A DNA stretch of 64,000 nt from Thalassobaculum sp. OXR-137 (GTDB taxonomy: Bacteria; Pseudomonadota; Alphaproteobacteria; Thalassobaculales; Thalassobaculaceae): the NCBI RefSeq assembly GCF_034377285.1, contig NZ_CP139715.1:2526001-2590000 (forward strand). Direction: 5' to 3'. The notes under the pieces were generated by a model. It saw only the letters and a program-made list of their open reading frames with translations, was not told where the DNA came from and did not search any database. Below, in pieces: positions 1 through 64,000 of the stretch (its first letter is position 1; each line of letters starts with the position of its first letter). The position numbers were made by a program, and so were the translations under genes.

Positions 1-2
1 AG

Positions 3-776
3 CCGTTCGTCGCCATCTACTCGACCTTCCTGCAGCGCGCCTACGACCAGGTGGTGCACGATGTCGCCCTGCAGAGCCTACCGGTGCGCTTCGCCCTGGA
101 TCGCGCCGGGCTGGTCGGGGCCGACGGCGCCACCCATGCCGGATCCTTCGACCTCGCCTATCTCGGCTGCCTGCCGGGCATGGTGATCATGGCGCCGTCC
201 GACGAGGCGGAGCTGCGGCACATGGTGGCGACGGCGGCGGCGATCGACGACGGGCCCTCGGCCGTGCGCTTCCCGCGCGGCGACGGCGTGGGCATCGAAC
301 TGCCGGCCCACGGCGAGCCGCTGGAGATCGGCCGTGGCCGGATCGTGCGGGAGGGAACGACGATCGCCTTGCTGTCCCTCGGCGGCCGGATGCAGGACTG
401 CCTGAAGGCGGCCGACGCGCTGGCGGCGCGCGGCCTGTCCACCACCGTGGCCGACGCCCGGTTCGCCAAGCCGATCGACAGCGATCTGGTGCGCCGCCTG
501 GCCCGGGAGCATGCGGTGCTGATCACGGTGGAGGAGGGATCGTCCGGCGGCTTCGCCAGTCAGGTCCTGCACGAACTCGCCCTGAGCGGCCTGCTCGACA
601 AGGGGCTGGCGGTGCGGCCGATGACCCTGCCCGATCGGTTCATCGATCACGACAAGCCGGAACTGCAATACGCCCAGGCGGGGCTGGATGCCTCGGCCAT
701 CGTGGCGACGGCGCTTTCCGCCTTGCCGGACGTGCGGACGCGACAGTGGGTGGTGCCGGACTCAGCCGGCGACTGA
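3..776 (+). CDS. dxs: 1-deoxy-D-xylulose-5-phosphate synthase, C-terminal part (5' truncated)
   Basis: This is the C-terminal part of the thiamine-diphosphate enzyme that condenses pyruvate and glyceraldehyde 3-phosphate to DXP, the first step of the MEP isoprenoid pathway and a precursor step for thiamine and pyridoxal. The reading frame is open from the first bases ([17 protein letters not shown]), so the gene begins before the window; about 257 of roughly 640 residues are present. Visible landmarks are the transketolase pyrimidine-binding segment [18 protein letters not shown] and the C-terminal transketolase domain with [15 protein letters not shown]. The stop codon overlaps the 3' end of the opposite-strand hydrolase gene by 15 bases. 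Identification is secure from the motifs; upstream context is not visible. Confidence 0.95.
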
Positions 777-1799
777 CGTCTCGCCCGCCGGCGTCTCCCC
801 CGACAGCGCGGGGAAACGCCACAGCTCGGCCGCGTTGGTGATCAGGATGCGGTCGCGCAATGTCTCGTCCTCGCACCATTCGTCCAGCAGCCGCAGGAGG
901 TGACGCTCGTCCGGGCGCAGCCGGTCCCTCACCGGATCGGCGGCCTCCAGGCGCGGCCAGTTGCTGCCCCAGACAACGCGCTCCGGCGCGAAGCGGATCA
1001 GCATGCGGGCCAGCCGCTCGGCATGGGGATAGCGCGGATGCTGCGGGTCGCTGACCTCCGGCCCGGACAGGCTGACCCAGACCTTGTCGGCGTCGATCAG
1101 GCGCAGCAGGGCGCGGAAGCCGGGATCGCGGTCGCTGACCGGCCCGAGGAAGCAGCCGATATGGTCGAGCACCACCCGACCGGGCCAGGCGAGGATCCGC
1201 TCCTCCACCTCCATCAGGAAGCGGCCGTCCATCTGCAGCCCGATATGCCAGTTCAGCAGGTCGTGGACCCGCGAGGCGATGCGGCCGGTGTCGTTCCAGT
1301 CGATCCGGCGCCAGGGTTCGCGCATCTGGAAGTGGGTGGCCACGCAGCCGCCGGCATTCAGGTCGCGCAGCTCGGCGTCGCTGACATCCGGTCCGACCGC
1401 CGCCACGCCCCGGCTGCGCTCGGCGCCGAGATGCTCCAGCGCATCGAGCAGGGCGTGATGGTTGGTGCCGTGCACGCAGGACTGCACCACGACCGCCCGG
1501 TCGAGCCGCAGCCGGTCGCGCAGCCGCGCGTAGTCCCGCACCGGGTGCTCGCCTGGCGTGAAGGCCGCGTCCTTGGCCAGGGGGAACCGCTCGGGATCGG
1601 GGAAGATCTGGACGTGGCTGTCGCAGGTTCCCGCACGGGGCGGGGCGGCCTCCTCCTCCTGCCGGTCTTCCTCCTCCTCGTCCTCGTCGCGCAGGGAGGA
1701 CAGCCGCTCCTCAAGGCTCGGCGACGGGGCGCTGCCGGGCGGCGGCGGCAGCTCGTAGAAGGACGGATCGGAGGGTAGGATCAGCGGTGATTTGGGCAT
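762..1799 (-). CDS. Amidohydrolase-family TIM-barrel hydrolase (2-pyrone-4,6-dicarboxylate lactonase-like)
   Basis: A 345-residue protein resembling the amidohydrolase_2 group of dicarboxylate lactonases and related hydrolases. The fold starts near residue 58 (CDSHVQIF); later landmarks are the barrel-strand histidine in [12 protein letters not shown] and VVWGSNWPR near the C terminus, where the family carries its catalytic Asp or equivalent. The first motif reads H-V-Q where many members have H-x-H, so metal dependence is uncertain. The first 55 residues are not part of the fold: they are proline-rich and contain an acidic run (about residues 38-51, mostly D and E). The gene converges with dxs and diverges from flagellin over a 50-base gap. 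No good ribosome-binding site precedes the ATG. Substrate unknown. Confidence 0.75.
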
Positions 1800-1821
1800 A
1801 ACCGTTTATGAAAAGGGGTTA

Positions 1822-1838
1822 TCGGCACGCATCTTGCT
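1822..1838 (+). promoter_or_regulatory. Sigma-54-like -24/-12 promoter of the flagellin gene
   Basis: The sequence TCGGCACGCATCTTGCT matches the sigma-54 consensus TGGCACG-N4-TTGCW with one mismatch (C for T before the GG). The invariant GG (1824-1825) and GC (1836-1837) are separated by exactly 10 bases. Many bacteria use sigma-54 for late flagellar genes. The predicted start point (about 1849) falls one base before the ATG, implying an almost leaderless mRNA, which is odd and lowers confidence. Confidence 0.55.
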
Positions 1839-1849
1839 AGCAGAGCCGT

Positions 1850-2695
1850 ATGACCCTGTCGATTCGCACGAACCCGGAAGCTCTTGCCGCGCTCAGGAAT
1901 CTGAACGCCGCCGGCGCCCGTGTGGCTCAGATCGGGGCAGAGGTCTCCACCGGCCTGAAGGTGCGCGGTGCCAAGGACGACGCCTCCAACTTCGCGATCG
2001 CCCAGGGGCTGCGCTTGGACGTGCGTGCAATCAACTCGGTGATCCAGGGACTGAACAACGCCAAGGGGATCAACAAGGTCGCTCTCGCCGGCGCGACGGC
2101 GGTGTCCGATCTGATGACGGATATCCGCAAGAAGATCACAGAGGGCGCGAACGAGGGCAACACCGCCCAACAGCAGCAGATCCTGCAGAACGACTATGTC
2201 GAGATGCTGGGCCAGATGCGGCAGATTTTGGAGAACAGCACGTTCAACGACGTGAACATCCTTATCGAGGTGGCGGTGCCCTTCAACCTGGCGGTCGGCA
2301 CGGTGCGCGATGTGGATGTGCTCTCCAACCTGGAGGGAGGGACGCTGCGGCTCGACGGACAGCGGCTGGATCTCTCCTACGCCGTGCTGATCAATGAGGA
2401 TATTTCCACGCCGGCCAACGCCCTGGCCGCGCTGACGGCTTTCGAGCAGGAGGAGGAGCGGGTCGCCACCGCTCTGGGCAGTCTCGGCGCCAACCTGCGT
2501 GCCCTCGAGCTGCAGGTGAACCAGCTCCAGGCAACCCTGGACGCGACCGAGGAGGGGCTCGGCAACATCGTCGATGCCGACATGGCGCGCGCCTCCGCGG
2601 AATTCACTGCCGCCCAGGTCCGTCAGCAGCTCTCCGTCCAGACCCTCGGCATCGCCAACAACGCCCCGCAGATCGCCCTGGGGCTGTTCCAGTAG
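1850..2695 (+). CDS. Flagellin
   Basis: A 281-residue flagellin, the filament subunit exported by the flagellar type III system. The N terminus (MTLSIRTNPEALAALRNLN) and the region to about residue 140 match the D0/D1 helices. The C-terminal 80 residues (QVNQLQATLDATEEGLGNIVDADMA in part, ending QTLGIANNAPQIALGLF) match the flagellin C-terminal domain. The variable middle is short (about residues 140-195), typical of small alphaproteobacterial flagellins. It stands alone: none of the neighbours are flagellar genes, so it may be one of several dispersed flagellin copies. No Shine-Dalgarno sequence is visible, and a sigma-54-like element sits directly upstream. Moving the start downstream would delete conserved D0 residues, so the ATG at 1850 is favoured. 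Confidence 0.93.
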   Translation: MTLSIRTNPEALAALRNLNAAGARVAQIGAEVSTGLKVRGAKDDASNFAIAQGLRLDVRAINSVIQGLNNAKGINKVALAGATAVSDLMTDIRKKITEGANEGNTAQQQQILQNDYVEMLGQMRQILENSTFNDVNILIEVAVPFNLAVGTVRDVDVLSNLEGGTLRLDGQRLDLSYAVLINEDISTPANALAALTAFEQEEERVATALGSLGANLRALELQVNQLQATLDATEEGLGNIVDADMARASAEFTAAQVRQQLSVQTLGIANNAPQIALGLFQ

Positions 2696-2699
2696 GAAT

Positions 2700-3527
2700 T
2701 CAGGGCTCGAACGCCTCGAACGCCGCCTTGTAGGCCGGATCCCAGCGGGACAGGGGCGACCTGTTTTCGGTGATGTCGCCGGCCGCCCACAGGATGCGCT
2801 TGCGGTCCATCTCCGGCGTGGTCTCGTCGTCCGGGCAGAGGATGTAGAAATCGTCCGCCTCCAGCCCTGTCAGCATGTGGTCGACCACCTGATCCGGCAG
2901 CCAGGCGCCGGGCTTGTGCTCGCGGTCGCCGGTGGTGGTCCAGCCCGGGATCAGCAGATGGGCGCTGACCCGACAGCCCGGCGTGTTGCGCAAATCGTGC
3001 TGCAGCCCTTCGCTATAGGCTTTCACCGCCGCCTTGGTAACGTTGTAGGCGGTGTTGCCCGGTGGGTTGGTGATGCCCTGCTTGGAGCCGACATTGATCA
3101 CATGGGCGCGGGCGCCGGCGGAGATCATGGCGGGCACGAAGCAGCGCACGCCGTTGATCACGCCCCACAGGTTCACGTCCACCGCCTTCTTCCAGTCGGC
3201 CCACGGGTTCCACACGCCGCCGCCGGTGCGGGTGACCGCGTTGTTCATCAGGATCGACGGCGCGGTGCAGACCGAGATCACCCGCTGGGCCGCGCGCCGC
3301 ATCTCCGCCTCGTCGGAGACGTCGCAGGGCAGGGCGACCACGTGATCCGGCTCCGCCGCCTGACCGGCCACCTCCGCTAGCGCCGACTGGAGCGCCGGGC
3401 CCGGAAGATCCACCATGTAGACCCGCATGCCGAACCCGGCGAGCCGGACCGCCGTTGCCTTGCCGATGCCGCTGGCGGCTCCCGTGATGACGGCGGCCTT
3501 GTCTCGGGCGATCGCGGGATGGGGCAT
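2700..3527 (-). CDS. Short-chain dehydrogenase/reductase (SDR)
   Basis: A 275-residue classical SDR, an NAD(P)-dependent oxidoreductase of unknown substrate. The Rossmann glycine motif TGAASGIG is at residues 15-22, the structural NNA motif near residue 94, the catalytic serine in INVGSKQG and the YxxxK pair in AYNVTKAA near residue 160. The segment after the active site (WTTTGDREHKPGAWLPDQV) is not one I can tie to a particular SDR subfamily. The start is well supported by AGGAGGA seven bases upstream of the ATG. The gene ends five bases after the flagellin stop and converges with it; the next gene upstream on the same strand is an ABC exporter on the far side of this gene's start. Confidence 0.88.
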   Translation of the reverse strand: MPHPAIARDKAAVITGAASGIGKATAVRLAGFGMRVYMVDLPGPALQSALAEVAGQAAEPDHVVALPCDVSDEAEMRRAAQRVISVCTAPSILMNNAVTRTGGGVWNPWADWKKAVDVNLWGVINGVRCFVPAMISAGARAHVINVGSKQGITNPPGNTAYNVTKAAVKAYSEGLQHDLRNTPGCRVSAHLLIPGWTTTGDREHKPGAWLPDQVVDHMLTGLEADDFYILCPDDETTPEMDRKRILWAAGDITENRSPLSRWDPAYKAAFEAFEP

Positions 3528-3590
3528 GGGCGGGTCCTCCTACGCTTCGATTGTTATCGCAGAGTATGGCATACCCGGAGCCGGCTGCGA

Positions 3591-5420
<1,830 letters not shown>

Positions 5421-5655
5421 GAAGCTCTCCACGGGCGGGAGGGTTGTCGGAACGGGCGACAACGCCGGGCGCGGGGGAGAGCGAGGGGAGGGACGGGAGA
5501 ACCGGGTCCTAAGGCTCGATCGATGACGCGCCGGGCGTCAGCCGAAGAGGGGTGCGGAAAGTCGCATCGAGCGGTTCATCTGTATCTCCGTCGGGTTCGG
5601 CGGGGTTCAACGCCGAGCGGCCGCATAATTCCACAATGCGATTGGGCCTACCACT

Positions 5656-5684
5656 CAAAAAGAAAGGGGCCCCGCAGGGCCCCT
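5656..5684 (-). terminator. Rho-independent terminator of the class III aminotransferase gene
   Basis: Read on the minus strand, an eight-base-pair GC-rich stem (AGGGGCCC / GGGCCCCT) with a four-base loop is followed by TTTCTTTTT. It lies about 30 bases after the stop codon of the aminotransferase gene, the correct side and orientation for termination. Confidence 0.8.
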
Positions 5685-5712
5685 CCCGTCTTCCGTATCG
5701 GGCGCGGACGGC

Positions 5713-7095
5713 TCAGGCCGCCTTCGCCTTGTGGATCTCGGCCGCGGCGTCGTTCAGCGCCAGGGTCAGCTTGTCGAACATCTCGTTGATCTGAGACTCG
5801 GTGATGATCAGCGGCGGGGTCATCGCGATGCTGTCGCCGATGGCCCGGATGATCAGGCCATGGGCATTGGCGGCGGCGTTCGTCTTCGCGCCGGCACCGA
5901 TCTTCGGATCGAAGGACTCGCGGGTCTCCTTGTCGGCCACGAGTTCGACCGCACCCATCAGGCCGCGACCGCGGGCCTCGCCGACGAGCTCGTGGTCGGC
6001 CATCGCCGCCAGACGCTCCTCGAACAGCGGAGCGACCGACTTCACGTGGTCGACGATGTTGTCTTCCTCGTAGATCCGCAGGGTCTCCAGCGCGACGGCG
6101 GCGCAGACCGGATGGGCGGTGTAGGTGTAGCCGTGGCCGAGCACGCCCAGGTCTTTGCTCTGGTCGGCGATCGGCTGATACACGTCCTCGCTGATCATGA
6201 CGGCCGAGATCGGCAGGTAGGCCGACGACAGCGCCTTGGCGCAGGTCAGGATGTCCGGCTTCATGCCCATGGTCTGGCTGCCCCAGAACTCACCGGTCCG
6301 GCCGAAGCCGCAGATGACTTCGTCGGCGATCAGCAGGACGTCGTACTTCTTCAGCACGGCCTGGATCTTCGCGAAATAGGTCTTCGGCGGCACGATCACG
6401 CCGCCGGCGCCCATGATCGGCTCGGCGATGAAGGCGGCGACTGTCTCCGGACCCTCCTCCAGGATCATGTTCTCCAGATCCTGCGCCATCCGGGTGGCGA
6501 AATCCTCTTCGCTCTCACCGGACTGGCCGAAACGGTAGTAATGCGGGTTGGAGGTGTGCTTCACGCCGGCGATCGGCAGGTCGAAGCCCGGGTGGTTCAC
6601 CGGGGTGCCGGTCAGCGAGGCCGAGGCGATGGTCACGCCGTGATAGCCCTTAACGCGGCTGATCATCTTCTTCTTGGCATGACGGCCGCGGGCGTTGTTG
6701 TAGTACCACACCAGCTTCATCGCGGTGTCGTTCGCCTCGGAGCCGGAGCCGGCGAAGAACACCTTGGACATCGGCACCGGAGCGAGGTTGATCAGCTTCT
6801 CGGCCAGATCGATGCCGGGCAGGTGCGCCTTGTGGGCGAAGGTGTGGTAGTACGGCAGCGTCTCCATCTGCTTGGTAGCGGCCTTGACCAGACGGTCCTC
6901 ATTGAAGCCGAGGGACGCGCACCACAGGCCGGCCATCGCTTCCAGGTACTGCTTGCCGCCGTCGTCGTACACGTAGACGCCGTCACCCTTGGTGATGATC
7001 ATCGGACCGTTTTCTTCATGGGCCCGGGCGTTGGTGTAGGGGTGCAAGACGTACGCGACGTCTCGCGCGGCCGGCGAGTTCGGCTGGAAGCTCAT
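5713..7095 (-). CDS. Class III pyridoxal-phosphate aminotransferase (omega-amino acid:pyruvate type)
   Basis: A 460-residue fold-type I PLP aminotransferase of class III, a family that moves amino groups from omega-amino acids or amines (beta-alanine, GABA, polyamines) to pyruvate. Key features are GSGSEANDTAMK for phosphate binding, GYHG, the PLP-ring aspartate in LLIADEVICGFGRTG (about residue 258) and the Schiff-base lysine in LTCAKALSSAYLP (about residue 287). The longest frame begins at a TTG, but GGAGG at 7101-7105 lies five bases upstream of the ATG of MSFQPNSPAARD, so that start is chosen. It is transcribed alone, with its own terminator. The exact amino donor is not resolvable by reading. 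Confidence 0.9.
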   Translation of the reverse strand: MSFQPNSPAARDVAYVLHPYTNARAHEENGPMIITKGDGVYVYDDGGKQYLEAMAGLWCASLGFNEDRLVKAATKQMETLPYYHTFAHKAHLPGIDLAEKLINLAPVPMSKVFFAGSGSEANDTAMKLVWYYNNARGRHAKKKMISRVKGYHGVTIASASLTGTPVNHPGFDLPIAGVKHTSNPHYYRFGQSGESEEDFATRMAQDLENMILEEGPETVAAFIAEPIMGAGGVIVPPKTYFAKIQAVLKKYDVLLIADEVICGFGRTGEFWGSQTMGMKPDILTCAKALSSAYLPISAVMISEDVYQPIADQSKDLGVLGHGYTYTAHPVCAAVALETLRIYEEDNIVDHVKSVAPLFEERLAAMADHELVGEARGRGLMGAVELVADKETRESFDPKIGAGAKTNAAANAHGLIIRAIGDSIAMTPPLIITESQINEMFDKLTLALNDAAAEIHKAKAA

Positions 7096-7168
7096 GGCGT
7101 CCTCCAAAAGGATCTGGGATATCGTCGGAAATGACTTGGCGGCAGCATACCACGCTAATCCGATGGCG

Positions 7169-7187
7169 AAAGGGGGCGAATCCCCCG
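7169..7187 (-). terminator. Possible weak terminator after the small hypothetical gene
   Basis: GGGGG-CGAAT-CCCCC (7172-7186) forms a perfect five-pair stem lying 15 bases past the stop codon of the small gene on the minus strand. On that strand it is followed by only three T residues, so termination would be weak. Confidence 0.4.
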
Positions 7188-7201
7188 CTGACCATCGGTC
7201 T

Positions 7202-7540
7202 TCAGCGGCCGTCCAGGTCGAAGGCGTCCGGCTCTTCGGCCTCCAGGATCTCCTCCGCCAGCGCCGCCACCGACTCGTCCTCGTCCAGGATCCGGTTCAA
7301 GGCGTCGCGCAGGGTGCGCAGCAAGTCCTCGGCGGCGCGGTCGTCGATGTCGCGGAAGATCGCCTCGTAATCCAGCAGTTCGCGGTCGAGCATCGCCTCG
7401 CGGTCGCTCGCGTTGCCGGCGATCAGATGGTCGAGCTGGCGGCGGGCCTCGTCGACCAGTTCCACCGCCTCGTCCCGGTGCAGCACGCCCTTGGAGACCA
7501 GGGCGCGCATGGTGTTCACCTGCAGGATGAAGGAGGCCAT
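7202..7540 (-). CDS. Hypothetical small acidic helical protein
   Basis: A 112-residue soluble protein with no signal peptide or membrane segment and no family I recognise. It is predicted almost entirely helical from its composition, with many Glu/Asp-Arg pairs and a strongly acidic C terminus (LAEEILEAEEPDAFDLDGR). It contains no cysteine or obvious catalytic motif. The start is set by GGAGG eight bases before the ATG; a longer frame exists but runs into the MFS gene upstream. It starts 32 bases after the MFS gene's stop on the same strand, so the two are probably cotranscribed. A small binding or scaffold protein is possible, but this is a guess. Confidence 0.7.
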   Translation of the reverse strand: MASFILQVNTMRALVSKGVLHRDEAVELVDEARRQLDHLIAGNASDREAMLDRELLDYEAIFRDIDDRAAEDLLRTLRDALNRILDEDESVAALAEEILEAEEPDAFDLDGR

Positions 7541-7572
7541 GGCGAAGGCCTCCGTCTTGATGTTGCGCTTGA

Positions 7573-8844
7573 TCAAACGCCCGTTTCCTCCCGATGGTCG
7601 CCCGGCCGACCGGCCCCGGCCAAGCCGTACCACAGAAGGCTTAGGACCTGCAGCGCCAGGATGCCGCCGAACACCGCCTGATAGGCTTCGGGCTGGTAGC
7701 CGCCCGTGGCGAGCGGCTCCCACAGGTCGATGGCCGCGCCCATGAGGTACTGGCCGGCGAAGGCGCCGAAGAACGCCAGGGTGTTGAGGCCGGTCGACGC
7801 CCGGCCGGACAGGGCCAGCGGGAAATGGCCGTTCAGCAGCGGGTAGACCAGGGCCGCACCGTTCGCCAGCAGGCCGAACGCCATCCAGGGCAGGATGCTG
7901 GCCGGGGCGAGTTCGAAGACGATGACCGCCTGGCTCGCCATAAACAGGGTGGTCAGCACCAGGATCACCCGCGACAGCGGGATGCCGCGCCGGGTGCAGC
8001 GGTCGGCGATCATGCCGGTCACCACGAAGCCGACCGTCATGGCGGCAGCCAGCCAGAGCAGGGTGTCGGCCGCGCCCTGGATATCCATGCCGCCGACGTC
8101 GCGCAGCCACGGTCCGGCCCATAGGCCCTGGATCGCCAGATTGGCGGCCATGGTGGTGACGGTCAGCGGCGCGACCCGCCAGAACAGCCGGTCGGCGAAG
8201 ACCCGCTTCAGCCCGGCGAGCTGCTCGCCCAGGGTGTCGCCGGCGCCGTGGATCTCGCGCTCCGGCACGGCGAGGCGGATGGTCAGCGCGACCAATACGG
8301 TGACCGCTGCCAGACCGAGGAACACACCGCGCCAGTCGGTAACGTGCAGCGCCATCTCCAGCGGCCGTGTGGCGGCGACCGCGCCCAGCCCGCCGATCGC
8401 CATGAAACAGCCGTTGATCAGCGGCCAGCGCTGCTTGGGGAACCACAGGGTGATCGCCTTGAACGACGCCATCAGCCCGCCGGCCACGCCGAGGCCGATG
8501 AAGCCGCGCGCCACGGCCAGCGCCACCAGGGAGTCGCCGAGCGCGAACAGGGTTGCGCCGAGGGCGGCCGACAGCAGCAGCACCGACTGCACCCGGCGCG
8601 GCCCGTAGCGGTCGAGCAGCAGCCCGAGCGGAAGCTGGAAACCGGCGAAGGCGAGGAAATAGGTGCTGGTGAGCAGTCCCAGATCGCCGGCGTCGAGCCC
8701 GATCTCGGCGATCAGCTGCGGCGCGATCACCGCATTGGTCGAGCGGAACAGGTAGGACAGGAAATACCCGCCGGCGAAGGGCATGAACACGACGAGCAGC
8801 AGGCGGGCGACTGTCGGATGGGCGGGGGCGGTCGTGTGGGTCAT
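7573..8844 (-). CDS. Major facilitator superfamily transporter
   Basis: A 423-residue inner-membrane carrier with about twelve membrane segments. The loop 2-3 motif A is visible (LLLDRYGPRRVQ), and the protein begins with a short cytoplasmic tail followed by the first helix (LLLVVFMPFAGGYFLSYLF). The sequence most resembles anion/nitrate-type or general MFS carriers, but the substrate cannot be fixed. The open frame extends 44 codons further upstream, yet that extension is basic and low-complexity; AAGAGG lies just upstream of the ATG of MTHTTAPAHP, which I use. A REP-like palindrome lies upstream, and the small hypothetical gene follows downstream. Confidence 0.85.
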   Translation of the reverse strand: MTHTTAPAHPTVARLLLVVFMPFAGGYFLSYLFRSTNAVIAPQLIAEIGLDAGDLGLLTSTYFLAFAGFQLPLGLLLDRYGPRRVQSVLLLSAALGATLFALGDSLVALAVARGFIGLGVAGGLMASFKAITLWFPKQRWPLINGCFMAIGGLGAVAATRPLEMALHVTDWRGVFLGLAAVTVLVALTIRLAVPEREIHGAGDTLGEQLAGLKRVFADRLFWRVAPLTVTTMAANLAIQGLWAGPWLRDVGGMDIQGAADTLLWLAAAMTVGFVVTGMIADRCTRRGIPLSRVILVLTTLFMASQAVIVFELAPASILPWMAFGLLANGAALVYPLLNGHFPLALSGRASTGLNTLAFFGAFAGQYLMGAAIDLWEPLATGGYQPEAYQAVFGGILALQVLSLLWYGLAGAGRPGDHREETGV

Positions 8845-8938
8845 TGGCGGCCTCTTGTTTAGCCGCACCTTAGACCATGGACGGTTGCGGGGTGTCGAGG
8901 CGCTGCAAACGCCCCTCCCGTCGCCCCGAACCCTTCGT

Positions 8939-9058
8939 TCGTCATCCCGGCTTGTCCCGGGCTCGACCCGGAGCAAGGCCGGGACCGGGCGGGCCGGCGC
9001 GGTGGAAGAAGGTCCCGGCCGGTCCCCGGGTCGGGCCCGAGGACCGCCGGGATGACGA
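8939..9058. repeat. REP-like composite palindrome, copy 1
   Basis: A 120-base element framed by TCGTCATCCCGG and its exact inverse CCGGGATGACGA. Inside are further inverted segments rich in CCGGGACC and CCCGGGTCGGGC. A closely related element lies at 24789-24902 and a short relative at 44137-44180. All three are intergenic, which fits a dispersed REP/BIME-type repeat family; termination or mRNA-stability roles are possible. Confidence 0.8.
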
Positions 9059-9084
9059 GAAAGGATAGAGAGGGCGACGCCGAT

Positions 9085-9879
9085 CTACCGCATGAACCGG
9101 ACCTGCACCCCGGTGAGCTGCGCTGCCGGGACCACCAGGGTGTCGGCGTCGCGCCGGGCGTTCGGCAGATGGGCGGCCGCGGCTTCCAGGTCGGCCACGC
9201 GGATCGTGATTTCCGGGAAGGCCGGCGCGCCCTCTTCCAGGGTCAGGGCGTCGCGGTCGAGCGCGATATGGGTGGTGCGCCGGCCGCCGGAGAAGCCGCG
9301 CAGGAAGGCGTCCGCCGCTTCCGGGTCGGGGCCGGTCACCTGGACCGAGGCGATCCGCTGGGCACCGTTGGCATGGACCTGATAGGCCGGCTTCCAGAAC
9401 ACCTCCGGGGTGTGCTGCTGGCAGGTGAAGAAGCCGAGACCCGGCAGCGACGGTTCCGAGGCGAAGGCCAGGGAAAACGCGACCCGCTGGCTCGACCCGT
9501 CCGGCTGCTTGGCCTGGCGCTCGAAGTCGAAGGGCTCGTAGACCCGCAAGCCCTTGGATCGCCAGTCGGCGAGGTCGCCGTCGCGGTCGTCGCTGGCCAG
9601 GACCAGCATCGACATGCCCTCGCCATGCCGGGCCAGGAAGTCCCGGTTGTGGCCGGCGAAGGAGAACCGGTCGCCCTCGGCCTCCTCGATCCGGCTCGCG
9701 TCGTCGATCTCCAGCAGCTCGACGAAATTGCCCTGGAGCTGGATCAGCGAATTCGCCGTGCCGAACGGATGCACCGCGCGCGGCGTGCAGGTGAAGCCGC
9801 AGGCGCTCCAGGCAGCCTGTGCGGCGGCGAGGTCGCGGGTCATGACCACGGTGTGGTCGATATCGCGGGGCGTGGACAT
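9085..9879 (-). CDS. VOC (glyoxalase/dioxygenase fold) protein
   Basis: A 264-residue protein of the vicinal-oxygen-chelate superfamily. The N-terminal half starts with DIDHTVVMTRDLAAAQAAW, the usual first beta-alpha unit of a VOC module with the metal-ligand histidine in DHTV; FVELLEIDD near residue 53 supplies the typical acidic ligand. It resembles the glyoxalase_3/DUF-type VOC proteins about 260 residues long, with a second, weaker module from about residue 140. Reaction unknown: the superfamily includes lyases, dioxygenases and resistance proteins. It stands between a REP-like element and the divergently transcribed nucleoside carrier gene, with no operon partner. Confidence 0.75.
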   Translation of the reverse strand: MSTPRDIDHTVVMTRDLAAAQAAWSACGFTCTPRAVHPFGTANSLIQLQGNFVELLEIDDASRIEEAEGDRFSFAGHNRDFLARHGEGMSMLVLASDDRDGDLADWRSKGLRVYEPFDFERQAKQPDGSSQRVAFSLAFASEPSLPGLGFFTCQQHTPEVFWKPAYQVHANGAQRIASVQVTGPDPEAADAFLRGFSGGRRTTHIALDRDALTLEEGAPAFPEITIRVADLEAAAAHLPNARRDADTLVVPAAQLTGVQVRFMR

Positions 9880-10013
9880 CCGGGCGTCTCCCTGGGTCTG
9901 TGACGCGCCAACCCTGGAGTCGACGCACCCCTCCTGGCAACGTAGAAATCCTGAGCAGGTCCGTCAGCCCATCAAGAGCGGCGGGCCGGCAGTGCGCTGA
10001 ACGCGGGGGTGAC

Positions 10014-11255
10014 ATGGCGCAGCTTCATTCCGGGATCGGACTCCTGGCGATCTTCGCGATCGCCTGGGCGCTGAGCGAGGATCGTCGCGCCGTCGGCTGG
10101 CGGGTGCCGGCGGTCGGCATCGTCCTGCAGGTTGTCCTGGCATTGGCGATGCTGAAGGTCGCCGTCCTGCGCGACGGGGTGGCCGCGCTGAACGACGCCT
10201 TCCTGGCCCTGCAGGCGGCGACCAAGGCCGGGACCTCCCTGGTCTTCGGCTATCTCGGCGGGGCAGCGCTGCCGTTCCAGGAGACCTATCCGGGCGCCGC
10301 CTTCGTGCTGGCGTTCCAGGCGCTGCCGCTGGTTCTGGTCGTCAGCGCGCTGACCGCGGCGCTGATCCATCTGCGGATCCTGCCGTGGATCGTGCGCGGC
10401 TTCGCGGCGGCGCTGGAGCGGGCCTTCGGGATCGGCGGTCCGGTCGGGCTGTGCTGTGCCGCCAACGTGTTCTTCGGGATGATCGAGGCGCCGCTGTTCG
10501 CTCGCAACTACCTGCACCGGCTCGACCGGGGCGAGCTGTTCATGGTCATGACCGCCGGCATGGCGACCATCGCCGGGACCGTGCTGGCGCTCTACGGCAG
10601 TTTCGTGGCGCCGGTGGTGGAGAACGGCATCGGCCATCTGATCACCGCCTCGATCATCAGCGCGCCGGCGGCCATCGCCATCGCCGCGATCATGGTGCCG
10701 CGCCACGGCCCGCCCACCCCCGGCCATCTGGAGATCGTCTCGCCCGCCGCCAACCTGATGGACGCGATCACCCAGGGGACCGAGCAGGGGCTGAAGCTGT
10801 TCCTGTCGATTCTCGCCATGCTGCTGGTCATGGTCGCCCTGGTCAGCCTGGTCGACACGGTGCTCGGGCTGCTGCCGGAGATCCAGGGCAGGCCGGTGAC
10901 CCTGGGCATGCTCTTCGGCTGGCTGTTCGGCCCCCTGGTCTGGATGATCGGCATTCCCTGGGAGGAGGCGGGGGAGGCCGGCCGTCTGATGGGAACCAAG
11001 ACGGCGCTGAACGAGCTGCTGGCTTATCTGGAGTTCGCCAGGCTTCCGGAGGGCACCCTGAGCGAACGCTCCGAACTGATCATGCTCTATGCGCTCTGCG
11101 GCTTCGCGAATTTCGGCAGCCTGGGGATCATGATCGGCGGGCTGGCCACGATGATGCCGGATCGGCGCGGAGAAATCGCCGGGCTGGCGCCGAAATCCCT
11201 TGTTGCGGGGACGCTCTCCACCCTGTCCACCGGGGCGGTGGTGGGGCTCCTGTGA
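10014..11255 (+). CDS. Concentrative nucleoside transporter (CNT/NupC family)
   Basis: A 413-residue inner-membrane carrier that takes up nucleosides with H+ or Na+. Family landmarks are the re-entrant loops and helices: GAALPFQETYPGAAFVLAF has the shape of the first substrate-binding hairpin, and GTKTALNELLAYLEF matches the conserved G-x-K-x-x-x-N-E-F/L-x-A segment that binds the nucleoside. CGFANFGSLGIMIGG matches the conserved C-terminal helix. An upstream in-frame extension of 38 codons is rejected because it is basic and unlike the family; GGGGGTG lies close before the chosen ATG. The gene stands alone between the VOC gene and the peptide ABC operon. Confidence 0.9.
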   Translation: MAQLHSGIGLLAIFAIAWALSEDRRAVGWRVPAVGIVLQVVLALAMLKVAVLRDGVAALNDAFLALQAATKAGTSLVFGYLGGAALPFQETYPGAAFVLAFQALPLVLVVSALTAALIHLRILPWIVRGFAAALERAFGIGGPVGLCCAANVFFGMIEAPLFARNYLHRLDRGELFMVMTAGMATIAGTVLALYGSFVAPVVENGIGHLITASIISAPAAIAIAAIMVPRHGPPTPGHLEIVSPAANLMDAITQGTEQGLKLFLSILAMLLVMVALVSLVDTVLGLLPEIQGRPVTLGMLFGWLFGPLVWMIGIPWEEAGEAGRLMGTKTALNELLAYLEFARLPEGTLSERSELIMLYALCGFANFGSLGIMIGGLATMMPDRRGEIAGLAPKSLVAGTLSTLSTGAVVGLL

Positions 11256-11481
11256 ACCGCTGCTAGAAAATCCGCTCTGACGCGGCTGTGCTGCATGTGC
11301 ACATTGACGCGGTTGGTATCCCCCGGTTAAGTCCCCCCGACGTGCCGGGCCTGGGGCTCGGCGCCAACAATGCGAACGTCGGCCTCTGCCGTTCCGATTC
11401 TGGCGTTTTCTCGGATCGGCTACGTGTTGGACCGTCGTCCATTGGCACACACGTGGGAGCTAGTTGTAATGCGTAAATCTT

Positions 11482-13062
11482 TTGCTGGCCGCCGCTACGG
11501 CAGCCGCAGTCCTTGGAGCTTTTGGCGCCACCTCGGCGGATGCCAAGACCTTCAAGTGGGCCTTCCAGGGCGATGCACAGTCGCTCGATCCGTACTCGCT
11601 GAGCGAGACCTTCACCCTCAGCCTGCAGGGCAACATCTACGAGGGTCTGATCCGCCGCGGTCCGGACCTGCAGATCGAGCCGGCCCTGGCCGAGAGCTGG
11701 GAAATCGTCGAGCCGACCCGCTGGCGCTTCAACCTCCGCAAGGGCGTGAAGTTCCAGAACGGCAACGACTTCAATGCCGATGACGTGCTGTTCTCCGCCG
11801 AGCGCGTGCGCAAGGAAGGCTCCGACCTCAAGGGCCGCCTCGCAGGCGTCGTCGACGTTGTGAAGGTCGACGACTACACGGTCGACTTCGTCACCGAAGT
11901 GCCGGTCCCGACCCTCGCGAACGAGTGGGGCACCTGGTACATCATGGACAAGGAGTGGTCCGAGGCCAACGGCGCCGAGGATCCGACCGACGTGACCGCC
12001 GGCAAGGAGAACTACTCCACCCGGAACGCGAACGGCACGGGTCCGTTCATGATCAAGTCGCGCGAGACCGACGTGAAGACGGTCCTGGTCCCGAACCCGA
12101 ATTGGTGGGATGACGCGAACAAGAACCACAACCTGACCGAGGTGATCTTCACCCCGATCGGCTCCGACTCCACCCGCGTGGCCGCGCTGCTGTCGGGCGA
12201 GATCGACATGATGTACCCGGTGCCGGTTCAGGACATGAACCGCCTGGAGAGCGACCCGAACACGGAAGTCCTGGGCGGCCCGGAGCTGCGCACGATCTTC
12301 CTGGGCATGGATCAGGAGCGCGACGAGCTGCTGCATTCCAGCGTCAAGGGCAAGAACCCGTTCAAGGACGTCCGCGTCCGTGAGGCGTTCTACCGCGCGA
12401 TCGACGTCGAGCTGATCCAGAAGAAGGTGATGCGCGGCCTGTCGACCCCGTCGGCCCTCATGATCTCGCCGCTGCTGTACAAGTATTCCGACGAGTTCAA
12501 GCGCCTGGAGCCGGATGCCAAGCTGGCCAAGAAGCTGCTGACCGAAGCCGGCTATCCGGACGGTTTCGAGATCACCCTGGACTGCCCGAACAACCGCTAC
12601 GTCAACGACGAGGCGATCTGTCAGGCGGTCGTGGCAATGCTGGCCCGCATCGACGTGAAGGTGAATCTGCTCGCTCAGCCGAAGGCCCAGTATTTCGCCA
12701 AGATCCTGGCCCCGAAGCGGGACACCAGCTTCTACCTGCTGGGCTGGACGCCGAGCTCGCTGGATAGCTGGAACGTGATGTTCAACATCATCGGCACCCC
12801 GGACCTGGAAAGCGGCCGCGGCAAGTTCAACAACGGCGGCTACTCCAACGCCCGGTTCGACGAGCTGACCGACCTGGTCCTCTCCGAGACCGACGAGGAG
12901 AAGCGGAACGACTACATCCGCGAGGCCTACACGATCCTGCACGACGAGCGCGGCTACATCCCGCTCCACCAGCAGGCTCTGGCCTGGGGCAAGCGCAGCA
13001 ACATTTCGCTGGTGCAGCGCGCCGATAACCAGTTCATGCTTGACTACGTCAAAGTGGACTGA
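11482..13062 (+). CDS. Peptide-type ABC transporter substrate-binding protein (apparent frameshift at the start)
   Basis: A periplasmic solute-binding protein of family 5 (SBP_bac_5; dipeptide, oligopeptide or nickel type) with about 505 mature residues. It shows the family pattern AFQGDAQSLDPYSLSE and IYEGLIRRGPDLQIEPALAESW. It feeds the permeases and ATPases directly downstream. The frame as sequenced can only begin at a TTG at 11482 (a stop lies 15 bases before), which leaves a signal peptide without its basic n-region. An ATG at 11469 with GGGAG nine bases upstream is one base out of frame. Removing one T from the T4 run at 11480-11483 gives MRKSLLAAATAAAVLGAFGA with an ADA cleavage site. 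I infer a sequencing error or a true frameshift mutation. Confidence 0.9.
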   Translation: MLAAATAAAVLGAFGATSADAKTFKWAFQGDAQSLDPYSLSETFTLSLQGNIYEGLIRRGPDLQIEPALAESWEIVEPTRWRFNLRKGVKFQNGNDFNADDVLFSAERVRKEGSDLKGRLAGVVDVVKVDDYTVDFVTEVPVPTLANEWGTWYIMDKEWSEANGAEDPTDVTAGKENYSTRNANGTGPFMIKSRETDVKTVLVPNPNWWDDANKNHNLTEVIFTPIGSDSTRVAALLSGEIDMMYPVPVQDMNRLESDPNTEVLGGPELRTIFLGMDQERDELLHSSVKGKNPFKDVRVREAFYRAIDVELIQKKVMRGLSTPSALMISPLLYKYSDEFKRLEPDAKLAKKLLTEAGYPDGFEITLDCPNNRYVNDEAICQAVVAMLARIDVKVNLLAQPKAQYFAKILAPKRDTSFYLLGWTPSSLDSWNVMFNIIGTPDLESGRGKFNNGGYSNARFDELTDLVLSETDEEKRNDYIREAYTILHDERGYIPLHQQALAWGKRSNISLVQRADNQFMLDYVKVD

Positions 13063-13081
13063 AGCATTCGGATACTAAACC

Positions 13082-13123
13082 GGTCCTGGTCCGCCTGAGG
13101 GTGGGCCAGGACCACCGATTTTT
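13082..13123 (+). terminator. Intra-operon hairpin terminator/attenuator
   Basis: GGTCCTGG (13082-13089) pairs perfectly with CCAGGACC (13106-13113), followed by ACCGATTTTTG. It lies between the binding-protein gene and the first permease gene. Such partial terminators usually let the binding protein be made in excess over the membrane parts; that role here is inferred. Confidence 0.7.
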
Positions 13124-13153
13124 GACCTTTTTCGGTTTCAGGTTGCGCGCCCT

Positions 13154-14143
13154 ATGGTCGCTTTCATTCTAAGACGGTTGATACAATCGCTATTCGTCAT
13201 GTTCTTCGTGGCGCTGGTATCGTTCTCGATGTTCCGGTTCGTCGGCGACCCGGTGAACCAGATGGTCGGCATCGAGACCAGCATCGCGGAACGCGAAGCC
13301 CTGCGCGAGCGTCTCGGCCTTAACGATCCGTTCCTGGTCCAGTTCGGCCGGTACATCTCCAAGGCCGCCACCGGCGAGTTCGGGGTCTCCTATCAGCACA
13401 AGCGCCCGGTGGCCGAGATGCTGGTGGAGCGGATGCCCGCGACGCTGGAACTGGCGCTGGTCTCGGCGGTGTTCTCGCTTCTGGTCGGCGTGCCCATGGG
13501 CGTCTATGCAGGCCTGAACCGCGACGGTTTCCTGTCCAAAGTATTGTTGTCCGTATCCCTGGTGGGCATCAGCCTGCCGACCTTCCTGATCGGTATTCTG
13601 CTGATCTTCTTCTTCTCCGTTCAGCTCAACTGGCTGCCCTCGTTCGGGCGCGGCGGGCTGGTGGATATCGGGCTGTGGAAGACCGGGTTCCTGACCCTGG
13701 ACGGCTGGAAGTCGCTGATCATGCCGTCGATCACCCTGGGTCTGTTCCAGCTCACCCTGATCATGCGTCTGGTGCGCTCCGAGATGCTCGAAGTGCTGCG
13801 CACCGACTACATCAAGTTCGCCAGGGCCCGGGGGCTGTCCAACCGCGCCGTCCATTTCGGCCACGCGCTGAAGAACACGCTGGTCCCGGTGATCACCATC
13901 ACCGGCCTGCAGCTCGGCTCGATCATCGCCTTCGCGATCATCACCGAGACCGTGTTCCAGTGGCCGGGCATGGGGCAGATGTTCCTGCAGGCGGTGACCA
14001 ACGTCGATATCCCGATCATGGCGGCGTATCTGATGCTGATCGCCTTCTTCTTCGTCGTGATCAACCTGATCGTGGACATGCTCTACTACGTGGTCGACCC
14101 GCGCCTGCGCGTGGATACCGGAAAGGCCAGCGGCCATGGCTGA
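13154..14143 (+). CDS. Peptide-type ABC transporter permease (DppB-like)
   Basis: A 329-residue inner-membrane permease of the DppB/OppB type with about six membrane helices. It begins with the characteristic ILRRLIQSLFVMFFVALVSF helix. The periplasmic loop (GLNDPFLVQFGRYISKAATGEFGVSY) is typical, as is the cytoplasmic EAA coupling loop near residue 218 (TDYIKFARARGLSNRAVHFG). It pairs with the DppC-like protein encoded next, whose start codon overlaps this gene's end by eight bases, suggesting translational coupling. Part of the operon 11.4-17.2 kb. The ligand cannot be deduced from the permease. Confidence 0.92.
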   Translation: MVAFILRRLIQSLFVMFFVALVSFSMFRFVGDPVNQMVGIETSIAEREALRERLGLNDPFLVQFGRYISKAATGEFGVSYQHKRPVAEMLVERMPATLELALVSAVFSLLVGVPMGVYAGLNRDGFLSKVLLSVSLVGISLPTFLIGILLIFFFSVQLNWLPSFGRGGLVDIGLWKTGFLTLDGWKSLIMPSITLGLFQLTLIMRLVRSEMLEVLRTDYIKFARARGLSNRAVHFGHALKNTLVPVITITGLQLGSIIAFAIITETVFQWPGMGQMFLQAVTNVDIPIMAAYLMLIAFFFVVINLIVDMLYYVVDPRLRVDTGKASGHG

Positions 14144-15083
14144 TACCAACATGACCAAGGGGTCTGGGATGTTCGACGGCGTGCGCCGGTTCTTCGACGG
14201 CGACATCTGGTACAGCTTCACCCGGTCGCCGGTGACCATGCTCGCCGCGGCGGTGACCTTCCTGTACTTCTTCATGGCGGCCTTCGGGCCGCTGGTGGCG
14301 CCGCACAATCCGTTCGATCTGGCGTCGATCTCGCTGCTCGACGCCTCGCTGCCGCCGGCCTGGATGGAAGACGGCGATCCGCGCTTCCTGCTGGGCACCG
14401 ACATCCAGGGCCGCGACGTGCTGTCGGCGATCATCTACGGCAGCCGCGTCTCGCTGCTGATCGGCTTTGCCAGCGTGATCCTGTCGCTGATCCTGGGGGT
14501 CGGCCTCGGCCTGATCTCCGGCTTCGTCGGTGGCGCGATCGACGCCTTCATCATGCGCGTCGCCGAGATCCAGCTCTCCTTCCCCTCGATCCTGATCGCC
14601 CTGCTGATCAACGGCGTGCTGCGCGGCGTGATCGAGCTGCAGAACCAGGCCGACTTGGCCTATGCGGTGCTGATCCTGTCCATCGGCCTGTCGAACTGGG
14701 TGCAGTACGCCCGTACGGTGCGCGGCTCCACCATGGTCGAGCGCAACAAGGAATACGTCCAGGCGGCCCGCGTCATCGGCATCCGGCCGTCGCTGATCAT
14801 GTGGCGCCACATCCTGCCGAACGTGCTCGGCCCGGTGCTGGTCATCGCCACCATTCAGCTCGCGCTGGCGATCATCGCGGAGGCGACCCTGTCGTTCCTC
14901 GGTGTCGGCCTGCCGCCGACCGAGCCGTCGCTCGGCACGCTGATCCGCGTCGGCAACGACTACCTGTTCTCCGGCGAATGGTGGATCACGATCTTCCCCG
15001 GCGCCGCCCTGGCCATTCTGGTGCTCGCCGTCAACCTCCTGGGCGACTGGCTGCGTGACGCCCTGAACCCGAAGCTGCGCTGA
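14136..15083 (+). CDS. Peptide-type ABC transporter permease (DppC-like)
   Basis: A 315-residue DppC/OppC-type permease. After a short cytoplasmic tail it has a first membrane helix (SPVTMLAAAVTFLYFFMAAF) and the conserved periplasmic element FLLGTDIQGRDVLSAIIYGSRVSLLIG. The EAA loop is seen as KEYVQAARVIGIRPSLIMWRH, and the C terminus NLLGDWLRDALNPKLR is the hallmark ending of this family. It forms a heterodimer with the preceding DppB-like protein and receives energy from the two ATPases encoded downstream. Its start overlaps the preceding gene; the next gene begins four bases after its stop. Confidence 0.93.
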   Translation: MADTNMTKGSGMFDGVRRFFDGDIWYSFTRSPVTMLAAAVTFLYFFMAAFGPLVAPHNPFDLASISLLDASLPPAWMEDGDPRFLLGTDIQGRDVLSAIIYGSRVSLLIGFASVILSLILGVGLGLISGFVGGAIDAFIMRVAEIQLSFPSILIALLINGVLRGVIELQNQADLAYAVLILSIGLSNWVQYARTVRGSTMVERNKEYVQAARVIGIRPSLIMWRHILPNVLGPVLVIATIQLALAIIAEATLSFLGVGLPPTEPSLGTLIRVGNDYLFSGEWWITIFPGAALAILVLAVNLLGDWLRDALNPKLR

Positions 15084-15087
15084 TCCG

Positions 15088-16128
15088 ATGCCCCTGCTTG
15101 AAGTCGAAAACCTCGTCGTAGAGTTCCCCACCCGCCGGGGCACGCTGACCGCCGTCAACGACATCTCGCTGCATATCGATGAGGGCGAGGTGCTGGGCGT
15201 GGTCGGCGAGTCCGGCGCCGGCAAGTCCATGACCGGGGCCGCCATCATCGGCCTGCTGGAACCGCCGGGCCGGGTCGCCAGCGGCAAGATCCTGCTCGAG
15301 GGCGAGCGGATCGACAATCTGCCCTACGAGAAGATGCGGCGGATCCGCGGCAAGCGGATCGGCGCGATCTTCCAGGATCCGCTGACCAGCCTGAACCCGC
15401 TCTACTCGGTCGGCCGTCAGCTGGTGGAGACGATCCAGACCCATACCGACATGACGCCGACCCAGGCGCGGGCCCGGGCTATCGAGCTGCTGACCGAAGT
15501 CGGGATTCCGGCGCCGGAGAGGCGGGTCGACCAGTTCCCGCACCAGTTCTCCGGCGGCATGCGCCAGCGCGTGGTGATCGCGCTCGCGCTCTGCGTGAAC
15601 CCGCGGCTGATCATCGCCGACGAGCCGACCACCGCACTCGACGTGTCGATCCAGGCGCAGATCATCGCCCTGCTGAAGCGGCTGTGCCGCGAGCACGGCA
15701 CCGCTGTCATGCTGGTGACCCACGACATGGGCGTCATCGCCGAGACCGCCGACCGGGTTGCGGTGATGTATGCCGGCCGGATCGCCGAGATCGGTCCGGT
15801 GCGCGAGGTGATCAAGAACGCCAAGCATCCCTATACCCACGGCCTGATGGGCTCGATCCCGTCGATCGGCCATGACAGCGAGCGGCTGGAGCAGATCCCC
15901 GGCTCGATGCCGCGGCTGACCGACATCCCGACCGGCTGCGCCTTCAATCCGCGCTGCCCGCACGCCTTCGACAAGTGCCGCACCGTGCGCCCGGACCTGC
16001 TGCCCGTGGAGGACAGCTGGACCGCCTGCTGGCTGTACGATGGCCAGGACGGGCGGAGCAAGGATGCGTCGAAGACGCTGGTGGCGAACACCAAGGCCGA
16101 TGCTGTGCTGGAGAAGAACAATGGCTGA
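15088..16128 (+). CDS. Peptide-type ABC transporter ATPase (DppD-like)
   Basis: A 346-residue ATPase of the DppD/OppD family. Walker A is GESGAGKSM, with Met in place of the usual Thr/Ser at its last position, which is common in DppD proteins. The Q-loop is FQDPLTSLNPLYSVG, the signature FSGGMRQRVVIA, Walker B LIIADEPTTALD and the H-loop THDMG. The C-terminal extension with spaced cysteines (CAFNPRCPHAFDKC) is the oligopeptide/dipeptide transporter tail that often holds an Fe-S cluster or metal. It starts four bases after the DppC-like gene and its end overlaps the next ATPase by eight bases. Confidence 0.93.
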   Translation: MPLLEVENLVVEFPTRRGTLTAVNDISLHIDEGEVLGVVGESGAGKSMTGAAIIGLLEPPGRVASGKILLEGERIDNLPYEKMRRIRGKRIGAIFQDPLTSLNPLYSVGRQLVETIQTHTDMTPTQARARAIELLTEVGIPAPERRVDQFPHQFSGGMRQRVVIALALCVNPRLIIADEPTTALDVSIQAQIIALLKRLCREHGTAVMLVTHDMGVIAETADRVAVMYAGRIAEIGPVREVIKNAKHPYTHGLMGSIPSIGHDSERLEQIPGSMPRLTDIPTGCAFNPRCPHAFDKCRTVRPDLLPVEDSWTACWLYDGQDGRSKDASKTLVANTKADAVLEKNNG

Positions 16129-17224
16129 GGCGGTGGCGAAGAAGCGCGAGGCCCGGGCGAAGATCCGCGATGCGGGCGGCCATGAGGTCGCCATGCTCAA
16201 GGTCCAGGGGCTGAAGCGTCATTTCGACGTGTCGGCTCCCTGGCTGAACCGGATGATCGAGCGCCAGCCCAAGCAGACCCTGCGGGCGGTCGACGGCATC
16301 GACTTCGAGATCGGCCAGGGCGAGACCTTCGGACTGGTCGGTGAGTCCGGCTGCGGCAAGTCCACGGTTGCGCGGCTGATCGTCGGGCTGTACGGCCCGA
16401 CGGAAGGATCGATCGAGTTGGAGGGCCGGGACATTGCCGGCCTGTCGCGCCAGCAGATGGCGCCGATGCGCCGCCGGCTGCAGATGATCTTCCAGGATCC
16501 CTATGCCAGCCTGAACCCGCGCTGGCGGGTGCGCGACATCATCGCCGAGCCGATCCGTGCCTTCGGCCTGGCCGAGGGTCCGGCGGCGATCGACGCCCGC
16601 GTCGGTCACCTGCTGGAGACGGTGAAGCTGAACCCGCGCGACGGCGAGAAGTACCCGCACGAGTTCTCCGGCGGTCAGCGCCAGCGCATCTCGATCGCGC
16701 GTGCTCTGGCGTCGGAGCCGGAGTTCCTGGTCTGCGACGAGCCGACCTCGGCGCTGGACGTGTCGGTGCAGGCGCAGATCCTGAACCTGATGAAGGATCT
16801 GCAGCGCGAGTTCGGGCTGACCTATCTGTTCATCAGCCACAACCTGGCGGTCGTCTATCACATCAGCGACCGGGTCGGTGTCATGTACCTGGGCAAGCTG
16901 GTCGAGGTGGCGCCGGCCAAGACGCTGTTCGCGACGCCGCGCCATCCCTACACGCGACTGCTGCTGGACACGATCCCGGATCTGGACATGACCGGCCGCG
17001 AGCGGATGCCGGTGGCCGGCGAAGTGCCGAACCCGATCAATCCGCCGTCGGGCTGCACGTTCCATCCGCGCTGCCCCTTCGCCAACGACCGCTGCCGGGC
17101 GGAGATCCCGAAGCCGCGCGCGCTGGGCGACGGCGCCATCGTGGCCTGCCACGGCATCGAGGAAGGCCGCATCCCGGACAGCCCGATCCTGGCGCCGCCG
17201 GCGCGGCCGGAGGGCCTGGCCTGA
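16121..17224 (+). CDS. Peptide-type ABC transporter ATPase (DppF-like)
   Basis: A 367-residue ATPase of the DppF/OppF family, partner of the DppD-like protein. It has Walker A GESGCGKST, the Q-loop segment FQDPYASLNPRWRV, signature FSGGQRQRISIA, Walker B FLVCDEPTSALD and the SHNLAVV H-loop. The C-terminal cysteine-containing tail reads CTFHPRCPFANDRC. An upstream frame extension is rejected because it lies inside the preceding gene and is low-complexity; the ATG at 16121 overlaps the DppD stop, a normal coupling arrangement. This is the last gene of the operon and is followed by a strong terminator. Confidence 0.93.
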   Translation: MAEAVAKKREARAKIRDAGGHEVAMLKVQGLKRHFDVSAPWLNRMIERQPKQTLRAVDGIDFEIGQGETFGLVGESGCGKSTVARLIVGLYGPTEGSIELEGRDIAGLSRQQMAPMRRRLQMIFQDPYASLNPRWRVRDIIAEPIRAFGLAEGPAAIDARVGHLLETVKLNPRDGEKYPHEFSGGQRQRISIARALASEPEFLVCDEPTSALDVSVQAQILNLMKDLQREFGLTYLFISHNLAVVYHISDRVGVMYLGKLVEVAPAKTLFATPRHPYTRLLLDTIPDLDMTGRERMPVAGEVPNPINPPSGCTFHPRCPFANDRCRAEIPKPRALGDGAIVACHGIEEGRIPDSPILAPPARPEGLA

Positions 17225-17229
17225 CGACA

Positions 17230-17257
17230 ACGGCGCCTTCGGGCGCCGTTTTCTTTT
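17230..17257 (+). terminator. Rho-independent terminator of the peptide ABC operon
   Basis: An eight-pair stem ACGGCGCC / GGCGCCGT with a stabilising TTCG tetraloop is followed by TTTTCTTTT. It begins six bases after the stop of the last ATPase gene. Confidence 0.92.
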
Positions 17258-17327
17258 GCGGACGGCCGGACGGTTTGCCACCGTCGTCGGCGCTGACCAC
17301 CCGATGGTTTCGGATCGAGGGCATGTC

Positions 17328-18248
17328 ATGATCACCGTCTTCGGCTCACTCAACGTCGATCTTCTGTTCAATCTCGACCGGCTGCCGGCACCCGGCGAGA
17401 CCGTGCTGACCCGCGAGATCGTGCAGCTTCCCGGCGGCAAGGGGGCGAACCAGGCGACCGCCGCCGCCAGGGCGGGTGCACGGACCCGGTTCGTCGGCTG
17501 CGTCGGCGAGGACGGGCTCGGGGCGCCCGTGCTGGACTCGCTGTCGGCCGCCGGCTGCGACGTCTCGGGCGTGCGGGCGGTTCCCGGGGCCACCGGCACG
17601 GCCGTGGTGATGGTGGAGCGCTCGGGAGAGAATCAGATCGTCGTCGGCAGCGGCGCCAACATGGCGGTGACCGCCGCCCTGCTGGACGGCATCGGACTCG
17701 GGTCGGGCGACACGCTCGTCTGCCAGATGGAAATCCCGCAAGCGGCGACCGAGGAAGCCCTGGCGGCGGCAAAGCGGGCGGGTGCGCGTACCGTCCTCAA
17801 TCTCGCGCCGGCCCGGCCCCTGTCGCCGGAGGTGCTGCGCACCGTCGATCTGCTGGTTCTGAACCAGGGCGAGGCGGCGGTGCTGGCAGGCGGTTCGGCA
17901 CCGGCGGCTCAGACCGCACGCGGCCTTGCGGCGACTCACGGCCTGACCTGCGTCATCACCCTGGGCGGCGAGGGGGCGATTGCGGCGATGCCGGACGGCC
18001 GCGGTTACAGGGTCGCCACGCTGCCGGTGCAGGCGGTCGACACGGTCGGCGCGGGCGACGCTTTCGTCGGCATGCTGGCGGCCGCTCTCGATGCCGGGCG
18101 CGTCCTCCCGGATGCGCTGCGGCGGGCGTCCGTGGCGGCCGGACTTACCTGCACGCGTCCGGGCGCGGCCGCCGCTCTGCCGGACGCGGCGGAGATCGAC
18201 GGCGCGCTCTCAGCCCTGGCCGGGGCGACGGATCTCGGTCACGGTTAG
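17328..18248 (+). CDS. Ribokinase-like PfkB-family carbohydrate kinase
   Basis: A 306-residue PfkB-family kinase, most like ribokinase, which phosphorylates D-ribose or a similar sugar or nucleoside at the 5 position. It has the N-terminal motif VFGSLNVDLLFNLDRLPAPGET, the substrate-binding GGKGANQATAAARAGA and the C-terminal anion hole with catalytic Asp, DTVGAGDAFVG. GAGGG lies six bases before the ATG of MITVFGSLN; an earlier in-frame start gives a non-homologous extension. Its stop lies 39 bases inside the 3' end of the opposite-strand membrane protein gene. With a nucleoside carrier some 6 kb upstream, a nucleoside or ribose salvage role is plausible but only inferred. Confidence 0.9.
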   Translation: MITVFGSLNVDLLFNLDRLPAPGETVLTREIVQLPGGKGANQATAAARAGARTRFVGCVGEDGLGAPVLDSLSAAGCDVSGVRAVPGATGTAVVMVERSGENQIVVGSGANMAVTAALLDGIGLGSGDTLVCQMEIPQAATEEALAAAKRAGARTVLNLAPARPLSPEVLRTVDLLVLNQGEAAVLAGGSAPAAQTARGLAATHGLTCVITLGGEGAIAAMPDGRGYRVATLPVQAVDTVGAGDAFVGMLAAALDAGRVLPDALRRASVAAGLTCTRPGAAAALPDAAEIDGALSALAGATDLGHG

Positions 18249-20171
18249 GGCGAAACCCTCGCCCCAGAACGCCTGCTGCAGCCAGGCGGCATTGATCCGG
18301 AAAGCGGTGACCGGAGCGCCGGCGGCCTCGCCGTCGAACAGCGCACGAATGTCCTCCGCCGAGCCCAGGACCGGCGAGACGGGGAAGCCGGAACCGAACT
18401 GGCCGGGCACCAGCCGGCGGGTCTTCTCCTGTCCCTGCGCGTCGCGCAGGGTGATCGTGATCCGCGGCGGCTTGAAGCCTAGGGCGAAGAGCCGCCCCAG
18501 CGGGGTCGGCCGGATGTCTCCGTGCACCTGCAGGATCGCGCCGGCGGCGGTTTCCGGCAGATCGATCCAGGTGTTGTAGACGGCCTTCGCGTCGATCACG
18601 GTTCGGCTGTCGAGCGTCAACTGCTCCTGGCGCCGCTCGATCAGCAGGCCCAGAGGAACCTGATCCACCGGATCGTAGAGCGACAGGAATTCCGGCCACA
18701 GATAGCCGCCATCGGCCATGGCCGGACGGGTGTCGATGCTGCGGAGATGCAGCACATAGACCTCCGCCCCGTCCCGGCGGACCTGCTCGACGTCGCGCTC
18801 GGCAAGGGAGGGGAGATACGCCTGATAGGACTGGACCACCGGCCGGGGGTGGTACGGGAGGCCGGCCAGGATCGGCGGGGCGCTCAGGAACGGAAAGACG
18901 TCGATCGATGCGGCGGACGCGATCCGCGGATGCGGGCCGCCGAGCAAGGCGCGGGACTCGTCCGCCGCCACCCGGTACTCGGCCGCCTTGCCCTCGTCGG
19001 AGAGCAGATCGTTGGCGATTTCCAGAAGGAGCGCCGGCGCGTGGCGTACCCGGTCGGCGATCTGCTCCTCGATGCGGTATCCGCTCGGCGTGAGACGGGT
19101 ATGGGCGACTTCCAGCCACCCCGCCGCAGCGACCAGCAACAGGATCTGAAACGCCAGGTTCCCACCCATCTTGCGTCGGGGCGACAGCCCCTGGGCGACC
19201 AGGATGACCGCCGTGACCACGACCATCTCGAAGGGGAAGGTCGCATGACCGTCGTGCCGCACGAACCCCGCCTTGGCGACCAGGAGGAACAGTCCCAGCC
19301 AGCCGAGGACCACGACCGCCCTGACGAAGCGTGCGGCATTGTCCTGGGAGCCGGACCAGACGCCGAGCAGCAGAAGGATTACGAGCGTCCCGAACACGGC
19401 GAGATCGAACGGGTTGCTGGTGAGGGACATGGCGGCCCCGTAGCCCCGCCCGACCTCGAAGGAGGCGCGCATCCAGTCGAGCATCCCGGACAGTTCCTGC
19501 CCCGCAGCCAGCCAGAGCAGGACGACCGCCGCGGCGTACAAGGGGAGCGCGACCAGCGCCAGAGCATCGCGCCGATAGGCCGCGGCCACGCTCCAGGCCA
19601 CCACGGCGGTGACGCCCATGACCAGGAAGGAGAACTTCACCAGGGTCGCCAACGCCAGCACGAGGACCAGCAGGATGATCAGCGGCAGCGGTGCGTTCCG
19701 GTCGTCCAGGGCGAGGCTGAGCAGCAGAAAGGAGGGCAGCATCCAGACCCCGTCCGGTCCTGGAGCCAGGGCAGCTGCGGCGACGACCGCGAGCAGGCTG
19801 CCCAGGACCTGCCATCCCGATCCCGGACCGGCGATGATCCGTAGCGACCAGACCAGGGCGACCGCCAGCGCACCGGTGAGGGAGAGGTTGACCAGGTACC
19901 AGAGGCCGACAAGGTCCGGCCTGTAGAGTTGGGCGTAGAAAGCGCCGTAGGGGCCGTGGGGAAAGACGATGTCGCGGCCGAACTGGAGATCGTGAAGCCA
20001 GGCGACCTGCAGCGCCGCCTGCCATCCGCCGTCGAGTGACCTGGGCGGCGTAACGTGGAAACTCCCCAGCTTCAACATCAGGACAAAACAGGCGATCGCG
20101 GCAACGGCCGCCACCATCCAGTCTACCGGCTTCAAGCCCACCCTGGACGACGCTGAGGTGTCATTGCTCAC
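18210..20171 (-). CDS. Large multispanning membrane protein of unknown function
   Basis: A 653-residue protein I do not recognise. The first 340 residues hold about nine to ten hydrophobic helices with short loops. One loop after the first helix is relatively conserved in appearance (DGGWQAALQVAWLHDLQFGRDI then FPHGPYGAF), recalling GT-C type glycosyltransferases in which an acidic loop after helix 1 forms the active site. From about residue 345 to the end is a hydrophilic, probably periplasmic domain with mixed strands. That architecture, helices first and a soluble C-terminal domain, fits GT-C enzymes or O-antigen-type membrane proteins, but the DxD/ExD motif is not clear, so I assign no function. 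Its 3' end overlaps the kinase gene by 39 bases. Confidence 0.75.
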   Translation of the reverse strand: MSNDTSASSRVGLKPVDWMVAAVAAIACFVLMLKLGSFHVTPPRSLDGGWQAALQVAWLHDLQFGRDIVFPHGPYGAFYAQLYRPDLVGLWYLVNLSLTGALAVALVWSLRIIAGPGSGWQVLGSLLAVVAAAALAPGPDGVWMLPSFLLLSLALDDRNAPLPLIILLVLVLALATLVKFSFLVMGVTAVVAWSVAAAYRRDALALVALPLYAAAVVLLWLAAGQELSGMLDWMRASFEVGRGYGAAMSLTSNPFDLAVFGTLVILLLLGVWSGSQDNAARFVRAVVVLGWLGLFLLVAKAGFVRHDGHATFPFEMVVVTAVILVAQGLSPRRKMGGNLAFQILLLVAAAGWLEVAHTRLTPSGYRIEEQIADRVRHAPALLLEIANDLLSDEGKAAEYRVAADESRALLGGPHPRIASAASIDVFPFLSAPPILAGLPYHPRPVVQSYQAYLPSLAERDVEQVRRDGAEVYVLHLRSIDTRPAMADGGYLWPEFLSLYDPVDQVPLGLLIERRQEQLTLDSRTVIDAKAVYNTWIDLPETAAGAILQVHGDIRPTPLGRLFALGFKPPRITITLRDAQGQEKTRRLVPGQFGSGFPVSPVLGSAEDIRALFDGEAAGAPVTAFRINAAWLQQAFWGEGFALTVTEIRRPGQG

Positions 20172-20367
20172 AGTGAGGCTCCCCGCACGGGTGCAGATTG
20201 AGGAGGGCGGAAAATCGCCCGCTCACTGTGTATAGACGGTAGAGGAATATCACCGCCAGAGCCACGTGCTTGTCTGCAGCCTGCAATTGAGTGGAACGTG
20301 TGGGCTTGTAGGGGCTTAGGCCGATCGGATAAGCGGGGGTAGAACCTCACCAATGGGAGAGCCCTTA

Positions 20368-21597
20368 ATGGCCACCTTGTACTCCGGCGGCCGCGTCATC
20401 GACGGCGCCGGCAATGTCCTCGAAGATCATGGCGTGCTGGTCGAGGGAGCGGTCATCCAGCGCGTCGCTCCGCTCGCCGAGTTCGCCGGCTTTGCGGGCG
20501 AGCGGGTCGACACCTCCGGCGGCACGCTGCTGCCCGGTCTCGTCGATTGCCACGTCCATCTGTGCTACGGCGCCGAGGGGAACCCTTGGGCGTCGATGAT
20601 CGCCCTGCGCGAAAGCCAGCTCACCATGAAGGCGCTGGACAACGCCCAGACCTCCCTGCGCGGCGGCATCACCGCGGTGCGCGACTGCGGCGGCAAGGAT
20701 TATCTTGAGTTCGCCGTGCGCGACGCCTGCAACACCGGCCGCCAGCTCGGCCCGACCATCCGCGCCTCGGGCAAGGTGGTCTGCATGACCGGCGGGCACG
20801 GCCACCGCAACGGTCGCATCGCCGATGGTGTCGACGAGGTGATCAAGGCCGTGCGCGAGCAGATCCATGCCGGCTCCGACCTGATCAAGATCATGGCCAC
20901 CGGCGGCGTGATGACCCCGGGCGTGAACCCGGAGGACGCTCACTACACGGCGGAGGAAATGAAGGCCGGCATCTCCGAGGGTCATCGCTTCCACCGCACC
21001 TGCGCCAGCCATGCCCAGGGCTCCGAAGGCATCCTCAACGCGGTCCGCGGCGGGGTGGACTCTATCGAGCACGGCATCTTCATGACCGACGAGTGCGTGG
21101 AGGAGATGCTGTCCCACGGCACCTATCTCGTCCCGACCCTGGCGGCGGTGAAGAACATCCTGGCCAACAAGGACCACGGCGTCCCCGCCTATGCGGTCGA
21201 GAAGTGCGAGCGGGTGGTCGTCCACCACGTCGCCTCGATCAAGAAGTTCTACGAGGCCGGCGGCAAGATCGCCATGGGGACCGACGCGGGCACGCCGTAC
21301 AACAAGCACGGCGAGAATGCGTTGGAGCTGGAATACATGGTCGAGGAGACCGGGATCAGCCCGATGGACGCGATCACCTTCTCCACCCGCAACGGCTGCG
21401 ATCTCATGCGTCTCGAGGACCGCGGCACCATCGCCGAGGGCAAGGCCGCCGACATGCTGGTCGTCGACGGCGACCCGCTGGCCGACATCACCAAGGTCGC
21501 CCGCCGGGCCAACCACCGCATGGTGGTGAAGAACGGCGTGGCGGTGACCGGTACGATCACCGAGCGCCGGGCCCTCGGCCCGACCATGACGCCGTAA
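20368..21597 (+). CDS. Metal-dependent amidohydrolase (Xaa-Pro dipeptidase / imidazolonepropionase-like)
   Basis: A 409-residue binuclear-metal amidohydrolase (cytosolic, no signal peptide). The metal ligands are visible: HVHL in VDCHVHLCYG, a probable carbamylated lysine in DLIKIMATGGV, histidines in CASHAQGSEG and SIEHGIFM, and the catalytic aspartate in GTDAGTPYNKHG. The end (AEGKAADMLVVDGDPLADI) is the standard closing beta sandwich. Relatives act on N-acyl or prolyl dipeptides and on other cyclic amides. An ATG 15 bases earlier is possible, but GGGAGAG lies well placed for the second ATG, so I start there. The neighbouring M20 hydrolase and peptide ABC operon make peptide or acyl-amino-acid catabolism plausible. 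Confidence 0.88.
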   Translation: MATLYSGGRVIDGAGNVLEDHGVLVEGAVIQRVAPLAEFAGFAGERVDTSGGTLLPGLVDCHVHLCYGAEGNPWASMIALRESQLTMKALDNAQTSLRGGITAVRDCGGKDYLEFAVRDACNTGRQLGPTIRASGKVVCMTGGHGHRNGRIADGVDEVIKAVREQIHAGSDLIKIMATGGVMTPGVNPEDAHYTAEEMKAGISEGHRFHRTCASHAQGSEGILNAVRGGVDSIEHGIFMTDECVEEMLSHGTYLVPTLAAVKNILANKDHGVPAYAVEKCERVVVHHVASIKKFYEAGGKIAMGTDAGTPYNKHGENALELEYMVEETGISPMDAITFSTRNGCDLMRLEDRGTIAEGKAADMLVVDGDPLADITKVARRANHRMVVKNGVAVTGTITERRALGPTMTP

Positions 21598-21669
21598 GGC
21601 CCGGCACCGGGCGGGGCGAAAGACGGGGCGCGTCACAGACGACTCTATACTTTCTGCCCCAAGTCGATG

Positions 21670-21705
21670 TTCCATCCGCCCGACGACCCTGTCGGGAGGA
21701 TGGAA
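21670..21705 (+). promoter_or_regulatory. RBS-sequestering hairpin upstream of the ankyrin gene
   Basis: Bases 21670-21684 pair with 21691-21705 (14 of 15 positions, one G-A mismatch) around a six-base loop GACCCT. The 3' arm contains the Shine-Dalgarno sequence GGGAGGA and the A of the ATG, so translation start would be hidden in the folded mRNA. There is no T-run, so it is not an ordinary terminator. Confidence 0.6.
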
Positions 21706-23474
21706 TGTCGATGGTTCGACCGGGCTGGCCCGCGATCGCGGTTCTGGCGCTGGTTCTGGGAAGTCTGGGCGGCGCGGCGCGTGCCGGGTCGCTCGAGGAC
21801 GCGATCCGGGCTCTGCCGCAGGATCCGCCGCGTGCGGTCGACATGCTGCGGGCGGCGGCACCGACCGATCTGCTGGCCGCCTTTCACCTGATCGTCGCCC
21901 TGGATGTCTGGCTCCCGCAGACGCCGTCGACTGAGGCTGAGAAACGGGCGGTCATGGCCCGGGCCGTGGCGAAGATCCAGGCGGGCCCGCCGGACGACTA
22001 TGCCTGGCCGTACTGGCCGGACTGGATGAGCGAGCAGGGCATCCAGGAGAAGGACCCGCTGGAACAGGACGCGGTACTGGAGGTGCTGCGCTACGTCGCC
22101 CATGAATCCGGCGCCGAGAAGACCGACACCTTCGCCCTCGACTGCAAGGTCCTGAAGCGTCGGCCGGCCTATCTGGAGCTGGCGGAGCCGTATTTCGGCA
22201 GCACGCGGGACAACTTCCTGCCGGTCTTCGAGTGCGACGATGCGGAATGGGCGCTGCCGCCGGAGGCCGAGCGTTATTTCGAGGCGCTTTCCGGCCGGTT
22301 CGAGGAGGCGCTGGACGTCCCCAGCCTGGGCACCATCCGCTATGCCTATTATCGAAGCAGAACCGCAGACGATCTGGCAATCCGGGTGATTCCGGAGACC
22401 CTGCTGGCCGACGCGGAGCGGGGCGAACCCCAGGCGACGCATCGGCCGCTGGAAACCTGGTCGATGCTCAATCTCTCCAACCGCACCCGCTTCGCGCCCG
22501 TGGCCGTGCTGTTCGACGCGGCCCTGCCGGTCCTGGCCGAGCGCTATCGGCGCACGAACGGGTTGGCCGAGGCGCAGGCCGTGCAGGCGGCGCATGCCGC
22601 CCTGCTGCTCCCGGCCTACGAGGGATATTGGGCGGCGCCGGATCGCTCCGGCCTGCGCTACATGATCCTGGAGGGCGCGCCTCTCGCCGACATCGCGGCG
22701 CTGATCGACGGCGCGCCGGATCGGGCCTCGGTGCCGATGACCATGCTGCGCGTGGTCGACGACGAGGCCGCCTGGGACTTCGTCGGCGGGATGCCGGACC
22801 CCCTCGTCTCCGTCGCCGTGCGCCGGCCCGACGTGCTGACGCTGTTGCTGGAGAAGGGGCCGTTGGCGCCGCCCGTGACCGCCGGCCTGGCCCGGGGCGA
22901 CCAGACGGTCGATCCGAACGCCCGCAACTGGATCGGCAAGACGCCGCTGATGACGGCGGCGGAACTCGACCGGCCGGACTCCGTCCGCCTGCTTCTGGAG
23001 CACGGGGCGGACCCGAACGCGGTCCTGAGCCACTCCTCCCTCTGGCATTCGGATCGCACGGCGCTGATGTATGCGGCGGCCAAGGCCTCGGCGCCGGTGA
23101 TCGAGATGCTCCTGGCCGCCGGCGCCGATCCCGCTGTGCTGGACTCCCAGGGTTTCGGCGTTCTCGACTATCTTCAGGGTCGGGGACCCTCCGGGCCCAA
23201 TCCGCGTCTGAACGCGGCGGAGATCGACCGCCTGTCGGCCGGTCTGCCGGCGACGGACCGGACGCGGGAGAGACAGACCGCGCTGATGCGGGCGGCGGCC
23301 ACGGAGGACGGAGAGCTGGTCGTCCAGCTCCTGACGGCCGGGTCGGACAAGGCCGCCCGCGACGCGGCGGGACTGAAGGCCATCGACTATGCCGAGGGGC
23401 GCAGCCCGCTCGGCCGACTGGAGAGCGACCGGTACAGCGGATACCCGTCGCCGGGGGTGTTCCTGGGGGACTGA
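21705..23474 (+). CDS. Exported ankyrin-repeat protein
   Basis: A 589-residue protein with an N-terminal Sec signal peptide (MSMVRPGWPAIAVLALVLGSL, then a GAARAG cleavage region). The first 390 residues are not recognised. Ankyrin repeats follow at about residues 405-545: GKTPLMTAAELDRPDSVRLL and the LLEHGADPNAV end of that repeat, then RTALMYAAAKASAPVIEMLL with AAGADPAVL, then a third, QTALMRAAATEDGELVVQLL. The likely site is the periplasm, acting in protein-protein binding. A much longer frame extends upstream through the amidohydrolase gene but is a shadow. The start follows GGGAGGA by four bases, inside a stable hairpin. Alternative start six bases later. Confidence 0.82.
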   Translation: MSMVRPGWPAIAVLALVLGSLGGAARAGSLEDAIRALPQDPPRAVDMLRAAAPTDLLAAFHLIVALDVWLPQTPSTEAEKRAVMARAVAKIQAGPPDDYAWPYWPDWMSEQGIQEKDPLEQDAVLEVLRYVAHESGAEKTDTFALDCKVLKRRPAYLELAEPYFGSTRDNFLPVFECDDAEWALPPEAERYFEALSGRFEEALDVPSLGTIRYAYYRSRTADDLAIRVIPETLLADAERGEPQATHRPLETWSMLNLSNRTRFAPVAVLFDAALPVLAERYRRTNGLAEAQAVQAAHAALLLPAYEGYWAAPDRSGLRYMILEGAPLADIAALIDGAPDRASVPMTMLRVVDDEAAWDFVGGMPDPLVSVAVRRPDVLTLLLEKGPLAPPVTAGLARGDQTVDPNARNWIGKTPLMTAAELDRPDSVRLLLEHGADPNAVLSHSSLWHSDRTALMYAAAKASAPVIEMLLAAGADPAVLDSQGFGVLDYLQGRGPSGPNPRLNAAEIDRLSAGLPATDRTRERQTALMRAAATEDGELVVQLLTAGSDKAARDAAGLKAIDYAEGRSPLGRLESDRYSGYPSPGVFLGD

Positions 23475-23585
23475 AGAGCCCCCGACCAACCGTTCGCGGC
23501 GCGCATCACTTTGTTGCTTTGCAGCACGGTGACACCGCCGTCGGACGGCCCTAATCTGCTCCGATCGAAACGGGAGTGCCATTCC

Positions 23586-24764
23586 ATGCCCATCATCAAC
23601 CGCATCGCCGATTTCCATGCCGAAATGACCGAGTGGCGCCGGTACCTGCACGAGAACCCGGAGCTCTGCTTCGAGGAGGTGCTGACCTCCGACTTCGTCG
23701 CCAAGAAGCTCGAGGAGTTCGGCGTCGAGGTGCATCGGGGCCTGGCGAAGACCGGCGTGGTCGGCAAGCTGGTGGGCAAGACGGACAACGGTCGGGCGAT
23801 CGGCCTGCGCGCCGACATGGACGCGCTGCCGGTCTACGAGATCAACGACGTTCCCTACAAGTCGAAGACCGAGGGCAAGATGCACGCCTGCGGTCATGAC
23901 GGGCACACCACCATGCTGCTGGGCGCGGCGAAGTATCTGGCCGAGACCCGGAACTTCGAGGGCACGGTCTATTTCATCTTCCAGCCGGCCGAAGAGGGCG
24001 GCGGCGGCGGCCGGGTGATGATCGAGGAGGGCCTGTTCAAGGACTTCCCGGTGGAGAGCGTGTGGGGCATGCACAATTGGCCGGGCCTCGAGGTCGGCAA
24101 GCTCGCCGTGATGCCGGGACCGATGATGGCCGGCACCGGGGTGTTCGACGCGGTCATCCACGGCAAGGGCGGCCACGCCGCGATGCCGCACCAGACGGTC
24201 GATCCGATCGTCGTGGCCTCCCAGGTGGTCGGCGCGCTGCAGTCCATCGCCAGTCGCAACACCCATCCGGTCGACAGCCTCGTCGTTTCGGTGACGCAGA
24301 TCCACGCGGGCGACGCCTATAACGTCATTCCGCCGTCGGTCGTGCTGCGCGGCACGGTGCGCACCTATTCCGAGGAGGTCATGAAGATGGCCGAGGAGCG
24401 GATGCGGGCCATCATCGAAGGCATCCCGGCGGCCAATGGCGGCAGCGGCGAACTGAACTTCCGCTACGGCTATCCGGCGACCGTGAACAGCGACGCCGAG
24501 GCCGGGGTCGCGGCGGAGATCGCGGCCGGCCTGATGGGCAAGGACAACGTGGTCGGCGACCTTCTGCCCAGCATGGGCGGCGAGGACTTCGCCTACATGC
24601 TGCAGGAGAAGCCGGGCGCCTATGTGTGGATCGGCAACGGTCCTGCCGGTCCGGGCGAGGGCCTGCACAATCCGGGTTACGACTTCAACGACGAGGTTCT
24701 GACCTGGGGGGCGAGCTACTGGACCGAACTGGTCGAAAACGTGCTCGGCGACAAGGCGGCGTAA
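23586..24764 (+). CDS. M20 family amidohydrolase (hippurate hydrolase / N-acyl-amino-acid deacylase type)
   Basis: A 392-residue M20D metallopeptidase that cleaves N-acyl amino acids such as hippurate or N-acetyl compounds in the cytosol. The zinc-site motifs are all present: RADMDALPV, MHACGHDGHTTMLLGAA, QPAEEGGGGGRVMIEEG with the catalytic Glu pair, HNWPG and MGGEDFAYM. The dimerisation domain segment is GKGGHAAMPHQTVDPI. GGGAG lies nine bases before the ATG of MPIINRIADFH; an upstream extension of 25 codons is not homologous. It ends 24 bases before a REP-like element. The nearby metal-dependent amidohydrolase could act in the same catabolic route, but they are separated by the ankyrin gene. 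Confidence 0.93.
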   Translation: MPIINRIADFHAEMTEWRRYLHENPELCFEEVLTSDFVAKKLEEFGVEVHRGLAKTGVVGKLVGKTDNGRAIGLRADMDALPVYEINDVPYKSKTEGKMHACGHDGHTTMLLGAAKYLAETRNFEGTVYFIFQPAEEGGGGGRVMIEEGLFKDFPVESVWGMHNWPGLEVGKLAVMPGPMMAGTGVFDAVIHGKGGHAAMPHQTVDPIVVASQVVGALQSIASRNTHPVDSLVVSVTQIHAGDAYNVIPPSVVLRGTVRTYSEEVMKMAEERMRAIIEGIPAANGGSGELNFRYGYPATVNSDAEAGVAAEIAAGLMGKDNVVGDLLPSMGGEDFAYMLQEKPGAYVWIGNGPAGPGEGLHNPGYDFNDEVLTWGASYWTELVENVLGDKAA

Positions 24765-24788
24765 GAGCCTCCCCGCTAATCCCCGATC

Positions 24789-24902
24789 CGTCATCCCGGT
24801 GGCCTCCGGACTTGATCCGGAGGGCGACCGGGACCGAGTTTCGTCGGACGCGATAGGTCCCGGCCGGCCCCCGGATCAGGTCCGGGGTCCGCCGGGATGA
24901 CG
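24789..24902. repeat. REP-like composite palindrome, copy 2
   Basis: A 114-base element bounded by CGTCATCCCGG and CCGGGATGACG, with an inner hairpin CCTCCGGA-CTTGA-TCCGGAGG and the shared segment GGTCCCGGCCGG. It matches the copy at 8939-9058 in ends, length and internal order. It lies between two convergent genes, where it may also end transcription. Confidence 0.82.
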
Positions 24903-24922
24903 ATTACAGTCTTGGTGATTGG

Positions 24923-25333
24923 CTACCGGCACGTCGCCGAGTAGGTGAAACCGTCGCCGTTCGGCCGCGCGAAGATCTCGATCGCCTCGTTCACCGTGGT
25001 GTAGCAGCTGAAGATCGGCATCGTGACGAAGTTGGTGACCACCAGCGTCACCGTGTAGTTGCCGTAGGTCGTTCCCGTCAGGCACAGCTTTGTCGTCTGG
25101 TTCCGGGCCAGCCGGAACGTGGCGCGCTTGTGATCCTTCAGTTCGATGCGGCCGGTCACCGTGAAGGGCGCGCGGTTGCGGATCACCGCGCAGAGGTCGC
25201 CGGTATATTCCGGGCCGTTCGGCGGCAGGCCGGCCCGCTGATTCTGCGGCGGCGGCGCAGCCGGCTCCTCCTCGCAGGCGGCGAGGCCGAGGGTCATGAC
25301 GAAGACGGCGAGCAGGGCGAGGGCACGTATCAT
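24923..25333 (-). CDS. Small putative lipoprotein
   Basis: A 136-residue secreted protein with a lipoprotein signal peptide: MIRALALLAVFVMTLGLAAC, the lipobox cysteine being residue 20, followed by an acidic and proline-rich linker (EEEPAAPPP). The mature domain has four cysteines (near residues 48, 89, 113 and 135), which could form two disulfides in the periplasm, and a beta-rich pattern (FTVTGRIELKDHKRATFRLAR). I do not recognise the family. The start is the ATG at the lipoprotein signal; the upstream frame is low-complexity shadow. It lies downstream of the orphan ABC permeases with a 100-base gap and may be separately transcribed. Confidence 0.75.
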   Translation of the reverse strand: MIRALALLAVFVMTLGLAACEEEPAAPPPQNQRAGLPPNGPEYTGDLCAVIRNRAPFTVTGRIELKDHKRATFRLARNQTTKLCLTGTTYGNYTVTLVVTNFVTMPIFSCYTTVNEAIEIFARPNGDGFTYSATCR

Positions 25334-25433
25334 GTCCGCAGAGTGGTCAGCCGGCCGGCCCGCGTCAACGCACAGGCGCGGGAGGGACTGAACGTCGCAG
25401 GCTTCAGCGCCGCGCCGTTCTTCTCCGCGCCGA

Positions 25434-26302
25434 TCATCTCCGCGCCGTCCGGGGATCGAGCCGGTCGCGGAGCGCATCGCCGAGCAGATTGACGCTCACG
25501 ACCGTGGCGAAGATCAGCACGCCTGGCCAGATGGCCAGCCGCGGCGCCTCCCAGATCAGCTCCTGCGCGCCGGTCAGCATGTTGCCCCAGCTCGGGGTCG
25601 GCGGGCGCACCCCGAGGCCGAGAAACGACAGCACGCTCTCGAACAGCACCACATTGCCGACCGAGAGGGTGGCGGCCACCAGGATCGGGCCCAGCGCGTT
25701 GGGCAGAACATGGCGCAGCGCGATCCGCCAGGGCGAATAGCCGAGCGCGCGGGCCGCCGACACGAACTCCCGCTTGCGCAGGCTGAGGGTCGAGGCGCGC
25801 ACCAGCCGGGCGGTCACCGGCCAGCCGACCAGGGAGACCAGCACCACCAGCCGGACCAGAGAGGCGGTCTGCGACTGCGCCATGTCCGGCGGCACGCCGA
25901 GCTTGGACAGATCGACCGCCGCCAGCACGATCAGCAGCGGAAGCAGCGGCAGGGCGATCACCCCGTCGGCGATCCGCATGAGCACCGTGTCCAGCCGTCC
26001 GCCGAGAAAGCCCGACGCCAGGCCGATCAGGGTCCCGATCCCCGAGGCGACCAGGGCCGCCGAAAGGCCGACGGAGAGCGACACCCGTCCGCCCTCCAAC
26101 AGCCGCAGCAGCAGGTCGCGCCCCAGCTCGTCGGTGCCGAGGGGATGTTCCGCCGAGGGCGGGGTCAGCCGGTTGAACAGGTCGACCGCCTCGGAATCCA
26201 GCCCCATGGCGGCTTCGATCATCGGCGCGAACAGCGCGGCAAGGGCCAGGGCGGCCAGCACCAGCAGCGCGAGCAGGGCCAGCGGGTCGCGCACCGTCCG
26301 CC

Positions 26303-26306
<4 letters not shown>
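25434..26306 (-). CDS. Peptide-type ABC transporter permease (DppC-like), orphan set
   Basis: A 290-residue DppC/OppC-type permease with about six helices. It shows the family elements HPLGTDELGRDLLLRLLEGGR, the EAA loop RKREFVSAARALGYSPWRIAL, SFLGLGVRPPTPSWGNML and the ending NLLGDALRDRLDPRTARR. Its start overlaps the stop of the upstream DppB-like gene in an ATGA arrangement, so the two are translationally coupled. No binding-protein or ATPase gene follows; the next gene is an unrelated lipoprotein. The transporter must borrow those parts from elsewhere in the genome or be incomplete. Confidence 0.9.
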
Positions 26307-27270
<964 letters not shown>

Positions 27271-27274
<4 letters not shown>

Positions 27275-28509
27275 TGCGCCGCCGTGGCCTCCGTGTCGCC
27301 GAGCAGGGCGGCGAAGGCCGCCGCGCTCTCGGCTCCGGGCCGGTTGAAACTCATCGCCTGTTGCCGGTCGCGCAGGTCGAGGCGGTAGGCGTATTCCTCG
27401 GGCATCAGCCGGTTCGCCCCCGGCACGCCCAGGGCCTTCGCCGCATGGGCCGCCCAGTCGGCATTCCAGATGAACTCGCGCGCGATGGCGACGATGTCGG
27501 CCCGGTCCCGCTGCAGGATGTCCTCGGCGTGGCGCGGATCGGTGATCATGCCGACGGCGACCACCGGCAGGCCGGTGGCGGCGCGGATGCGCTCGGCGAA
27601 GGGCACGTGGTAGCCCGGCGTGCGGGGCAGGGCCGGCATGTCGGTCTCGCCGCCGATGCCGCCCGAGGAGATGTCGAGCACATCGACGTCGCGGTCCTTC
27701 AGCGCCCGGGCCAGCGCCAGGCTGTCCTCGAGGCCCCAGACCCCGCCTTTGCCGTCGACCACCGAGAACCGCACGAAGACCGGTCGGTCTTTCGGCCAGA
27801 CGGCGCGGACCTGCTCGGTGACTTCGAGCAGCAGCCGCATCCGCCCCTCGCGGTCGCCGCCATAGCCGTCGGTGCGCTTGTTGGTGATCGGCGACAGGAA
27901 CTGGTGCAGCAGATAGCCGTGGGCGCCGTGCACGTCGATGATGTCGTAGCCGGCATCCACCGCCCGGCGCGCTGCCTCGCCGAAGGCGTCGATCACCGCG
28001 CGGATGTCGTCGGCATCCATCTCCTTCGGTGCCATGAAGCCCGGTCCGTAGGGGATAGGGCTCGGCGCCAGACCCTGCCACGGCGGGCGGCCCTCGGCGG
28101 CGTCAGCCTCGGTCAGCGGCGCCCAGTCCTTCACCGCCCCGTGGCAGCCGGCTTTGCGGCCGCAATGGCCGATCTGGATCGCCGGCACCGCGCCCTGTTC
28201 GCGGATGAACTCCGTCAGTCGAGCGTAGTGCGGGATCTGCGCATTATCCCAGAGACCGGCGCATTCGTGGGTCTTGCGCCCGCGCGCCTCCACCGCCGTC
28301 TCCTCGCCGAACAGGATCCCGGCCCCGCCGACGGCCAGGCGGCCCAGATGCATCATGTGCCAGTCGGTCGGCGCACCATCCACCGAGTGGTACTGGCACA
28401 TCGGCGACACCATCACCCTGTTGCGGGCGGTGATGCCGCGCAGGGTGATCGGCTGGAACAGCTTCGGCAGCGCGGCGGCGGGGCTCTGGGCGGCGGTATG
28501 ATCGGTCAT
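27271..28509 (-). CDS. NADH:flavin oxidoreductase, Old Yellow Enzyme family (YqjM/NamA-like)
   Basis: A 412-residue FMN-dependent ene-reductase with a TIM barrel. The start of the barrel LFQPITLRGITARNRVMVSPMCQY matches the thermophilic-like YqjM class, including the Cys in PMCQY that tunes the flavin. The substrate-binding pair is in QIGHCGRKA (H-x-x-R type), and the barrel continues with DVHGAHGYLLHQFLSP, TDGYGGDREGRMRLLLEV and VGMITDPRHAE. It is the first gene of a tightly overlapping three-gene unit with two peptide-type permeases. In vivo substrate unknown; reduction of an alpha,beta-unsaturated compound imported by that transporter is a guess. Confidence 0.92.
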
Positions 28510-28518
28510 GGGTCTACG

Positions 28519-28683
28519 CTAGCTCTTGGCCGGTACGGCAGGCAACCGGCCACGCGCCTGCCGGCAGCGGTCCGAGCAGTAGCGCACGCTCTCCCAGTCC
28601 CGTGCCCATTTCCGGCGCCAAGCGAACGGCCGGCCGCACGCGGCGCAGATCTTGGTGGGGAGCGTTGGTTTGCGATGGGCCAC
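28519..28683 (-). CDS. DUF2256 small zinc-ribbon-like protein
   Basis: A 54-residue protein matching the DUF2256 pattern: [20 protein letters not shown] then [12 protein letters not shown]. The four cysteines in two C-x2-C / C-x3-C pairs probably bind zinc. It starts with GTG, supported by GGAG seven bases upstream; there is no in-frame ATG. Members of this family are very often encoded beside cryptochrome/photolyase genes, and here the cryptochrome gene ends 23 bases upstream on the same strand. Function unknown; an accessory role for the flavoprotein is inferred from context only. Easily missed because of its size and start codon. Confidence 0.85.
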
Positions 28684-28706
28684 GGGACGTCTCCAGCGCA
28701 GGGCGG

Positions 28707-30236
28707 TCAGAGGTCGAGGCGCGTCTGGCGGTCGTCCGCCGTCGCGCGCCGCCGACCGGATCCGGTGAAGGGCAGGCCGCTTTTTCGGCTGCCATGGCGA
28801 TCCTGAATCGCGTCCGCCGCCTCCCGGAAGGCCGTGTCCCCCCGCACGCCCCAGATCCGGGCGCGCGCCTCGCGGGCGGCGGTGACCGGCTCGACCACCG
28901 GGTCGGGATAGGCGAGGGCAAGATCCCGACGCTCCAGCGGTGAGAGCTTCCAGGGTGCGTGGATGAACGGCGTCGGCACCTGGGCCAGTTCCGGCACCCA
29001 GCGTCGCACGAACGTGCCGGCGGGATCGTGGTCGAGGCCCTGTTTGACCGGGTTGTAGATCCGCGCGGTGTTGATGCCGGTCGTGCCCGACTGCATCTGG
29101 GTCTGGCTCCAGTGGATGCCTGGCTCGTAATCGGTGAACAGGCGCGCCAGGTGCAGCCCCGGCTCCCGCCAGTCGTTCCACAGGTGATAGCTGGAGACGC
29201 TGACCAGCATCGCTCGCATGCGGAAGTTGATCCAGCCCGTCGCCGCCAGGGACCGCATGCAGGCGTCGACGAAGGGCAGGCCGGTGTATCCCCGGGCCCA
29301 GGCCTCGTGGCGCCGCTCGTCGAACCCGCGCAGGCCGGTATAGGCCGGATGCAGATCGCGGTGCTCGATCTCCGGCTCGCTTTCCAGCTTTTGGATGAAG
29401 TGGCAGTGCCAGTGGAGCCGGCCGGCAAAAGAGCGCAGCGCGCCCGGCCACCGGCCGACCTCGTCCCGGGGAAGACCGCGCAGACTGGCCATCCGACCCC
29501 AGGTCGCCTGGATCGCCTCGCGCATCGACAGGGTGCCCCAGGCAAGATGGGGGCTGAGCCGGGAACAGGCCTCCTCGGCCGTCAGCGGGCTGGACATGCC
29601 GCGCTGATAGCTCTCGCCCCGGCAGGCCAGGAAACTGTCCAGAAGCGCCGTGGCGGCTCGGGTCCCGCCCGGCTGCCGGTCCGGACAGGGCGGGTCGCGG
29701 AAATGGATTCCAGTCGGCGGCCTGATCGACCCGGGCTCGATGCCATCGACGGGGAGGAGGGTCCGGGGCGCCGGGGTGACGGGCTCCTGCATGAAGCGGT
29801 CCCAGCGGGCGGCCCAGCCGTCCCGGTCGCGCAGGCGCCGGAGGACCCCGTGCTGGGGCAGTTCTGTCCAGCGGATACCGGCGGCGCGCGCCCAGGCGCC
29901 CACCGCCCGGTCGCGGGCGAAGGTCCAGGCGCCGCCCGTCTCCTCATGGCTCCACAGACCCGAGATGCCGTAGCGCCGGTGCAGATCGTCCAGCACCGGC
30001 ACGACCTCGCCTTCGCGGACGACGAGCGGCGCTGCGCGGTCCGCCAGCGCGCCGCGCAGCTCTTCCAGGGACTCGGCGATGAAGTCCCAATGGCGTCGTG
30101 CCATGTCGGGCTGGCGCCACCATTCGGGTTCGACCACATAGAGCGGCAGGACAGGACGACCCGTCGCCGCCGCGGCGGCCAGCGGACGGTGGTCCATCAC
30201 CCTCAGATCCCGTTTGAACCAGACGACCTCGATCAT
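28707..30236 (-). CDS. Cryptochrome/photolyase family flavoprotein
   Basis: A 509-residue member of the photolyase-cryptochrome superfamily. The N-terminal alpha/beta antenna domain begins [21 protein letters not shown]. The helical FAD domain contains [20 protein letters not shown] then [14 protein letters not shown] and the motif [19 protein letters not shown], which resembles the cryptochrome-like proteins that travel with DUF2256 rather than classical class I photolyases. FAD should bind; whether it repairs DNA or only senses light cannot be told from sequence. It precedes the DUF2256 gene in what is probably a two-gene operon, downstream of pdxJ on the same strand (48-base gap). It lacks the ECF-type promoter seen for the other two photolyases. 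Confidence 0.88.
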
Positions 30237-30284
30237 CGCCCTGAGATAGGCCGCCTGGACCCGGCAGCCAGGGTCGGCCGCGGT

Positions 30285-31028
30285 CTATTCGGCGACGGCG
30301 AGGCACTCCTTGTAGGCCCGCACCACCCCGTCCAGACCCATCCACAGGGCCTCGCCGATCAGGTGATGGCCTATGGAGACCTCGTCGATCCAAGGCACCG
30401 CCTTGGCCAAAGTCGGCAGGTTCTCCAGGGTGAGGTCGTGGCCGGCATTGACGCCGAGGCCGAGATCCCGGGCGGCGGCGGCGGTGTCGTGCACCGCCTG
30501 CAGGATCGCCGCGTTCTCCGACGTGCCGAAGGTCTCGAAATAGGGGCCGGTATAGATCTCGATCCGGTCGGCGCCGGTCTTGGCCATCGCGTCGGCGATC
30601 TTCGGATCGGCATCGGCGAAGAGCGAGACGCGGCAGCCCATCTCCTTCAGCTCGGCCACGAGCGGGGCGAGGAAATTGTGCTGGGCCGGCAGGTCCCAGC
30701 CATGGTCGGAGGTGGCCTGGTCGGGCGCGTCGGGCACCAGGGTGACCTGGTCCGGCTTGACCCGGCGGATCAGCTCGAGGAAGCGGTCGTCCGGATAGCC
30801 CTCGATGTTGAACTCGCGGCCGGCATAGGCCGGCTCCTTCATCACCTCGGCCAGGTCCAGCACGTCCTGCTCGCGGATGTGGCGGGCGTCGGGCCGGGGG
30901 TGCACGGTCACGCCGGCCGCCCCGGCATCCAGCACCGTGCGCGCCGCGCGGACCACCGACGGGTCGTCGTGGGGGCGGGTGTTGCGGAGGGTGGCGACCT
31001 TGTTGAGATTGACGCTGAGCGCGATCAT
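30285..31028 (-). CDS. pdxJ: Pyridoxine 5'-phosphate synthase
   Basis: A 247-residue TIM-barrel enzyme that condenses 1-deoxyxylulose 5-phosphate with 3-amino-1-hydroxyacetone phosphate to give pyridoxine phosphate in the DXP-dependent vitamin B6 pathway. The beginning (SVNLNKVATLRNTR), GVTVHPRPDARHI with the catalytic histidine, FNIEGYP, VTLVPDAP, and the phosphate-binding LGVNAGHDLTLENL and EVSIGHHLIGEAL are all family landmarks. The ATG of MIALSVNLNKV is chosen because GGAG lies six bases upstream; the frame is open eight codons further. Its substrate DXP is the product of the dxs gene at the window start, although the two are 29 kb apart. Confidence 0.95.
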   Translation of the reverse strand: MIALSVNLNKVATLRNTRPHDDPSVVRAARTVLDAGAAGVTVHPRPDARHIREQDVLDLAEVMKEPAYAGREFNIEGYPDDRFLELIRRVKPDQVTLVPDAPDQATSDHGWDLPAQHNFLAPLVAELKEMGCRVSLFADADPKIADAMAKTGADRIEIYTGPYFETFGTSENAAILQAVHDTAAAARDLGLGVNAGHDLTLENLPTLAKAVPWIDEVSIGHHLIGEALWMGLDGVVRAYKECLAVAE

Positions 31029-31132
31029 GCGGGGCTCCGGGGAAGGCTCCAAGCTTTTGGCGTGGTCATTGTATCAAGAATGAGGGGGCGGGTGGGACCA
31101 TCGGGTCGCGACGGCTTTTGGTCCAAGGCGCC

Positions 31133-32542
31133 TCAGCGATGCTCCGGGATCGACCGCAGCGCGTTGACGAGCGCTCCGAGAATGGCCAATCCCACCGCCG
31201 GCAGCAAGGCGAGATAGGTCCAGCGGGCCGCCGCCTCGATCACCGCCGTGTCCGGCGTGCCGCTCAGGCCGACCCGGTCGCCGACCACTCCGACCGCCGC
31301 AGCACCGAAGGCGAGGCCGAGCGACTGCATGGTCGGCAGGGTGGAGCCGACCCGGTCGCGGTCGGCGTCGCCGGCGGCGTCGAACACCCGCTTGGCCACA
31401 TGCCCCCAGGCGGTGCCGATGCCGAAGCCGAGCACGGCGATGGACGCGATGGCGAGGGGCAGCGGGCCCTGGGGCAGGAACAGCGCGGTGCCGAGGCATC
31501 CGGCGGCGGTGAGCATCGGTCCAATGCAGATGGCGGTCCGGGCCCGACCGGCGGCCAGGCCGGAGAACAGGATGGCCGCCGCGGTCCAGCTCAGGGACTG
31601 CACGGTGACGGTATAGCCCGCAACGAGCGGCGGCACGTCGTGCAGGAGCTGGAGGAAATAGGGGCCGTAGACCCCGGTCGCGACGGTCCCCATGGAGACG
31701 AAGAAGAAAAAGCAGGCGCCGGCGCCCAGCGGCGTGGTCGGCCGGAACATGTCGCGCGGGAAGATCGGGGTGGACGAGCGCCGTTCCCAGATCACCGCTG
31801 CGGCCAGGGCGATGACGGCCGCCACCGTCAGGCCGATTTCCTCCTGGGCATGCGCGCCCTTGCCGGTGGCGCCGACGAGCAGGGCGGCGAGGCCGATCAG
31901 GGCTAGGCGGAAGACCGGTGTGAGGCCGCCCTTCGTCTCGTGCTCGCCGTCCCTGACCGTCCGCACGACAAGGACCAGAAAGACGGCGCACACCGGCACC
32001 ATGGCAAAGAAGCCCCAGCGCCAGTCCTCCAGCTCGGCGAAGATGCCGCCGATCAGGGGGCCGGACAGGGCGGCGATGCCCCAGGCGCCGGAGACGGCGG
32101 CGAAGAGCCGGGCCCAGCTCTTCGGCGGATAGAAATCGCGGATCAGCCCGTGGGAATTCGCGATCAGCAGGCCCGAGCCGAGCCCCTGCAGCACCCGCGC
32201 GGCGAGCAGCCAGGGCATGGTCGGCGCGAAGCCGACCGCAGCCGATCCGGCGGCGAAGCCGAAGATCGCGATGGTAAGCGCCTTGCGGGCGCCGATGCGC
32301 GAGCGCACCAGCCCGCCGGCGGCGGTGGAGACGATCGAGCTCACCACGTACAGCGTGGTGGCCCAGGGCAGCAACTCCAGCCCGCCGATATCCCGCACGA
32401 CGCTCGGCGCAAGTGAGGAGAAAACGAAGAAGTTGACCGCATTGAGCAGGATGCCGAGGCCGATCATCACTGTGGCGACGCGGTAGTGCGGGCCCAGCAA
32501 CTCGCCCCAGCGCAGCAGACGGTCGTCCTGGTCGTCGGTCAT
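31133..32542 (-). CDS. Major facilitator superfamily multidrug-type exporter
   Basis: A 469-residue inner-membrane carrier with roughly 12-14 helices. Motif A-like loop GGLVRSRIGARKALTIAIFG and motif C-like LSGPLIGGIFAE (helix 5) indicate a proton-driven exporter of the DHA group. The protein has a long hydrophobic C-terminal half, and its loops are short. The ATG of MTDDQDD is preceded by GAGGGTGGGA, so the upstream GTG is not needed. A 21-base inverted repeat lies immediately upstream and includes that ribosome-binding site, suggesting regulated expression. The substrate is unknown; the chemoreceptor gene upstream on the same strand ends 95 bases before. Confidence 0.86.
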   Translation of the reverse strand: MTDDQDDRLLRWGELLGPHYRVATVMIGLGILLNAVNFFVFSSLAPSVVRDIGGLELLPWATTLYVVSSIVSTAAGGLVRSRIGARKALTIAIFGFAAGSAAVGFAPTMPWLLAARVLQGLGSGLLIANSHGLIRDFYPPKSWARLFAAVSGAWGIAALSGPLIGGIFAELEDWRWGFFAMVPVCAVFLVLVVRTVRDGEHETKGGLTPVFRLALIGLAALLVGATGKGAHAQEEIGLTVAAVIALAAAVIWERRSSTPIFPRDMFRPTTPLGAGACFFFFVSMGTVATGVYGPYFLQLLHDVPPLVAGYTVTVQSLSWTAAAILFSGLAAGRARTAICIGPMLTAAGCLGTALFLPQGPLPLAIASIAVLGFGIGTAWGHVAKRVFDAAGDADRDRVGSTLPTMQSLGLAFGAAAVGVVGDRVGLSGTPDTAVIEAAARWTYLALLPAVGLAILGALVNALRSIPEHR

Positions 32543-32546
32543 GCGT

Positions 32547-32596
32547 CCCACCCTCGAATTATAACAACTTTTTTCTTGTTCTAATTCGAGGGTGGG
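32547..32596. promoter_or_regulatory. Long inverted repeat over the MFS exporter leader
   Basis: Twenty-one bases (32547-32567, beginning CCCACCCTCGAATT) are repeated in inverse (32576-32596, ending AATTCGAGGGTGGG) with one mismatch and an eight-base loop CTTTTTTC. It ends four bases before the exporter's start codon on the minus strand and contains its Shine-Dalgarno region. It could be a repressor operator, a riboregulatory hairpin, or both; no T-run follows on the minus strand. Confidence 0.7.
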
Positions 32597-32637
32597 ACGG
32601 CGGAAAGCGTTTTTATGGGCGCAGGCCGGCCGACTGG

Positions 32638-34158
32638 TCAGGCCGCCTTGCTGGTCTTGAGCACCTGGATCTCCTGGCGGACCGTGGTGGAGGCGGTGTC
32701 GGCGATCTCGATCGAGGAGCGGATATCGTTGATTCCGCTGTCGATCTGGCTCACCGCTTCGGAGGTGACCTGCATGTTCTGGGAGATTTCCCGGGTCACC
32801 GCCGCCTGTTCCTCGACCGCGCCGCCGACCCCGGTGACGCTGGTCTGGATCTCGGTGATGGAGGTCTTGATCACCGACAGCGCCGAGACCACCGCGTCCG
32901 ACACCGACTGCATGGTATCGATCTCGGTGGAGATCCTGTCGGTGGCCTTGGCGACCTGGTTGGCGAGCGACTTCACCTCGCCGGCGACCACGGCGAAGCC
33001 CTTGCCGGCTTCCCCGGCCCGGGCGGATTCGATGGTGGCGTTGAGTGCCAGCAGGTTGATCTGCGCGGCGATGTCCTGGATCAGTTCGATGATGCCGCCC
33101 ATGGCCTCAGCCGACTTGGTGAGGTCGGCGACGGCGGTGTCGGCCGAACTGGTCTGCGCGATGGCCCGCGCGACCTGCTCGGTGGACATGGCGGTGCTGC
33201 GGGCGATCTCCTGCACCGAGCTGTCCAGTTCCTCCGCGCCGGCGGCCACCTGCTGAACCGTCGCCGAGACCTCGTGGGAGGCCTCCGCCGTCGCGGCGAA
33301 CTTGGCGTTGGCGACCTGAACCGCGTCGCCGATATGCTCCATGTTCTCCACCACCAGGGCGGCCAGGCGCTCGTCGCGCTGGCGGGCCTTCACGGCCTCG
33401 GTGATGTCCACCGCGAACTTCACAACCTTGAACGGCTTGCCGTTCATGTCGAGGATCGGGTTGTAGGTGGCCTGGATCCAGATCTCCCGGCCGCCCTTGG
33501 CGAAGCGCTTGAACTCGGCCTGCTGGAACTCGCCCAGCCGCAGGGCCGACCAGAACGACCGGTAGGCGGGGCTGGCCGCATAGCTGTCCTCGACGAACAG
33601 GCGATGGTGCTTGCCGACGATCTCCTCCAGCCGGTACCCCATCGCCGTGAGGAAAAGGTCGTTGTCGGACAGGATGGTGCCGTCCATGTCGAATTCGATC
33701 ACCGCCTGGGCCTTGCCGATCGCGGCGAGCTGACCGGCGACATCGGCATCCCGCAGCTTGCGGTCGGTGACGTCGGTGGCGAACTTGACCACCCGATAGA
33801 CCTTGCCCGAGGAATCGAGCAGCGGGTTATAGGTCGCCTGGATCCAGACTTCGTTGCCGGATTTGCCGAAACGCCGGAATTCCGCCTGCTGATACTGGCC
33901 CTTGCGGAGACGATCCCAGAACTGCCCGTAGGCCAGGCTCTCCGCCTCGGTCTTATCGATGAAGATGCGATGATGCTTGCCGCGGATCTCGCCGATGGAA
34001 TAGCCCATCGCCGCGCAGAATTTGTCGTTGGCGTCCAGGATCGTCCCATCCGGGGCGAACTGAATCACCGCCTGGGACATGTTCAAAGCTTGGTAGATGG
34101 CCTTGAGGTCCGATGTCGATGCGTGACCTTTGGCCGAACTGCCGAAATTCCAGTTCAT
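32638..34158 (-). CDS. Soluble methyl-accepting chemotaxis protein with two PAS domains
   Basis: A 506-residue chemoreceptor without membrane helices, so it signals from the cytoplasm. Two PAS domains in tandem, about residues 15-130 and 137-255, are similar to each other ([20 protein letters not shown] versus [20 protein letters not shown]). Each is followed by a PAC-type end such as [15 protein letters not shown]. From about residue 290 is the MCP signalling coiled coil, with the hairpin tip [20 protein letters not shown] then [20 protein letters not shown], which contacts CheA and CheW. The sensor input may be redox or oxygen through a flavin or haem, as in Aer-like proteins, but no ligand residue is certain. 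The ATG is supported by GAGGGG eight bases upstream. No chemotaxis genes adjoin. Confidence 0.93.
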
Positions 34159-34320
34159 CGCCGTCCCCTCGCTGGGCGTACTAAGGTTAATGGAGGATCT
34201 CACCAGATGGATAAGAAGACGTTAATTTCTGGTTGTATGGACAGATAATTTCCCGCGTCTGGAAATCCGCGAATAAATCCACTATTTACAAGGCGTGACT
34301 TGGCTAAAAGAGTGATTGAT

Positions 34321-34947
34321 ATGTCCGAGACGACGGTTGATCGCATCCTGTTCCGCCTGAAGACCCGGGGACCGGAGAGCATCGCCGATCTGAGCGCGGC
34401 GTTCGGCGTGACCAGCGAGGCGGTGCGCCAGCTTCTGGTGAAGCTGGAGGCCGAAGGGCTGGTCGCCTTCGAGGACCAACGCGCCGGACGGGGGCGCCCG
34501 AAGCGGCTGTGGCGGCTGACCGAGACCGGCCATGCGCGGTTCCCGGATCGGCATGCGGATCTGTCGCTCTCCTTGCTCGACGCGGTTCGGGCGGAGTTCG
34601 GCGAGGCCGGGCTCGACCGGCTGATCGCCCGGCGCGAGGCGGAGCAGCGCCAGGCGTATCTTCGGGCCACCGACGGAGCCGGCAGTCTGGAGGAACGGGT
34701 GGCCCGTCTGGCCGACCTGCGCCATCGCGAAGGCTACATGGCCGAATGGTGGCGCGAGGAGGACGGTGCGCTGCTGCTGATCGAGAACCATTGCCCGATC
34801 TGCGCCGCCGCCGCGTCCTGCCAGAACCTGTGCCGGTCCGAGTTGACCGTCTTCCGCGAAGCGCTCGGCAGCGACGCCACGGTGGAGCGGGTCGATCATG
34901 TGTTGGCCGGCGGGCGACGTTGCGCCTATCGGGTGACGGCGGCCTGA
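34321..34947 (+). CDS. SufR-like winged-helix regulator with a predicted Fe-S cluster
   Basis: A 208-residue transcription factor. The N-terminal winged helix (ILFRLKTRGPESIADLSAAF then GVTSEAVRQLLVKLEAEGLV, with the wing RAGRGRPKRLW) belongs to the DeoR/ArsR-like type found in SufR. In the C-terminal part three cysteines at about residues 158, 171 and 201 are arranged C-x12-C-x29-C within ENHCPIC and GGRRCAYRV, close to the SufR arrangement that carries a [4Fe-4S] or [2Fe-2S] cluster. The first ATG (MSETTVDR) is used; a TTG upstream is possible. It diverges from the chemoreceptor gene and is followed in 47 bases by a quinone oxidoreductase gene, its likely target. No suf genes are nearby. 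Confidence 0.82.
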   Translation: MSETTVDRILFRLKTRGPESIADLSAAFGVTSEAVRQLLVKLEAEGLVAFEDQRAGRGRPKRLWRLTETGHARFPDRHADLSLSLLDAVRAEFGEAGLDRLIARREAEQRQAYLRATDGAGSLEERVARLADLRHREGYMAEWWREEDGALLLIENHCPICAAAASCQNLCRSELTVFREALGSDATVERVDHVLAGGRRCAYRVTAA

Positions 34948-34994
34948 GCCACACTGCCTTCCAACCCAAAAGACCGATTTTCAGGGAGAGAAAC

Positions 34995-35969
34995 ATGCGC
35001 GCCGTGCTGTGCAAGGCCTACGGCTCTATCGACGATCTGGTGGTCGAGGAGGTGGCCTCCGCGCCGCTGGAGGCGGGCCAGGTCCGCCTCAAGGTGGCGG
35101 CCTGCGGGGTGAACTTCCCCGACGTGCTGATCACCCAGGGCAAGTACCAGTTCAAGCCGGAGCCGCCATTCTCGCCGGGCGGCGAGGTCGCCGGCACGGT
35201 GGCCGAGGTGGCCCCGGACGTTACCGGCTTCGCGGTGGGCGACCCGGTGATCGCGACGACCACCTGGGGCGGCTTCGCCGAGGAGATCGTCACCACCCCG
35301 GACCGCCTGATGCGGCGTCCCGACACGATGGACGAGGTCACGGCGGCCGGTTTCGCCATCACCTACGGCACGTCCTATCACGCCCTGGTACAGCGCGCGG
35401 CGATCAAGCCGGGCGAGACGCTGTTGGTGTTGGGCGCGTCGGGCGGCGTCGGCGTGGCGGCGATCCAGATCGCCAAGGCGCTGGGCGCAAAGGTGATCGC
35501 CGCGGCCAGCACGGCGGAGAAGCTCGCCGTCGCCAAGGCGCAGGGGGCCGACGAGGGGGTGAACTATGCCGAGGAGGGCTTCCGCGACCGACTGAAGGAG
35601 ATCACCGGCGGGCGCGGTGTCGATGTGGTCTACGACCCGGTCGGTGGCGATCTGCTGCAGCCGAGCCTGCGCTCGATGGCCTGGAACGGTCGGTATCTGG
35701 TGGTGGGTTTCGCCAGCGGCGAGATCCCCCAGGTGCCGGCGAACCTGACCTTGCTGAAGGGCTGTTCGGTTGTCGGCGTGTTCTGGGGCCAGTTCCGCCG
35801 CAACGAGCCGGAGGTGGACGCGGTCAACTTCAAGGCGCTGTTCGACCTACACGCGTCGGGCAAGATCAAGCCGCTGGTGAGCGAGACCTACCCGCTGGAA
35901 AAGGCGCGCGATGCCCTGGCGGCGCTCTCGGCCCGGTCGGTGACGGGCAAGCTGGTGCTGACGGTTTAG
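34995..35969 (+). CDS. NADPH:quinone oxidoreductase-type zinc-independent MDR protein
   Basis: A 324-residue medium-chain dehydrogenase/reductase of the quinone oxidoreductase type (QOR/crotonyl reductase-like). It has the GroES-like catalytic domain (VAACGVNFPDVLITQGKYQ, FSPGGEVAGTVAEV) and the Rossmann motif LVLGASGGVGVAAIQIAKAL. The zinc ligands of alcohol dehydrogenases are missing, as is usual for QORs, so it probably reduces quinones or enones with NADPH. AGGGAGAG precedes the ATG. It lies just downstream of the SufR-like regulator and is probably controlled by it, giving a redox-responsive pair; that is an inference from position. Confidence 0.92.
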   Translation: MRAVLCKAYGSIDDLVVEEVASAPLEAGQVRLKVAACGVNFPDVLITQGKYQFKPEPPFSPGGEVAGTVAEVAPDVTGFAVGDPVIATTTWGGFAEEIVTTPDRLMRRPDTMDEVTAAGFAITYGTSYHALVQRAAIKPGETLLVLGASGGVGVAAIQIAKALGAKVIAAASTAEKLAVAKAQGADEGVNYAEEGFRDRLKEITGGRGVDVVYDPVGGDLLQPSLRSMAWNGRYLVVGFASGEIPQVPANLTLLKGCSVVGVFWGQFRRNEPEVDAVNFKALFDLHASGKIKPLVSETYPLEKARDALAALSARSVTGKLVLTV

Positions 35970-36000
35970 GGAGCCCGCCCCGCTTCTTACTCGCTGCTCA

Positions 36001-36435
36001 CTCCCCGGATTTATTCCGGGGCGAGCGGGTGGGCCGGGGGCGGGCGCGTCAGATTTCGGGCGTCGGACGGGATTGCCCCGGAATAAATCCGGGGAGTGCG
36101 GAGTAGAGAGAATAGGCCAGCTTCTGCCGTCGCCTCGCCTCTCCCGCCTGCACCCTTACCTCCAGACACTCCCCGGATTTTTTCCGGGGTTAGCGGGTGG
36201 GCCAAGGGCGGGCGCGTCAGATTTCGCGCGTCGGACGGGGTTGCCCCGGAATGAATCCGGGGAGTGCGGAGTAGAGGGAATAGGACATTCTCTGCCGTCG
36301 CCTCGCCTCTCCCGCCTGCACTCTTACCTCCAGACACTCCCCGGATTTATTCCGGGGTTAGCGGGTGGGCCAAGGGCGGGCGCGTCAGGCTTCGCGCATC
36401 GGATGTGATTGCCCCGGAATGAATCCGGGGAGTGA
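36001..36435. repeat. 168-bp tandem repeat array with nested palindromes (gene-free 35970-36465)
   Basis: This gene-free interval holds about 2.6 copies of a 168-base unit starting at 36001, 36169 and 36337. Each unit opens with CTCCCCGGATTTATTCCGGGG and 55 bases later carries its inverse, perfect over 21 bases in copy 1 (36001-36021 with 36076-36096). Each arm is itself a palindrome (CCCCGGA-N5-TCCGGGG). The units differ only by scattered substitutions (TTATT to TTTTT, AATAAATC to AATGAATC). It is bounded by the quinone oxidoreductase and flavin reductase genes, which converge. The function is unknown. The 168-base period is divisible by three, so several frames stay open, but there is no credible gene. 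Confidence 0.92.
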
Positions 36436-36465
36436 GAGATGAGGGGAGGGGCGGGCGCCCCCGCC

Positions 36466-37101
36466 TCAGGTCGGGCCCGGCGCGCCTTCGGGGCGGAACA
36501 TCTCGAAGACTTCGGTCACCGTGGCGTAGTCGTAGTACCCCAGCCGCGAGACCGGCTTCCACTTGGTGACGTCCGCCTTGCCGCCGACGATGACGTCCTC
36601 GGACACGTGGATTCCGACGACCTTGCCGATCAGCATGAAGTTCCGATGCTTCGGGTCCCAGGATTCCATCTCGATGGTCTGCTTGTAGACGCATTCGAAG
36701 GAAATCGGCGCCTTGGCGACCCGCAGCGGCTTGACCAGGCGCGAGGCCGCACCCTCGATGCCGGCCGCCTCGAACTCGCTCTCGCCATGGGGCAGGGCGG
36801 CGGAACTCTGGTTCATGTCGTCCTTCAGCGCATGGGCGACGATGCTGAGGGTGAACTCGCCGGTCTGCTCGATGTTGAGCTGGCTGTCCTTCTTGCTGCC
36901 GTCGGGCCGGCTGCCGGTACCGAACACCACCTGGGGCGGGTTCGATGCCATGGCGTTGAAGAAGCTGTAGGGGGCGAGGTTGGTGCGGCCCTGATCGTCG
37001 ATCGACCCGATCCAGCCGATGGGGCGCGGGCTGCAGAAGGCCTTGAACGGATCGTGGCTGAACCCGTGCTCTTTATGCTGTCCCGGCTCGTAGAAGATCA
37101 T
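36466..37101 (-). CDS. Flavin reductase family flavoprotein
   Basis: A 211-residue FMN-binding protein of the flavin reductase-like (DIM6/NTAB) family with a split-barrel fold. SPRPIGWIGSIDDQGRTNLA, then PYSFFNAMASNPPQVVFG, is the classic flavin-binding N-terminal signature, and KDSQLNIEQTGEFTLSIV follows. Proteins of this type supply reduced flavin to monooxygenases or act as oxygenases; the partner is not evident here. The gene converges with the quinone oxidoreductase across the tandem repeats and diverges from the AEC carrier, with no operon partners. Confidence 0.9.
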   Translation of the reverse strand: MIFYEPGQHKEHGFSHDPFKAFCSPRPIGWIGSIDDQGRTNLAPYSFFNAMASNPPQVVFGTGSRPDGSKKDSQLNIEQTGEFTLSIVAHALKDDMNQSSAALPHGESEFEAAGIEGAASRLVKPLRVAKAPISFECVYKQTIEMESWDPKHRNFMLIGKVVGIHVSEDVIVGGKADVTKWKPVSRLGYYDYATVTEVFEMFRPEGAPGPT

Positions 37102-37303
37102 GCGCCTCTCCTGGTCTCTCTTTTCGTTGCAGAACTGGTGACGCAGCGGGCGTCGTTTGACAAGAGGCCGCGGGGAACGGCAGTCGTGCGCCGGGTCCTC
37201 TTGCAGGTGCGAAGGCGGTGGCGTGACGGGGAGCCCGAGCTCGGTTACATATCGGCAGCACTCGCCGGGCAGCCCGAGCCCTCAGCCATCGGAGTTCATC
37301 CGC

Positions 37304-38191
37304 TTGATCCTTCTGGACCTGGTCGCCCTCGTCTCTCCCGTCTTCGCGTGTGCGGCGATCGGCTGGGTATGGCGGCGGATGGACCGGCCGTTCGATGCCG
37401 AGACGGTGACCGGCCTGACGGTCAATATCGGCACCCCGTGCATCGTCTTCGACGTGCTGACCCGGCTGGACGTGTCGCTCGGCGATTTCGGGCTGATGGC
37501 CGCGGCGTCGCTGACGGCGATCTTCGGCTTCGCCGTGGTCGGGCTGCTCTGGCTCATGATCGCCGGGTTTTCCAAGGCGGCGTTCCTGCCGGCGCTGATG
37601 TTCCCCAATTGCGGCAATATCGGCCTGCCGGTCTGCCTCTTCGCGTTCGGCGAGGCGGGGCTTGCTTCGGCGGTGTCGTTCTTCGCGGTGATGATCGTGC
37701 TGCAGTTCACCGTCGGCGTGGCGATCGCCGCCGGCAAGGCGTCGTTCCGCCTGCTGCTGACCTCGCCGGTCGCCTATGCGCTGGTCCTGGCGCTGCTGGT
37801 GATGACCTTCGACATCCAGGTGCCGGAGCCGATCAGCAAAACCACCCAACTGCTGTCCGGCATCACCATCCCGGTCATGCTGATCGCGCTGGGGGTCTCC
37901 ATCGCCCAGCTCCGCATCTCCTCGCTGGGGGAGAGCCTGGCGGTGGCGGTGACCCGGATGGTGCTGGGCTTCGGCATCGGCACGGCGACCGCCTGGGCCT
38001 TCGCGCTGCCGCCGGTGATGGCCGGGGTGCTGATCATCCAGTCGTCCCTGCCGGTGGCGGTCTTCACCTACCTGTTCGCCCTGCGCTACGGTCGTTCGCC
38101 GGAGACCCTGGCCGGTGCCGTGGTGCTGTCCACCCTGTTCAGCTTCGTGTCCCTGCCGCTGGTCCTGTACCTCGTGATGCCCGGAACCTGA
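37304..38191 (+). CDS. AEC (auxin efflux carrier) family transporter
   Basis: A 295-residue inner-membrane carrier of the AEC family with about ten helices, built as two inverted five-helix halves. The conserved regions are PNCGNIGLPVCLFAFGEAGL in helix 4 and ITIPVMLIALGVSIAQL in the second half. Bacterial members move malonate, malate or other organic acids, usually outward. The start is a TTG (LILLDLVALVSPVFA), chosen because GGAG sits nine bases upstream and no ATG fits; the upstream frame is shadow. It is followed in ten bases by a small secreted-protein gene, a possible operon. Confidence 0.88.
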   Translation: MILLDLVALVSPVFACAAIGWVWRRMDRPFDAETVTGLTVNIGTPCIVFDVLTRLDVSLGDFGLMAAASLTAIFGFAVVGLLWLMIAGFSKAAFLPALMFPNCGNIGLPVCLFAFGEAGLASAVSFFAVMIVLQFTVGVAIAAGKASFRLLLTSPVAYALVLALLVMTFDIQVPEPISKTTQLLSGITIPVMLIALGVSIAQLRISSLGESLAVAVTRMVLGFGIGTATAWAFALPPVMAGVLIIQSSLPVAVFTYLFALRYGRSPETLAGAVVLSTLFSFVSLPLVLYLVMPGT

Positions 38192-38201
38192 CGAGATCGA
38201 T

Positions 38202-38726
38202 ATGCTGCTCCGTACCCTGTTTCTCTGCCTCGGCCTCGTCGCCTGGGGATCGTCCGCCTCCGCCGATGAGCGGGGGATGAACCATAACCGGACCTTCCTG
38301 GAGGCGTTTCTCACGCGCTGCATGCCCGCGGCCCACAACCAGACGCCGATCGTGCCGGACGGGATGATCGAGCTGCCGGACGAGCTGGCGCAGCAGTGGC
38401 TCCAGGGTCAGCCTGGACGGGTGTGGAAATACAACACCCAGCAGGACGTGCTCGTGGCCTCCGACCGGCCCGACCACTGCTTCGTGGTGTCGAAATACAC
38501 CGACATCGAGAACCTGCGCGATCAGGTGTCTTTCTGGTTTTCCAAGGACGCCCTGGGCTTCACCCAGGACGCCTTCGAGACCAAGCAGAGCGGGGAGTTC
38601 CGCGCGTCCTATTCGCTCGACCAGGGCGACGGCTGGCGCCGCCGCATCATCATCCAGGCCCGGCCGGTGCCGGACAGCGGCGGCATCGCCATCATGGGCA
38701 CCGCCGGCTTCGTGCCGGGGAAGTGA
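38202..38726 (+). CDS. Small exported protein of unknown function
   Basis: A 174-residue protein with a Sec signal peptide (MLLRTLFLCLGLVAWGSSAS then ADERG). The mature part has two cysteines (in FLTRCMPAA and PDHCFVVSKY) that may form a disulfide, and a mixed alpha/beta pattern. Its end is beta-rich (FRASYSLDQGDGWRRRIIIQ). I recognise no family; its size and domain order recall NMCC_0638-like or similar small periplasmic proteins, but this is weak. It begins ten bases after the AEC carrier stop and is probably cotranscribed with it. It converges with the CobW-type gene. Confidence 0.8.
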   Translation: MLLRTLFLCLGLVAWGSSASADERGMNHNRTFLEAFLTRCMPAAHNQTPIVPDGMIELPDELAQQWLQGQPGRVWKYNTQQDVLVASDRPDHCFVVSKYTDIENLRDQVSFWFSKDALGFTQDAFETKQSGEFRASYSLDQGDGWRRRIIIQARPVPDSGGIAIMGTAGFVPGK

Positions 38727-38748
38727 TCCGGCGGCCCCAGGGCCCGCC

Positions 38749-39888
38749 TTAGGCGAATTCCAGCGCCAGATAGCTGTTGAAGATCCGGGTCATCTGATCC
38801 TGCTCCATGTCGCGGGCGATGATCACCAGCTTGGAGCGGCGGTCGTCGTCGGGCCAGGCCTCGAGCTTGGCCGGCGGGTGGAACAGGTGCTGGACCGCGT
38901 GCACCACGACCGGCTGGTCGATCTCCACCACGTTCAGAATGCCCTTCATCCGCAGCAGGTTGGCGCCGTGGGTCTGCACCAGCATGTCCAGGGCCGGGGC
39001 GATCTTGTTCCAGGGGAACGGCTCGTCGAAGGTCAGGCAGAACGCCCGGATGTGGTCGTCGTGCCGGTTCACGTCGTGGTGGTGATGGCCGTGGTCATGA
39101 TCGTGGCTATGACCATGATCCCCGTGCCCGTGGCCATGATGGTGGTGCCCGTCCTCACCCTCACGGTGATAGACGTGGCCTTCGGTATCCCGATAGGCCT
39201 CCTCCTTCAGCCAGCGCTGGACGTCTGAGGACTTGGTCATCGGGTTATAGAGGCCGGCATTGAACAGCTCGGCCGGGTCGATGTCGCCGCTGATCACCCG
39301 CAGGATCGGGGCCGCCGGGTTGATCGACGCGATCCGCTGCTCGACCGCCTTGGCGGCCTCCTCGGAGATCAGGTCGGTCTTGGTCAGCACCACCCGGTCG
39401 GCTACGGCGGCCTGCTTCACGCTCTCGAATTGCCGGTCGAACTGGGTCATGGCGTTGACCGCGTCGACCACGGTGATCACCCCGTCCAGGGTGAAGCGGG
39501 TGACCAGGAAACCGTCGGACATCATGGTGTGCAGGATCGGTGCGGGATCGGCGAGGCCGGTGGTCTCGATCACGATCCGGTCGAAATCGGCGATCTCGCC
39601 CTTGGCCCGGCGCTTGTAAAGCGACTTCATCGTGTCCAGCAGGTCGCCGCGCACCGTGCAGCACAGGCAGCCGGAATTCAGCAGGATGGCGTCCTCGTCC
39701 ACGCTCTCGATCAGCGTGTGGTCGAGGCCGATCTCGCCGAACTCGTTGATGATCACCGCCACCCGGTTCATCCCCGGATGCGCGAGCAGCGCCTTCAGCA
39801 GGGTGGTCTTACCGCTGCCGAGAAAGCCGGTGAGGATGGAGACGGGCATCCGGTCCAGCGGGGAGGGAGGGGCTGTGTCGTCGGGCAT
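38749..39888 (-). CDS. CobW/COG0523 GTPase, His-rich metallochaperone
   Basis: A 379-residue G3E GTPase. The P-loop GFLGSGKTTLLKALL is near residues 20-34, the metal-binding CxCC motif (GCLCCTVRGDL) near residue 74, Walker B-like VIETTGLADPAPILH and the base-specificity motif TKTD near residue 168. Between residues about 240 and 275 is a long histidine-aspartate tract, followed by the CobW C-terminal domain. With the Zur gene 60 bases upstream on the same strand, this is most likely a zinc chaperone of the ZigA/ZagA type that delivers zinc to client proteins under scarcity. GGGAG precedes the ATG. No clear Zur box lies in the short gap. Confidence 0.92.
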   Translation of the reverse strand: MPDDTAPPSPLDRMPVSILTGFLGSGKTTLLKALLAHPGMNRVAVIINEFGEIGLDHTLIESVDEDAILLNSGCLCCTVRGDLLDTMKSLYKRRAKGEIADFDRIVIETTGLADPAPILHTMMSDGFLVTRFTLDGVITVVDAVNAMTQFDRQFESVKQAAVADRVVLTKTDLISEEAAKAVEQRIASINPAAPILRVISGDIDPAELFNAGLYNPMTKSSDVQRWLKEEAYRDTEGHVYHREGEDGHHHHGHGHGDHGHSHDHDHGHHHHDVNRHDDHIRAFCLTFDEPFPWNKIAPALDMLVQTHGANLLRMKGILNVVEIDQPVVVHAVQHLFHPPAKLEAWPDDDRRSKLVIIARDMEQDQMTRIFNSYLALEFA

Positions 39889-39948
39889 GGGGGGCTCCCG
39901 TGAGAGGCTTCTTTGGTGTCGGGCGTCGGCTCGGTCGGGCCGGCCTGG

Positions 39949-40449
39949 TCAGATGGGGGCCGGCTCGCGGCAATCCGCGCAGAGCCCGGCCACTTCGATG
40001 GTGATGCGCTTGACCTGGAAATTCAGGCCGTCGGCGTAGTTCCGCAGTTCACGGTCGAGCGCGCCGCCGGCCAGCTCATGGGCGGCGCCGCAGCTCTGGC
40101 AGATCAGGAAATAGCCGCGATGCGGCCGCTCCGGCTCGGCACAGCCGACGAAGGCGTTCAGGCTCTCGATCCGGTGGACAAGGCCCTGTTCGATCAGAAA
40201 CTCCAGGGCACGGTAGACGGTGGGCGGGGCCACGCGGGAGTCGTCGCCGTCATCGGCGCGGGCGCGGCTCAGCTTGTCGATCAGGTCGTAGGCGCCGATC
40301 GGCGCGTGGCTGTCCCAGATCAGCTCCAGCACCCGGCGGCGCAGGTCGGTCAACCGCGCCCCGCGCTGCGTGCACACGATCTCGGCCGACGCCAGGGCAT
40401 CGGCGACGCAGCGGTCGTGATCGTGGTCGGTGGTGGGAAAGCTGGTCAC
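39949..40449 (-). CDS. zur: Zinc uptake regulator, Fur family
   Basis: A 166-residue Fur-superfamily repressor. The winged helix with recognition segment APPTVYRALEFLIEQGLVHR is at residues 74-93. Two C-x2-C pairs, C117/C120 and C157/C160, form the structural zinc site, and histidines such as H93, H110 and the HEL of AAHEL probably form the regulatory site. The pattern fits Zur better than Fur or Mur, as does the adjacent zinc chaperone gene. The N terminus has a small His-Asp run (DHDHD). The start is a GTG with GAGG just upstream. The gene diverges from the DUF6134 operon, sharing the 167-base intergenic region. Confidence 0.88.
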   Translation of the reverse strand: MTSFPTTDHDHDRCVADALASAEIVCTQRGARLTDLRRRVLELIWDSHAPIGAYDLIDKLSRARADDGDDSRVAPPTVYRALEFLIEQGLVHRIESLNAFVGCAEPERPHRGYFLICQSCGAAHELAGGALDRELRNYADGLNFQVKRITIEVAGLCADCREPAPI

Positions 40450-40545
40450 GGGCCTCGGATCCGTTCGTTGGCTTGGGCTTCAGATATAGACCACCAACCC
40501 TTCCGCTGCCACCCGGTCCGGTCGAGACGGCGAACGCGGTGCGGG

Positions 40546-40571
40546 TGATCCGATGCAGGCCCTCCCCCGTA
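40546..40571 (+). promoter_or_regulatory. ECF11-type promoter of the DUF6134-photolyase operon
   Basis: TGATCC (40546-40551) and CGTA (40568-40571) are separated by 16 bases; the base after TGATCC is G. The same pattern with identical spacing lies before the FAD oxidoreductase operon and the class I photolyase gene. The first start codon is 46 bases downstream of the -10 box. It resembles, from memory, promoters of RpoE-ChrR type sigma factors responding to singlet oxygen. Confidence 0.75.
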
Positions 40572-40616
40572 GACAGGCGTAATGTTCGGGGGAACAGTCT
40601 GGCAGCGAGAACGACC

Positions 40617-41393
40617 ATGACCGGCATACAGTCACGCTCTTTCTCCCGGCGCACCGTGCTCGGTGCGATGGCCGCGACCGGGGCGGCGTCGATCCTGGGA
40701 GCGCCATTGGGAATGTCGGCCGCACAGGCCGCCCCGTCATTGGCCTCGGCCTATCCGAGCATCCTGAAATTCCGGGTCCAGCGCGACGGCGGCTTCATCG
40801 GCCATGTGATGGAACGCTACCGGCCGGTCGGCCAGGAACTGCAGGTCGACGTCTTTATCGGCTTCGTGGTCTCCCTGGCCTTCATTCCCCTCTATCGCTA
40901 CGAGCACCGGGCCCGCGAAATCTGGCGCGAGGGCCGTCTGGTGCGGCTCGATACGGTGACCAACGACAATGGCGAGCCCCAATCGGTGACGGGTCGGGCC
41001 GGGTCGGACGGGTTCGCGGTTACCGGCACCGAAGGCGCGCTGACCGCGCCGGCCGACATTCTGCCGTCCAGCTACTGGCACCCGCGGTTCACCGAGTCCT
41101 CCAGCATGCTGGACAGCCAGCTCGGCCGGATCCTGGAATTCGACATCGCGAAGATCGGCACCGAACGGATCGACGTGCTCGGCCAGCCGGTGGAGGCGGA
41201 CCGGTTCGCGATGCGCGGGGATGTGGATCTGGACTTCTGGTACGACGCGGATCGGGTCTGGCAGAAGATGGCCTTCACCATCAAGGGCGGCTTCATGGAG
41301 TACGACCGGGTCGCCCCGACCGCCGAGGACGAGGGGCTGTTCGGCTCTCCCCTGTCCACCGGAACCGCGCTGCCGCCGCCGGGGACCGCGTGA
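40617..41393 (+). CDS. DUF6134 family exported protein (Tat signal)
   Basis: A 258-residue protein with a twin-arginine signal (SRRTVLGAMAATGAASILG, then a cleavage near AAQAAPS). The mature part is beta-rich, starting with YPSILKFRVQRDGGFIGHVM and containing DVDLDFWYDADRVWQKMAFT, which matches the lipid-binding-like beta barrel of DUF6134/DUF3108-type proteins. Function unknown; the fold suggests binding of a lipid or hydrophobic ligand in the periplasm. It is first in operon A, 46 bases after an ECF-type promoter, and its stop overlaps the start of the photolyase gene (GTGA). Its inclusion in the photo-stress set is inferred from that promoter. Confidence 0.82.
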   Translation: MTGIQSRSFSRRTVLGAMAATGAASILGAPLGMSAAQAAPSLASAYPSILKFRVQRDGGFIGHVMERYRPVGQELQVDVFIGFVVSLAFIPLYRYEHRAREIWREGRLVRLDTVTNDNGEPQSVTGRAGSDGFAVTGTEGALTAPADILPSSYWHPRFTESSSMLDSQLGRILEFDIAKIGTERIDVLGQPVEADRFAMRGDVDLDFWYDADRVWQKMAFTIKGGFMEYDRVAPTAEDEGLFGSPLSTGTALPPPGTA

Positions 41394-42913
41394 CGGTTCT
41401 GCGCGTCGTCCTGGGCGATCAACTCGATCGGCAGATCTCCAGCCTCACCGACCTCGACCGCGACGCGGACGTGGTCCTGATGATGGAGGTGACGGACGAG
41501 ACGACCTATGTCCCCCATCATCCCAAGAAGATCGCCCTCATCCTCTCCGCCATGCGCCATTTCTCGGCGGCGCTGGAGGCGGAGGGGGCGACGGTGGACT
41601 ATGTCCGCCTGGATGCCTCGCAGAATACGGGCAGCTTCACCGGCGAAGTCGATCGGGCGGTGAAGCGACACAAGCCCAAGCGGATCGTCGTGACCGAGCC
41701 GGGAGAATGGCGGGTCGAGCAGGACGTGAAAGCCTGGGAGCAGGCTTTCGGTCTGCCGGTGGAGATCCGGGCCGACGACCGGTTCCTGTGCTCCCGCGCC
41801 GAATTCGCCGATTGGGCCAAGGGCCGCAAAATGTTCCGCATGGAGCATTTCTATCGCGAGATGCGCAAGCGCACCGGCATCCTCATGGACGGCGACGATC
41901 CCGTGGGCGGGGAGTGGAATTTCGACAAGGAGAACCGCAAGCCGCTGCCCAAGGGGATCCGGGCGCCGAATTTCGCGGGCGTGGCCCCCGACGAGATCAC
42001 CGAACCGGTCCTGGCGCTGGTCGCCGAGCGTTTTGCTGACAATTTCGGCGACCTCGACGGCTTCCGCTTTCCGGTCACCCGCGATCAGGCCCTCGGTCTG
42101 CTGGACCGGTTCATCGCGCGCGGGCTGAAGGATTTCGGCGACTACCAGGATGCCATGGCGCTGGGCGAGCCGTTCCTGTTCCACTCGCTGATTTCGCCGG
42201 CGCTGAATATCGGCCTGCTGCGGCCGCGCGAGGTGATCGAGCGGGTGGAGGCGGCCTATCGCGCCGGTGTGGCCCCCCTGAACGCGGCGGAGGGGTTCAT
42301 CCGGCAGATCCTGGGCTGGCGCGAATACGTGCGCGGGATCTACTGGCACGCCATGCCGGAGTACGCCGAGACCAATGCCTTCGGCGCGGACAGGCCGCTG
42401 CCGGCGCTGTACTGGACCGGCGAGACCGACATGCGCTGCCTCGCCGAAGTGGTCGGCCAGACCCGGCGCGAGGCCTATGCCCACCACATCCAGCGGCTGA
42501 TGGTGACCGGGTGCTTCGCCCTGCTGATCGGCGCCGATCCGGACGAGGTCAACGCGTGGTACCTGGCGGTCTACGCCGACGCCTTCGAGTGGGTGCAGCT
42601 TCCCAATACCCACGGGATGGTGCTGCACGCCGATGGCGGCATGCTCGGCTCCAAGCCCTACGCGGCCTCGGGCAAGTATATCGACCGGATGTCGGACTAT
42701 TGCGGGACGTGCCGCTACGACGTGAAGCAGACCGCGGGGGAAACCGCTTGTCCCTTTAACGCGTTGTACTGGCGGTTCCTCGATCGCAACGCAGGGCACC
42801 TGCGGGACAACCGGCGGATGGCGATGATCTACCGAACCTGGGACCGGTTCGACGACGACCGGCGCGCGGCGATCCTGGCGCGGGCCGACAGATTCCTTGA
42901 GACCTTGGACTGA
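41390..42913 (+). CDS. phrB: Fe-S bacterial cryptochrome/photolyase, (6-4) photolyase PhrB type
   Basis: A 507-residue flavoprotein of the FeS-BCP (CryPro) clade that repairs (6-4) pyrimidine photoproducts with blue light. The four cluster cysteines fall at residues 350, 438, 441 and 454, the same numbers as I recall for Agrobacterium PhrB, in ETDMRC and DYCGTCRYDVKQTAGETACP. The histidine pair of the active site is at 365-366 (EAYAHHIQRL). The N-terminal antenna region (LRVVLGDQL) differs from class I enzymes and probably binds dimethyl-ribityl-lumazine. FAD-binding residues lie in NAAEGFIRQILGWREYVRG. The GTG start overlaps the previous stop, indicating coupling. Second gene of operon A. 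Confidence 0.95.
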   Translation: MTVLRVVLGDQLDRQISSLTDLDRDADVVLMMEVTDETTYVPHHPKKIALILSAMRHFSAALEAEGATVDYVRLDASQNTGSFTGEVDRAVKRHKPKRIVVTEPGEWRVEQDVKAWEQAFGLPVEIRADDRFLCSRAEFADWAKGRKMFRMEHFYREMRKRTGILMDGDDPVGGEWNFDKENRKPLPKGIRAPNFAGVAPDEITEPVLALVAERFADNFGDLDGFRFPVTRDQALGLLDRFIARGLKDFGDYQDAMALGEPFLFHSLISPALNIGLLRPREVIERVEAAYRAGVAPLNAAEGFIRQILGWREYVRGIYWHAMPEYAETNAFGADRPLPALYWTGETDMRCLAEVVGQTRREAYAHHIQRLMVTGCFALLIGADPDEVNAWYLAVYADAFEWVQLPNTHGMVLHADGGMLGSKPYAASGKYIDRMSDYCGTCRYDVKQTAGETACPFNALYWRFLDRNAGHLRDNRRMAMIYRTWDRFDDDRRAAILARADRFLETLD

Positions 42914-42925
42914 GAGGCGGAGACG

Positions 42926-43678
42926 ATGGCAGAGCGGATTGTCTGGATCACCGGCGCCAGTTCCGGCATCGGCCGCGCGGTGGCGCTGGAGATGGCGCGG
43001 GACGGCTGGCGGGTCGTCGGCTCGGCCCGGCGCCAGGAGGAACTCGACGAGCTGGCGGCGGAAGGCCCGGCCGGCCGGATCACCGGAGTCGCCGTCGACG
43101 TGACCGACCTGGAGGCGACCAAGGCCGCCGCCGCCCGGATCGAGGCGGAGATCGGGCCGATCGACTGTGCCGTCCTGGCGGCGGGCACGCACATCCCGAC
43201 CTCGGCCGAGGACTTCAGGCCGGAGGATTTCCGCAAGCTGGTCGAGGTCAACGTCATGGGCGTGGTCCATGCGACCGCGGCGGTCCTGCCCGGCTTCAAG
43301 GCGCGCCGGTCCGGCCATCTGGTCGTTGTGGCCAGCGTCGCCGGCTATGGCGGCCTGCCGACCGCGGCCGGCTACGGGGCGACCAAGGCGGCGCTGATCA
43401 ACTTCACGGAAGCGATGAAGTTCGACCTGGACGATTTCGGCGTGAAGACCCAGCTCGTCTGTCCCGGCTTCGTGAAGACGCCGCTGACCGACAAGAATCC
43501 GTTTCCCATGCCGTTCCTGATGGAAGTGGAGGATGCCGCCAAGGCGATGGTGTCGGGCATGAAGGGCGGCGGGTTCGAGATCACCTTCCCCAAGCGGTTC
43601 ACGACCCTGGTGAAGATCGTCTCGAGCCTGCCCTACCGGCTGTACTTTGCGCTGGTCGCCAAGGGGACCAGAGGATGA
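42926..43678 (+). CDS. Short-chain dehydrogenase/reductase (photo-stress operon)
   Basis: A 250-residue classical SDR. The cofactor motif ITGASSGIGRAVALEMARDG is at residues 6-25, the catalytic serine in VVVASVAGYGG and the YxxxK pair in GYGATKAALINF. A hydrophobic C-terminal segment (VKIVSSLPYRLYFALVAKG) may associate with the membrane, as in SDRs acting on lipids or quinones. It lies 12 bases after the photolyase gene and 13 before the SnoaL-like gene. SDRs are regular members of light- or singlet-oxygen-induced clusters with photolyase and fatty-acid-modifying genes. The substrate is unknown. Confidence 0.88.
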   Translation: MAERIVWITGASSGIGRAVALEMARDGWRVVGSARRQEELDELAAEGPAGRITGVAVDVTDLEATKAAAARIEAEIGPIDCAVLAAGTHIPTSAEDFRPEDFRKLVEVNVMGVVHATAAVLPGFKARRSGHLVVVASVAGYGGLPTAAGYGATKAALINFTEAMKFDLDDFGVKTQLVCPGFVKTPLTDKNPFPMPFLMEVEDAAKAMVSGMKGGGFEITFPKRFTTLVKIVSSLPYRLYFALVAKGTRG

Positions 43679-43691
43679 GGGAGACACGGCA

Positions 43692-44117
43692 ATGATCGAC
43701 GGTCGCCGCAATCTGGACGCCTATCTGAAGGCCTACGAGGTCATGGGGCCGGACAACCTCGACGTGTTCGACACGGTCTGCGATCCCGATGTGCGGTTCG
43801 TGGATCCGTTCAACGACCTGCGCGGGGTGGAGCGGTTGAAGGACGTCTATCGCGAGATGTACGACACCCTCGATAATCCGCGTTTCACCATCCATGACAG
43901 CGCGGTCGGGGAGAAGGCGGGCTATATCCGCTGGCAGTTCGATTTCGCCCTGCGCGGCCGCGAGATGTCGATCGACGGCATGTCGGAGGTCGCTTTCGGG
44001 CCGGACGGCCGGGTGGTCGCCCATGTGGACCACTGGGATTCCGGGTCCCAGGTCTATGCCCGGATCCCCGTCCTGGGCGCGGCGATCGGATTGGTCCGAA
44101 GGCGGATCGCGCTGTAA
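43692..44117 (+). CDS. SnoaL-like/NTF2-fold protein (photo-stress operon)
   Basis: A 141-residue cystatin-like NTF2-fold protein of the SnoaL type. The first helix and strand (YLKAYEVMGPDNLDVFDTV then CDPDVRFVDPFNDLRGVERL) and DFALRGREMSIDGMSEVAFG carry the hydrophobic pocket pattern with acidic residues that can act in lyase, isomerase or binding proteins. It does not resemble an enzyme I can name. GAGGGAGA precedes the ATG. It is the last gene of operon A and ends 20 bases before a REP-like hairpin that separates it from the converging operon B. Confidence 0.85.
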   Translation: MIDGRRNLDAYLKAYEVMGPDNLDVFDTVCDPDVRFVDPFNDLRGVERLKDVYREMYDTLDNPRFTIHDSAVGEKAGYIRWQFDFALRGREMSIDGMSEVAFGPDGRVVAHVDHWDSGSQVYARIPVLGAAIGLVRRRIAL

Positions 44118-44136
44118 GGATCCGACTGGATATCGG

Positions 44137-44180
44137 CTGTCATCCCGGTCTGGCCTGCAGGGCCATGGCCAGGATGACAG
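44137..44180. terminator. Convergent-gene hairpin, short REP-like element
   Basis: CTGTCATCC (44137-44145) pairs with GGATGACAG (44172-44180), and an inner CTGGCC pairs with GGCCAG. The element sits between convergent operons A and B, 19 bases after one stop codon and 9 after the other, so a bidirectional terminator is likely. The CATCCCGG core links it to the larger repeats at 8939 and 24789. It lacks strong T-runs. Confidence 0.6.
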
Positions 44181-44189
44181 AGAGTTGGT

Positions 44190-44759
44190 TTATGCCGCCT
44201 CGCGGCCCTCGCCGGTCTCGGCCCGCTCCGCGCTGGCCTTCTGGAAGAACAGGGTCACCGTGCCGAGCTCGATGCCGAACTTGGTGACATAGGCGCGGTT
44301 GACCATGACCCCGTCCGACTGCAGGAACATCCAGTCGTCGAACCGCACCTTCACGTCGTGGCCCTGGATGTTCAGCTCCATCTCGTAGGTCCAACTGAAG
44401 GCGGAGCCCTCGGTCTGACCCTGCGCCGTGCCGATCACGTCGCTGGCCCGGCCGACATAGGAATTCTCGCCAACCTTCTCGATCCGCCAGATCCGCTGGT
44501 CCTTCTCCCCGTCGGCATAGTCGAACTGCTCGTCGAGGGTCAGGGTGGTTCCGTCCCAGGTGCCGGTGATGTCGACGACGAACTGCCGCCGCAGGTTCCC
44601 GAACCGGTCCTCGAAGATGCCCCAGGCCTTGGTCTTGCCCTCGAAATAGTCCTCGAGCACGAGCTTGGGCGTGGTCCCCTTGAAATCGTCGATCTGCATG
44701 GACTGGCAACCCCCCAAAAGTAGGAGAACTGTCACTACATACGCGAATCGGTAGAGCAT
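44190..44759 (-). CDS. DUF3833 family lipoprotein
   Basis: A 189-residue lipoprotein matching DUF3833. The lipobox LLLLGGC places the acylated cysteine at residue 18, followed by QSMQIDDF. The mature part is a beta barrel with typical segments TPKLVLEDYFEGKTKAWGIF and DYADGEKDQRIWRIEKVGEN. Function is unknown; the family is lipocalin-like and often found with cyclopropane-synthase-like, DUF1365 and FAD-oxidoreductase genes. Here it is the last gene of exactly such an operon. Its start lies inside the 3' end of the GPH-type carrier gene (25-base overlap). It probably sits in the outer or inner membrane facing the periplasm. Confidence 0.9.
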   Translation of the reverse strand: MLYRFAYVVTVLLLLGGCQSMQIDDFKGTTPKLVLEDYFEGKTKAWGIFEDRFGNLRRQFVVDITGTWDGTTLTLDEQFDYADGEKDQRIWRIEKVGENSYVGRASDVIGTAQGQTEGSAFSWTYEMELNIQGHDVKVRFDDWMFLQSDGVMVNRAYVTKFGIELGTVTLFFQKASAERAETGEGREAA

Positions 44760-46129
44760 GGATCAGTCTCCTGGTTGACTTCCCCATCTTTACGCAGAAT
44801 TTCCGCCCGCAGATGTCCCTGGGCGTCGCGATCGAGTGGAAAACGCCACATCAGGCCGATCGCCACCGCCTTCAGCAGGACCGGCAGCCCGGCATAGAGC
44901 AGGGCGAGCGCCAGCAACGCGCCGTCGCCGTTTGTGCCGGCCGCGTCGAACCCGGCGACGTCGAGCAGTCCGAAGGCGATGCCGACCGCCAGGGCCAGCG
45001 CCATCTTGGTCGCCATCCCCCAGAACGCGAAATACAGCCCCGTGCGCCGGCCGCCGCCCTGCGCGGTGTCGACATCGACCACATCCGCCTGGATCGCGCT
45101 CGGCAGGGTCAGGTCGGCACCGAGGCACAGGCCCGTGGCGATGCAGATCACGAGGAAGACGTCCGCGTCGCCGGCCCCCAGCAGCGGCACGATGGCGAAG
45201 ATGGCGGCGTTCAGGATCATCGCGGTGCACCAGGTCCGGTGCTTGCCGAGGCGGCGCGCCACCAGCAGCCAAAGCGGCACGCCGAGGATACCGCACAGGA
45301 AATAGACGAACAGCAGCAGCCCCTGCCGCTCCGGGGCGACCAGAACATGCTCCACGAAGAGCAGGAACAGGGTCGCCGGCAGGCCATTGGCCAAACCGTT
45401 GATCAGATAGGCGAGGATGAGGCGCAGAAACGGCTTGTTGCGCAGCAGAAGGCGCCGGGACTCCGTCCAGGGCAGCGGGTTCGGGGCGGCTGTGCGGTGG
45501 TCCCGTACGGCCGCCGCGGCGGTGCCGACGGTCAGCGGCAGCACGACCATCAGCGCCAGCGCCAGCGCTCCCAGCGCCGCTCCGGGCCGCACGTCTCCCT
45601 CGATCCCGAGAAAGACCGGCGTTCCGGCGGCGAGCAGCGTGCCGATGACCACGCAGGACTCCCGGGCGCCGGCGATGCGACTGCGTTCATCATAGTCGTC
45701 GGAGAGCTCGGCGCCCCAGGCGCCGTGGGGAAGCTGGATCATCGTCCAGCCGAGATAGAGCAGCAGGCTCCAGCCCAGCAGATGCCAGGCGCCGGCATCC
45801 TCTGGCGGCCGGAAGATCATCCAGACGGACAGCATGAGCAGCGGGACGGCGGCCAGCATCCAGGGACGCCGCCGCCCGAACCGGCTGCGGCTGCGGTCCG
45901 ACAGGGCGCCGATCACCGGGTCGGTGACCACGTCCCATAGCCGGGCCACCAGCAGGATCGCGCCGACCGTCGCCAGCGGCAGCCCCACCTCCTGCGAGTA
46001 GAAGGTGGGCAGGAAGATGAACAGCGGCACGCCGAGTGCGCCGATGGGGAGTCCCGGCAGGCCGTAGGCGATCAGCCGGGCGACCGACAGCCTCCCGCCG
46101 GAGGCGGAAGGGGATTTGGGCTCAGCCAC
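44735..46129 (-). CDS. GPH-type (MelB-like) MFS carrier
   Basis: A 464-residue membrane carrier of the glycoside-pentoside-hexuronide:cation symporter type with about twelve helices. The MelB-like loop LWDVVTDPVIGALSDRSRSR and GRRRPWMLAAVPLLMLSVWM, followed by HGAWGAELSDDYDERSRIAG, are the family landmarks. The start is a GTG (VAEPKSPS) overlapping the stop of the methyltransferase gene by eight bases; the open frame further upstream is shadow. Homologous carriers lie in fatty-acid-modification clusters of light-stress regulons, where the substrate is not a known sugar; lipid export or flipping is a possibility. Confidence 0.88.
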   Translation of the reverse strand: MAEPKSPSASGGRLSVARLIAYGLPGLPIGALGVPLFIFLPTFYSQEVGLPLATVGAILLVARLWDVVTDPVIGALSDRSRSRFGRRRPWMLAAVPLLMLSVWMIFRPPEDAGAWHLLGWSLLLYLGWTMIQLPHGAWGAELSDDYDERSRIAGARESCVVIGTLLAAGTPVFLGIEGDVRPGAALGALALALMVVLPLTVGTAAAAVRDHRTAAPNPLPWTESRRLLLRNKPFLRLILAYLINGLANGLPATLFLLFVEHVLVAPERQGLLLFVYFLCGILGVPLWLLVARRLGKHRTWCTAMILNAAIFAIVPLLGAGDADVFLVICIATGLCLGADLTLPSAIQADVVDVDTAQGGGRRTGLYFAFWGMATKMALALAVGIAFGLLDVAGFDAAGTNGDGALLALALLYAGLPVLLKAVAIGLMWRFPLDRDAQGHLRAEILRKDGEVNQETDPCSTDSRM

Positions 46130-47345
46130 GCTGGAAGGCGAAATGGCGCACGTCGATATTTCCGGACAGGAAGCCGCCCTCGCAATAGGCGAGATAATAC
46201 AGCCACATCCGCTTGAACCGGTCGTCGAACCCGAGCGCGGCGATCTCCGGCCAGGAGGCCAGGAACCGGTCGCGCCATTCGGCCAGGGTGCGGGCATAGT
46301 CCACGCCGAAGCCGCGCTCGTCCTGTGGCTTCAGCCCGACCTGCGCGGCGTGGTCGATCACATGGTCCCGGGTCGGTAGCATGCCGCCGGGGAAGATGTA
46401 GCGCTGGATGAAGTCCGGATTTCGGCGATAGTCGTCGAAGGAGTCGGGCTCGATGGTGATGATCTGCAGGGCCGCCTTGCCGCCGTCCTTCAGCCGTTCT
46501 TTCACGGTGTTGAAGAAGGCCGGCCAGTACTTCACGCCCACCGCTTCGAACATTTCGATCGAGGCCACGGCGTCGTATCGGCCGGCCACGTCGCGGTAGT
46601 CGCACAGCTCGAACGTCATCCGGTCCGCCATGCCGACCGCTTCAGCGCGCGCACGGGCATAGGCGAGCTGCTCGGTGGACAGGGTGATCCCGTGCACCGA
46701 GGCGCCGTAGTCCCGGGCGGCCACTTCGGCGAACCCGCCCCAGCCGCATCCGATCTCAAGCACCGTCTGGCCCGGCTTCAGCTCCAGATCCTGGGCGAGC
46801 CGATGGTATTTGGCGAGCTGGGCCGCCTCCAGATCCTGCTGGGTGCCGTCGAACAGCGCGGCGGAGTAGGTCATCGTCGGGTCGAGCCAGCGCTCGTAGA
46901 ACGCATTGCCCAGGTCGTAGTGGTAGCTGATGTTCCGTCGGGCGCCGCTGCGGGAATTCCGGTTCAGAATATGGATCGCCCGGCGCACCAGCTTGGCCAG
47001 CGGGTGGGCGCGGGTGTGGTGTTCGAGCGCTGCCTTGTTGCGGCAGAACAGCTCGACCAGGGCGGTCAGGTCCGGGCTCTCGGCCTCGTCCTCGATGAAG
47101 GCTTCGGCGAAGCCCAGGTCGCCGCCCATCATGAAGCGGCGGACCACGCCGGGATCCTTGATCCGCACGGTGGCGGAGGGGCCCGGTTCGCGGCCCTCGA
47201 AGGTCAATTGCCGGCCGTCGGGGAACTGTACCGTCAACTGGCCCACGGCCAGCCGGGTGAGCAGCGACATGCCGCGTCGGGTCCAGGCATCCAATCCGCT
47301 GAAATCGAACTGGGACAGCGGGGAGGAGAGAGTGGTGTCTGACAT
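46122..47345 (-). CDS. Cyclopropane-fatty-acyl-phospholipid synthase-like methyltransferase
   Basis: A 407-residue SAM-dependent enzyme of the CFA synthase (mycolic acid cyclopropane synthase) family. It has the SAM motif VLEIGCGWGGFAEVAARDYG at about residues 197-216 and YHYDLGNAFYERWLDPTMTY upstream of it. The conserved acidic and aromatic positions in ASIEMFEAVGVKYWPAFFNT and the FPGGMLPTRDHVI region match the active site. It methylates the double bond of unsaturated phospholipid acyl chains, giving cyclopropane or methyl-branched products. In Rhodobacter sphaeroides, related enzymes act in methylated furan fatty acid synthesis under singlet-oxygen control, which I recall but cannot check. 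Third gene of operon B. Confidence 0.92.
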   Translation of the reverse strand: MSDTTLSSPLSQFDFSGLDAWTRRGMSLLTRLAVGQLTVQFPDGRQLTFEGREPGPSATVRIKDPGVVRRFMMGGDLGFAEAFIEDEAESPDLTALVELFCRNKAALEHHTRAHPLAKLVRRAIHILNRNSRSGARRNISYHYDLGNAFYERWLDPTMTYSAALFDGTQQDLEAAQLAKYHRLAQDLELKPGQTVLEIGCGWGGFAEVAARDYGASVHGITLSTEQLAYARARAEAVGMADRMTFELCDYRDVAGRYDAVASIEMFEAVGVKYWPAFFNTVKERLKDGGKAALQIITIEPDSFDDYRRNPDFIQRYIFPGGMLPTRDHVIDHAAQVGLKPQDERGFGVDYARTLAEWRDRFLASWPEIAALGFDDRFKRMWLYYLAYCEGGFLSGNIDVRHFAFQRG

Positions 47346-47378
47346 CGGGGGCTTCCCTCTTGTCTGGCGCCGTTGAAA

Positions 47379-48197
47379 CTAGGCCGCCTTGGCCGGATGG
47401 GTAGGGGAGTCGTGGCTTTGTCCGCGCGAGACCGGTGCCTGGGGCGGCTCGGGGCGCGGATGGAATTTTGCCTTTTTCAGACGCAGCCTCCCGGCCTCCC
47501 AGAGGATCGCGGCGATCACCTTGAAGGTGTTGAGAGGGTGGGAGAACAGGGTCGCGGTGAGCGTGCGGTCGGTCAGTGTCCGACGCTCGGCGGCATGGGT
47601 CGCGATCATCCGGTCGGCACCATCCGGACCGACCAGACGGATCAGCAGGCGCAGCGTCTCCGACGGCTCGTCGGTCCGGAACCGGTAGCTCCCGGCCAGA
47701 TCAAAGAATGGCGAGACGTGGAAGACCTTCCGCGCTTCCTGCACCAGCGGTTCGCCCGGCACGTGGTCCGGCGCCGCGGGAATGAAATAGCAATGCTGGT
47801 CGCCGAAGGTGTTCTTGACCTCGTACAGCACGCCCGCCAGCGACCCGTCGGCGCGGTAGCCCCAGTACACCGTCAGCGGATTGAACGCGTAGCCGAGGGT
47901 TCGCGGAATGCAGAAGCACAGCACCCGGCCGCCCGGAATGGCGCAGCCCTGCTCGGCGAAGACGGCTTCGACCCAGGGCTTCAGCGGCGCGCCGTCGCCC
48001 GGGCCGTGGTCGCGTTGGTGGAAGGAGAACAGGTTGCCCCGGTCGACGGAGAACAGCCGCATGGCGCTGTCGAGCGCGGGCAGTTCGTCCAGGTCGAGCA
48101 GGAGCGACGCGACCCGGTAGCGAAACCGGTGGCGCATCGGGGCAAAGCGACAATGCATCACCTTGCCGAGATACAGGGCCGAGCGGCGGTCGGTCAT
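47379..48197 (-). CDS. DUF1365 family protein
   Basis: A 272-residue protein matching DUF1365: SALYLGKVMHCRFAPMRHRF at the start, then LDLDELPALDSAMRLFSVDRGNLFSF in outline. The core continues with RVLCFCIPRTLGYAFNPLTV and VKNTFGDQHCYFIP. It is cytosolic and without a known reaction. The family almost always travels with a COG2907 flavoprotein and a CFA-synthase-like gene and is believed to take part in modification of fatty acyl chains. The same order is present here: the flavoprotein gene ends nine bases upstream and the methyltransferase follows 33 bases after its end. The start is an ATG with GAGG upstream. Confidence 0.92.
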   Translation of the reverse strand: MTDRRSALYLGKVMHCRFAPMRHRFRYRVASLLLDLDELPALDSAMRLFSVDRGNLFSFHQRDHGPGDGAPLKPWVEAVFAEQGCAIPGGRVLCFCIPRTLGYAFNPLTVYWGYRADGSLAGVLYEVKNTFGDQHCYFIPAAPDHVPGEPLVQEARKVFHVSPFFDLAGSYRFRTDEPSETLRLLIRLVGPDGADRMIATHAAERRTLTDRTLTATLFSHPLNTFKVIAAILWEAGRLRLKKAKFHPRPEPPQAPVSRGQSHDSPTHPAKAA

Positions 48198-48205
48198 CGG
48201 GGGCC

Positions 48206-49531
48206 TCAGTCAGCCGCTTCCACGGAGCGCAGGGCGCCGGCTCGGAAGGGTTGCCCGTCCGCCGGCTCGACGGTCTCGCTCCAGGGTGGCACGGTACCGA
48301 GAGCCTTGGCCACAGCGATACCCGATCGCAGTCCGTCCTCGTGGAACCCCCAGCCGCAATAGCTGCCGCAGAACCAGGTGCGCCGACGTCCCTGAATGTC
48401 GGACATCAGGCCCTGGGCGGCGATCGCGGCGGTGTCGAAGACCGGGTGGTCGTACTCGAACCGGGCAAAGACCTTGGCCGGATCGGGCTCGTCGAGCGGG
48501 TTCAGGCTGACGAACAGCGGATAGCGACGGTCGATGTTCTGCAGCCGGTTCATCCAGTAAGTGACCGCCACGTCGTGGTCGGCCCCGCTGCCGGTCGACA
48601 GGTAGTTCCAGGACGCCCAGGTGCGCCGCCGGCGCGGCATCAGCGCCGGGTCGCGGTGCAGGATCGCGACGTTCTTCTGGTAGGAGAAGCAGCCCAGGAG
48701 GCGGCGCTCCATGGCGTCCGGCTCGGCGAGCAGCGACAGGGCGGTATCGCCATGGGTGGCGATCACCACCTCGTCGAACCGCTCGCTTCCGCTGTCGGTG
48801 ATCACGTCCACGCCGAACGCGTCGCGCCGGATGCTGCGGACTGGCGTGGACAGCCGGATGCGGTCGGCGAAGGGGGCTGAGATCCGCTGAACGTATTCGC
48901 GCGAGCCGCCGGTCACCGTGTGCCACTGCGGCCGCGCGGCGAAGTCGAGCAGACCGTGATTACAGAAGAACTGGACGAACGACCGCGCCGGGAAGGCCAT
49001 CATGGTTTCCGCGGGGCAGGACCAGATCGCCGCCGCCATCGGCAGCAGGTGATCCTCGATGAAGCCGGGGCCGTATCCTTCGCGGGTCAGGTAGCCGCCG
49101 AGGGTGATCGTCTCGTCATTGGCCGGCATGGCCAGCAGCGACGGCGCCGTGCGGTAGAACCGCACCAGATCCCGGATCATCCGCCAGTACCGGGCGCTGA
49201 CCAGATTGCTCGGCTGGGCGGTGAAGCCGGCAAAGGAGCCCTCGTATTCGAGACGGCCGCCATCGACCGACACGGCGAAGGACATGTCGCTCTTCTCGGT
49301 CGCCACGCCCAGTTCGGCGAACAGCGCGATCAGGTTGGGATACGTGCGCTCGTTATAAACGATGAAGCCGGTATCGACCGGGATGGTGACGCCGTCGTAA
49401 TCGACATCCACGGTGTTGCTGTGCCCGCCGAGCCGGTCAGCCGCTTCGAACACGGTGACGTCGTGATCGCGGTCGAGCAACCAGGCGGTGGACAGACCCG
49501 AGATTCCGGACCCGATGACGGCGATGCGCAT
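48206..49531 (-). CDS. COG2907 FAD-dependent amine-oxidase-like oxidoreductase
   Basis: A 441-residue flavoprotein with the dinucleotide-binding motif MRIAVIGSGISGLSTAWLLD and the conserved HSNTVDVDYDGVTIPVDTGF. RRTWASWNYLS then a final FAD-contact region (GLMSDIQGRRRTWFCGSYCG) complete the family pattern. COG2907 proteins resemble amine oxidases and phytoene desaturases; a relative (UfaD in Rhodobacter sphaeroides, as I recall) acts as a fatty-acid desaturase together with a CFA-like methyltransferase. The ATG of MRIAVIG is used rather than one ten codons earlier because the family begins here. It is the first gene of operon B, 33 bases after an ECF-type promoter. Confidence 0.92.
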   Translation of the reverse strand: MRIAVIGSGISGLSTAWLLDRDHDVTVFEAADRLGGHSNTVDVDYDGVTIPVDTGFIVYNERTYPNLIALFAELGVATEKSDMSFAVSVDGGRLEYEGSFAGFTAQPSNLVSARYWRMIRDLVRFYRTAPSLLAMPANDETITLGGYLTREGYGPGFIEDHLLPMAAAIWSCPAETMMAFPARSFVQFFCNHGLLDFAARPQWHTVTGGSREYVQRISAPFADRIRLSTPVRSIRRDAFGVDVITDSGSERFDEVVIATHGDTALSLLAEPDAMERRLLGCFSYQKNVAILHRDPALMPRRRRTWASWNYLSTGSGADHDVAVTYWMNRLQNIDRRYPLFVSLNPLDEPDPAKVFARFEYDHPVFDTAAIAAQGLMSDIQGRRRTWFCGSYCGWGFHEDGLRSGIAVAKALGTVPPWSETVEPADGQPFRAGALRSVEAAD

Positions 49532-49563
49532 AGGCTGTCTCTCTCCCATAATGGCTCTCATCT

Positions 49564-49589
49564 TACGAGCAGGGGGCGATCTCGGATCA
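49564..49589 (-). promoter_or_regulatory. ECF11-type promoter of the COG2907 operon
   Basis: On the minus strand TGATCC (49589-49584) and CGTA (49567-49564) are separated by exactly 16 bases, the first being G. The spacing and core match those of the two other elements. The start codon of the FAD oxidoreductase lies 33 bases downstream, and the -35 box begins 15 bases after the stop of the photolyase gene. Confidence 0.75.
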
Positions 49590-49604
49590 GGCGACGGGAC
49601 GCGA

Positions 49605-51059
49605 TCACTCCTTCTTGATCGTCGCCAGGGCCTCCAGCGCCCGCTGGCGGGCTCCGGCGTGGTCGACGATGGGCTTGGGATAGGTCTTGCCCAGGGTCAC
49701 GCCGGCTTGCGACAGCTCCATCGGCTTGGCCTCCCAGGGCTTGTGAATGACGGCGTCGGGCAGTTTGGCCAGTTCCGGAATCCAGCGCCGCACGTAGCGA
49801 CCGTCACCGTCGAATTTCTCGCCCTGCAGCACCGGGTTGAAGATCCGGAAATACGGGGCGGCGTCGGCACCGCAGCCGGCCACCCACTGCCAACTGGCGG
49901 CGTTGTTGGCGAGGTCGGCGTCGACCAGCGTGTCCCAGAACCAGGCTTCTCCCTCGCGCCAGTGGATCAGCAGGTCCTTGATCAGGAAGGAGGCGACGAT
50001 CATCCGCACCCGGTTGTGCATCCAGCCGGTGTGCCACAGTTCCCGCATCCCGGCGTCCACGATGGGGTAGCCGGTGCGGCCGCGGCGCCAGGCCTTGAGG
50101 CCGTCGGGGTCGTCGCGCCAGGGAAAGTCCTCGAACTCGCGCCGCAGGGAGATTTCGGGCAGGTCGGGATTGTTGAACAGCAGGTTGTAGGAGAACTCCC
50201 GCCAGCAGATCTCCGACAGGAAGCTCGCCGTGCCGCGATCCATCGCCTCGTTGCTGCGGGCCTCGCTTGCCAGGCGGGCGGCGTGCCAGATCCGCCGGGG
50301 CGAGATATCGCCGAAATGCAGGTGCGGCGAGAGGGCGGAGGTGCCGTTGGTGCTGGGGATGTCGCGCTTGGCCTTGTAGTCGGGCACCGCCTCGTCGAGG
50401 AAGCGTTCCAGCCGCTCGGCGGCGCCGGCTTCGCCGGGCGTCCAGGTCTCACGTAGCCCGCCGGCCCAGTCCGGCTCGGTCGGCAGCAGGCCCCAGGTGT
50501 CCAGATCGTCGCTGTCCGGCGCCGTCTTCGGCGCGGCCAGTGTCTTCGGCGCCGCCAGCGGCTCGGCGGGGTCGCCCTTCGCCTGGACGGCGCGCCAGAA
50601 CGGGGAGAACACCTTCAGCGGCGTGCCCTGCTTGGAGACGATCTCCCACGGCTCGTAGAGCAGGCTGCCGTTGAAGCTGCGCACTTCCAGGTCGCGCTTC
50701 TTGAGGGCGTCCTTTATCTTCCCGTCGCGCTCGGTCGCCCAGGGCTCGTAGCGCCGGTTCCAGAACACGGCACCGGCGCCGGTCTCCTCCACCATCCGGT
50801 CCAGCACGTCCGCTGCCTTGCCCCGGCGCAGTACGAGGGGGCTACCGGCTTTGTCCAGCGTCTCGGCAAGCCGGGCCAGCGAGCCGTGCAGCCACCAGCG
50901 CGACGCCCCGCCCGGCCGCCAGTCGCCGGCATCCTCGTCGTCCAGGATGAACACAGGCACCACCGGCCCGCCCCGCTCCACGGCGGCGGCAAGGGCGGGA
51001 TTGTCGTCCAGGCGCAGGTCGCGGCGGAACCAGAGGATCGTGGGCGCGGTATCGGGCAT
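49605..51059 (-). CDS. phr: Deoxyribodipyrimidine photolyase, class I (CPD)
   Basis: A 484-residue class I CPD photolyase that splits cyclobutane pyrimidine dimers with blue light. The antenna domain begins ILWFRRDLRLDDNPALAAAV. The FAD domain shows TSALSPHLHFGDISPRRIWH, TGYPIVDAGMRELWHTGWMH then NRVRMIVASFLIKDLLIHWR, and DADLANNAASWQWVAGCGAD for the flavin-contact helices including the N that stabilises the semiquinone. The trailing part (RIFNPVLQGEKFDGDGRYVR then RWIPELA) is also typical. The ATG of MPDTAPTILW is chosen; a longer frame upstream is shadow. Transcribed separately with its own ECF-type promoter 37 bases upstream. Confidence 0.96.
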   Translation of the reverse strand: MPDTAPTILWFRRDLRLDDNPALAAAVERGGPVVPVFILDDEDAGDWRPGGASRWWLHGSLARLAETLDKAGSPLVLRRGKAADVLDRMVEETGAGAVFWNRRYEPWATERDGKIKDALKKRDLEVRSFNGSLLYEPWEIVSKQGTPLKVFSPFWRAVQAKGDPAEPLAAPKTLAAPKTAPDSDDLDTWGLLPTEPDWAGGLRETWTPGEAGAAERLERFLDEAVPDYKAKRDIPSTNGTSALSPHLHFGDISPRRIWHAARLASEARSNEAMDRGTASFLSEICWREFSYNLLFNNPDLPEISLRREFEDFPWRDDPDGLKAWRRGRTGYPIVDAGMRELWHTGWMHNRVRMIVASFLIKDLLIHWREGEAWFWDTLVDADLANNAASWQWVAGCGADAAPYFRIFNPVLQGEKFDGDGRYVRRWIPELAKLPDAVIHKPWEAKPMELSQAGVTLGKTYPKPIVDHAGARQRALEALATIKKE

Positions 51060-51095
51060 GGAGAGCTTCGGCGGGTTACGGGCGGTAACGAGAGG

Positions 51096-51121
51096 TACGC
51101 GTCCTTGCCCGCACCGGATCA
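51096..51121 (-). promoter_or_regulatory. ECF11-type promoter of the class I photolyase gene
   Basis: On the minus strand TGATCC (51121-51116) and CGTA (51099-51096) are 16 bases apart, the first spacer base again G. It overlaps the stop codon of the EAL-like gene, so the photolyase gene has its own promoter inside the end of its upstream neighbour. The start codon is 37 bases downstream. Confidence 0.75.
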
Positions 51122-52306
51122 GGCTCGGCGCCGATTGGGTCTGCGTTTTCCGGCGGAAGGCTGCGTCGTCGCGTCCGTTGGCGGCGGTGCGCTGAGACGG
51201 GCGTCCACACCCCACCCCTGCACCAGATGGAGGCCGAGCTCGAGGGCGGCAGTGACGGCCGCCTCATCGGGGCAGTGATATGCGATCACCCGGTGACGGC
51301 CGATCTTATCGAGGGTCTGCGACAGCATCGCGCGGTCCCCAGCCGACAGGTTCGCCAGCGCCGGGGTCCATTCGACCTTGATGAAGCGGATCTCGGGGGA
51401 CGCCTCGACGAAGTGTTGCAGGGAGGTCCATGGCACCGCGTCGACGGCAACCGTCGCCTCCTGCTCGGCGAGCCGTCGCACCGCCGCGGCGAAACGGTCC
51501 GGCGCGTCGATCATCTCGATATGGGACAGCTCGAAGATCAGATGCCGGCGCCAGTCGAAGCGCTGGTCGAGCAGAAAGGTCTCGAAGATGTCGGACAGAA
51601 TCGTGGAGAGGTGGATGTTGATCGACAGCCGCCGGTCCGTCCGAGCCCGGTCCCGGGACAGATGGTGCAGCATGCGCCGGTCGAGAATTTCGGTAATCCG
51701 GTCGAACAGCCACGGGTTTCGGCTCAGCGGGATACCGTAGAGCTTCTGGATCGCCTGGATGGAGGTGGAGATCTCGATGGCCAGGACCGACGGCGCCGCC
51801 GGGTCTGACAGATCCACGATCGCCTGTTCGCGCAGCAGGTTCGAGATATCGGCCGAGGCAAGATTGCGTTCGATCGACAGGAAGGCGGCCAGCGCCTTGT
51901 CCTCGTCATCCTCGGCGCGGAAATCGGGGCGGGCCTCGACCGCCCGGGCCATCTCCCGGCAGACCGTCAGGAACGGCTCGGGTCGGGACTGCAGGGAGAA
52001 ATGGGTCTCGCCGATCGGCGGCTTGCCATGGGCGACCAGCAGGGCTGACAGCGACTTCACCGCGCTTGTCAGGGCGGTGGCGGCGGATGAGCGGACGACG
52101 AAGCAGATCCGATGATCCGCCAGGTCGAAGCGCTGGGCGTCGAGCTGCCGCGCGCGTTCCTGCAACCGTCCGGACAGCACACGGAAGAAGGCCGGGTCGT
52201 CGATATGCGGGACCTGGGACAGATCGACGACTAGCGCGGTCAGATCGGGATGCTCCTCGGCCGCCTTCATGGCCAGGGCAAGCAGGTCGGCCTCGCGCGT
52301 TCTCAT
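51119..52306 (-). CDS. Degenerate EAL-like domain protein
   Basis: A 395-residue soluble protein. The N-terminal 120 residues resemble a STAS- or receiver-like alpha/beta unit (TALVVDLSQVPHIDD). The C-terminal 200 residues follow the order of an EAL domain: RRLSINIHLSTILSDIF, LIFELSHIEMIDA, VAVDAVPW, IRFIKVEW, HRVIAYHCPDEAAV and LVQGWGVD. The EAL motif itself is absent, E-V-E becomes YHCPDE and the double aspartate is reduced to one, so cyclic-di-GMP hydrolysis is unlikely; a binding role is more likely. The start overlaps the stop of the PdeM gene by four bases (ATGA), showing translational coupling. An ECF-type promoter lies at its 3' end. Confidence 0.75.
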   Translation of the reverse strand: MRTREADLLALAMKAAEEHPDLTALVVDLSQVPHIDDPAFFRVLSGRLQERARQLDAQRFDLADHRICFVVRSSAATALTSAVKSLSALLVAHGKPPIGETHFSLQSRPEPFLTVCREMARAVEARPDFRAEDDEDKALAAFLSIERNLASADISNLLREQAIVDLSDPAAPSVLAIEISTSIQAIQKLYGIPLSRNPWLFDRITEILDRRMLHHLSRDRARTDRRLSINIHLSTILSDIFETFLLDQRFDWRRHLIFELSHIEMIDAPDRFAAAVRRLAEQEATVAVDAVPWTSLQHFVEASPEIRFIKVEWTPALANLSAGDRAMLSQTLDKIGRHRVIAYHCPDEAAVTAALELGLHLVQGWGVDARLSAPPPTDATTQPSAGKRRPNRRRA

Positions 52307-53034
52307 CGCATGCTCTCCCGACGCTCACCCACCGGGCCGTGCTGGGCCGGCGGCGGGGCGAGCAGCTCGGAGGAAGGGATGCGCCAGACCCGGCCCGACT
52401 GCATCAGGGCGACTTCGAAACGGCGGGCGAACAGCCGCCGAAGATCCGGCGCGCGGACGTCCAGCCCTCCGGTATAGGCGCCGAAGGCCGGCAGGATCAG
52501 CCGGGTGCCGTCATTGACGAAGCAGCGGCCGGAGACCGTGCGCCCCTTCACCCGCAGCCGGGCGACCGGATGGTAATGGCCGGAGATCTCGCCCGGCCGG
52601 CCGGCTTCCTCCGCCTCGTGGCGGAAGCTGAGGGGGCCGTCGACGAGGCCGTCGATGACGCTGCCGCCCAGGCCGCTTGGCGGACCGGGGTCGTGGTTGC
52701 CGGTGATCCAGATCCAGTCGACCGCGTCTACCAGGGCTGCGAGGCCGGAGCGGTCCGCTTCGTCCAGGCGGGATGAGGCCGCCGCGTCGTGGAAGCTGTC
52801 GCCGACGCAGATCACCCGTTTTGGCGCGTGGGTCCGGATCGCCGTCGCCAGCCGCGCAAGCGTTGCCCTTGTGTCGTAGGGCGGCAGCAGCGTGCCCTTG
52901 CGCGCCAGGCTGGAGCCCTTTTCCAGGTGCAGGTCGGCGACGATCAGCGTCTCGCGGGTCGGCCAGATCAGCACGCCGGCCGCATCGGCGAGCAGCTCGG
53001 CACCGTTCAGGATCAGGGGGACGGGTCGGTTCAT
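52303..53034 (-). CDS. pdeM: Metallophosphoesterase, ligase-associated DNA damage response endonuclease
   Basis: A 243-residue calcineurin-like phosphoesterase of the PdeM type (ligase-associated DNA damage response endonuclease). Metal ligands are visible: D34 and H36 in VADLHLEKGSS, the second aspartate in CVGDSFHD, GNHD and GHYHPVA. The spacing and length match PdeM rather than long cytosolic phosphatases. In many alphaproteobacteria it sits with a Lhr-like helicase and ATP-dependent ligase; neither is in this window. It is translationally coupled to the EAL-like gene. With photolyase genes downstream, a DNA-repair role is consistent with its surroundings. Confidence 0.9.
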   Translation of the reverse strand: MNRPVPLILNGAELLADAAGVLIWPTRETLIVADLHLEKGSSLARKGTLLPPYDTRATLARLATAIRTHAPKRVICVGDSFHDAAASSRLDEADRSGLAALVDAVDWIWITGNHDPGPPSGLGGSVIDGLVDGPLSFRHEAEEAGRPGEISGHYHPVARLRVKGRTVSGRCFVNDGTRLILPAFGAYTGGLDVRAPDLRRLFARRFEVALMQSGRVWRIPSSELLAPPPAQHGPVGERRESMR

Positions 53035-53098
53035 CCGCTGACGGTACCGGTGGGCGGCGCCCGGTCAAGCGTCCCGTGGCCGGCCATAGGCGGCAGGC

Positions 53099-53947
53099 TC
53101 AGGGCCAGCGCACTTCCGGCGGCAGGCTCATCAGAATCGCCTCCACATTGCCGCCGGTCTTCAGCCCGAAGATCGTGCCTCGGTCGTAGAGCAGGTTGAA
53201 CTCCACGTAGCGGCCGCGGCGCACGAGCTGGTGCTCGCGTTCGGCCGCGGTCCAGTCCTCGTCCATGCGCCGGGCCGCGATTCTGGGATAGGTCTCCAGG
53301 AAGGCGAGGCCGACATCCTTGGTGAAGGCGAAGGCGCTGTCGAAATCCTGGTCGAGATAGTCGTAGAAGATGCCGCCGATGCCGCGCGGCTCGTCGCGGT
53401 GTTTCAGGTGGAAGTACTCGTCACACCATTTCTTGAACTTCGGATAGTACTCCGGATCGTGCTTGTCGCAGGCCGCCTTCAGGCCCGCGTGGAAGGCGTC
53501 GGTATCGACCTGTTCCGGGACCATGGGCGTCAGATCGGCACCGCCGCCGAACCAGCTCTTGGTGGTGGCGATGTGCCGGGTGTTCATGTGCACCGCCGGC
53601 ACCTTGGGTGACTGCATATGGGCGACCAGGGAAATGCCGGTGGCGAAGAATCGCGGGTCCTCGTCGGCGCCGGGGATCTGCTTGCGAAACTCCTCGGAGA
53701 ATTCGCCATGGACCGTGGAGACGTTGACCCCGACCTTCTCGAAGACGCGGCCCTTCATCACCGACATGACGCCCCCGCCGCCGCCGTCGCGCTCCCAGGC
53801 CTTGCGCTCGAAGCGGCTGGGATCGCGGTCCTTGAGCGGACCGTCGTAGCTGTCCTCCAGCGCTTCGAAGGCGGCGCAGATCCTGTCGCGCAGCTCCTCG
53901 AACCAGGCTTGCGCGGCGGCGCGTTGATCGTCGGATGAAAGATACAT
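53099..53947 (-). CDS. hemF: Oxygen-dependent coproporphyrinogen III oxidase
   Basis: A 282-residue aerobic coproporphyrinogen III oxidase that converts coproporphyrinogen III to protoporphyrinogen IX in haem biosynthesis. The HemF segment [20 protein letters not shown] then [20 protein letters not shown] is the diagnostic active-site region; the region [20 protein letters not shown] and [20 protein letters not shown] complete it. The ATG of [13 protein letters not shown] starts a protein slightly shorter than Escherichia coli HemF. GGAGCGGC precedes it. It stands alone between pdeM and a methyltransferase gene. Using oxygen, it fits an aerobic lifestyle. Confidence 0.96.
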
Positions 53948-54022
53948 GGGGCCGCTCCTGCCGGGCATGGGTGACGGGCAAAGAGAACCACCGCAGACGG
54001 AACAGGGCAAGCAGCCAGCGCC

Positions 54023-54811
54023 TCAATGGGCCTTACGTCTGGGTCGCCGCGCGTAGAGGGCGGAGAAGGCGAGCCGTTCCTCGAAGAGACCCGTGGGTTC
54101 GAGCGCCAGCAGCCGCGAGCGGGCATCGATCTCGAAGCTGTCGACCCGGCTTCCGAGACGTTTGGGATTGAAATAGGACGTGGAGAACATGTGGCCGATG
54201 GCGTCGTCGACGGTCCAGCGCCGGGTGACCGGATACAGCACTCGCTCAACCTCGCAGAAGGCGGACGCGCGCAGGAAATCCTCGTGCTGACCCCGGTTGG
54301 CGGCATGTGGAACACCCTCGGGGCACCAGTCCTCCTTCAGCGCCTCGATGGTCCGTCCGATCTTGGTCTCCGACCGGGTGCGGCCGTCCTCGTGGACCAC
54401 GACCACGCCGCCTCCGGGTTCCAGCACCGAGTCCAACCGGTGCAGAACCAGGGCGCGGTCTGTCCAGTGGAACGACCGGCCGAACAGGGCGACCCGGGCG
54501 GGACCGTCCTCCGGTGCCACCGCTTCCGCAATCTTGTGCACGAAGGGAATGTCGGCGCCGATCTCCAAGGCCCGCCGCCGCGCGGCGGCGAGCATGGGCT
54601 CGTTCGGCTCGATCCCGGTCACGGCCACGCCGAGCGCGTGAAGGCCGAAGGTGAGCGGTCCGGGTCCGCAGCCGATATCGAGCACCCGCCCGACTCCGTC
54701 CTCCAGGGCGAAGCGCCCGACGATGTCGGCGATCATTTCCGGCGGGTAGGGCAGCCGGTAGCGGACGTAGTGGTCGACGGTGCTGTCGAACAGGGTGGTG
54801 GTGTCGATCAT
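54023..54811 (-). CDS. Class I SAM-dependent methyltransferase
   Basis: A 262-residue cytosolic methyltransferase with the class I SAM motif VLDIGCGPGPLTFGLHALGV at about residues 40-59 and VTGIEPNEPMLAAARRRALE as motif II. ARVALFGRSFHWTDRALVLHRLD follows, with the FHW segment typical of methyltransf_11 proteins that start with a FD-x-x-A/VD-x-Y-x-x-x-R-x-x-Y segment (LFDSTVDHYVRYRLPYP). The substrate is unknown; this subgroup resembles generic small-molecule or YdaC-type enzymes. The ATG at 54811 is used rather than 14 codons earlier because the homologous part starts there. No operon partner. Confidence 0.88.
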   Translation of the reverse strand: MIDTTTLFDSTVDHYVRYRLPYPPEMIADIVGRFALEDGVGRVLDIGCGPGPLTFGLHALGVAVTGIEPNEPMLAAARRRALEIGADIPFVHKIAEAVAPEDGPARVALFGRSFHWTDRALVLHRLDSVLEPGGGVVVVHEDGRTRSETKIGRTIEALKEDWCPEGVPHAANRGQHEDFLRASAFCEVERVLYPVTRRWTVDDAIGHMFSTSYFNPKRLGSRVDSFEIDARSRLLALEPTGLFEERLAFSALYARRPRRKAH

Positions 54812-55052
54812 GACGGGACGGATCGCGCAAAAGGGGACGGGACGTCGGAACAATAGCCGATCCGGATGACGGATCGTCTACTGCGTGCCGATTATTCGCG
54901 ATCGCCCATTTGCGATGCGCTGCCGATCTTTGCGGCTTGGGCGTGGGCGGACCCCCCTGTACTCTGACGAAAACCGGCCCATGTGATCGCCTGGACAACC
55001 AAGAGTCCGGACAACCCGACGCCCGGACATCCCATCGACAGAGGAGGACACC

Positions 55053-55457
55053 ATGACCAAGGCCTATGCCGAGATCACCGATCTGATGCAGCGCTATTTC
55101 GACGGCTTCTACAATGGGGACGTGGAGCTGCTGAAGACCGTGTTTCATCCGAGCTGCCATCTGTTGTCCGCCCGCGATGGCGCGCTGACGGATGACGACA
55201 TGGAGGCGGTCTACAAGCGTGTCGCCGGCCGTACGGCGCCGGCCGTCAATGGCGAGACCAACCGGGACCGGATCCTGTCGATCGACCTCGCCAATCCTGA
55301 GCTGGCGCTGGCCAAGGTGCAGATCGCCATCGGCCAGAAGCTGTTCACGGACTACCTGAACTGCATCCGGATCGACGGCGAGTGGAAGATCATCTCCAAG
55401 GTGTTCACCTACGATCTGATGGAGCAGGCCTCGGTCAACGCCCAGGCGGCTGAGTAA
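55053..55457 (+). CDS. SnoaL/lumazine-binding-like NTF2-fold protein
   Basis: A 134-residue NTF2-fold protein of the putative lumazine-binding type (nuclear transport factor 2 family). The start (YAEITDLMQRYFDGFYNGDV then ELLKTVFHPSCHLLSA) gives the first two helices; LNCIRIDGEWKIISKVF is the typical beta ending. It probably binds a small molecule or acts as an isomerase; the ligand is unknown. AGAGGAGGA precedes the ATG by five to six bases. The gene is alone, with a 241-base gap upstream and a 265-base gap downstream in which I see no gene. Confidence 0.85.
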   Translation: MTKAYAEITDLMQRYFDGFYNGDVELLKTVFHPSCHLLSARDGALTDDDMEAVYKRVAGRTAPAVNGETNRDRILSIDLANPELALAKVQIAIGQKLFTDYLNCIRIDGEWKIISKVFTYDLMEQASVNAQAAE

Positions 55458-55654
55458 CCGTTCGGGCCTTAGGTATTTGGCGAGGTGCGGTTGGAGAAGA
55501 CAACCCGCACTTCGCCCATCATGTGTGTGAATTTTTCTGACGAAACAGCAGTTTGGTGGGAAGGGTGATGCCATTGGTTCGGCTTGACCGTCGTCGGTAG
55601 GCATCCAAGCACCCCGACATTTCCTGTCGCTGGGACCGCCATCCGAAAACGACA

Positions 55655-55677
55655 AAGGCCCGCTTTGAGCGGGCCTT
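55655..55677 (-). terminator. Terminator downstream of the DUF2852 gene
   Basis: AAGGCCCGC (55655-55663) pairs perfectly with GCGGGCCTT (55669-55677) around a five-base loop. On the minus strand it is followed by TGTCGTTTTC. It lies about 45 bases past the stop of the DUF2852 gene. Confidence 0.8.
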
Positions 55678-55722
55678 CGCGTGTCCGGTCGTCGCCGGCT
55701 ATCGCGCCGTCGGTGCAGCGTT

Positions 55723-56097
55723 TCAGGCCGGGTTCGCGTCCGGCGTCGGGCCCTCGGGGCGGGACCGGCGCTGCGACATGAACTGGTCGAACTCGGCCTT
55801 GTCCTTCGCCCGGCGAAGCTGCTCCAGGAAGTCCTGGAACTCCTGCTGCTCCTCCTCGAGGCGACGCAGGGTCTCCGCCTTGTAGTCGTCGAAGGCGGCG
55901 TTGCCGCTCGAACCGCTGGCGCGGGATTCCGACTTCCACCACTGACCGCGGCGGCTCTTGAAACAACCCATCCGTCCACTCCACATCATGTAACCAAGGA
56001 TCGCGAGGCCAACCGGCCAGAAAACGACGAAGCCGGCGACCATCAGCCCGATCCAGGCTGGCTTGCCAAATTCGTCGAGCTTGTGAACCAGCTCCAT
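55723..56097 (-). CDS. DUF2852 family membrane protein
   Basis: A 124-residue protein of the alphaproteobacterial DUF2852 family. One membrane helix or hairpin at about residues 13-37 (PAWIGLMVAGFVVFWPVGLA then ILGYMMWSGRM) is followed by a cytoplasmic tail that becomes a heptad-like coiled coil, ETLRRLEEEQQEFQDFLEQL. Function unknown; the plan recalls the phage-shock-type membrane stress proteins. GGAGG precedes the ATG by four bases. A 25-base palindrome lies directly before that site and overlaps a TATAAA-like -10 box, implying tight repression. A TetR gene follows upstream on the same strand but has its own operator. Confidence 0.9.
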   Translation of the reverse strand: MELVHKLDEFGKPAWIGLMVAGFVVFWPVGLAILGYMMWSGRMGCFKSRRGQWWKSESRASGSSGNAAFDDYKAETLRRLEEEQQEFQDFLEQLRRAKDKAEFDQFMSQRRSRPEGPTPDANPA

Positions 56098-56107
56098 AGA
56101 ACCTCCA

Positions 56108-56132
56108 ATGTTAATGTTTATAACATTTACAT
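56108..56132. promoter_or_regulatory. 25-bp palindromic operator upstream of the DUF2852 gene
   Basis: ATGTTAATGTTTATAACATT and its continuation TACAT form an odd-centred palindrome (centre 56120) with ten of twelve pairs matching; AATGTT-TAT-AACATT is perfect. It overlaps the presumed -10 element and ends 11 bases from the start codon. AT-rich palindromes like this are typical of Fur-superfamily repressors; Zur is encoded in this window, but the match to Zur sites is unproved. Confidence 0.65.
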
Positions 56133-56211
56133 AAGCGGCCGCGGAGCGCGTATCAAGAAGGGCATGGGGAAAAATTCGTGTGGTAAATGCCGCAGCGATT
56201 TGCGGTGGGCG

Positions 56212-56859
56212 TCAGCGCTGGTGAACCGGCAATCCCAGACCCTGCAGATAGACCAGGACCCCGGCCTCCAGCAGTTCTTCCGGCGTCATCGGCAGCGCCC
56301 GCGAGCCCCCCGCATTGCGGGTGAACAGCGCGGCGACTCCGTGGGCCAAGCTCCAGACATGCAGGGCGACCATCAGGGCCGGCGGTCTTTCGCCTTCCGG
56401 AGCCAGAGCACATAGGGTGTCGGCGGCACGGCGCAAGACCGAGAAGGCCTGGTCGGACGCCTTGCGGAGCTCCGGCGTGGCGTTGCGGTCGATCCCGGCC
56501 TCGAACATGGCGGAATAATGCGAGGGTTCATCCCGGGCGAAGGCGAGATAGGCCTGCCCCGTGCGCTCGAAGGCGCTGAAGGGATCGGGCTTGCCGTCGT
56601 CCCAGGCCGCCTCCAACCGGCCGGCGAAAAGTGTGAAGCCGCGCTCCGCCACATCGGCCAGCAGGGCGTCCCGGTCCCGGAAATGCCGGTAGGGTGCAGC
56701 CGCACTGACCCCGGCGGAGCGGGCCGCGTCGGCAAAGCTGAAGCCGCCGGCGCCCTTCTCCGCGATCAGGTTCAGCGCAGCCTCGATCAGGGCTTCCCGC
56801 AGGTTGCCGTGATGGTAGCCGCGCCTCGGCCCTCCGGATCCGTCTCTCGACCAGCTCAT
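56212..56859 (-). CDS. TetR family transcriptional regulator
   Basis: A 215-residue TetR repressor. The DNA-binding helices are at about residues 17-65: YHHGNLREALIEAALNLIAE, KGAGGFSFADAARSAGVSAA with the recognition helix, APYRHFRDRDALLADV. The C-terminal ligand domain has a W-H-G motif near residue 167 (VWSLAHGVAALF), placing it in the TetR C33/WHG type. A perfect 12-base palindrome (GCCTAATTAGGC) lies four bases upstream of its ATG and probably serves for autorepression. The regulated genes could include the 2OG-oxygenase-like gene transcribed divergently 130 bases away. The effector is unknown. Confidence 0.92.
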   Translation of the reverse strand: MSWSRDGSGGPRRGYHHGNLREALIEAALNLIAEKGAGGFSFADAARSAGVSAAAPYRHFRDRDALLADVAERGFTLFAGRLEAAWDDGKPDPFSAFERTGQAYLAFARDEPSHYSAMFEAGIDRNATPELRKASDQAFSVLRRAADTLCALAPEGERPPALMVALHVWSLAHGVAALFTRNAGGSRALPMTPEELLEAGVLVYLQGLGLPVHQR

Positions 56860-56862
56860 GCA

Positions 56863-56874
56863 GCCTAATTAGGC
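56863..56874. promoter_or_regulatory. Probable TetR operator (perfect 12-bp palindrome)
   Basis: GCCTAATTAGGC is a perfect palindrome four bases from the start codon of the TetR gene and in the divergent region shared with the 2OG oxygenase-like gene. Binding here would block transcription or translation start of the regulator. Confidence 0.6.
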
Positions 56875-56989
56875 CATCGCCGGGGCGAATGCAGCCGCAA
56901 TCGTCGCGCCGTTGGGTGACGGGGCGGTTGACGCGGCGGCGGGGCGATAGCATTGCTGTGGCACCGAGTGACCCGCTGCCGAGGGCGTG

Positions 56990-57688
56990 ATGGCGACCAT
57001 CCTGAACTGCTTCCCGTTGACCGTTTACAAGGACCGCCTGGGCCTCGATCCGGCCTACCGACGGCAGATCGGCGAGGCGGTGATCGACGCCTACCGGACC
57101 GGCCCGAAGGCGGGGGTCAGCAAGACCAGCGCCTGGACGGGCGACCGTAACGGCCGGGAGTTTCTGCACCTGGATCCGGCGATGGCGCCGATGTTCAAGG
57201 CGGTTCACAGCCGGATGGTCGACTATCTGCGGGCGCTGAAGATCGATCCCTCCAAGCTGGACCTGCACTACACCCGCTCCTGGGGCACGGTGAGCGAGCC
57301 GGGACAGTCGATCCGGCGCCACCGCCACAACCAGAGCCATATCTCGGTGGTGTATTATCCGGTGAAGGATGCGGGCACGGGCAACCTGGTGTTCCACCTG
57401 CCGGACCCGCTCAACGAGTTCTCCCCCGGTTTGTTCGAGCAACATTCGCGCGACATGGGGCTGATCACCGAGAGCAACATCCTGAATTCGGAGCTGGTCG
57501 ATCTGCCGGTGGAGGAGGACGACATCGTCGTGTTTCCGTCGAAGACCTATCACGGCACCGAGCCCAACAACACGCCGGGTACCCGGATCTCCATCGCCAT
57601 CGACGTGGTGATCACCCTGAAGGACAGCGGCGGGGTGGAATACCTGATGCCGCCGGCGGAGAAGTGGCGGAAGTCTCAGGATGTCTGA
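56990..57688 (+). CDS. Putative 2OG-Fe(II) oxygenase (TIGR02466-like)
   Basis: A 232-residue protein matching the TIGR02466 group of putative 2-oxoglutarate and iron-dependent oxygenases. The metal motif lies in GQSIRRHRHNQSHISVVYYP, followed by GTGNLVFHLPDP. The distal histidine and the 2OG-binding arginine are in TYHGTEPNNTPGTRISIAID. The jelly-roll fold is expected. Substrate unknown; family members include putative protein or nucleotide hydroxylases. The ATG at 56990 is used, with GAGGG close upstream; a GTG three bases before is equally possible. It diverges from the TetR gene and converges with the sulfite-exporter-like gene. Confidence 0.85.
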   Translation: MATILNCFPLTVYKDRLGLDPAYRRQIGEAVIDAYRTGPKAGVSKTSAWTGDRNGREFLHLDPAMAPMFKAVHSRMVDYLRALKIDPSKLDLHYTRSWGTVSEPGQSIRRHRHNQSHISVVYYPVKDAGTGNLVFHLPDPLNEFSPGLFEQHSRDMGLITESNILNSELVDLPVEEDDIVVFPSKTYHGTEPNNTPGTRISIAIDVVITLKDSGGVEYLMPPAEKWRKSQDV

Positions 57689-57713
57689 CGCGCCGTCACC
57701 GGGTCGGCGGCCG

Positions 57714-58649
57714 TCAGTGACCGTCCGCGGCCTCGGGATGCGTGAATTCGACGCTGAAGGTCTCGGTCGGCGTGACGGTGAGGTCCACCGCCAGCTTCAG
57801 GCTTACCGCCAGCACCATTAGCGCCAGCAGGCCGCGGAGCTGTTCGCCGCGCAGGTTGGCGCCCAGCCGGGTTCCGATCTGCGCCCCGACCACGCCGCCG
57901 ATCAGCAGCACGATGGCCAGCACGACGTCGACGGTCTGGGTGTTTATCGCCTGCAGGAACGTCACGTTGGCGGTGACGAAGATGATCTGGAACAGCGACG
58001 TACCGACGACCACGCTGGTCGGCATGCCGAGGAGATAGATCATCGCCGGCACCAGCACGAAGCCGCCGCCCACGCCCATCATCGCGGTCAGGGTGCCGAT
58101 CACGACGCCGACGCCCAGCGGCAGCAGCACGCTGATATAGAGCTTCGACTTGCGGAACCGCATCTTGAACGGCAGGCCGTGCAGCCAGGTGTGCTGGTGA
58201 ATCTTGCGCCGGCGCGGGGTGGCGGAGCGGGTCCGGCGGATCGAGCGGATGCTCTCGTTCAGCATCAGCCCGCCGATGCTGCCCAGCAGGATCACGTAGC
58301 TCAGCCGGATCACCAGGTCGATCTGGCCCACGGACCGCAGCAGGTTGAACAGCACAACGCCGATGGACGAGCCCAGGATGCCGCCCAGCAGCAGGACGGT
58401 GCCCATGCGCAGGTCGACATTGCCGCGGCGCCAATGGGCAAGCACGCCGGAAACCGACGCGCCGACGATCTGGTTGGCGCTGGTCGCCACGGCGACCGCA
58501 GGCGGGATGCCGATAAAGATCAGCAGCGGGGTCATCAGGAAGCCGCCGCCGACCCCGAACAGCCCCGACAGCACGCCGATCGCGCCACCCAGCCCAAGGA
58601 TCACCAGCAGGTTCACGGAAACCTCGGCGATCGGCAGGTACACGTGCAT
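57714..58649 (-). CDS. TauE/SafE family sulfite/anion exporter (COG0730)
   Basis: A 311-residue inner-membrane carrier of the TauE/SafE family with about eight helices. Two inverted repeats each carry the hallmark GVLSGLFGVGGGFLMTPLL (residues about 25-43) and TLTAMMGVGGGFVLVPAMIY in the second half. Members export sulfite, sulfoacetate or other organosulfur or organic anions. A cytoplasmic basic loop (RRTRSATPRRRKIHQH) joins the halves. It has no partner genes that fix the substrate. The upstream region to 58775 has no gene. Confidence 0.9.
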   Translation of the reverse strand: MHVYLPIAEVSVNLLVILGLGGAIGVLSGLFGVGGGFLMTPLLIFIGIPPAVAVATSANQIVGASVSGVLAHWRRGNVDLRMGTVLLLGGILGSSIGVVLFNLLRSVGQIDLVIRLSYVILLGSIGGLMLNESIRSIRRTRSATPRRRKIHQHTWLHGLPFKMRFRKSKLYISVLLPLGVGVVIGTLTAMMGVGGGFVLVPAMIYLLGMPTSVVVGTSLFQIIFVTANVTFLQAINTQTVDVVLAIVLLIGGVVGAQIGTRLGANLRGEQLRGLLALMVLAVSLKLAVDLTVTPTETFSVEFTHPEAADGH

Positions 58650-58775
58650 GGCGCGCTGTCCGGTTTGAGAAGCGGATCACATCTTATGCGCCCTTTCCCG
58701 TGGTCCCTGTCAATCACCCGACGTCGAACACCGTGAATCTGACGTGCGTTTTCGCGCGGATGCGACGAATTCGTC

Positions 58776-59306
58776 TCAGTTCGGCACGCCGGCCCCGATA
58801 TCCAGGTACCGGCGGTCGAGGACCTCGGTCACGGTGGCGATCCCGTCATTGGCGAAGTCGAAATCCGGCTCGCCCGTCGGTTCAGTGGTCGAGCACGAGT
58901 AGAACCAGCGCACGCCCGCGTCGTCGCGCAGGGGGTAGCTCAGCGAGACCCGCTGCATCGTCAGCCCGCGCCAGGCGACAGAGCGCATCCGGGTATACAT
59001 GCCGCAAGGCTGCGCGCAGGCGAGGAAGAACGGCCGCGAGGCTTCCTGGCGGCGGTCCTCGGGCACCATCTCGAGGTAGTTCCGGCCGGTGATCTCCTCA
59101 TCGTAAGCCCGCGCGACCATCGAGCCGACCAGACGCAGCCGGATATCGTCGGGCGATACGAGTTCGTGAACCACCATATGGGCGAGGGCCCGGCCGAGTG
59201 CCTCCGGCCGGAAGTCGCGCCGATGCGGAACCAGGCCAGTCTTCGGCAGCTCCATCCAATGACGCTGGAACACCTGCAGCGTCGGATTGGACGCGAGGTC
59301 TGTCAT
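58776..59306 (-). CDS. PAS_5 domain protein, copy 1
   Basis: A 176-residue protein consisting of a single PAS_5 domain, a family largely found in alphaproteobacteria. Landmarks are FRPEALGRALAHMVVHELVS, RLRLVGSMVARAYDEEITGR then NYLEMVPEDRR, and a C-terminal LDRRYLDIGAGVPN. It has no output domain, so it may bind a ligand or act as a partner to another protein. It is a tandem paralogue of the next gene (59356-59916): same length, same order and identical short segments such as ITG-NYL and RRY-DIGAG. The two lie downstream of acs on the same strand and may be cotranscribed with it. Confidence 0.85.
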   Translation of the reverse strand: MTDLASNPTLQVFQRHWMELPKTGLVPHRRDFRPEALGRALAHMVVHELVSPDDIRLRLVGSMVARAYDEEITGRNYLEMVPEDRRQEASRPFFLACAQPCGMYTRMRSVAWRGLTMQRVSLSYPLRDDAGVRWFYSCSTTEPTGEPDFDFANDGIATVTEVLDRRYLDIGAGVPN

Positions 59307-59355
59307 CGGAAGGCGCCGGTCGTGAGAGAGGGGCCGGCGGGCCCCGGCGCCTCGC

Positions 59356-59916
59356 TCAATCGCTGAAGTCCGGAAGCCCCGCGCCGATATCGATATAGCG
59401 CCGGTCGAGCACGTTCATCACCCTCAGCTCGTGGCGGTCGTCGAAGAAGGTTTTGCGCTCCGTGGCGGGATTCGAGCAGTAATAGACCAGCCGAGCAACG
59501 CCGTTGTCGTCGCGCATGGGGAAGGCGACCGACTCCCGGGTCAGCACCGTTCCGTTCTCCGCCACCGACCGGAGGTGGACCAGCATCCCGGCCGGCTGCT
59601 CGCAGATGAGGAAGATCGCCCGCGACGCCTTCTGGCGGCGCGCCGGTTCTACGAAGTCGAGGTAATTCTGGCCGGTTATTTCCCGCCCGTAATCGTCCAC
59701 CACGGCCGTTCCGACCAACCGGAGCTTCAAGTGTTCCGGCGAGATCAGTTCGTGAATGACCAGATTGGCAAGCAGGCCGGGGATCCGTTCCGGCTCGAAA
59801 TCCCGCCGGCTCGGGATCAGGTCGACGGTCGGCAGGGAGAGCCAGTGTCGGGCGAACGCGACGGACAATGCCGTCGCGTTCTCCAAACCCGTCATGACCA
59901 GGTCGTCTCGCGTCAT
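59356..59916 (-). CDS. PAS_5 domain protein, copy 2
   Basis: A 186-residue PAS_5 protein, paralogous to the gene at 58776-59306. It shows SRRDFEPERIPGLLANLVIH, LRLVGTAVVDDYGREITGQN and MNVLDRRYIDIGAGLPDFSD. Identity to copy 1 looks moderate (roughly 35-45 percent by eye over the core), so the duplication is old. GGGAG lies six bases before the ATG; a second ATG seven codons in is possible. The gap to acs upstream is 40 bases, suggesting an acs-PAS-PAS transcript. A regulatory tie to acetate metabolism is possible but unproved. Confidence 0.85.
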   Translation of the reverse strand: MTRDDLVMTGLENATALSVAFARHWLSLPTVDLIPSRRDFEPERIPGLLANLVIHELISPEHLKLRLVGTAVVDDYGREITGQNYLDFVEPARRQKASRAIFLICEQPAGMLVHLRSVAENGTVLTRESVAFPMRDDNGVARLVYYCSNPATERKTFFDDRHELRVMNVLDRRYIDIGAGLPDFSD

Positions 59917-59955
59917 GCCCGCTCCCGGCTTTGGGGCGGATCATGAGCCTGACGC

Positions 59956-61896
59956 CTACCCCCGGTTCATCCGATTCTCGACCAGGTCGTCGACCACGGC
60001 GGGATCCGCCAGGGTGGAGGTGTCGCCGAGCTGATCATGCTCGTTTGCGGCGATTTTCCGAAGAATCCGTCGCATGATCTTGCCCGATCGGGTCTTTGGC
60101 AAGCCCGGGGCCCATTGGATGAGGTCCGGCGAGGCGATCGGCCCGATCTCCTTGCGCACCCATTGGACCAGTTCCTTGCGCAGCTCCTCGCTCGGCTCCT
60201 CGCCGACATTGAGCGTCACGTAGGCATAGATGCCCTGACCCTTGAGGTCGTGCGGATAACCGACAACGGCGGATTCCGCGACCTTGGAATGGGCGACCAG
60301 AGCGCTCTCGACTTCGGCGGTGCCCATCCGGTGGCCGGACACATTGATCACGTCGTCGACACGTCCGGTGATCCAGTAATAGCCGTCGGCATCGCGCCGG
60401 CAGCCGTCGCCGGAGAAGTAGCGGCCCGGGAAGGTGGTGAAATAGGTCTGGATGAAGCGCTCGTGGTCGCCATAGACCGTGCGCATCTGGCCCGGCCAGC
60501 TGTCCTCGATGCAGAGGTTGCCCTCGGTGGCGCCTTCCAGGTCGTTGTGTTCGTTGTCGACCACCACCGGCTTGATGCCGAAGAAGGGCAGGGTGGCGGA
60601 GCCGGGCTTGAGCTTTGTGGCGCCCGGCAGCGGGCTGATCAGGATGCCGCCGGTCTCCGTCTGCCACCAGGTGTCGACCACCGGGCAGCGCTCGTCGCCG
60701 ACGACGCGATGATACCAGAGCCAGGCTTCCGGGTTGATCGGCTCGCCCACCGAGCCGAGCAGGCGCAGGGACGACCGGTCGGTCTTCTTCACCGGCCCCT
60801 CGCCCTCGCGCATCAGGGCGCGGATGGCGGTGGGGGCGGTGTAGAAGATGTTCACCTTGTGCTTGTCGACCACCCGCCAGAACCGGCTGGTGTCGGGGTA
60901 GTTCGGCACGCCCTCGAACATCAGGGTGGTGGCCCCGTTGGCCAGCGGGCCGTAGACAATATAGCTGTGCCCGGTCACCCAGCCGACATCGGCAGTGCAC
61001 CAGTAGATCTCGCCCGGCTTGTAGTCGAAGACGTATTCGTGGGTCATCGACGCGTAGACCAGGTAGCCGCCCGAGGTGTGCAGCACGCCCTTGGGCTTCC
61101 CGGTCGACCCGGAGGTGTAGAGGATGAACAGCGGATCCTCGGCGCCGATCTCCTCCGGCGGGCAGTCCGGCGAGGCCGCCTCGGTGACCTCGTGGTACCA
61201 GTGGTCGCGCCCGTCCACCATGGTGACCTCGTCGCCGGTATGCTGGACGACGATCACGGTCTTGCAGTTCGGGCAGTGCTCCAGCGCCTCGTCGGCGTTC
61301 TTCTTCAGCGGGATGTGGCGGCCGCCGCGCATGCCGGCATCGGAGGTGATCAGCAGGGTGCTGTCGCAATCCTCGATGCGGCCGTGCAGGCTTTCCGGCG
61401 AGAAGCCGCCGAACACCACGGAGTGGATGGCGCCGATCCGCGCGCAGGCCAGCATCGCGTAGGTGGCCTCGGGGATCATCGGCATGTAGATGGTGATCCG
61501 GTCGCCCTTCTTGACGCCCAGGCTCTTCATCGCGTTGGCGAGGCGGCAGACCTGATCGTGCAGCTCGCGATAGGTGATGACCTTGCTGACATCGGGCTCG
61601 TCGCCTTCCCAGATGATCGCGGGCTGATCGGCCTTGTCGGCCAGGTGACGGTCGATGCAGTTCGCAGAGACGTTCAGCGTGCCGTCCTCGTACCAGCGGA
61701 TATGCAGGTCCTTGGCGTCGTAGGAGACGTCCTTCACCTTGGAATACGGCTTGATCCAGTCGATGCGCTGGCCGTGCTCGCCCCAGAAGCCTTCCGGGTC
61801 CTCGATCGAGCGCTTGTACATCTCCTGGTACTTGGCGGCGTCGACCAGGGCGTTGGCGGCGAACTCCGCTGGTACGTCAAGGATGTCTGTGGACAT
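59956..61896 (-). CDS. acs: Acetyl-CoA synthetase
   Basis: A 646-residue AMP-forming acetate-CoA ligase that activates acetate to acetyl-CoA. It has the adenylate motif [19 protein letters not shown], then [20 protein letters not shown], the [15 protein letters not shown] entry and [20 protein letters not shown]. The hinge is [20 protein letters not shown], and the catalytic lysine lies in [15 protein letters not shown], the usual acetylation site. Size matches the family. GGGAG precedes the ATG by seven bases. Two PAS_5 genes follow on the same strand; a 181-base gap to recX upstream has no gene. Confidence 0.97.
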
Positions 61897-62077
61897 GCGA
61901 TCGCTCCCTCTGCCCTCTGTTTTTCTACCCCTGACCGGGGAGGTTTTCAGACCGCAGTATCTGCATCGGGCGCGTGGTTAACAAGATGCGGGTCCGAACT
62001 TTCCCGGGTTCGGGCTGGATTCTGTCAAGGAACGCGTGAGCTTGGCAGTGGTTCAGTCAAAAGATTTACAACCGGGT

Positions 62078-62656
62078 TTACAGGACCTCGCCCCGCATCG
62101 CGTCTTCCAGGGCGTCGGCGTCGTCCAGGTCGAGCACGCGGCGGGCGATGCCCAGGGAGAAGCCGGCGCGGGCCAGCGCCGCCATGTCCCGGTCGCGGCG
62201 CTCCTCGCGTTCTTCGGGCGCCCGCATGGGGCCGAGCCGCCGGCGGCGGGCGAACCGGCAGGCGGCGGCGATTTCCGCCGCCTCGGAGTCGTCGCCGTCC
62301 TGTTCCTCCAGCACGGTGTCGATCAGGTCGCCGTCCACACCCTTCTCGCGCAGCTTGAGGGCGATGCGGCGGGCGGACTCGCCCCGGCGCCGCAGGCTGG
62401 CGGCCTTGCCCTCGGCGAAGGTCCGGTCGTCGACGATGCCGGACGCGGCATAGCGGGCGACGACCTCATCGACCCAGGGGGCGGCCTCCTGCGGATCGCA
62501 CCGGTCCTCGCGCGCCGCCTTGTCGACCCGGCGCATGAGAACCCGCCGCAGCCCTTCCACCGAACTGGCGTAGCGTTCCAGGTAATGCAGGGCGGCGCGT
62601 TCCAGATAGGTCTTGGTCAGCGGGCCGCGTTTCTTGGTTCGGGAAGGATTACTCAT
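62078..62656 (-). CDS. recX: Regulatory protein RecX
   Basis: A 192-residue all-helical protein of the RecX family, which binds RecA filaments and limits their activity. The three-helix repeats are visible: LTKTYLERAALHYLERYASS then VEGLRRVLMRRV, PWVDEVVARYAASGIVDDRT then FAEGKAASLRRRGESARRIA with LKLREKGVDGDLIDTVLEE, and a third repeat. It is highly charged. recA is not adjacent, as is common in alphaproteobacteria. The gene diverges from the aminotransferase gene at the window end, with a 181-base gap between them. Confidence 0.93.
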   Translation of the reverse strand: MSNPSRTKKRGPLTKTYLERAALHYLERYASSVEGLRRVLMRRVDKAAREDRCDPQEAAPWVDEVVARYAASGIVDDRTFAEGKAASLRRRGESARRIALKLREKGVDGDLIDTVLEEQDGDDSEAAEIAAACRFARRRRLGPMRAPEEREERRDRDMAALARAGFSLGIARRVLDLDDADALEDAMRGEVL

Positions 62657-62837
62657 GCCTTGAGGGTAGCACGGTCGGCGGCCTGTCGAAGGGTGGGGCG
62701 AATATCCCTGTAAATATTAATCGAAGGATCACGCAGTTCACGTTGACAAGGGCGGAAGGCATCCTGAGTATCGCGGTTTTCGCCGGTCCGGGGACGATTC
62801 GCGTATACCCGGCGGCAACAACCGAGGAGTAAATGTC

Positions 62838-64000
62838 GTGGTGACTAGCGTGATGCCGACCTATGGCCGGATCGACATCGCCTTCGAGCGGGGCGAGGGA
62901 CCCTACTTGTATAGCACCGACGGCCGACGATTCCTCGATTTCGCGACCGGTATCGCCACCAACTCCCTGGGCCATGCCCATCCCAAGCTGGTGAAGGCGA
63001 TTGCCGATCAGGCCGCCAAGCTGATGCACGTCTCGAACCTGTACCGGATTCCGGAGCAGGAGGCGCTGGCCGACAAGCTCGTCGCCACGTCCTTCGCCGA
63101 CACGGTGTTCTTCTGCAATTCCGGGGCGGAGTCCCTGGAAGGCTCGATCAAGGTGGCGCGCCGCTATCAGTTCCATGTGGGTCAGCCGCACCGGACCAAG
63201 GTGATCTGCTGCAACCACGCCTTCCATGGCCGGACGCTGGGCACCCTGTCGGCCACCGACAAGGAAGCCTACCGCGAGGGCTTCGGCCCGCGCGTGCAGG
63301 GCTTTACCCATGTGGCCTTCGGCAATCTGAACGAGATGCGCGACGCCGCCGCGGCCGACGATGCCGCCGCCATTCTGGTGGAGCCGGTGCAGGGCGAGGG
63401 CGGTATCTTCGTCGCGCCGCCGGAATACCTGCAGGCGCTGCGCGAGATCGCCGACGAGTTCGGCCTGATGCTCGTCTTCGACGAGGTCCAGTGCGGCATG
63501 GGCCGGACCGGCAAGCTGTGGGCCCACGAGTGGTCGGGCATCGTTCCGGACATCATGGCCTCGGCCAAAGGTCTTGGCGGTGGCTTCCCGGTCGGCGCGG
63601 TGATGGCGTCCGAGAAGGCTGCCTCCGGTATGAAGCCGGGGCTGCACGGTTCGACCTACGGCGGCAACCCGCTGGCCATGGTCGCGGCGAAGACGGTGCT
63701 CGACATCATCTCGGACTCGGCATTCCTGGAGCACGTCGTGAAGACGTCGGAATCCCTGCGCGAGCAGCTCAAGAAGGTCGTGGCCAAGCATCCGGGCGTG
63801 GTCGAGGAGGTTCGCGGTGCGGGCTTCCTGATGGGCCTGAAATGCGTGATGCCGGCCGGCGACCTGCAGACCGCCCTGCGCGAGAAGGGGCTGCTGACCG
63901 TGGGTGCCGGCGAGAACGTGCTGCGCGTTCTGCCGCCGCTCACCATCGACGAGAGCCATGTGTCGGAGGCGGTCTCCCTGATCGACGCGGCCTGCGCCGG
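62838..64000 (+). CDS. argD: Acetylornithine-type class III aminotransferase (3' truncated)
   Basis: The first 387 codons of a class III PLP aminotransferase that continues past the window end. The start VVTSVMPTYGRIDIAFERGE, then GPYLYSTDGRRFLDFATGIA, is characteristic of acetylornithine aminotransferases (ArgD), which work in arginine and lysine biosynthesis. FCNSGAESLEGSIKVARRYQ, NHAFHGRTLGTLSATDK and LVFDEVQCGMGRTGKLWAHE carry the PLP contacts, and SAKGLGGGFPVGAV contains the Schiff-base lysine. The start is a GTG at 62838 (or 62841), eight bases after GAGGAG; an ATG nearby at 62833 is blocked by a stop. The missing end is about 5-15 residues if the family length holds. Confidence 0.93.
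   Translation, partial: MVTSVMPTYGRIDIAFERGEGPYLYSTDGRRFLDFATGIATNSLGHAHPKLVKAIADQAAKLMHVSNLYRIPEQEALADKLVATSFADTVFFCNSGAESLEGSIKVARRYQFHVGQPHRTKVICCNHAFHGRTLGTLSATDKEAYREGFGPRVQGFTHVAFGNLNEMRDAAAADDAAAILVEPVQGEGGIFVAPPEYLQALREIADEFGLMLVFDEVQCGMGRTGKLWAHEWSGIVPDIMASAKGLGGGFPVGAVMASEKAASGMKPGLHGSTYGGNPLAMVAAKTVLDIISDSAFLEHVVKTSESLREQLKKVVAKHPGVVEEVRGAGFLMGLKCVMPAGDLQTALREKGLLTVGAGENVLRVLPPLTIDESHVSEAVSLIDAACA

Follow-up and report, generated by a model that had tools for sequence, protein, structure and literature searches.

The window analysed here, a stretch of 64,000 nucleotides from Thalassobaculum sp. OXR-137, contains five open reading frames on the minus strand whose place and families, as seen with Pfam, agree with a preliminary description of this DNA (COG2907 is a label from that description, and family assignment here is by Pfam). 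From the promoter-proximal end, they encode an ortholog of the FAD desaturase UfaD (48206..49531; Amino_oxidase/NAD_binding_8), an ortholog of UfaO, the O2-dependent furan-forming enzyme defined by DUF1365 (47379..48197; PF07103, E 3.7e-76), an ortholog of the SAM-dependent acyl methylase UfaM of the CFA family (46122..47345; PF02353), an MFS_2/GPH carrier corresponding to RSP1089 (44735..46129; PF13347, with an inferred GTG start at 46129), and a DUF3833 lipoprotein corresponding to RSP1088 (44190..44759; PF12915, E 1.3e-66). The genes are separated by gaps of 8 and 33 bases and then overlap by 8 and 25 bases, so that the 33-base gap and the subsequent overlaps described before hold, while the first gap is 8 rather than 9 bases. 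The first gene upstream of ufaD on the same strand encodes a class I, phrA-like photolyase (49605..51059; DNA_photolyase/FAD_binding_7). Convergent to the five-gene ufa operon, a plus-strand operon encodes a DUF6134 protein (40617..41393; PF19630) with an N terminus that we take to be twin-arginine-like (Tat), the photolyase-related protein DPRP (41390..42913; PF04244, E 4.1e-89), a short-chain dehydrogenase (SDR) that is the counterpart of RSP1087 (42926..43678; PF00106), and a SnoaL/NTF2-like protein (43692..44117; PF12680, with its start inferred from the sequence).

In both Rhodobacter sphaeroides and Rhodopseudomonas palustris, 9M5-furan fatty acid (9M5-FuFA) is made by UfaD, UfaO, and UfaM (Lemke 2020), and RPA2569-2571 of the latter species are both necessary and sufficient for the furan. 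This pathway converts a common membrane lipid into an oxygen-quenching furan lipid under light stress. Rhodobacter operon sequences were represented in the comparison by the sister species Cereibacter johrii and Luteovulum (Cereibacter) azotoformans. The window UfaD shares 43% identity (180/415) with that of C. johrii and is the sole match to UfaD in the genome, UfaO shares 36% identity (91/250) with its C. johrii homolog and represents the single genomic copy of DUF1365, the methylase is 46% identical to Cereibacter UfaM, and the SDR is 40% identical (97/241) to that of the C. johrii ufa operon. With an ortholog of each of the three enzymes arranged in the order of RPA2571-2570-2569, the synthesis of a furan fatty acid proposed in the preliminary description is well supported; its statement that DUF1365 has no known reaction is refuted, because DUF1365 is UfaO. 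Publications already cover the furan pathway and its regulon, as well as some of the synteny, which that description had missed. The individual chemical steps are established for R. sphaeroides and R. palustris, and orthology suggests that they would proceed likewise in the window genome. UfaM would transfer a methyl group from SAM onto cis-vaccenoyl chains of existing phospholipids to give 11-methyl-12t-18:1, which UfaD would desaturate to 11-methyl-10t,12t-18:2, and UfaO would then insert an oxygen atom from O2 and close the furan ring of 9M5-FuFA, a chain that singlet oxygen destroys.

Since the methylase belongs to the CFA family, it might instead make an ordinary cyclopropane that UfaD and UfaO modify, or another methylated chain, with no furan being formed. 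In a CFA-family tree of 69 rows, which lacked the cotton sequences, a branch with 100/100 support places the window methylase with UfaM and separates it from Escherichia coli Cfa and from the second Cfa-like protein of the genome. Cys139 and His266, the bicarbonate-site residues of canonical cyclopropane synthases, are replaced in the window methylase by Ala and Gln, and the absence of Cys139 together with Gln for His266 is common to all 52 operonic sequences and all three UfaM proteins; neither these canonical marks nor grouping with E. coli Cfa was found for the window protein. As a marker of methylases, this loss is contradicted by cotton GhCPS1, where Ser and Gln occupy these positions and whose products in yeast are cyclopropane acids of C17 and C19; the loss is therefore no proof of methylation and was kept only as a mark of the clade. 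Cyclopropane formation by a protein departing at both positions thus has a precedent in GhCPS1, but the placement of the window methylase in the UfaM clade, the methyl group carried by every 18:2 product seen with UfaD in vitro, and the sufficiency of RPA2571-2569, which have the same gene order, make such a product very unlikely at this locus. Expression of ufaM of Halomonas in E. coli was reportedly described in a 2025 paper (PMC12089945).

Conserved synteny, proposed earlier as a check, was assessed in 12-16 kb stretches around 60 diverse DUF1365 loci and is present far beyond chance. UfaD, UfaO, and a CFA-like gene occur together in 51 of the 60 stretches, a ChrR-like ORF in 34, a SnoaL/NTF2-like gene in 33, and a photolyase gene on the UfaO strand in 22. 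The earlier claim that the carrier and DUF3833 are always neighbours of these genes was too strong, as both are found near UfaO in 29/60 loci, one in 11/60, and neither in 20/60. The two nevertheless co-occur (Fisher p 1e-6, uncorrected for kinship among the loci).

The ECF-type promoter previously placed before the operon was recovered as an exact TGATCC-N16-CGTA, which is the published consensus of PSPTO_1043, an RpoE-type sigma factor from Pseudomonas syringae. This sigmaE-ChrR (ECF11)-type site of ufaD (49564..49589, minus strand) is accompanied by exact sites before the photolyase gene (51096..51121, minus strand) and before the convergent operon (40546..40571, plus strand; predicted promoter). 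That the photolyase gene and the convergent operon carry the same promoter as ufaD is a new point, and conservation of the convergent-operon promoter was not demonstrated across the compared loci. Allowing one mismatch at most, the window contains nine sites where 3.2 were expected, with five of the nine exact, and none of 100 shuffles reached nine; genome-wide there are 19 exact sites and none for the reversed control. Two further exact sites in the window were taken as chance occurrences, one overlapping the DUF3833 start codon (44765-44740) and one lying antisense within ufaD (49050-49075). Across the 60 loci, a slightly looser promoter precedes UfaD or the photolyase gene in 43, and neither gene has one upstream in 17. 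The genome also encodes an rpoE-chrR pair about 0.8 Mb from the ufa operon, with ChrR scoring above the NCBIfam cut-off, and the same promoter precedes the ECF sigma gene beside chrR, a second sigma-70 family gene, and genes for cytochrome c and DUF3422. Singlet oxygen destroys furan fatty acids, which, according to a review, have been proposed to contribute to the signal triggering ChrR turnover and sigmaE release. By homology and promoter content, the locus is very probably an operon for furan fatty acid synthesis within the singlet-oxygen response of sigmaE-ChrR (ECF11), an assignment that does not extend to the role of the carrier and DUF3833.

Among solved structures, the closest relatives of the carrier by sequence are chains of MFSD2A, the sodium-dependent lysophosphatidylcholine symporter (173 bits versus 112 for MelB). 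MFSD2A outscores MelB for 36 of the 37 operon carriers and for none of five E. coli sugar GPH proteins, but for only 13 of 34 Rhodobacteraceae carriers. The residues at MFSD2A positions R85, D92, and K436 are kept in the window carrier, whereas the position of E312, an essential substrate-site residue of MFSD2A, is occupied by Ala in this protein and in 32/37 operon carriers. MFSD2A was expected to join the operon carriers in a tree and did not do so, its own branch being long. The MelB cation-coupling residues R52, D55, D59, and K377 are retained in 37/37 operon carriers; of the MelB sugar residues, the window carrier has Gly, Gln, and Gly at D19, D124, and W128, and W342 is not kept either, although the five E. 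coli GPH proteins other than MelB also differ at such positions. The comparison at MelB R149 is alignment-dependent: one residue before the aligned Glu there is an Arg that never varies. Glu153 and Lys371 (alignment numbering) are invariant as well. The carrier thus appears closest to MFSD2A rather than to sugar permeases among solved structures, a new point qualified by the missing E312.

The DUF3833 protein has the lipobox LGGC, and sequence patterns predict, as a further new point, that DUF3833 is lipid-anchored in most loci outside Rhodobacteraceae; within Rhodobacteraceae, a lipobox occurs in only 3/36 proteins. Also new is its predicted fold, a ten-stranded barrel in the AlphaFold model (pLDDT 86.8), which matches nitrobindins (Z 13-14, rmsd 2.7-3.3) and fatty-acid-binding proteins (Z 9-10); a Blc-type lipocalin, which had been expected, is absent among the fold matches listed, an absence that excludes nothing. 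Sequence searches against the PDB gave no meaningful match for DUF3833 (one, E 0.73) or UfaO (six, E 0.16-1.4). The AlphaFold model of UfaO is mainly beta and gives weaker matches to nitrobindin-like barrels (best Z 8.7, rmsd 3.8-4.2; Foldseek E 8e-5). His15, a candidate axial heme ligand, is invariant in 107/107 sequences. Conceivably, UfaO is a barrel oxygenase of nitrobindin-like type.

The function of the carrier and DUF3833 allows several readings. Single deletions of RSP1089 and RSP1088 in R. sphaeroides leave the fatty acid profile unchanged, so that neither protein is needed for furan synthesis; the deletions show no more than dispensability for synthesis. The MFSD2A-like sequence and the predicted barrel fold would fit the idea that the pair moves or places the product; as a hypothesis, the membrane carrier together with the anchored barrel would handle the furan lipid, its lyso form, or its oxidation products. 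We tentatively consider a dedicated pair, in which the MFSD2A-like carrier would flip or extract furan (lyso)phospholipids or singlet-oxygen breakdown products and the anchored barrel would receive them. If true, the sigmaE-ChrR response would have an additional arm, serving lipid export, lipid repair, or signalling, for which no description was found in the literature searched; likewise, no publication among those searched joins DUF1365 and DUF3833 or links the operon to MFSD2A. Among the 20 listed out of 684 matching papers, the UfaO protein is the subject of only the 2020 paper and one on Arabidopsis. It is quite possible, if short of probable, that the two proteins have no lipid contact and are passengers of the regulon, the carrier as an ordinary symporter of cations with sugars or metabolites and DUF3833 as a general stress protein. 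The intact cation-coupling residues, the silent deletions, a published table that gives RSP1089 as a GPH-family sugar/cation symporter, and the 20/60 loci in which UfaO has neither gene nearby all fit passengers, but the loss of the four MelB sugar residues (likewise divergent in other E. coli GPH proteins), the preference of 36/37 operon carriers for MFSD2A, shared by no E. coli sugar GPH protein, and the association of the two genes, in a test that ignores kinship, argue against this reading.

Rather unlikely is an outward route like that of mycobacterial Rv1410-LprG, in which the carrier would load lipid onto the barrel lipoprotein for passage towards the outer membrane. The adjacency of the genes for the MFS carrier and the membrane-anchored barrel parallels the MFS-lipoprotein operon of triacylglyceride transport, and the residue after the lipobox Cys is Gln, which under the E. 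coli +2 rule directs a lipoprotein to the outer membrane. Rhodobacteraceae DUF3833 proteins, however, mostly lack the lipobox, and the putative likeness is one of gene arrangement. The best reading of the locus remains furan synthesis accompanied by a possible lipid-handling pair.

Known systems resemble this locus to different degrees. In R. sphaeroides, RSP1091-1087 together with RSP2144 (UfaM, encoded elsewhere) comprise the same families under a sigmaE promoter, and the Cereibacter operon reads UfaD-UfaO-GPH-DUF3833-SDR next to chrR; in the window, by contrast, ufaM lies between ufaO and the carrier gene, the photolyase gene heads the cluster, the SDR gene belongs to the convergent operon, and rpoE-chrR is distant rather than next door. 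R. palustris RPA2571-2569 shares the synthesis genes, while the carrier and DUF3833 are not mentioned for this species (strain CGA009) in the sections consulted; a further enzyme, FufM, makes the dimethyl furan. The core sigmaE-ChrR (ECF11) regulon includes genes for photolyase, CFA-like, UfaD, UfaO, SDR, and DUF3833 proteins among those listed as conserved, with orthologs in P. syringae, where the gene corresponding to DUF3833 is isolated and has no binding site; the window differs in that its DUF6134-DPRP-SDR-SnoaL operon also has an exact site. Among plant proteins, which also include AtUFAO1, cotton GhCPS and AtUFAMD1 fuse UfaD and UfaM homologues in one protein, but these proteins are eukaryotic and GhCPS1 at least makes cyclopropane. 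MFSD2A is the best-scoring solved relative of the carrier and shares R85, D92, and K436 with it, but lacks a common clade in the tree and differs at E312; if the bacterial carrier is linked to the MFSD2A family, GPH proteins that carry lipids would gain a simple model system. Rv1410-LprG, whose single operon encodes an MFS carrier together with a lipid-handling protein that is anchored, is likened to the pair by arrangement, and if carrier and barrel do move furan lipids, they would open a route to study how a membrane oxidation signal passes between membranes. Set beside these systems, the window has the genes for furan synthesis, the photolyase, the carrier, and the lipoprotein sharing one promoter type, in an order unlike that of the Rhodobacteraceae loci.

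In the window, a single minus-strand operon combines the full set of probable furan synthesis genes with a carrier pair, the GPH carrier and a DUF3833 protein. ORF calls and Pfam bear out the preliminary description of a five-gene membrane-lipid module at 44190-49531 in position, strand, spacing and families; the genes are those of UfaD, UfaO of the DUF1365 family, a UfaM-like methylase, the carrier and DUF3833. The carrier gene most likely begins with GTG at 46129, which makes it share 8 bases with the end of the methylase gene, and the DUF3833 start sits within the last 25 bases of the carrier gene. Beside DUF3833 terminates a convergent plus-strand operon (40546-44117) for DUF6134, a photolyase-related protein (DPRP), a short-chain dehydrogenase (SDR) and SnoaL, which lies behind an ECF11-type promoter. 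Across the loci compared, the SDR is on the strand opposite UfaO in 36 of the 39 that have it, and SnoaL in 32 of 33.

In Lemke et al. 2020 (PMC7380195), UfaM is the enzyme that methylates phospholipid cis-vaccenate chains, UfaD then desaturates the methylated product, and the DUF1365 protein UfaO makes the furan, taking the oxygen from O2; the adjacent R. palustris genes RPA2571-2569 (UfaD, UfaO, UfaM) are described there as necessary and sufficient. Because R. sphaeroides was not among the 53 named ChrR loci, Cereibacter johrii and Luteovulum (Cereibacter) azotoformans supplied the reference proteins, from a UfaD-UfaO-GPH-DUF3833-SDR operon with chrR adjoining. Their lengths (SDR 245 aa, DUF3833 186, GPH 401, UfaO 249 (azotoformans)) fit those published for RSP1087, RSP1088, RSP1089 and RSP1090 (245, 186, 402 and 250; PMC7380195). 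The window shares 43% identity with C. johrii for UfaD, 36% for UfaO, 34% for GPH, 31% for DUF3833 and 40% for the SDR, and 46% with Cereibacter UfaM; UfaD and DUF1365 are each single-copy in its genome. The operon probably makes a furan fatty acid, the product that the preliminary description had offered as a possibility. The UfaO model (47379-48197, minus strand) is mainly beta (pLDDT 85.6) and weakly nitrobindin-like (Foldseek E 8e-5; Z 8.7). Residues invariant over 107 sequences include His15, Arg17, Tyr137, Lys157 and Phe164, and His135 is present in 105; a heme or other cofactor within the barrel is our guess.

In the 69-row methylase tree, a 100/100 branch separates 52 operonic sequences (window included), three Cereibacter UfaM and three further paralogs from E. 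coli Cfa and ten paralogs, including the window genome's second Cfa-like protein. At the bicarbonate site, with residues as listed in the cotton paper PMC3132707, E. coli Cys139 is replaced by Ser, Ala or Gly in 52/52 operonic sequences and by Ser in 3/3 UfaM; all 55 have Gln in place of His266 and retain Glu239, Ile268 and Tyr317. Among the 13 paralogs, ten have Cys at 139 and ten have His at 266. Cotton GhCPS1, with Ser for the Cys and Gln for the His, yields a cyclopropane product (PMC3132707), and the signature therefore marks the clade, not the product.

Among solved structures, the window's carrier scores best with MFSD2A chains (128 bits), then with MelB (48 bits); with a profile built from 45 operon carriers, the scores are 173 bits for MFSD2A and 112 for MelB. 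Of 37 operon carriers (window included), 36 score higher with chicken MFSD2A than with E. coli MelB; as a control, none of five E. coli sugar GPH proteins does. MFSD2A is ahead for only 13 of 34 Rhodobacteraceae carriers and for two of eight other GPH-like proteins, four of which score zero on both. By score, the operon carriers are nearer the lipid carrier than the sugar permeases. With residue roles taken from PMC12851581 and PMC10250862, the cation set R/D/D/K is retained in 37/37 operon carriers; MelB D19, D124 and W128 are not retained, nor is MFSD2A E312, which is Ala in 32/37. An Arg-Glu pair (152-153 of A3, the operon-carrier alignment) is invariant near MelB R149, in an alignment-dependent register. 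In the carrier tree, the six E. coli proteins group together at 100/100, the long branch of MFSD2A stays unplaced, and the operon carriers of loci L050 and L069 are placed with the other proteins on an 82/89 branch, so that the operon carriers do not form a single clean group. They are best taken as mostly a distinct GPH subfamily that has its own substrate site.

The AlphaFold model of DUF3833 (37 sequences) is a ten-stranded barrel following a signal stretch (pLDDT 86.8). VIA-align matches it to nitrobindins (Z 13-14, rmsd 2.7-3.3, 135-141 residues), BFA1 (Z 15.0) and fatty-acid-binding proteins (Z 9-10), and a designed barrel reaches Z 15.6, so that the fold likeness is partly barrel geometry. 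A simple lipobox pattern occurs in 29 of 34 DUF3833 proteins, window included, and in 3 of 36 from Rhodobacteraceae (L105-L157), where an N-terminal hydrophobic (membrane) stretch seems to replace it.

The ufaD promoter is an exact TGATCC-N16-CGTA, the consensus given in PMC5507510 for the Pseudomonas syringae RpoE-type factor PSPTO_1043. Pattern matching also places exact sites before the DUF6134-DPRP-SDR-SnoaL operon (40546-40571, plus strand) and before the photolyase, the next gene upstream of ufaD, which has a site of its own (51121-51096, minus strand). Directly upstream of the photolyase lies a protein (51119-52306, minus strand) with a weak EAL-like match just below the Pfam cut-off, whose stop codon (51121-51119) abuts on the promoter of the photolyase. 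The looser form TGATC-N16-18-CGTA lies upstream of UfaD or photolyase in 43/60 loci: upstream of UfaD in 29/59 (26/47 in Rhodobacteraceae loci), vs 0.1 in shuffled upstream sequence, and of photolyase in 15/26. It stands directly upstream of the SDR in only 2/38 and of DPRP genes in 0/6, which speaks against its being usual for the convergent genes. The window's genome holds 19 exact sites (L171-L189) and none of the reversed-pattern control. Beyond the three described in the window, such sites precede an ECF sigma gene adjoining chrR, another sigma-70 family gene, cytochrome c and DUF3422. In the second sigma-70 gene Pfam shows nothing beyond the sigma regions, and RpoH-like is our own reading of it. 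The sites at sigma-gene/chrR, second sigma-70 gene and cytochrome c recall the R. sphaeroides response, whose table in PMC7074977 includes rpoHII, cycA, phrA and RSP1091-1087. Some other exact sites, followed by no clear gene or by unrelated ones (PAS protein, TPP enzyme), may be chance. PMC6852236 assigns furan synthesis genes to a conserved core regulon and states that ChrR turnover under singlet oxygen requires them.

The search for conserved synteny proposed in the preliminary description covered 60 DUF1365 neighbourhoods, each 12-16 kb long, in 59 genomes of the class, a non-random sample of mostly well-assembled genomes. Of these stretches, 59 have UfaD and 51 a CFA-like gene; SDR occurs in 39, GPH in 36, ChrR-like ORFs in 34, DUF3833 and SnoaL in 33 each, class I photolyase in 26 and DPRP in six. 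GPH and DUF3833 co-occur (29 loci with both, 20 with neither, 11 with one; Fisher p 1e-6, uncorrected for kinship). In genome G007, which has two DUF1365/UfaD pairs (L096, L097), methylase and carrier lie near one and neither lies near the other. Locus L101 has UfaD-UfaO-methylase-DUF3833-SDR on one strand, with a methylase that is a long branch on its tree; the GPH carrier was not found in that stretch. Among 387 genomes of the class, DUF1365 occurs in 202, DUF3833 in 142 and both in 134 (vs 74 expected), with DUF3833 but not DUF1365 in eight. In 61 relatives, 24 of 31 DUF3833 places lie within 5 kb of DUF1365; four are on a contig other than that of the genome's DUF1365 and three belong to genomes in which DUF1365 gave no match. 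Around ChrR, UfaD, UfaO, GPH, DUF3833 and SDR are all present in 30 of 53 loci and all absent from six, several of them short pieces.

PMC3818230 limits the conservation of RSP1089-1087 to Rhodobacteraceae; the 29 loci that combine GPH with DUF3833 span 16 different family codes, and the pair is therefore wider than that limit. The furan pathway itself is already known, and the putative role of the GPH carrier and barrel is the sole part with real novelty. A published parallel is Rv1410-LprG, an MFS carrier with an anchored lipid-handling protein (PMC10576003).
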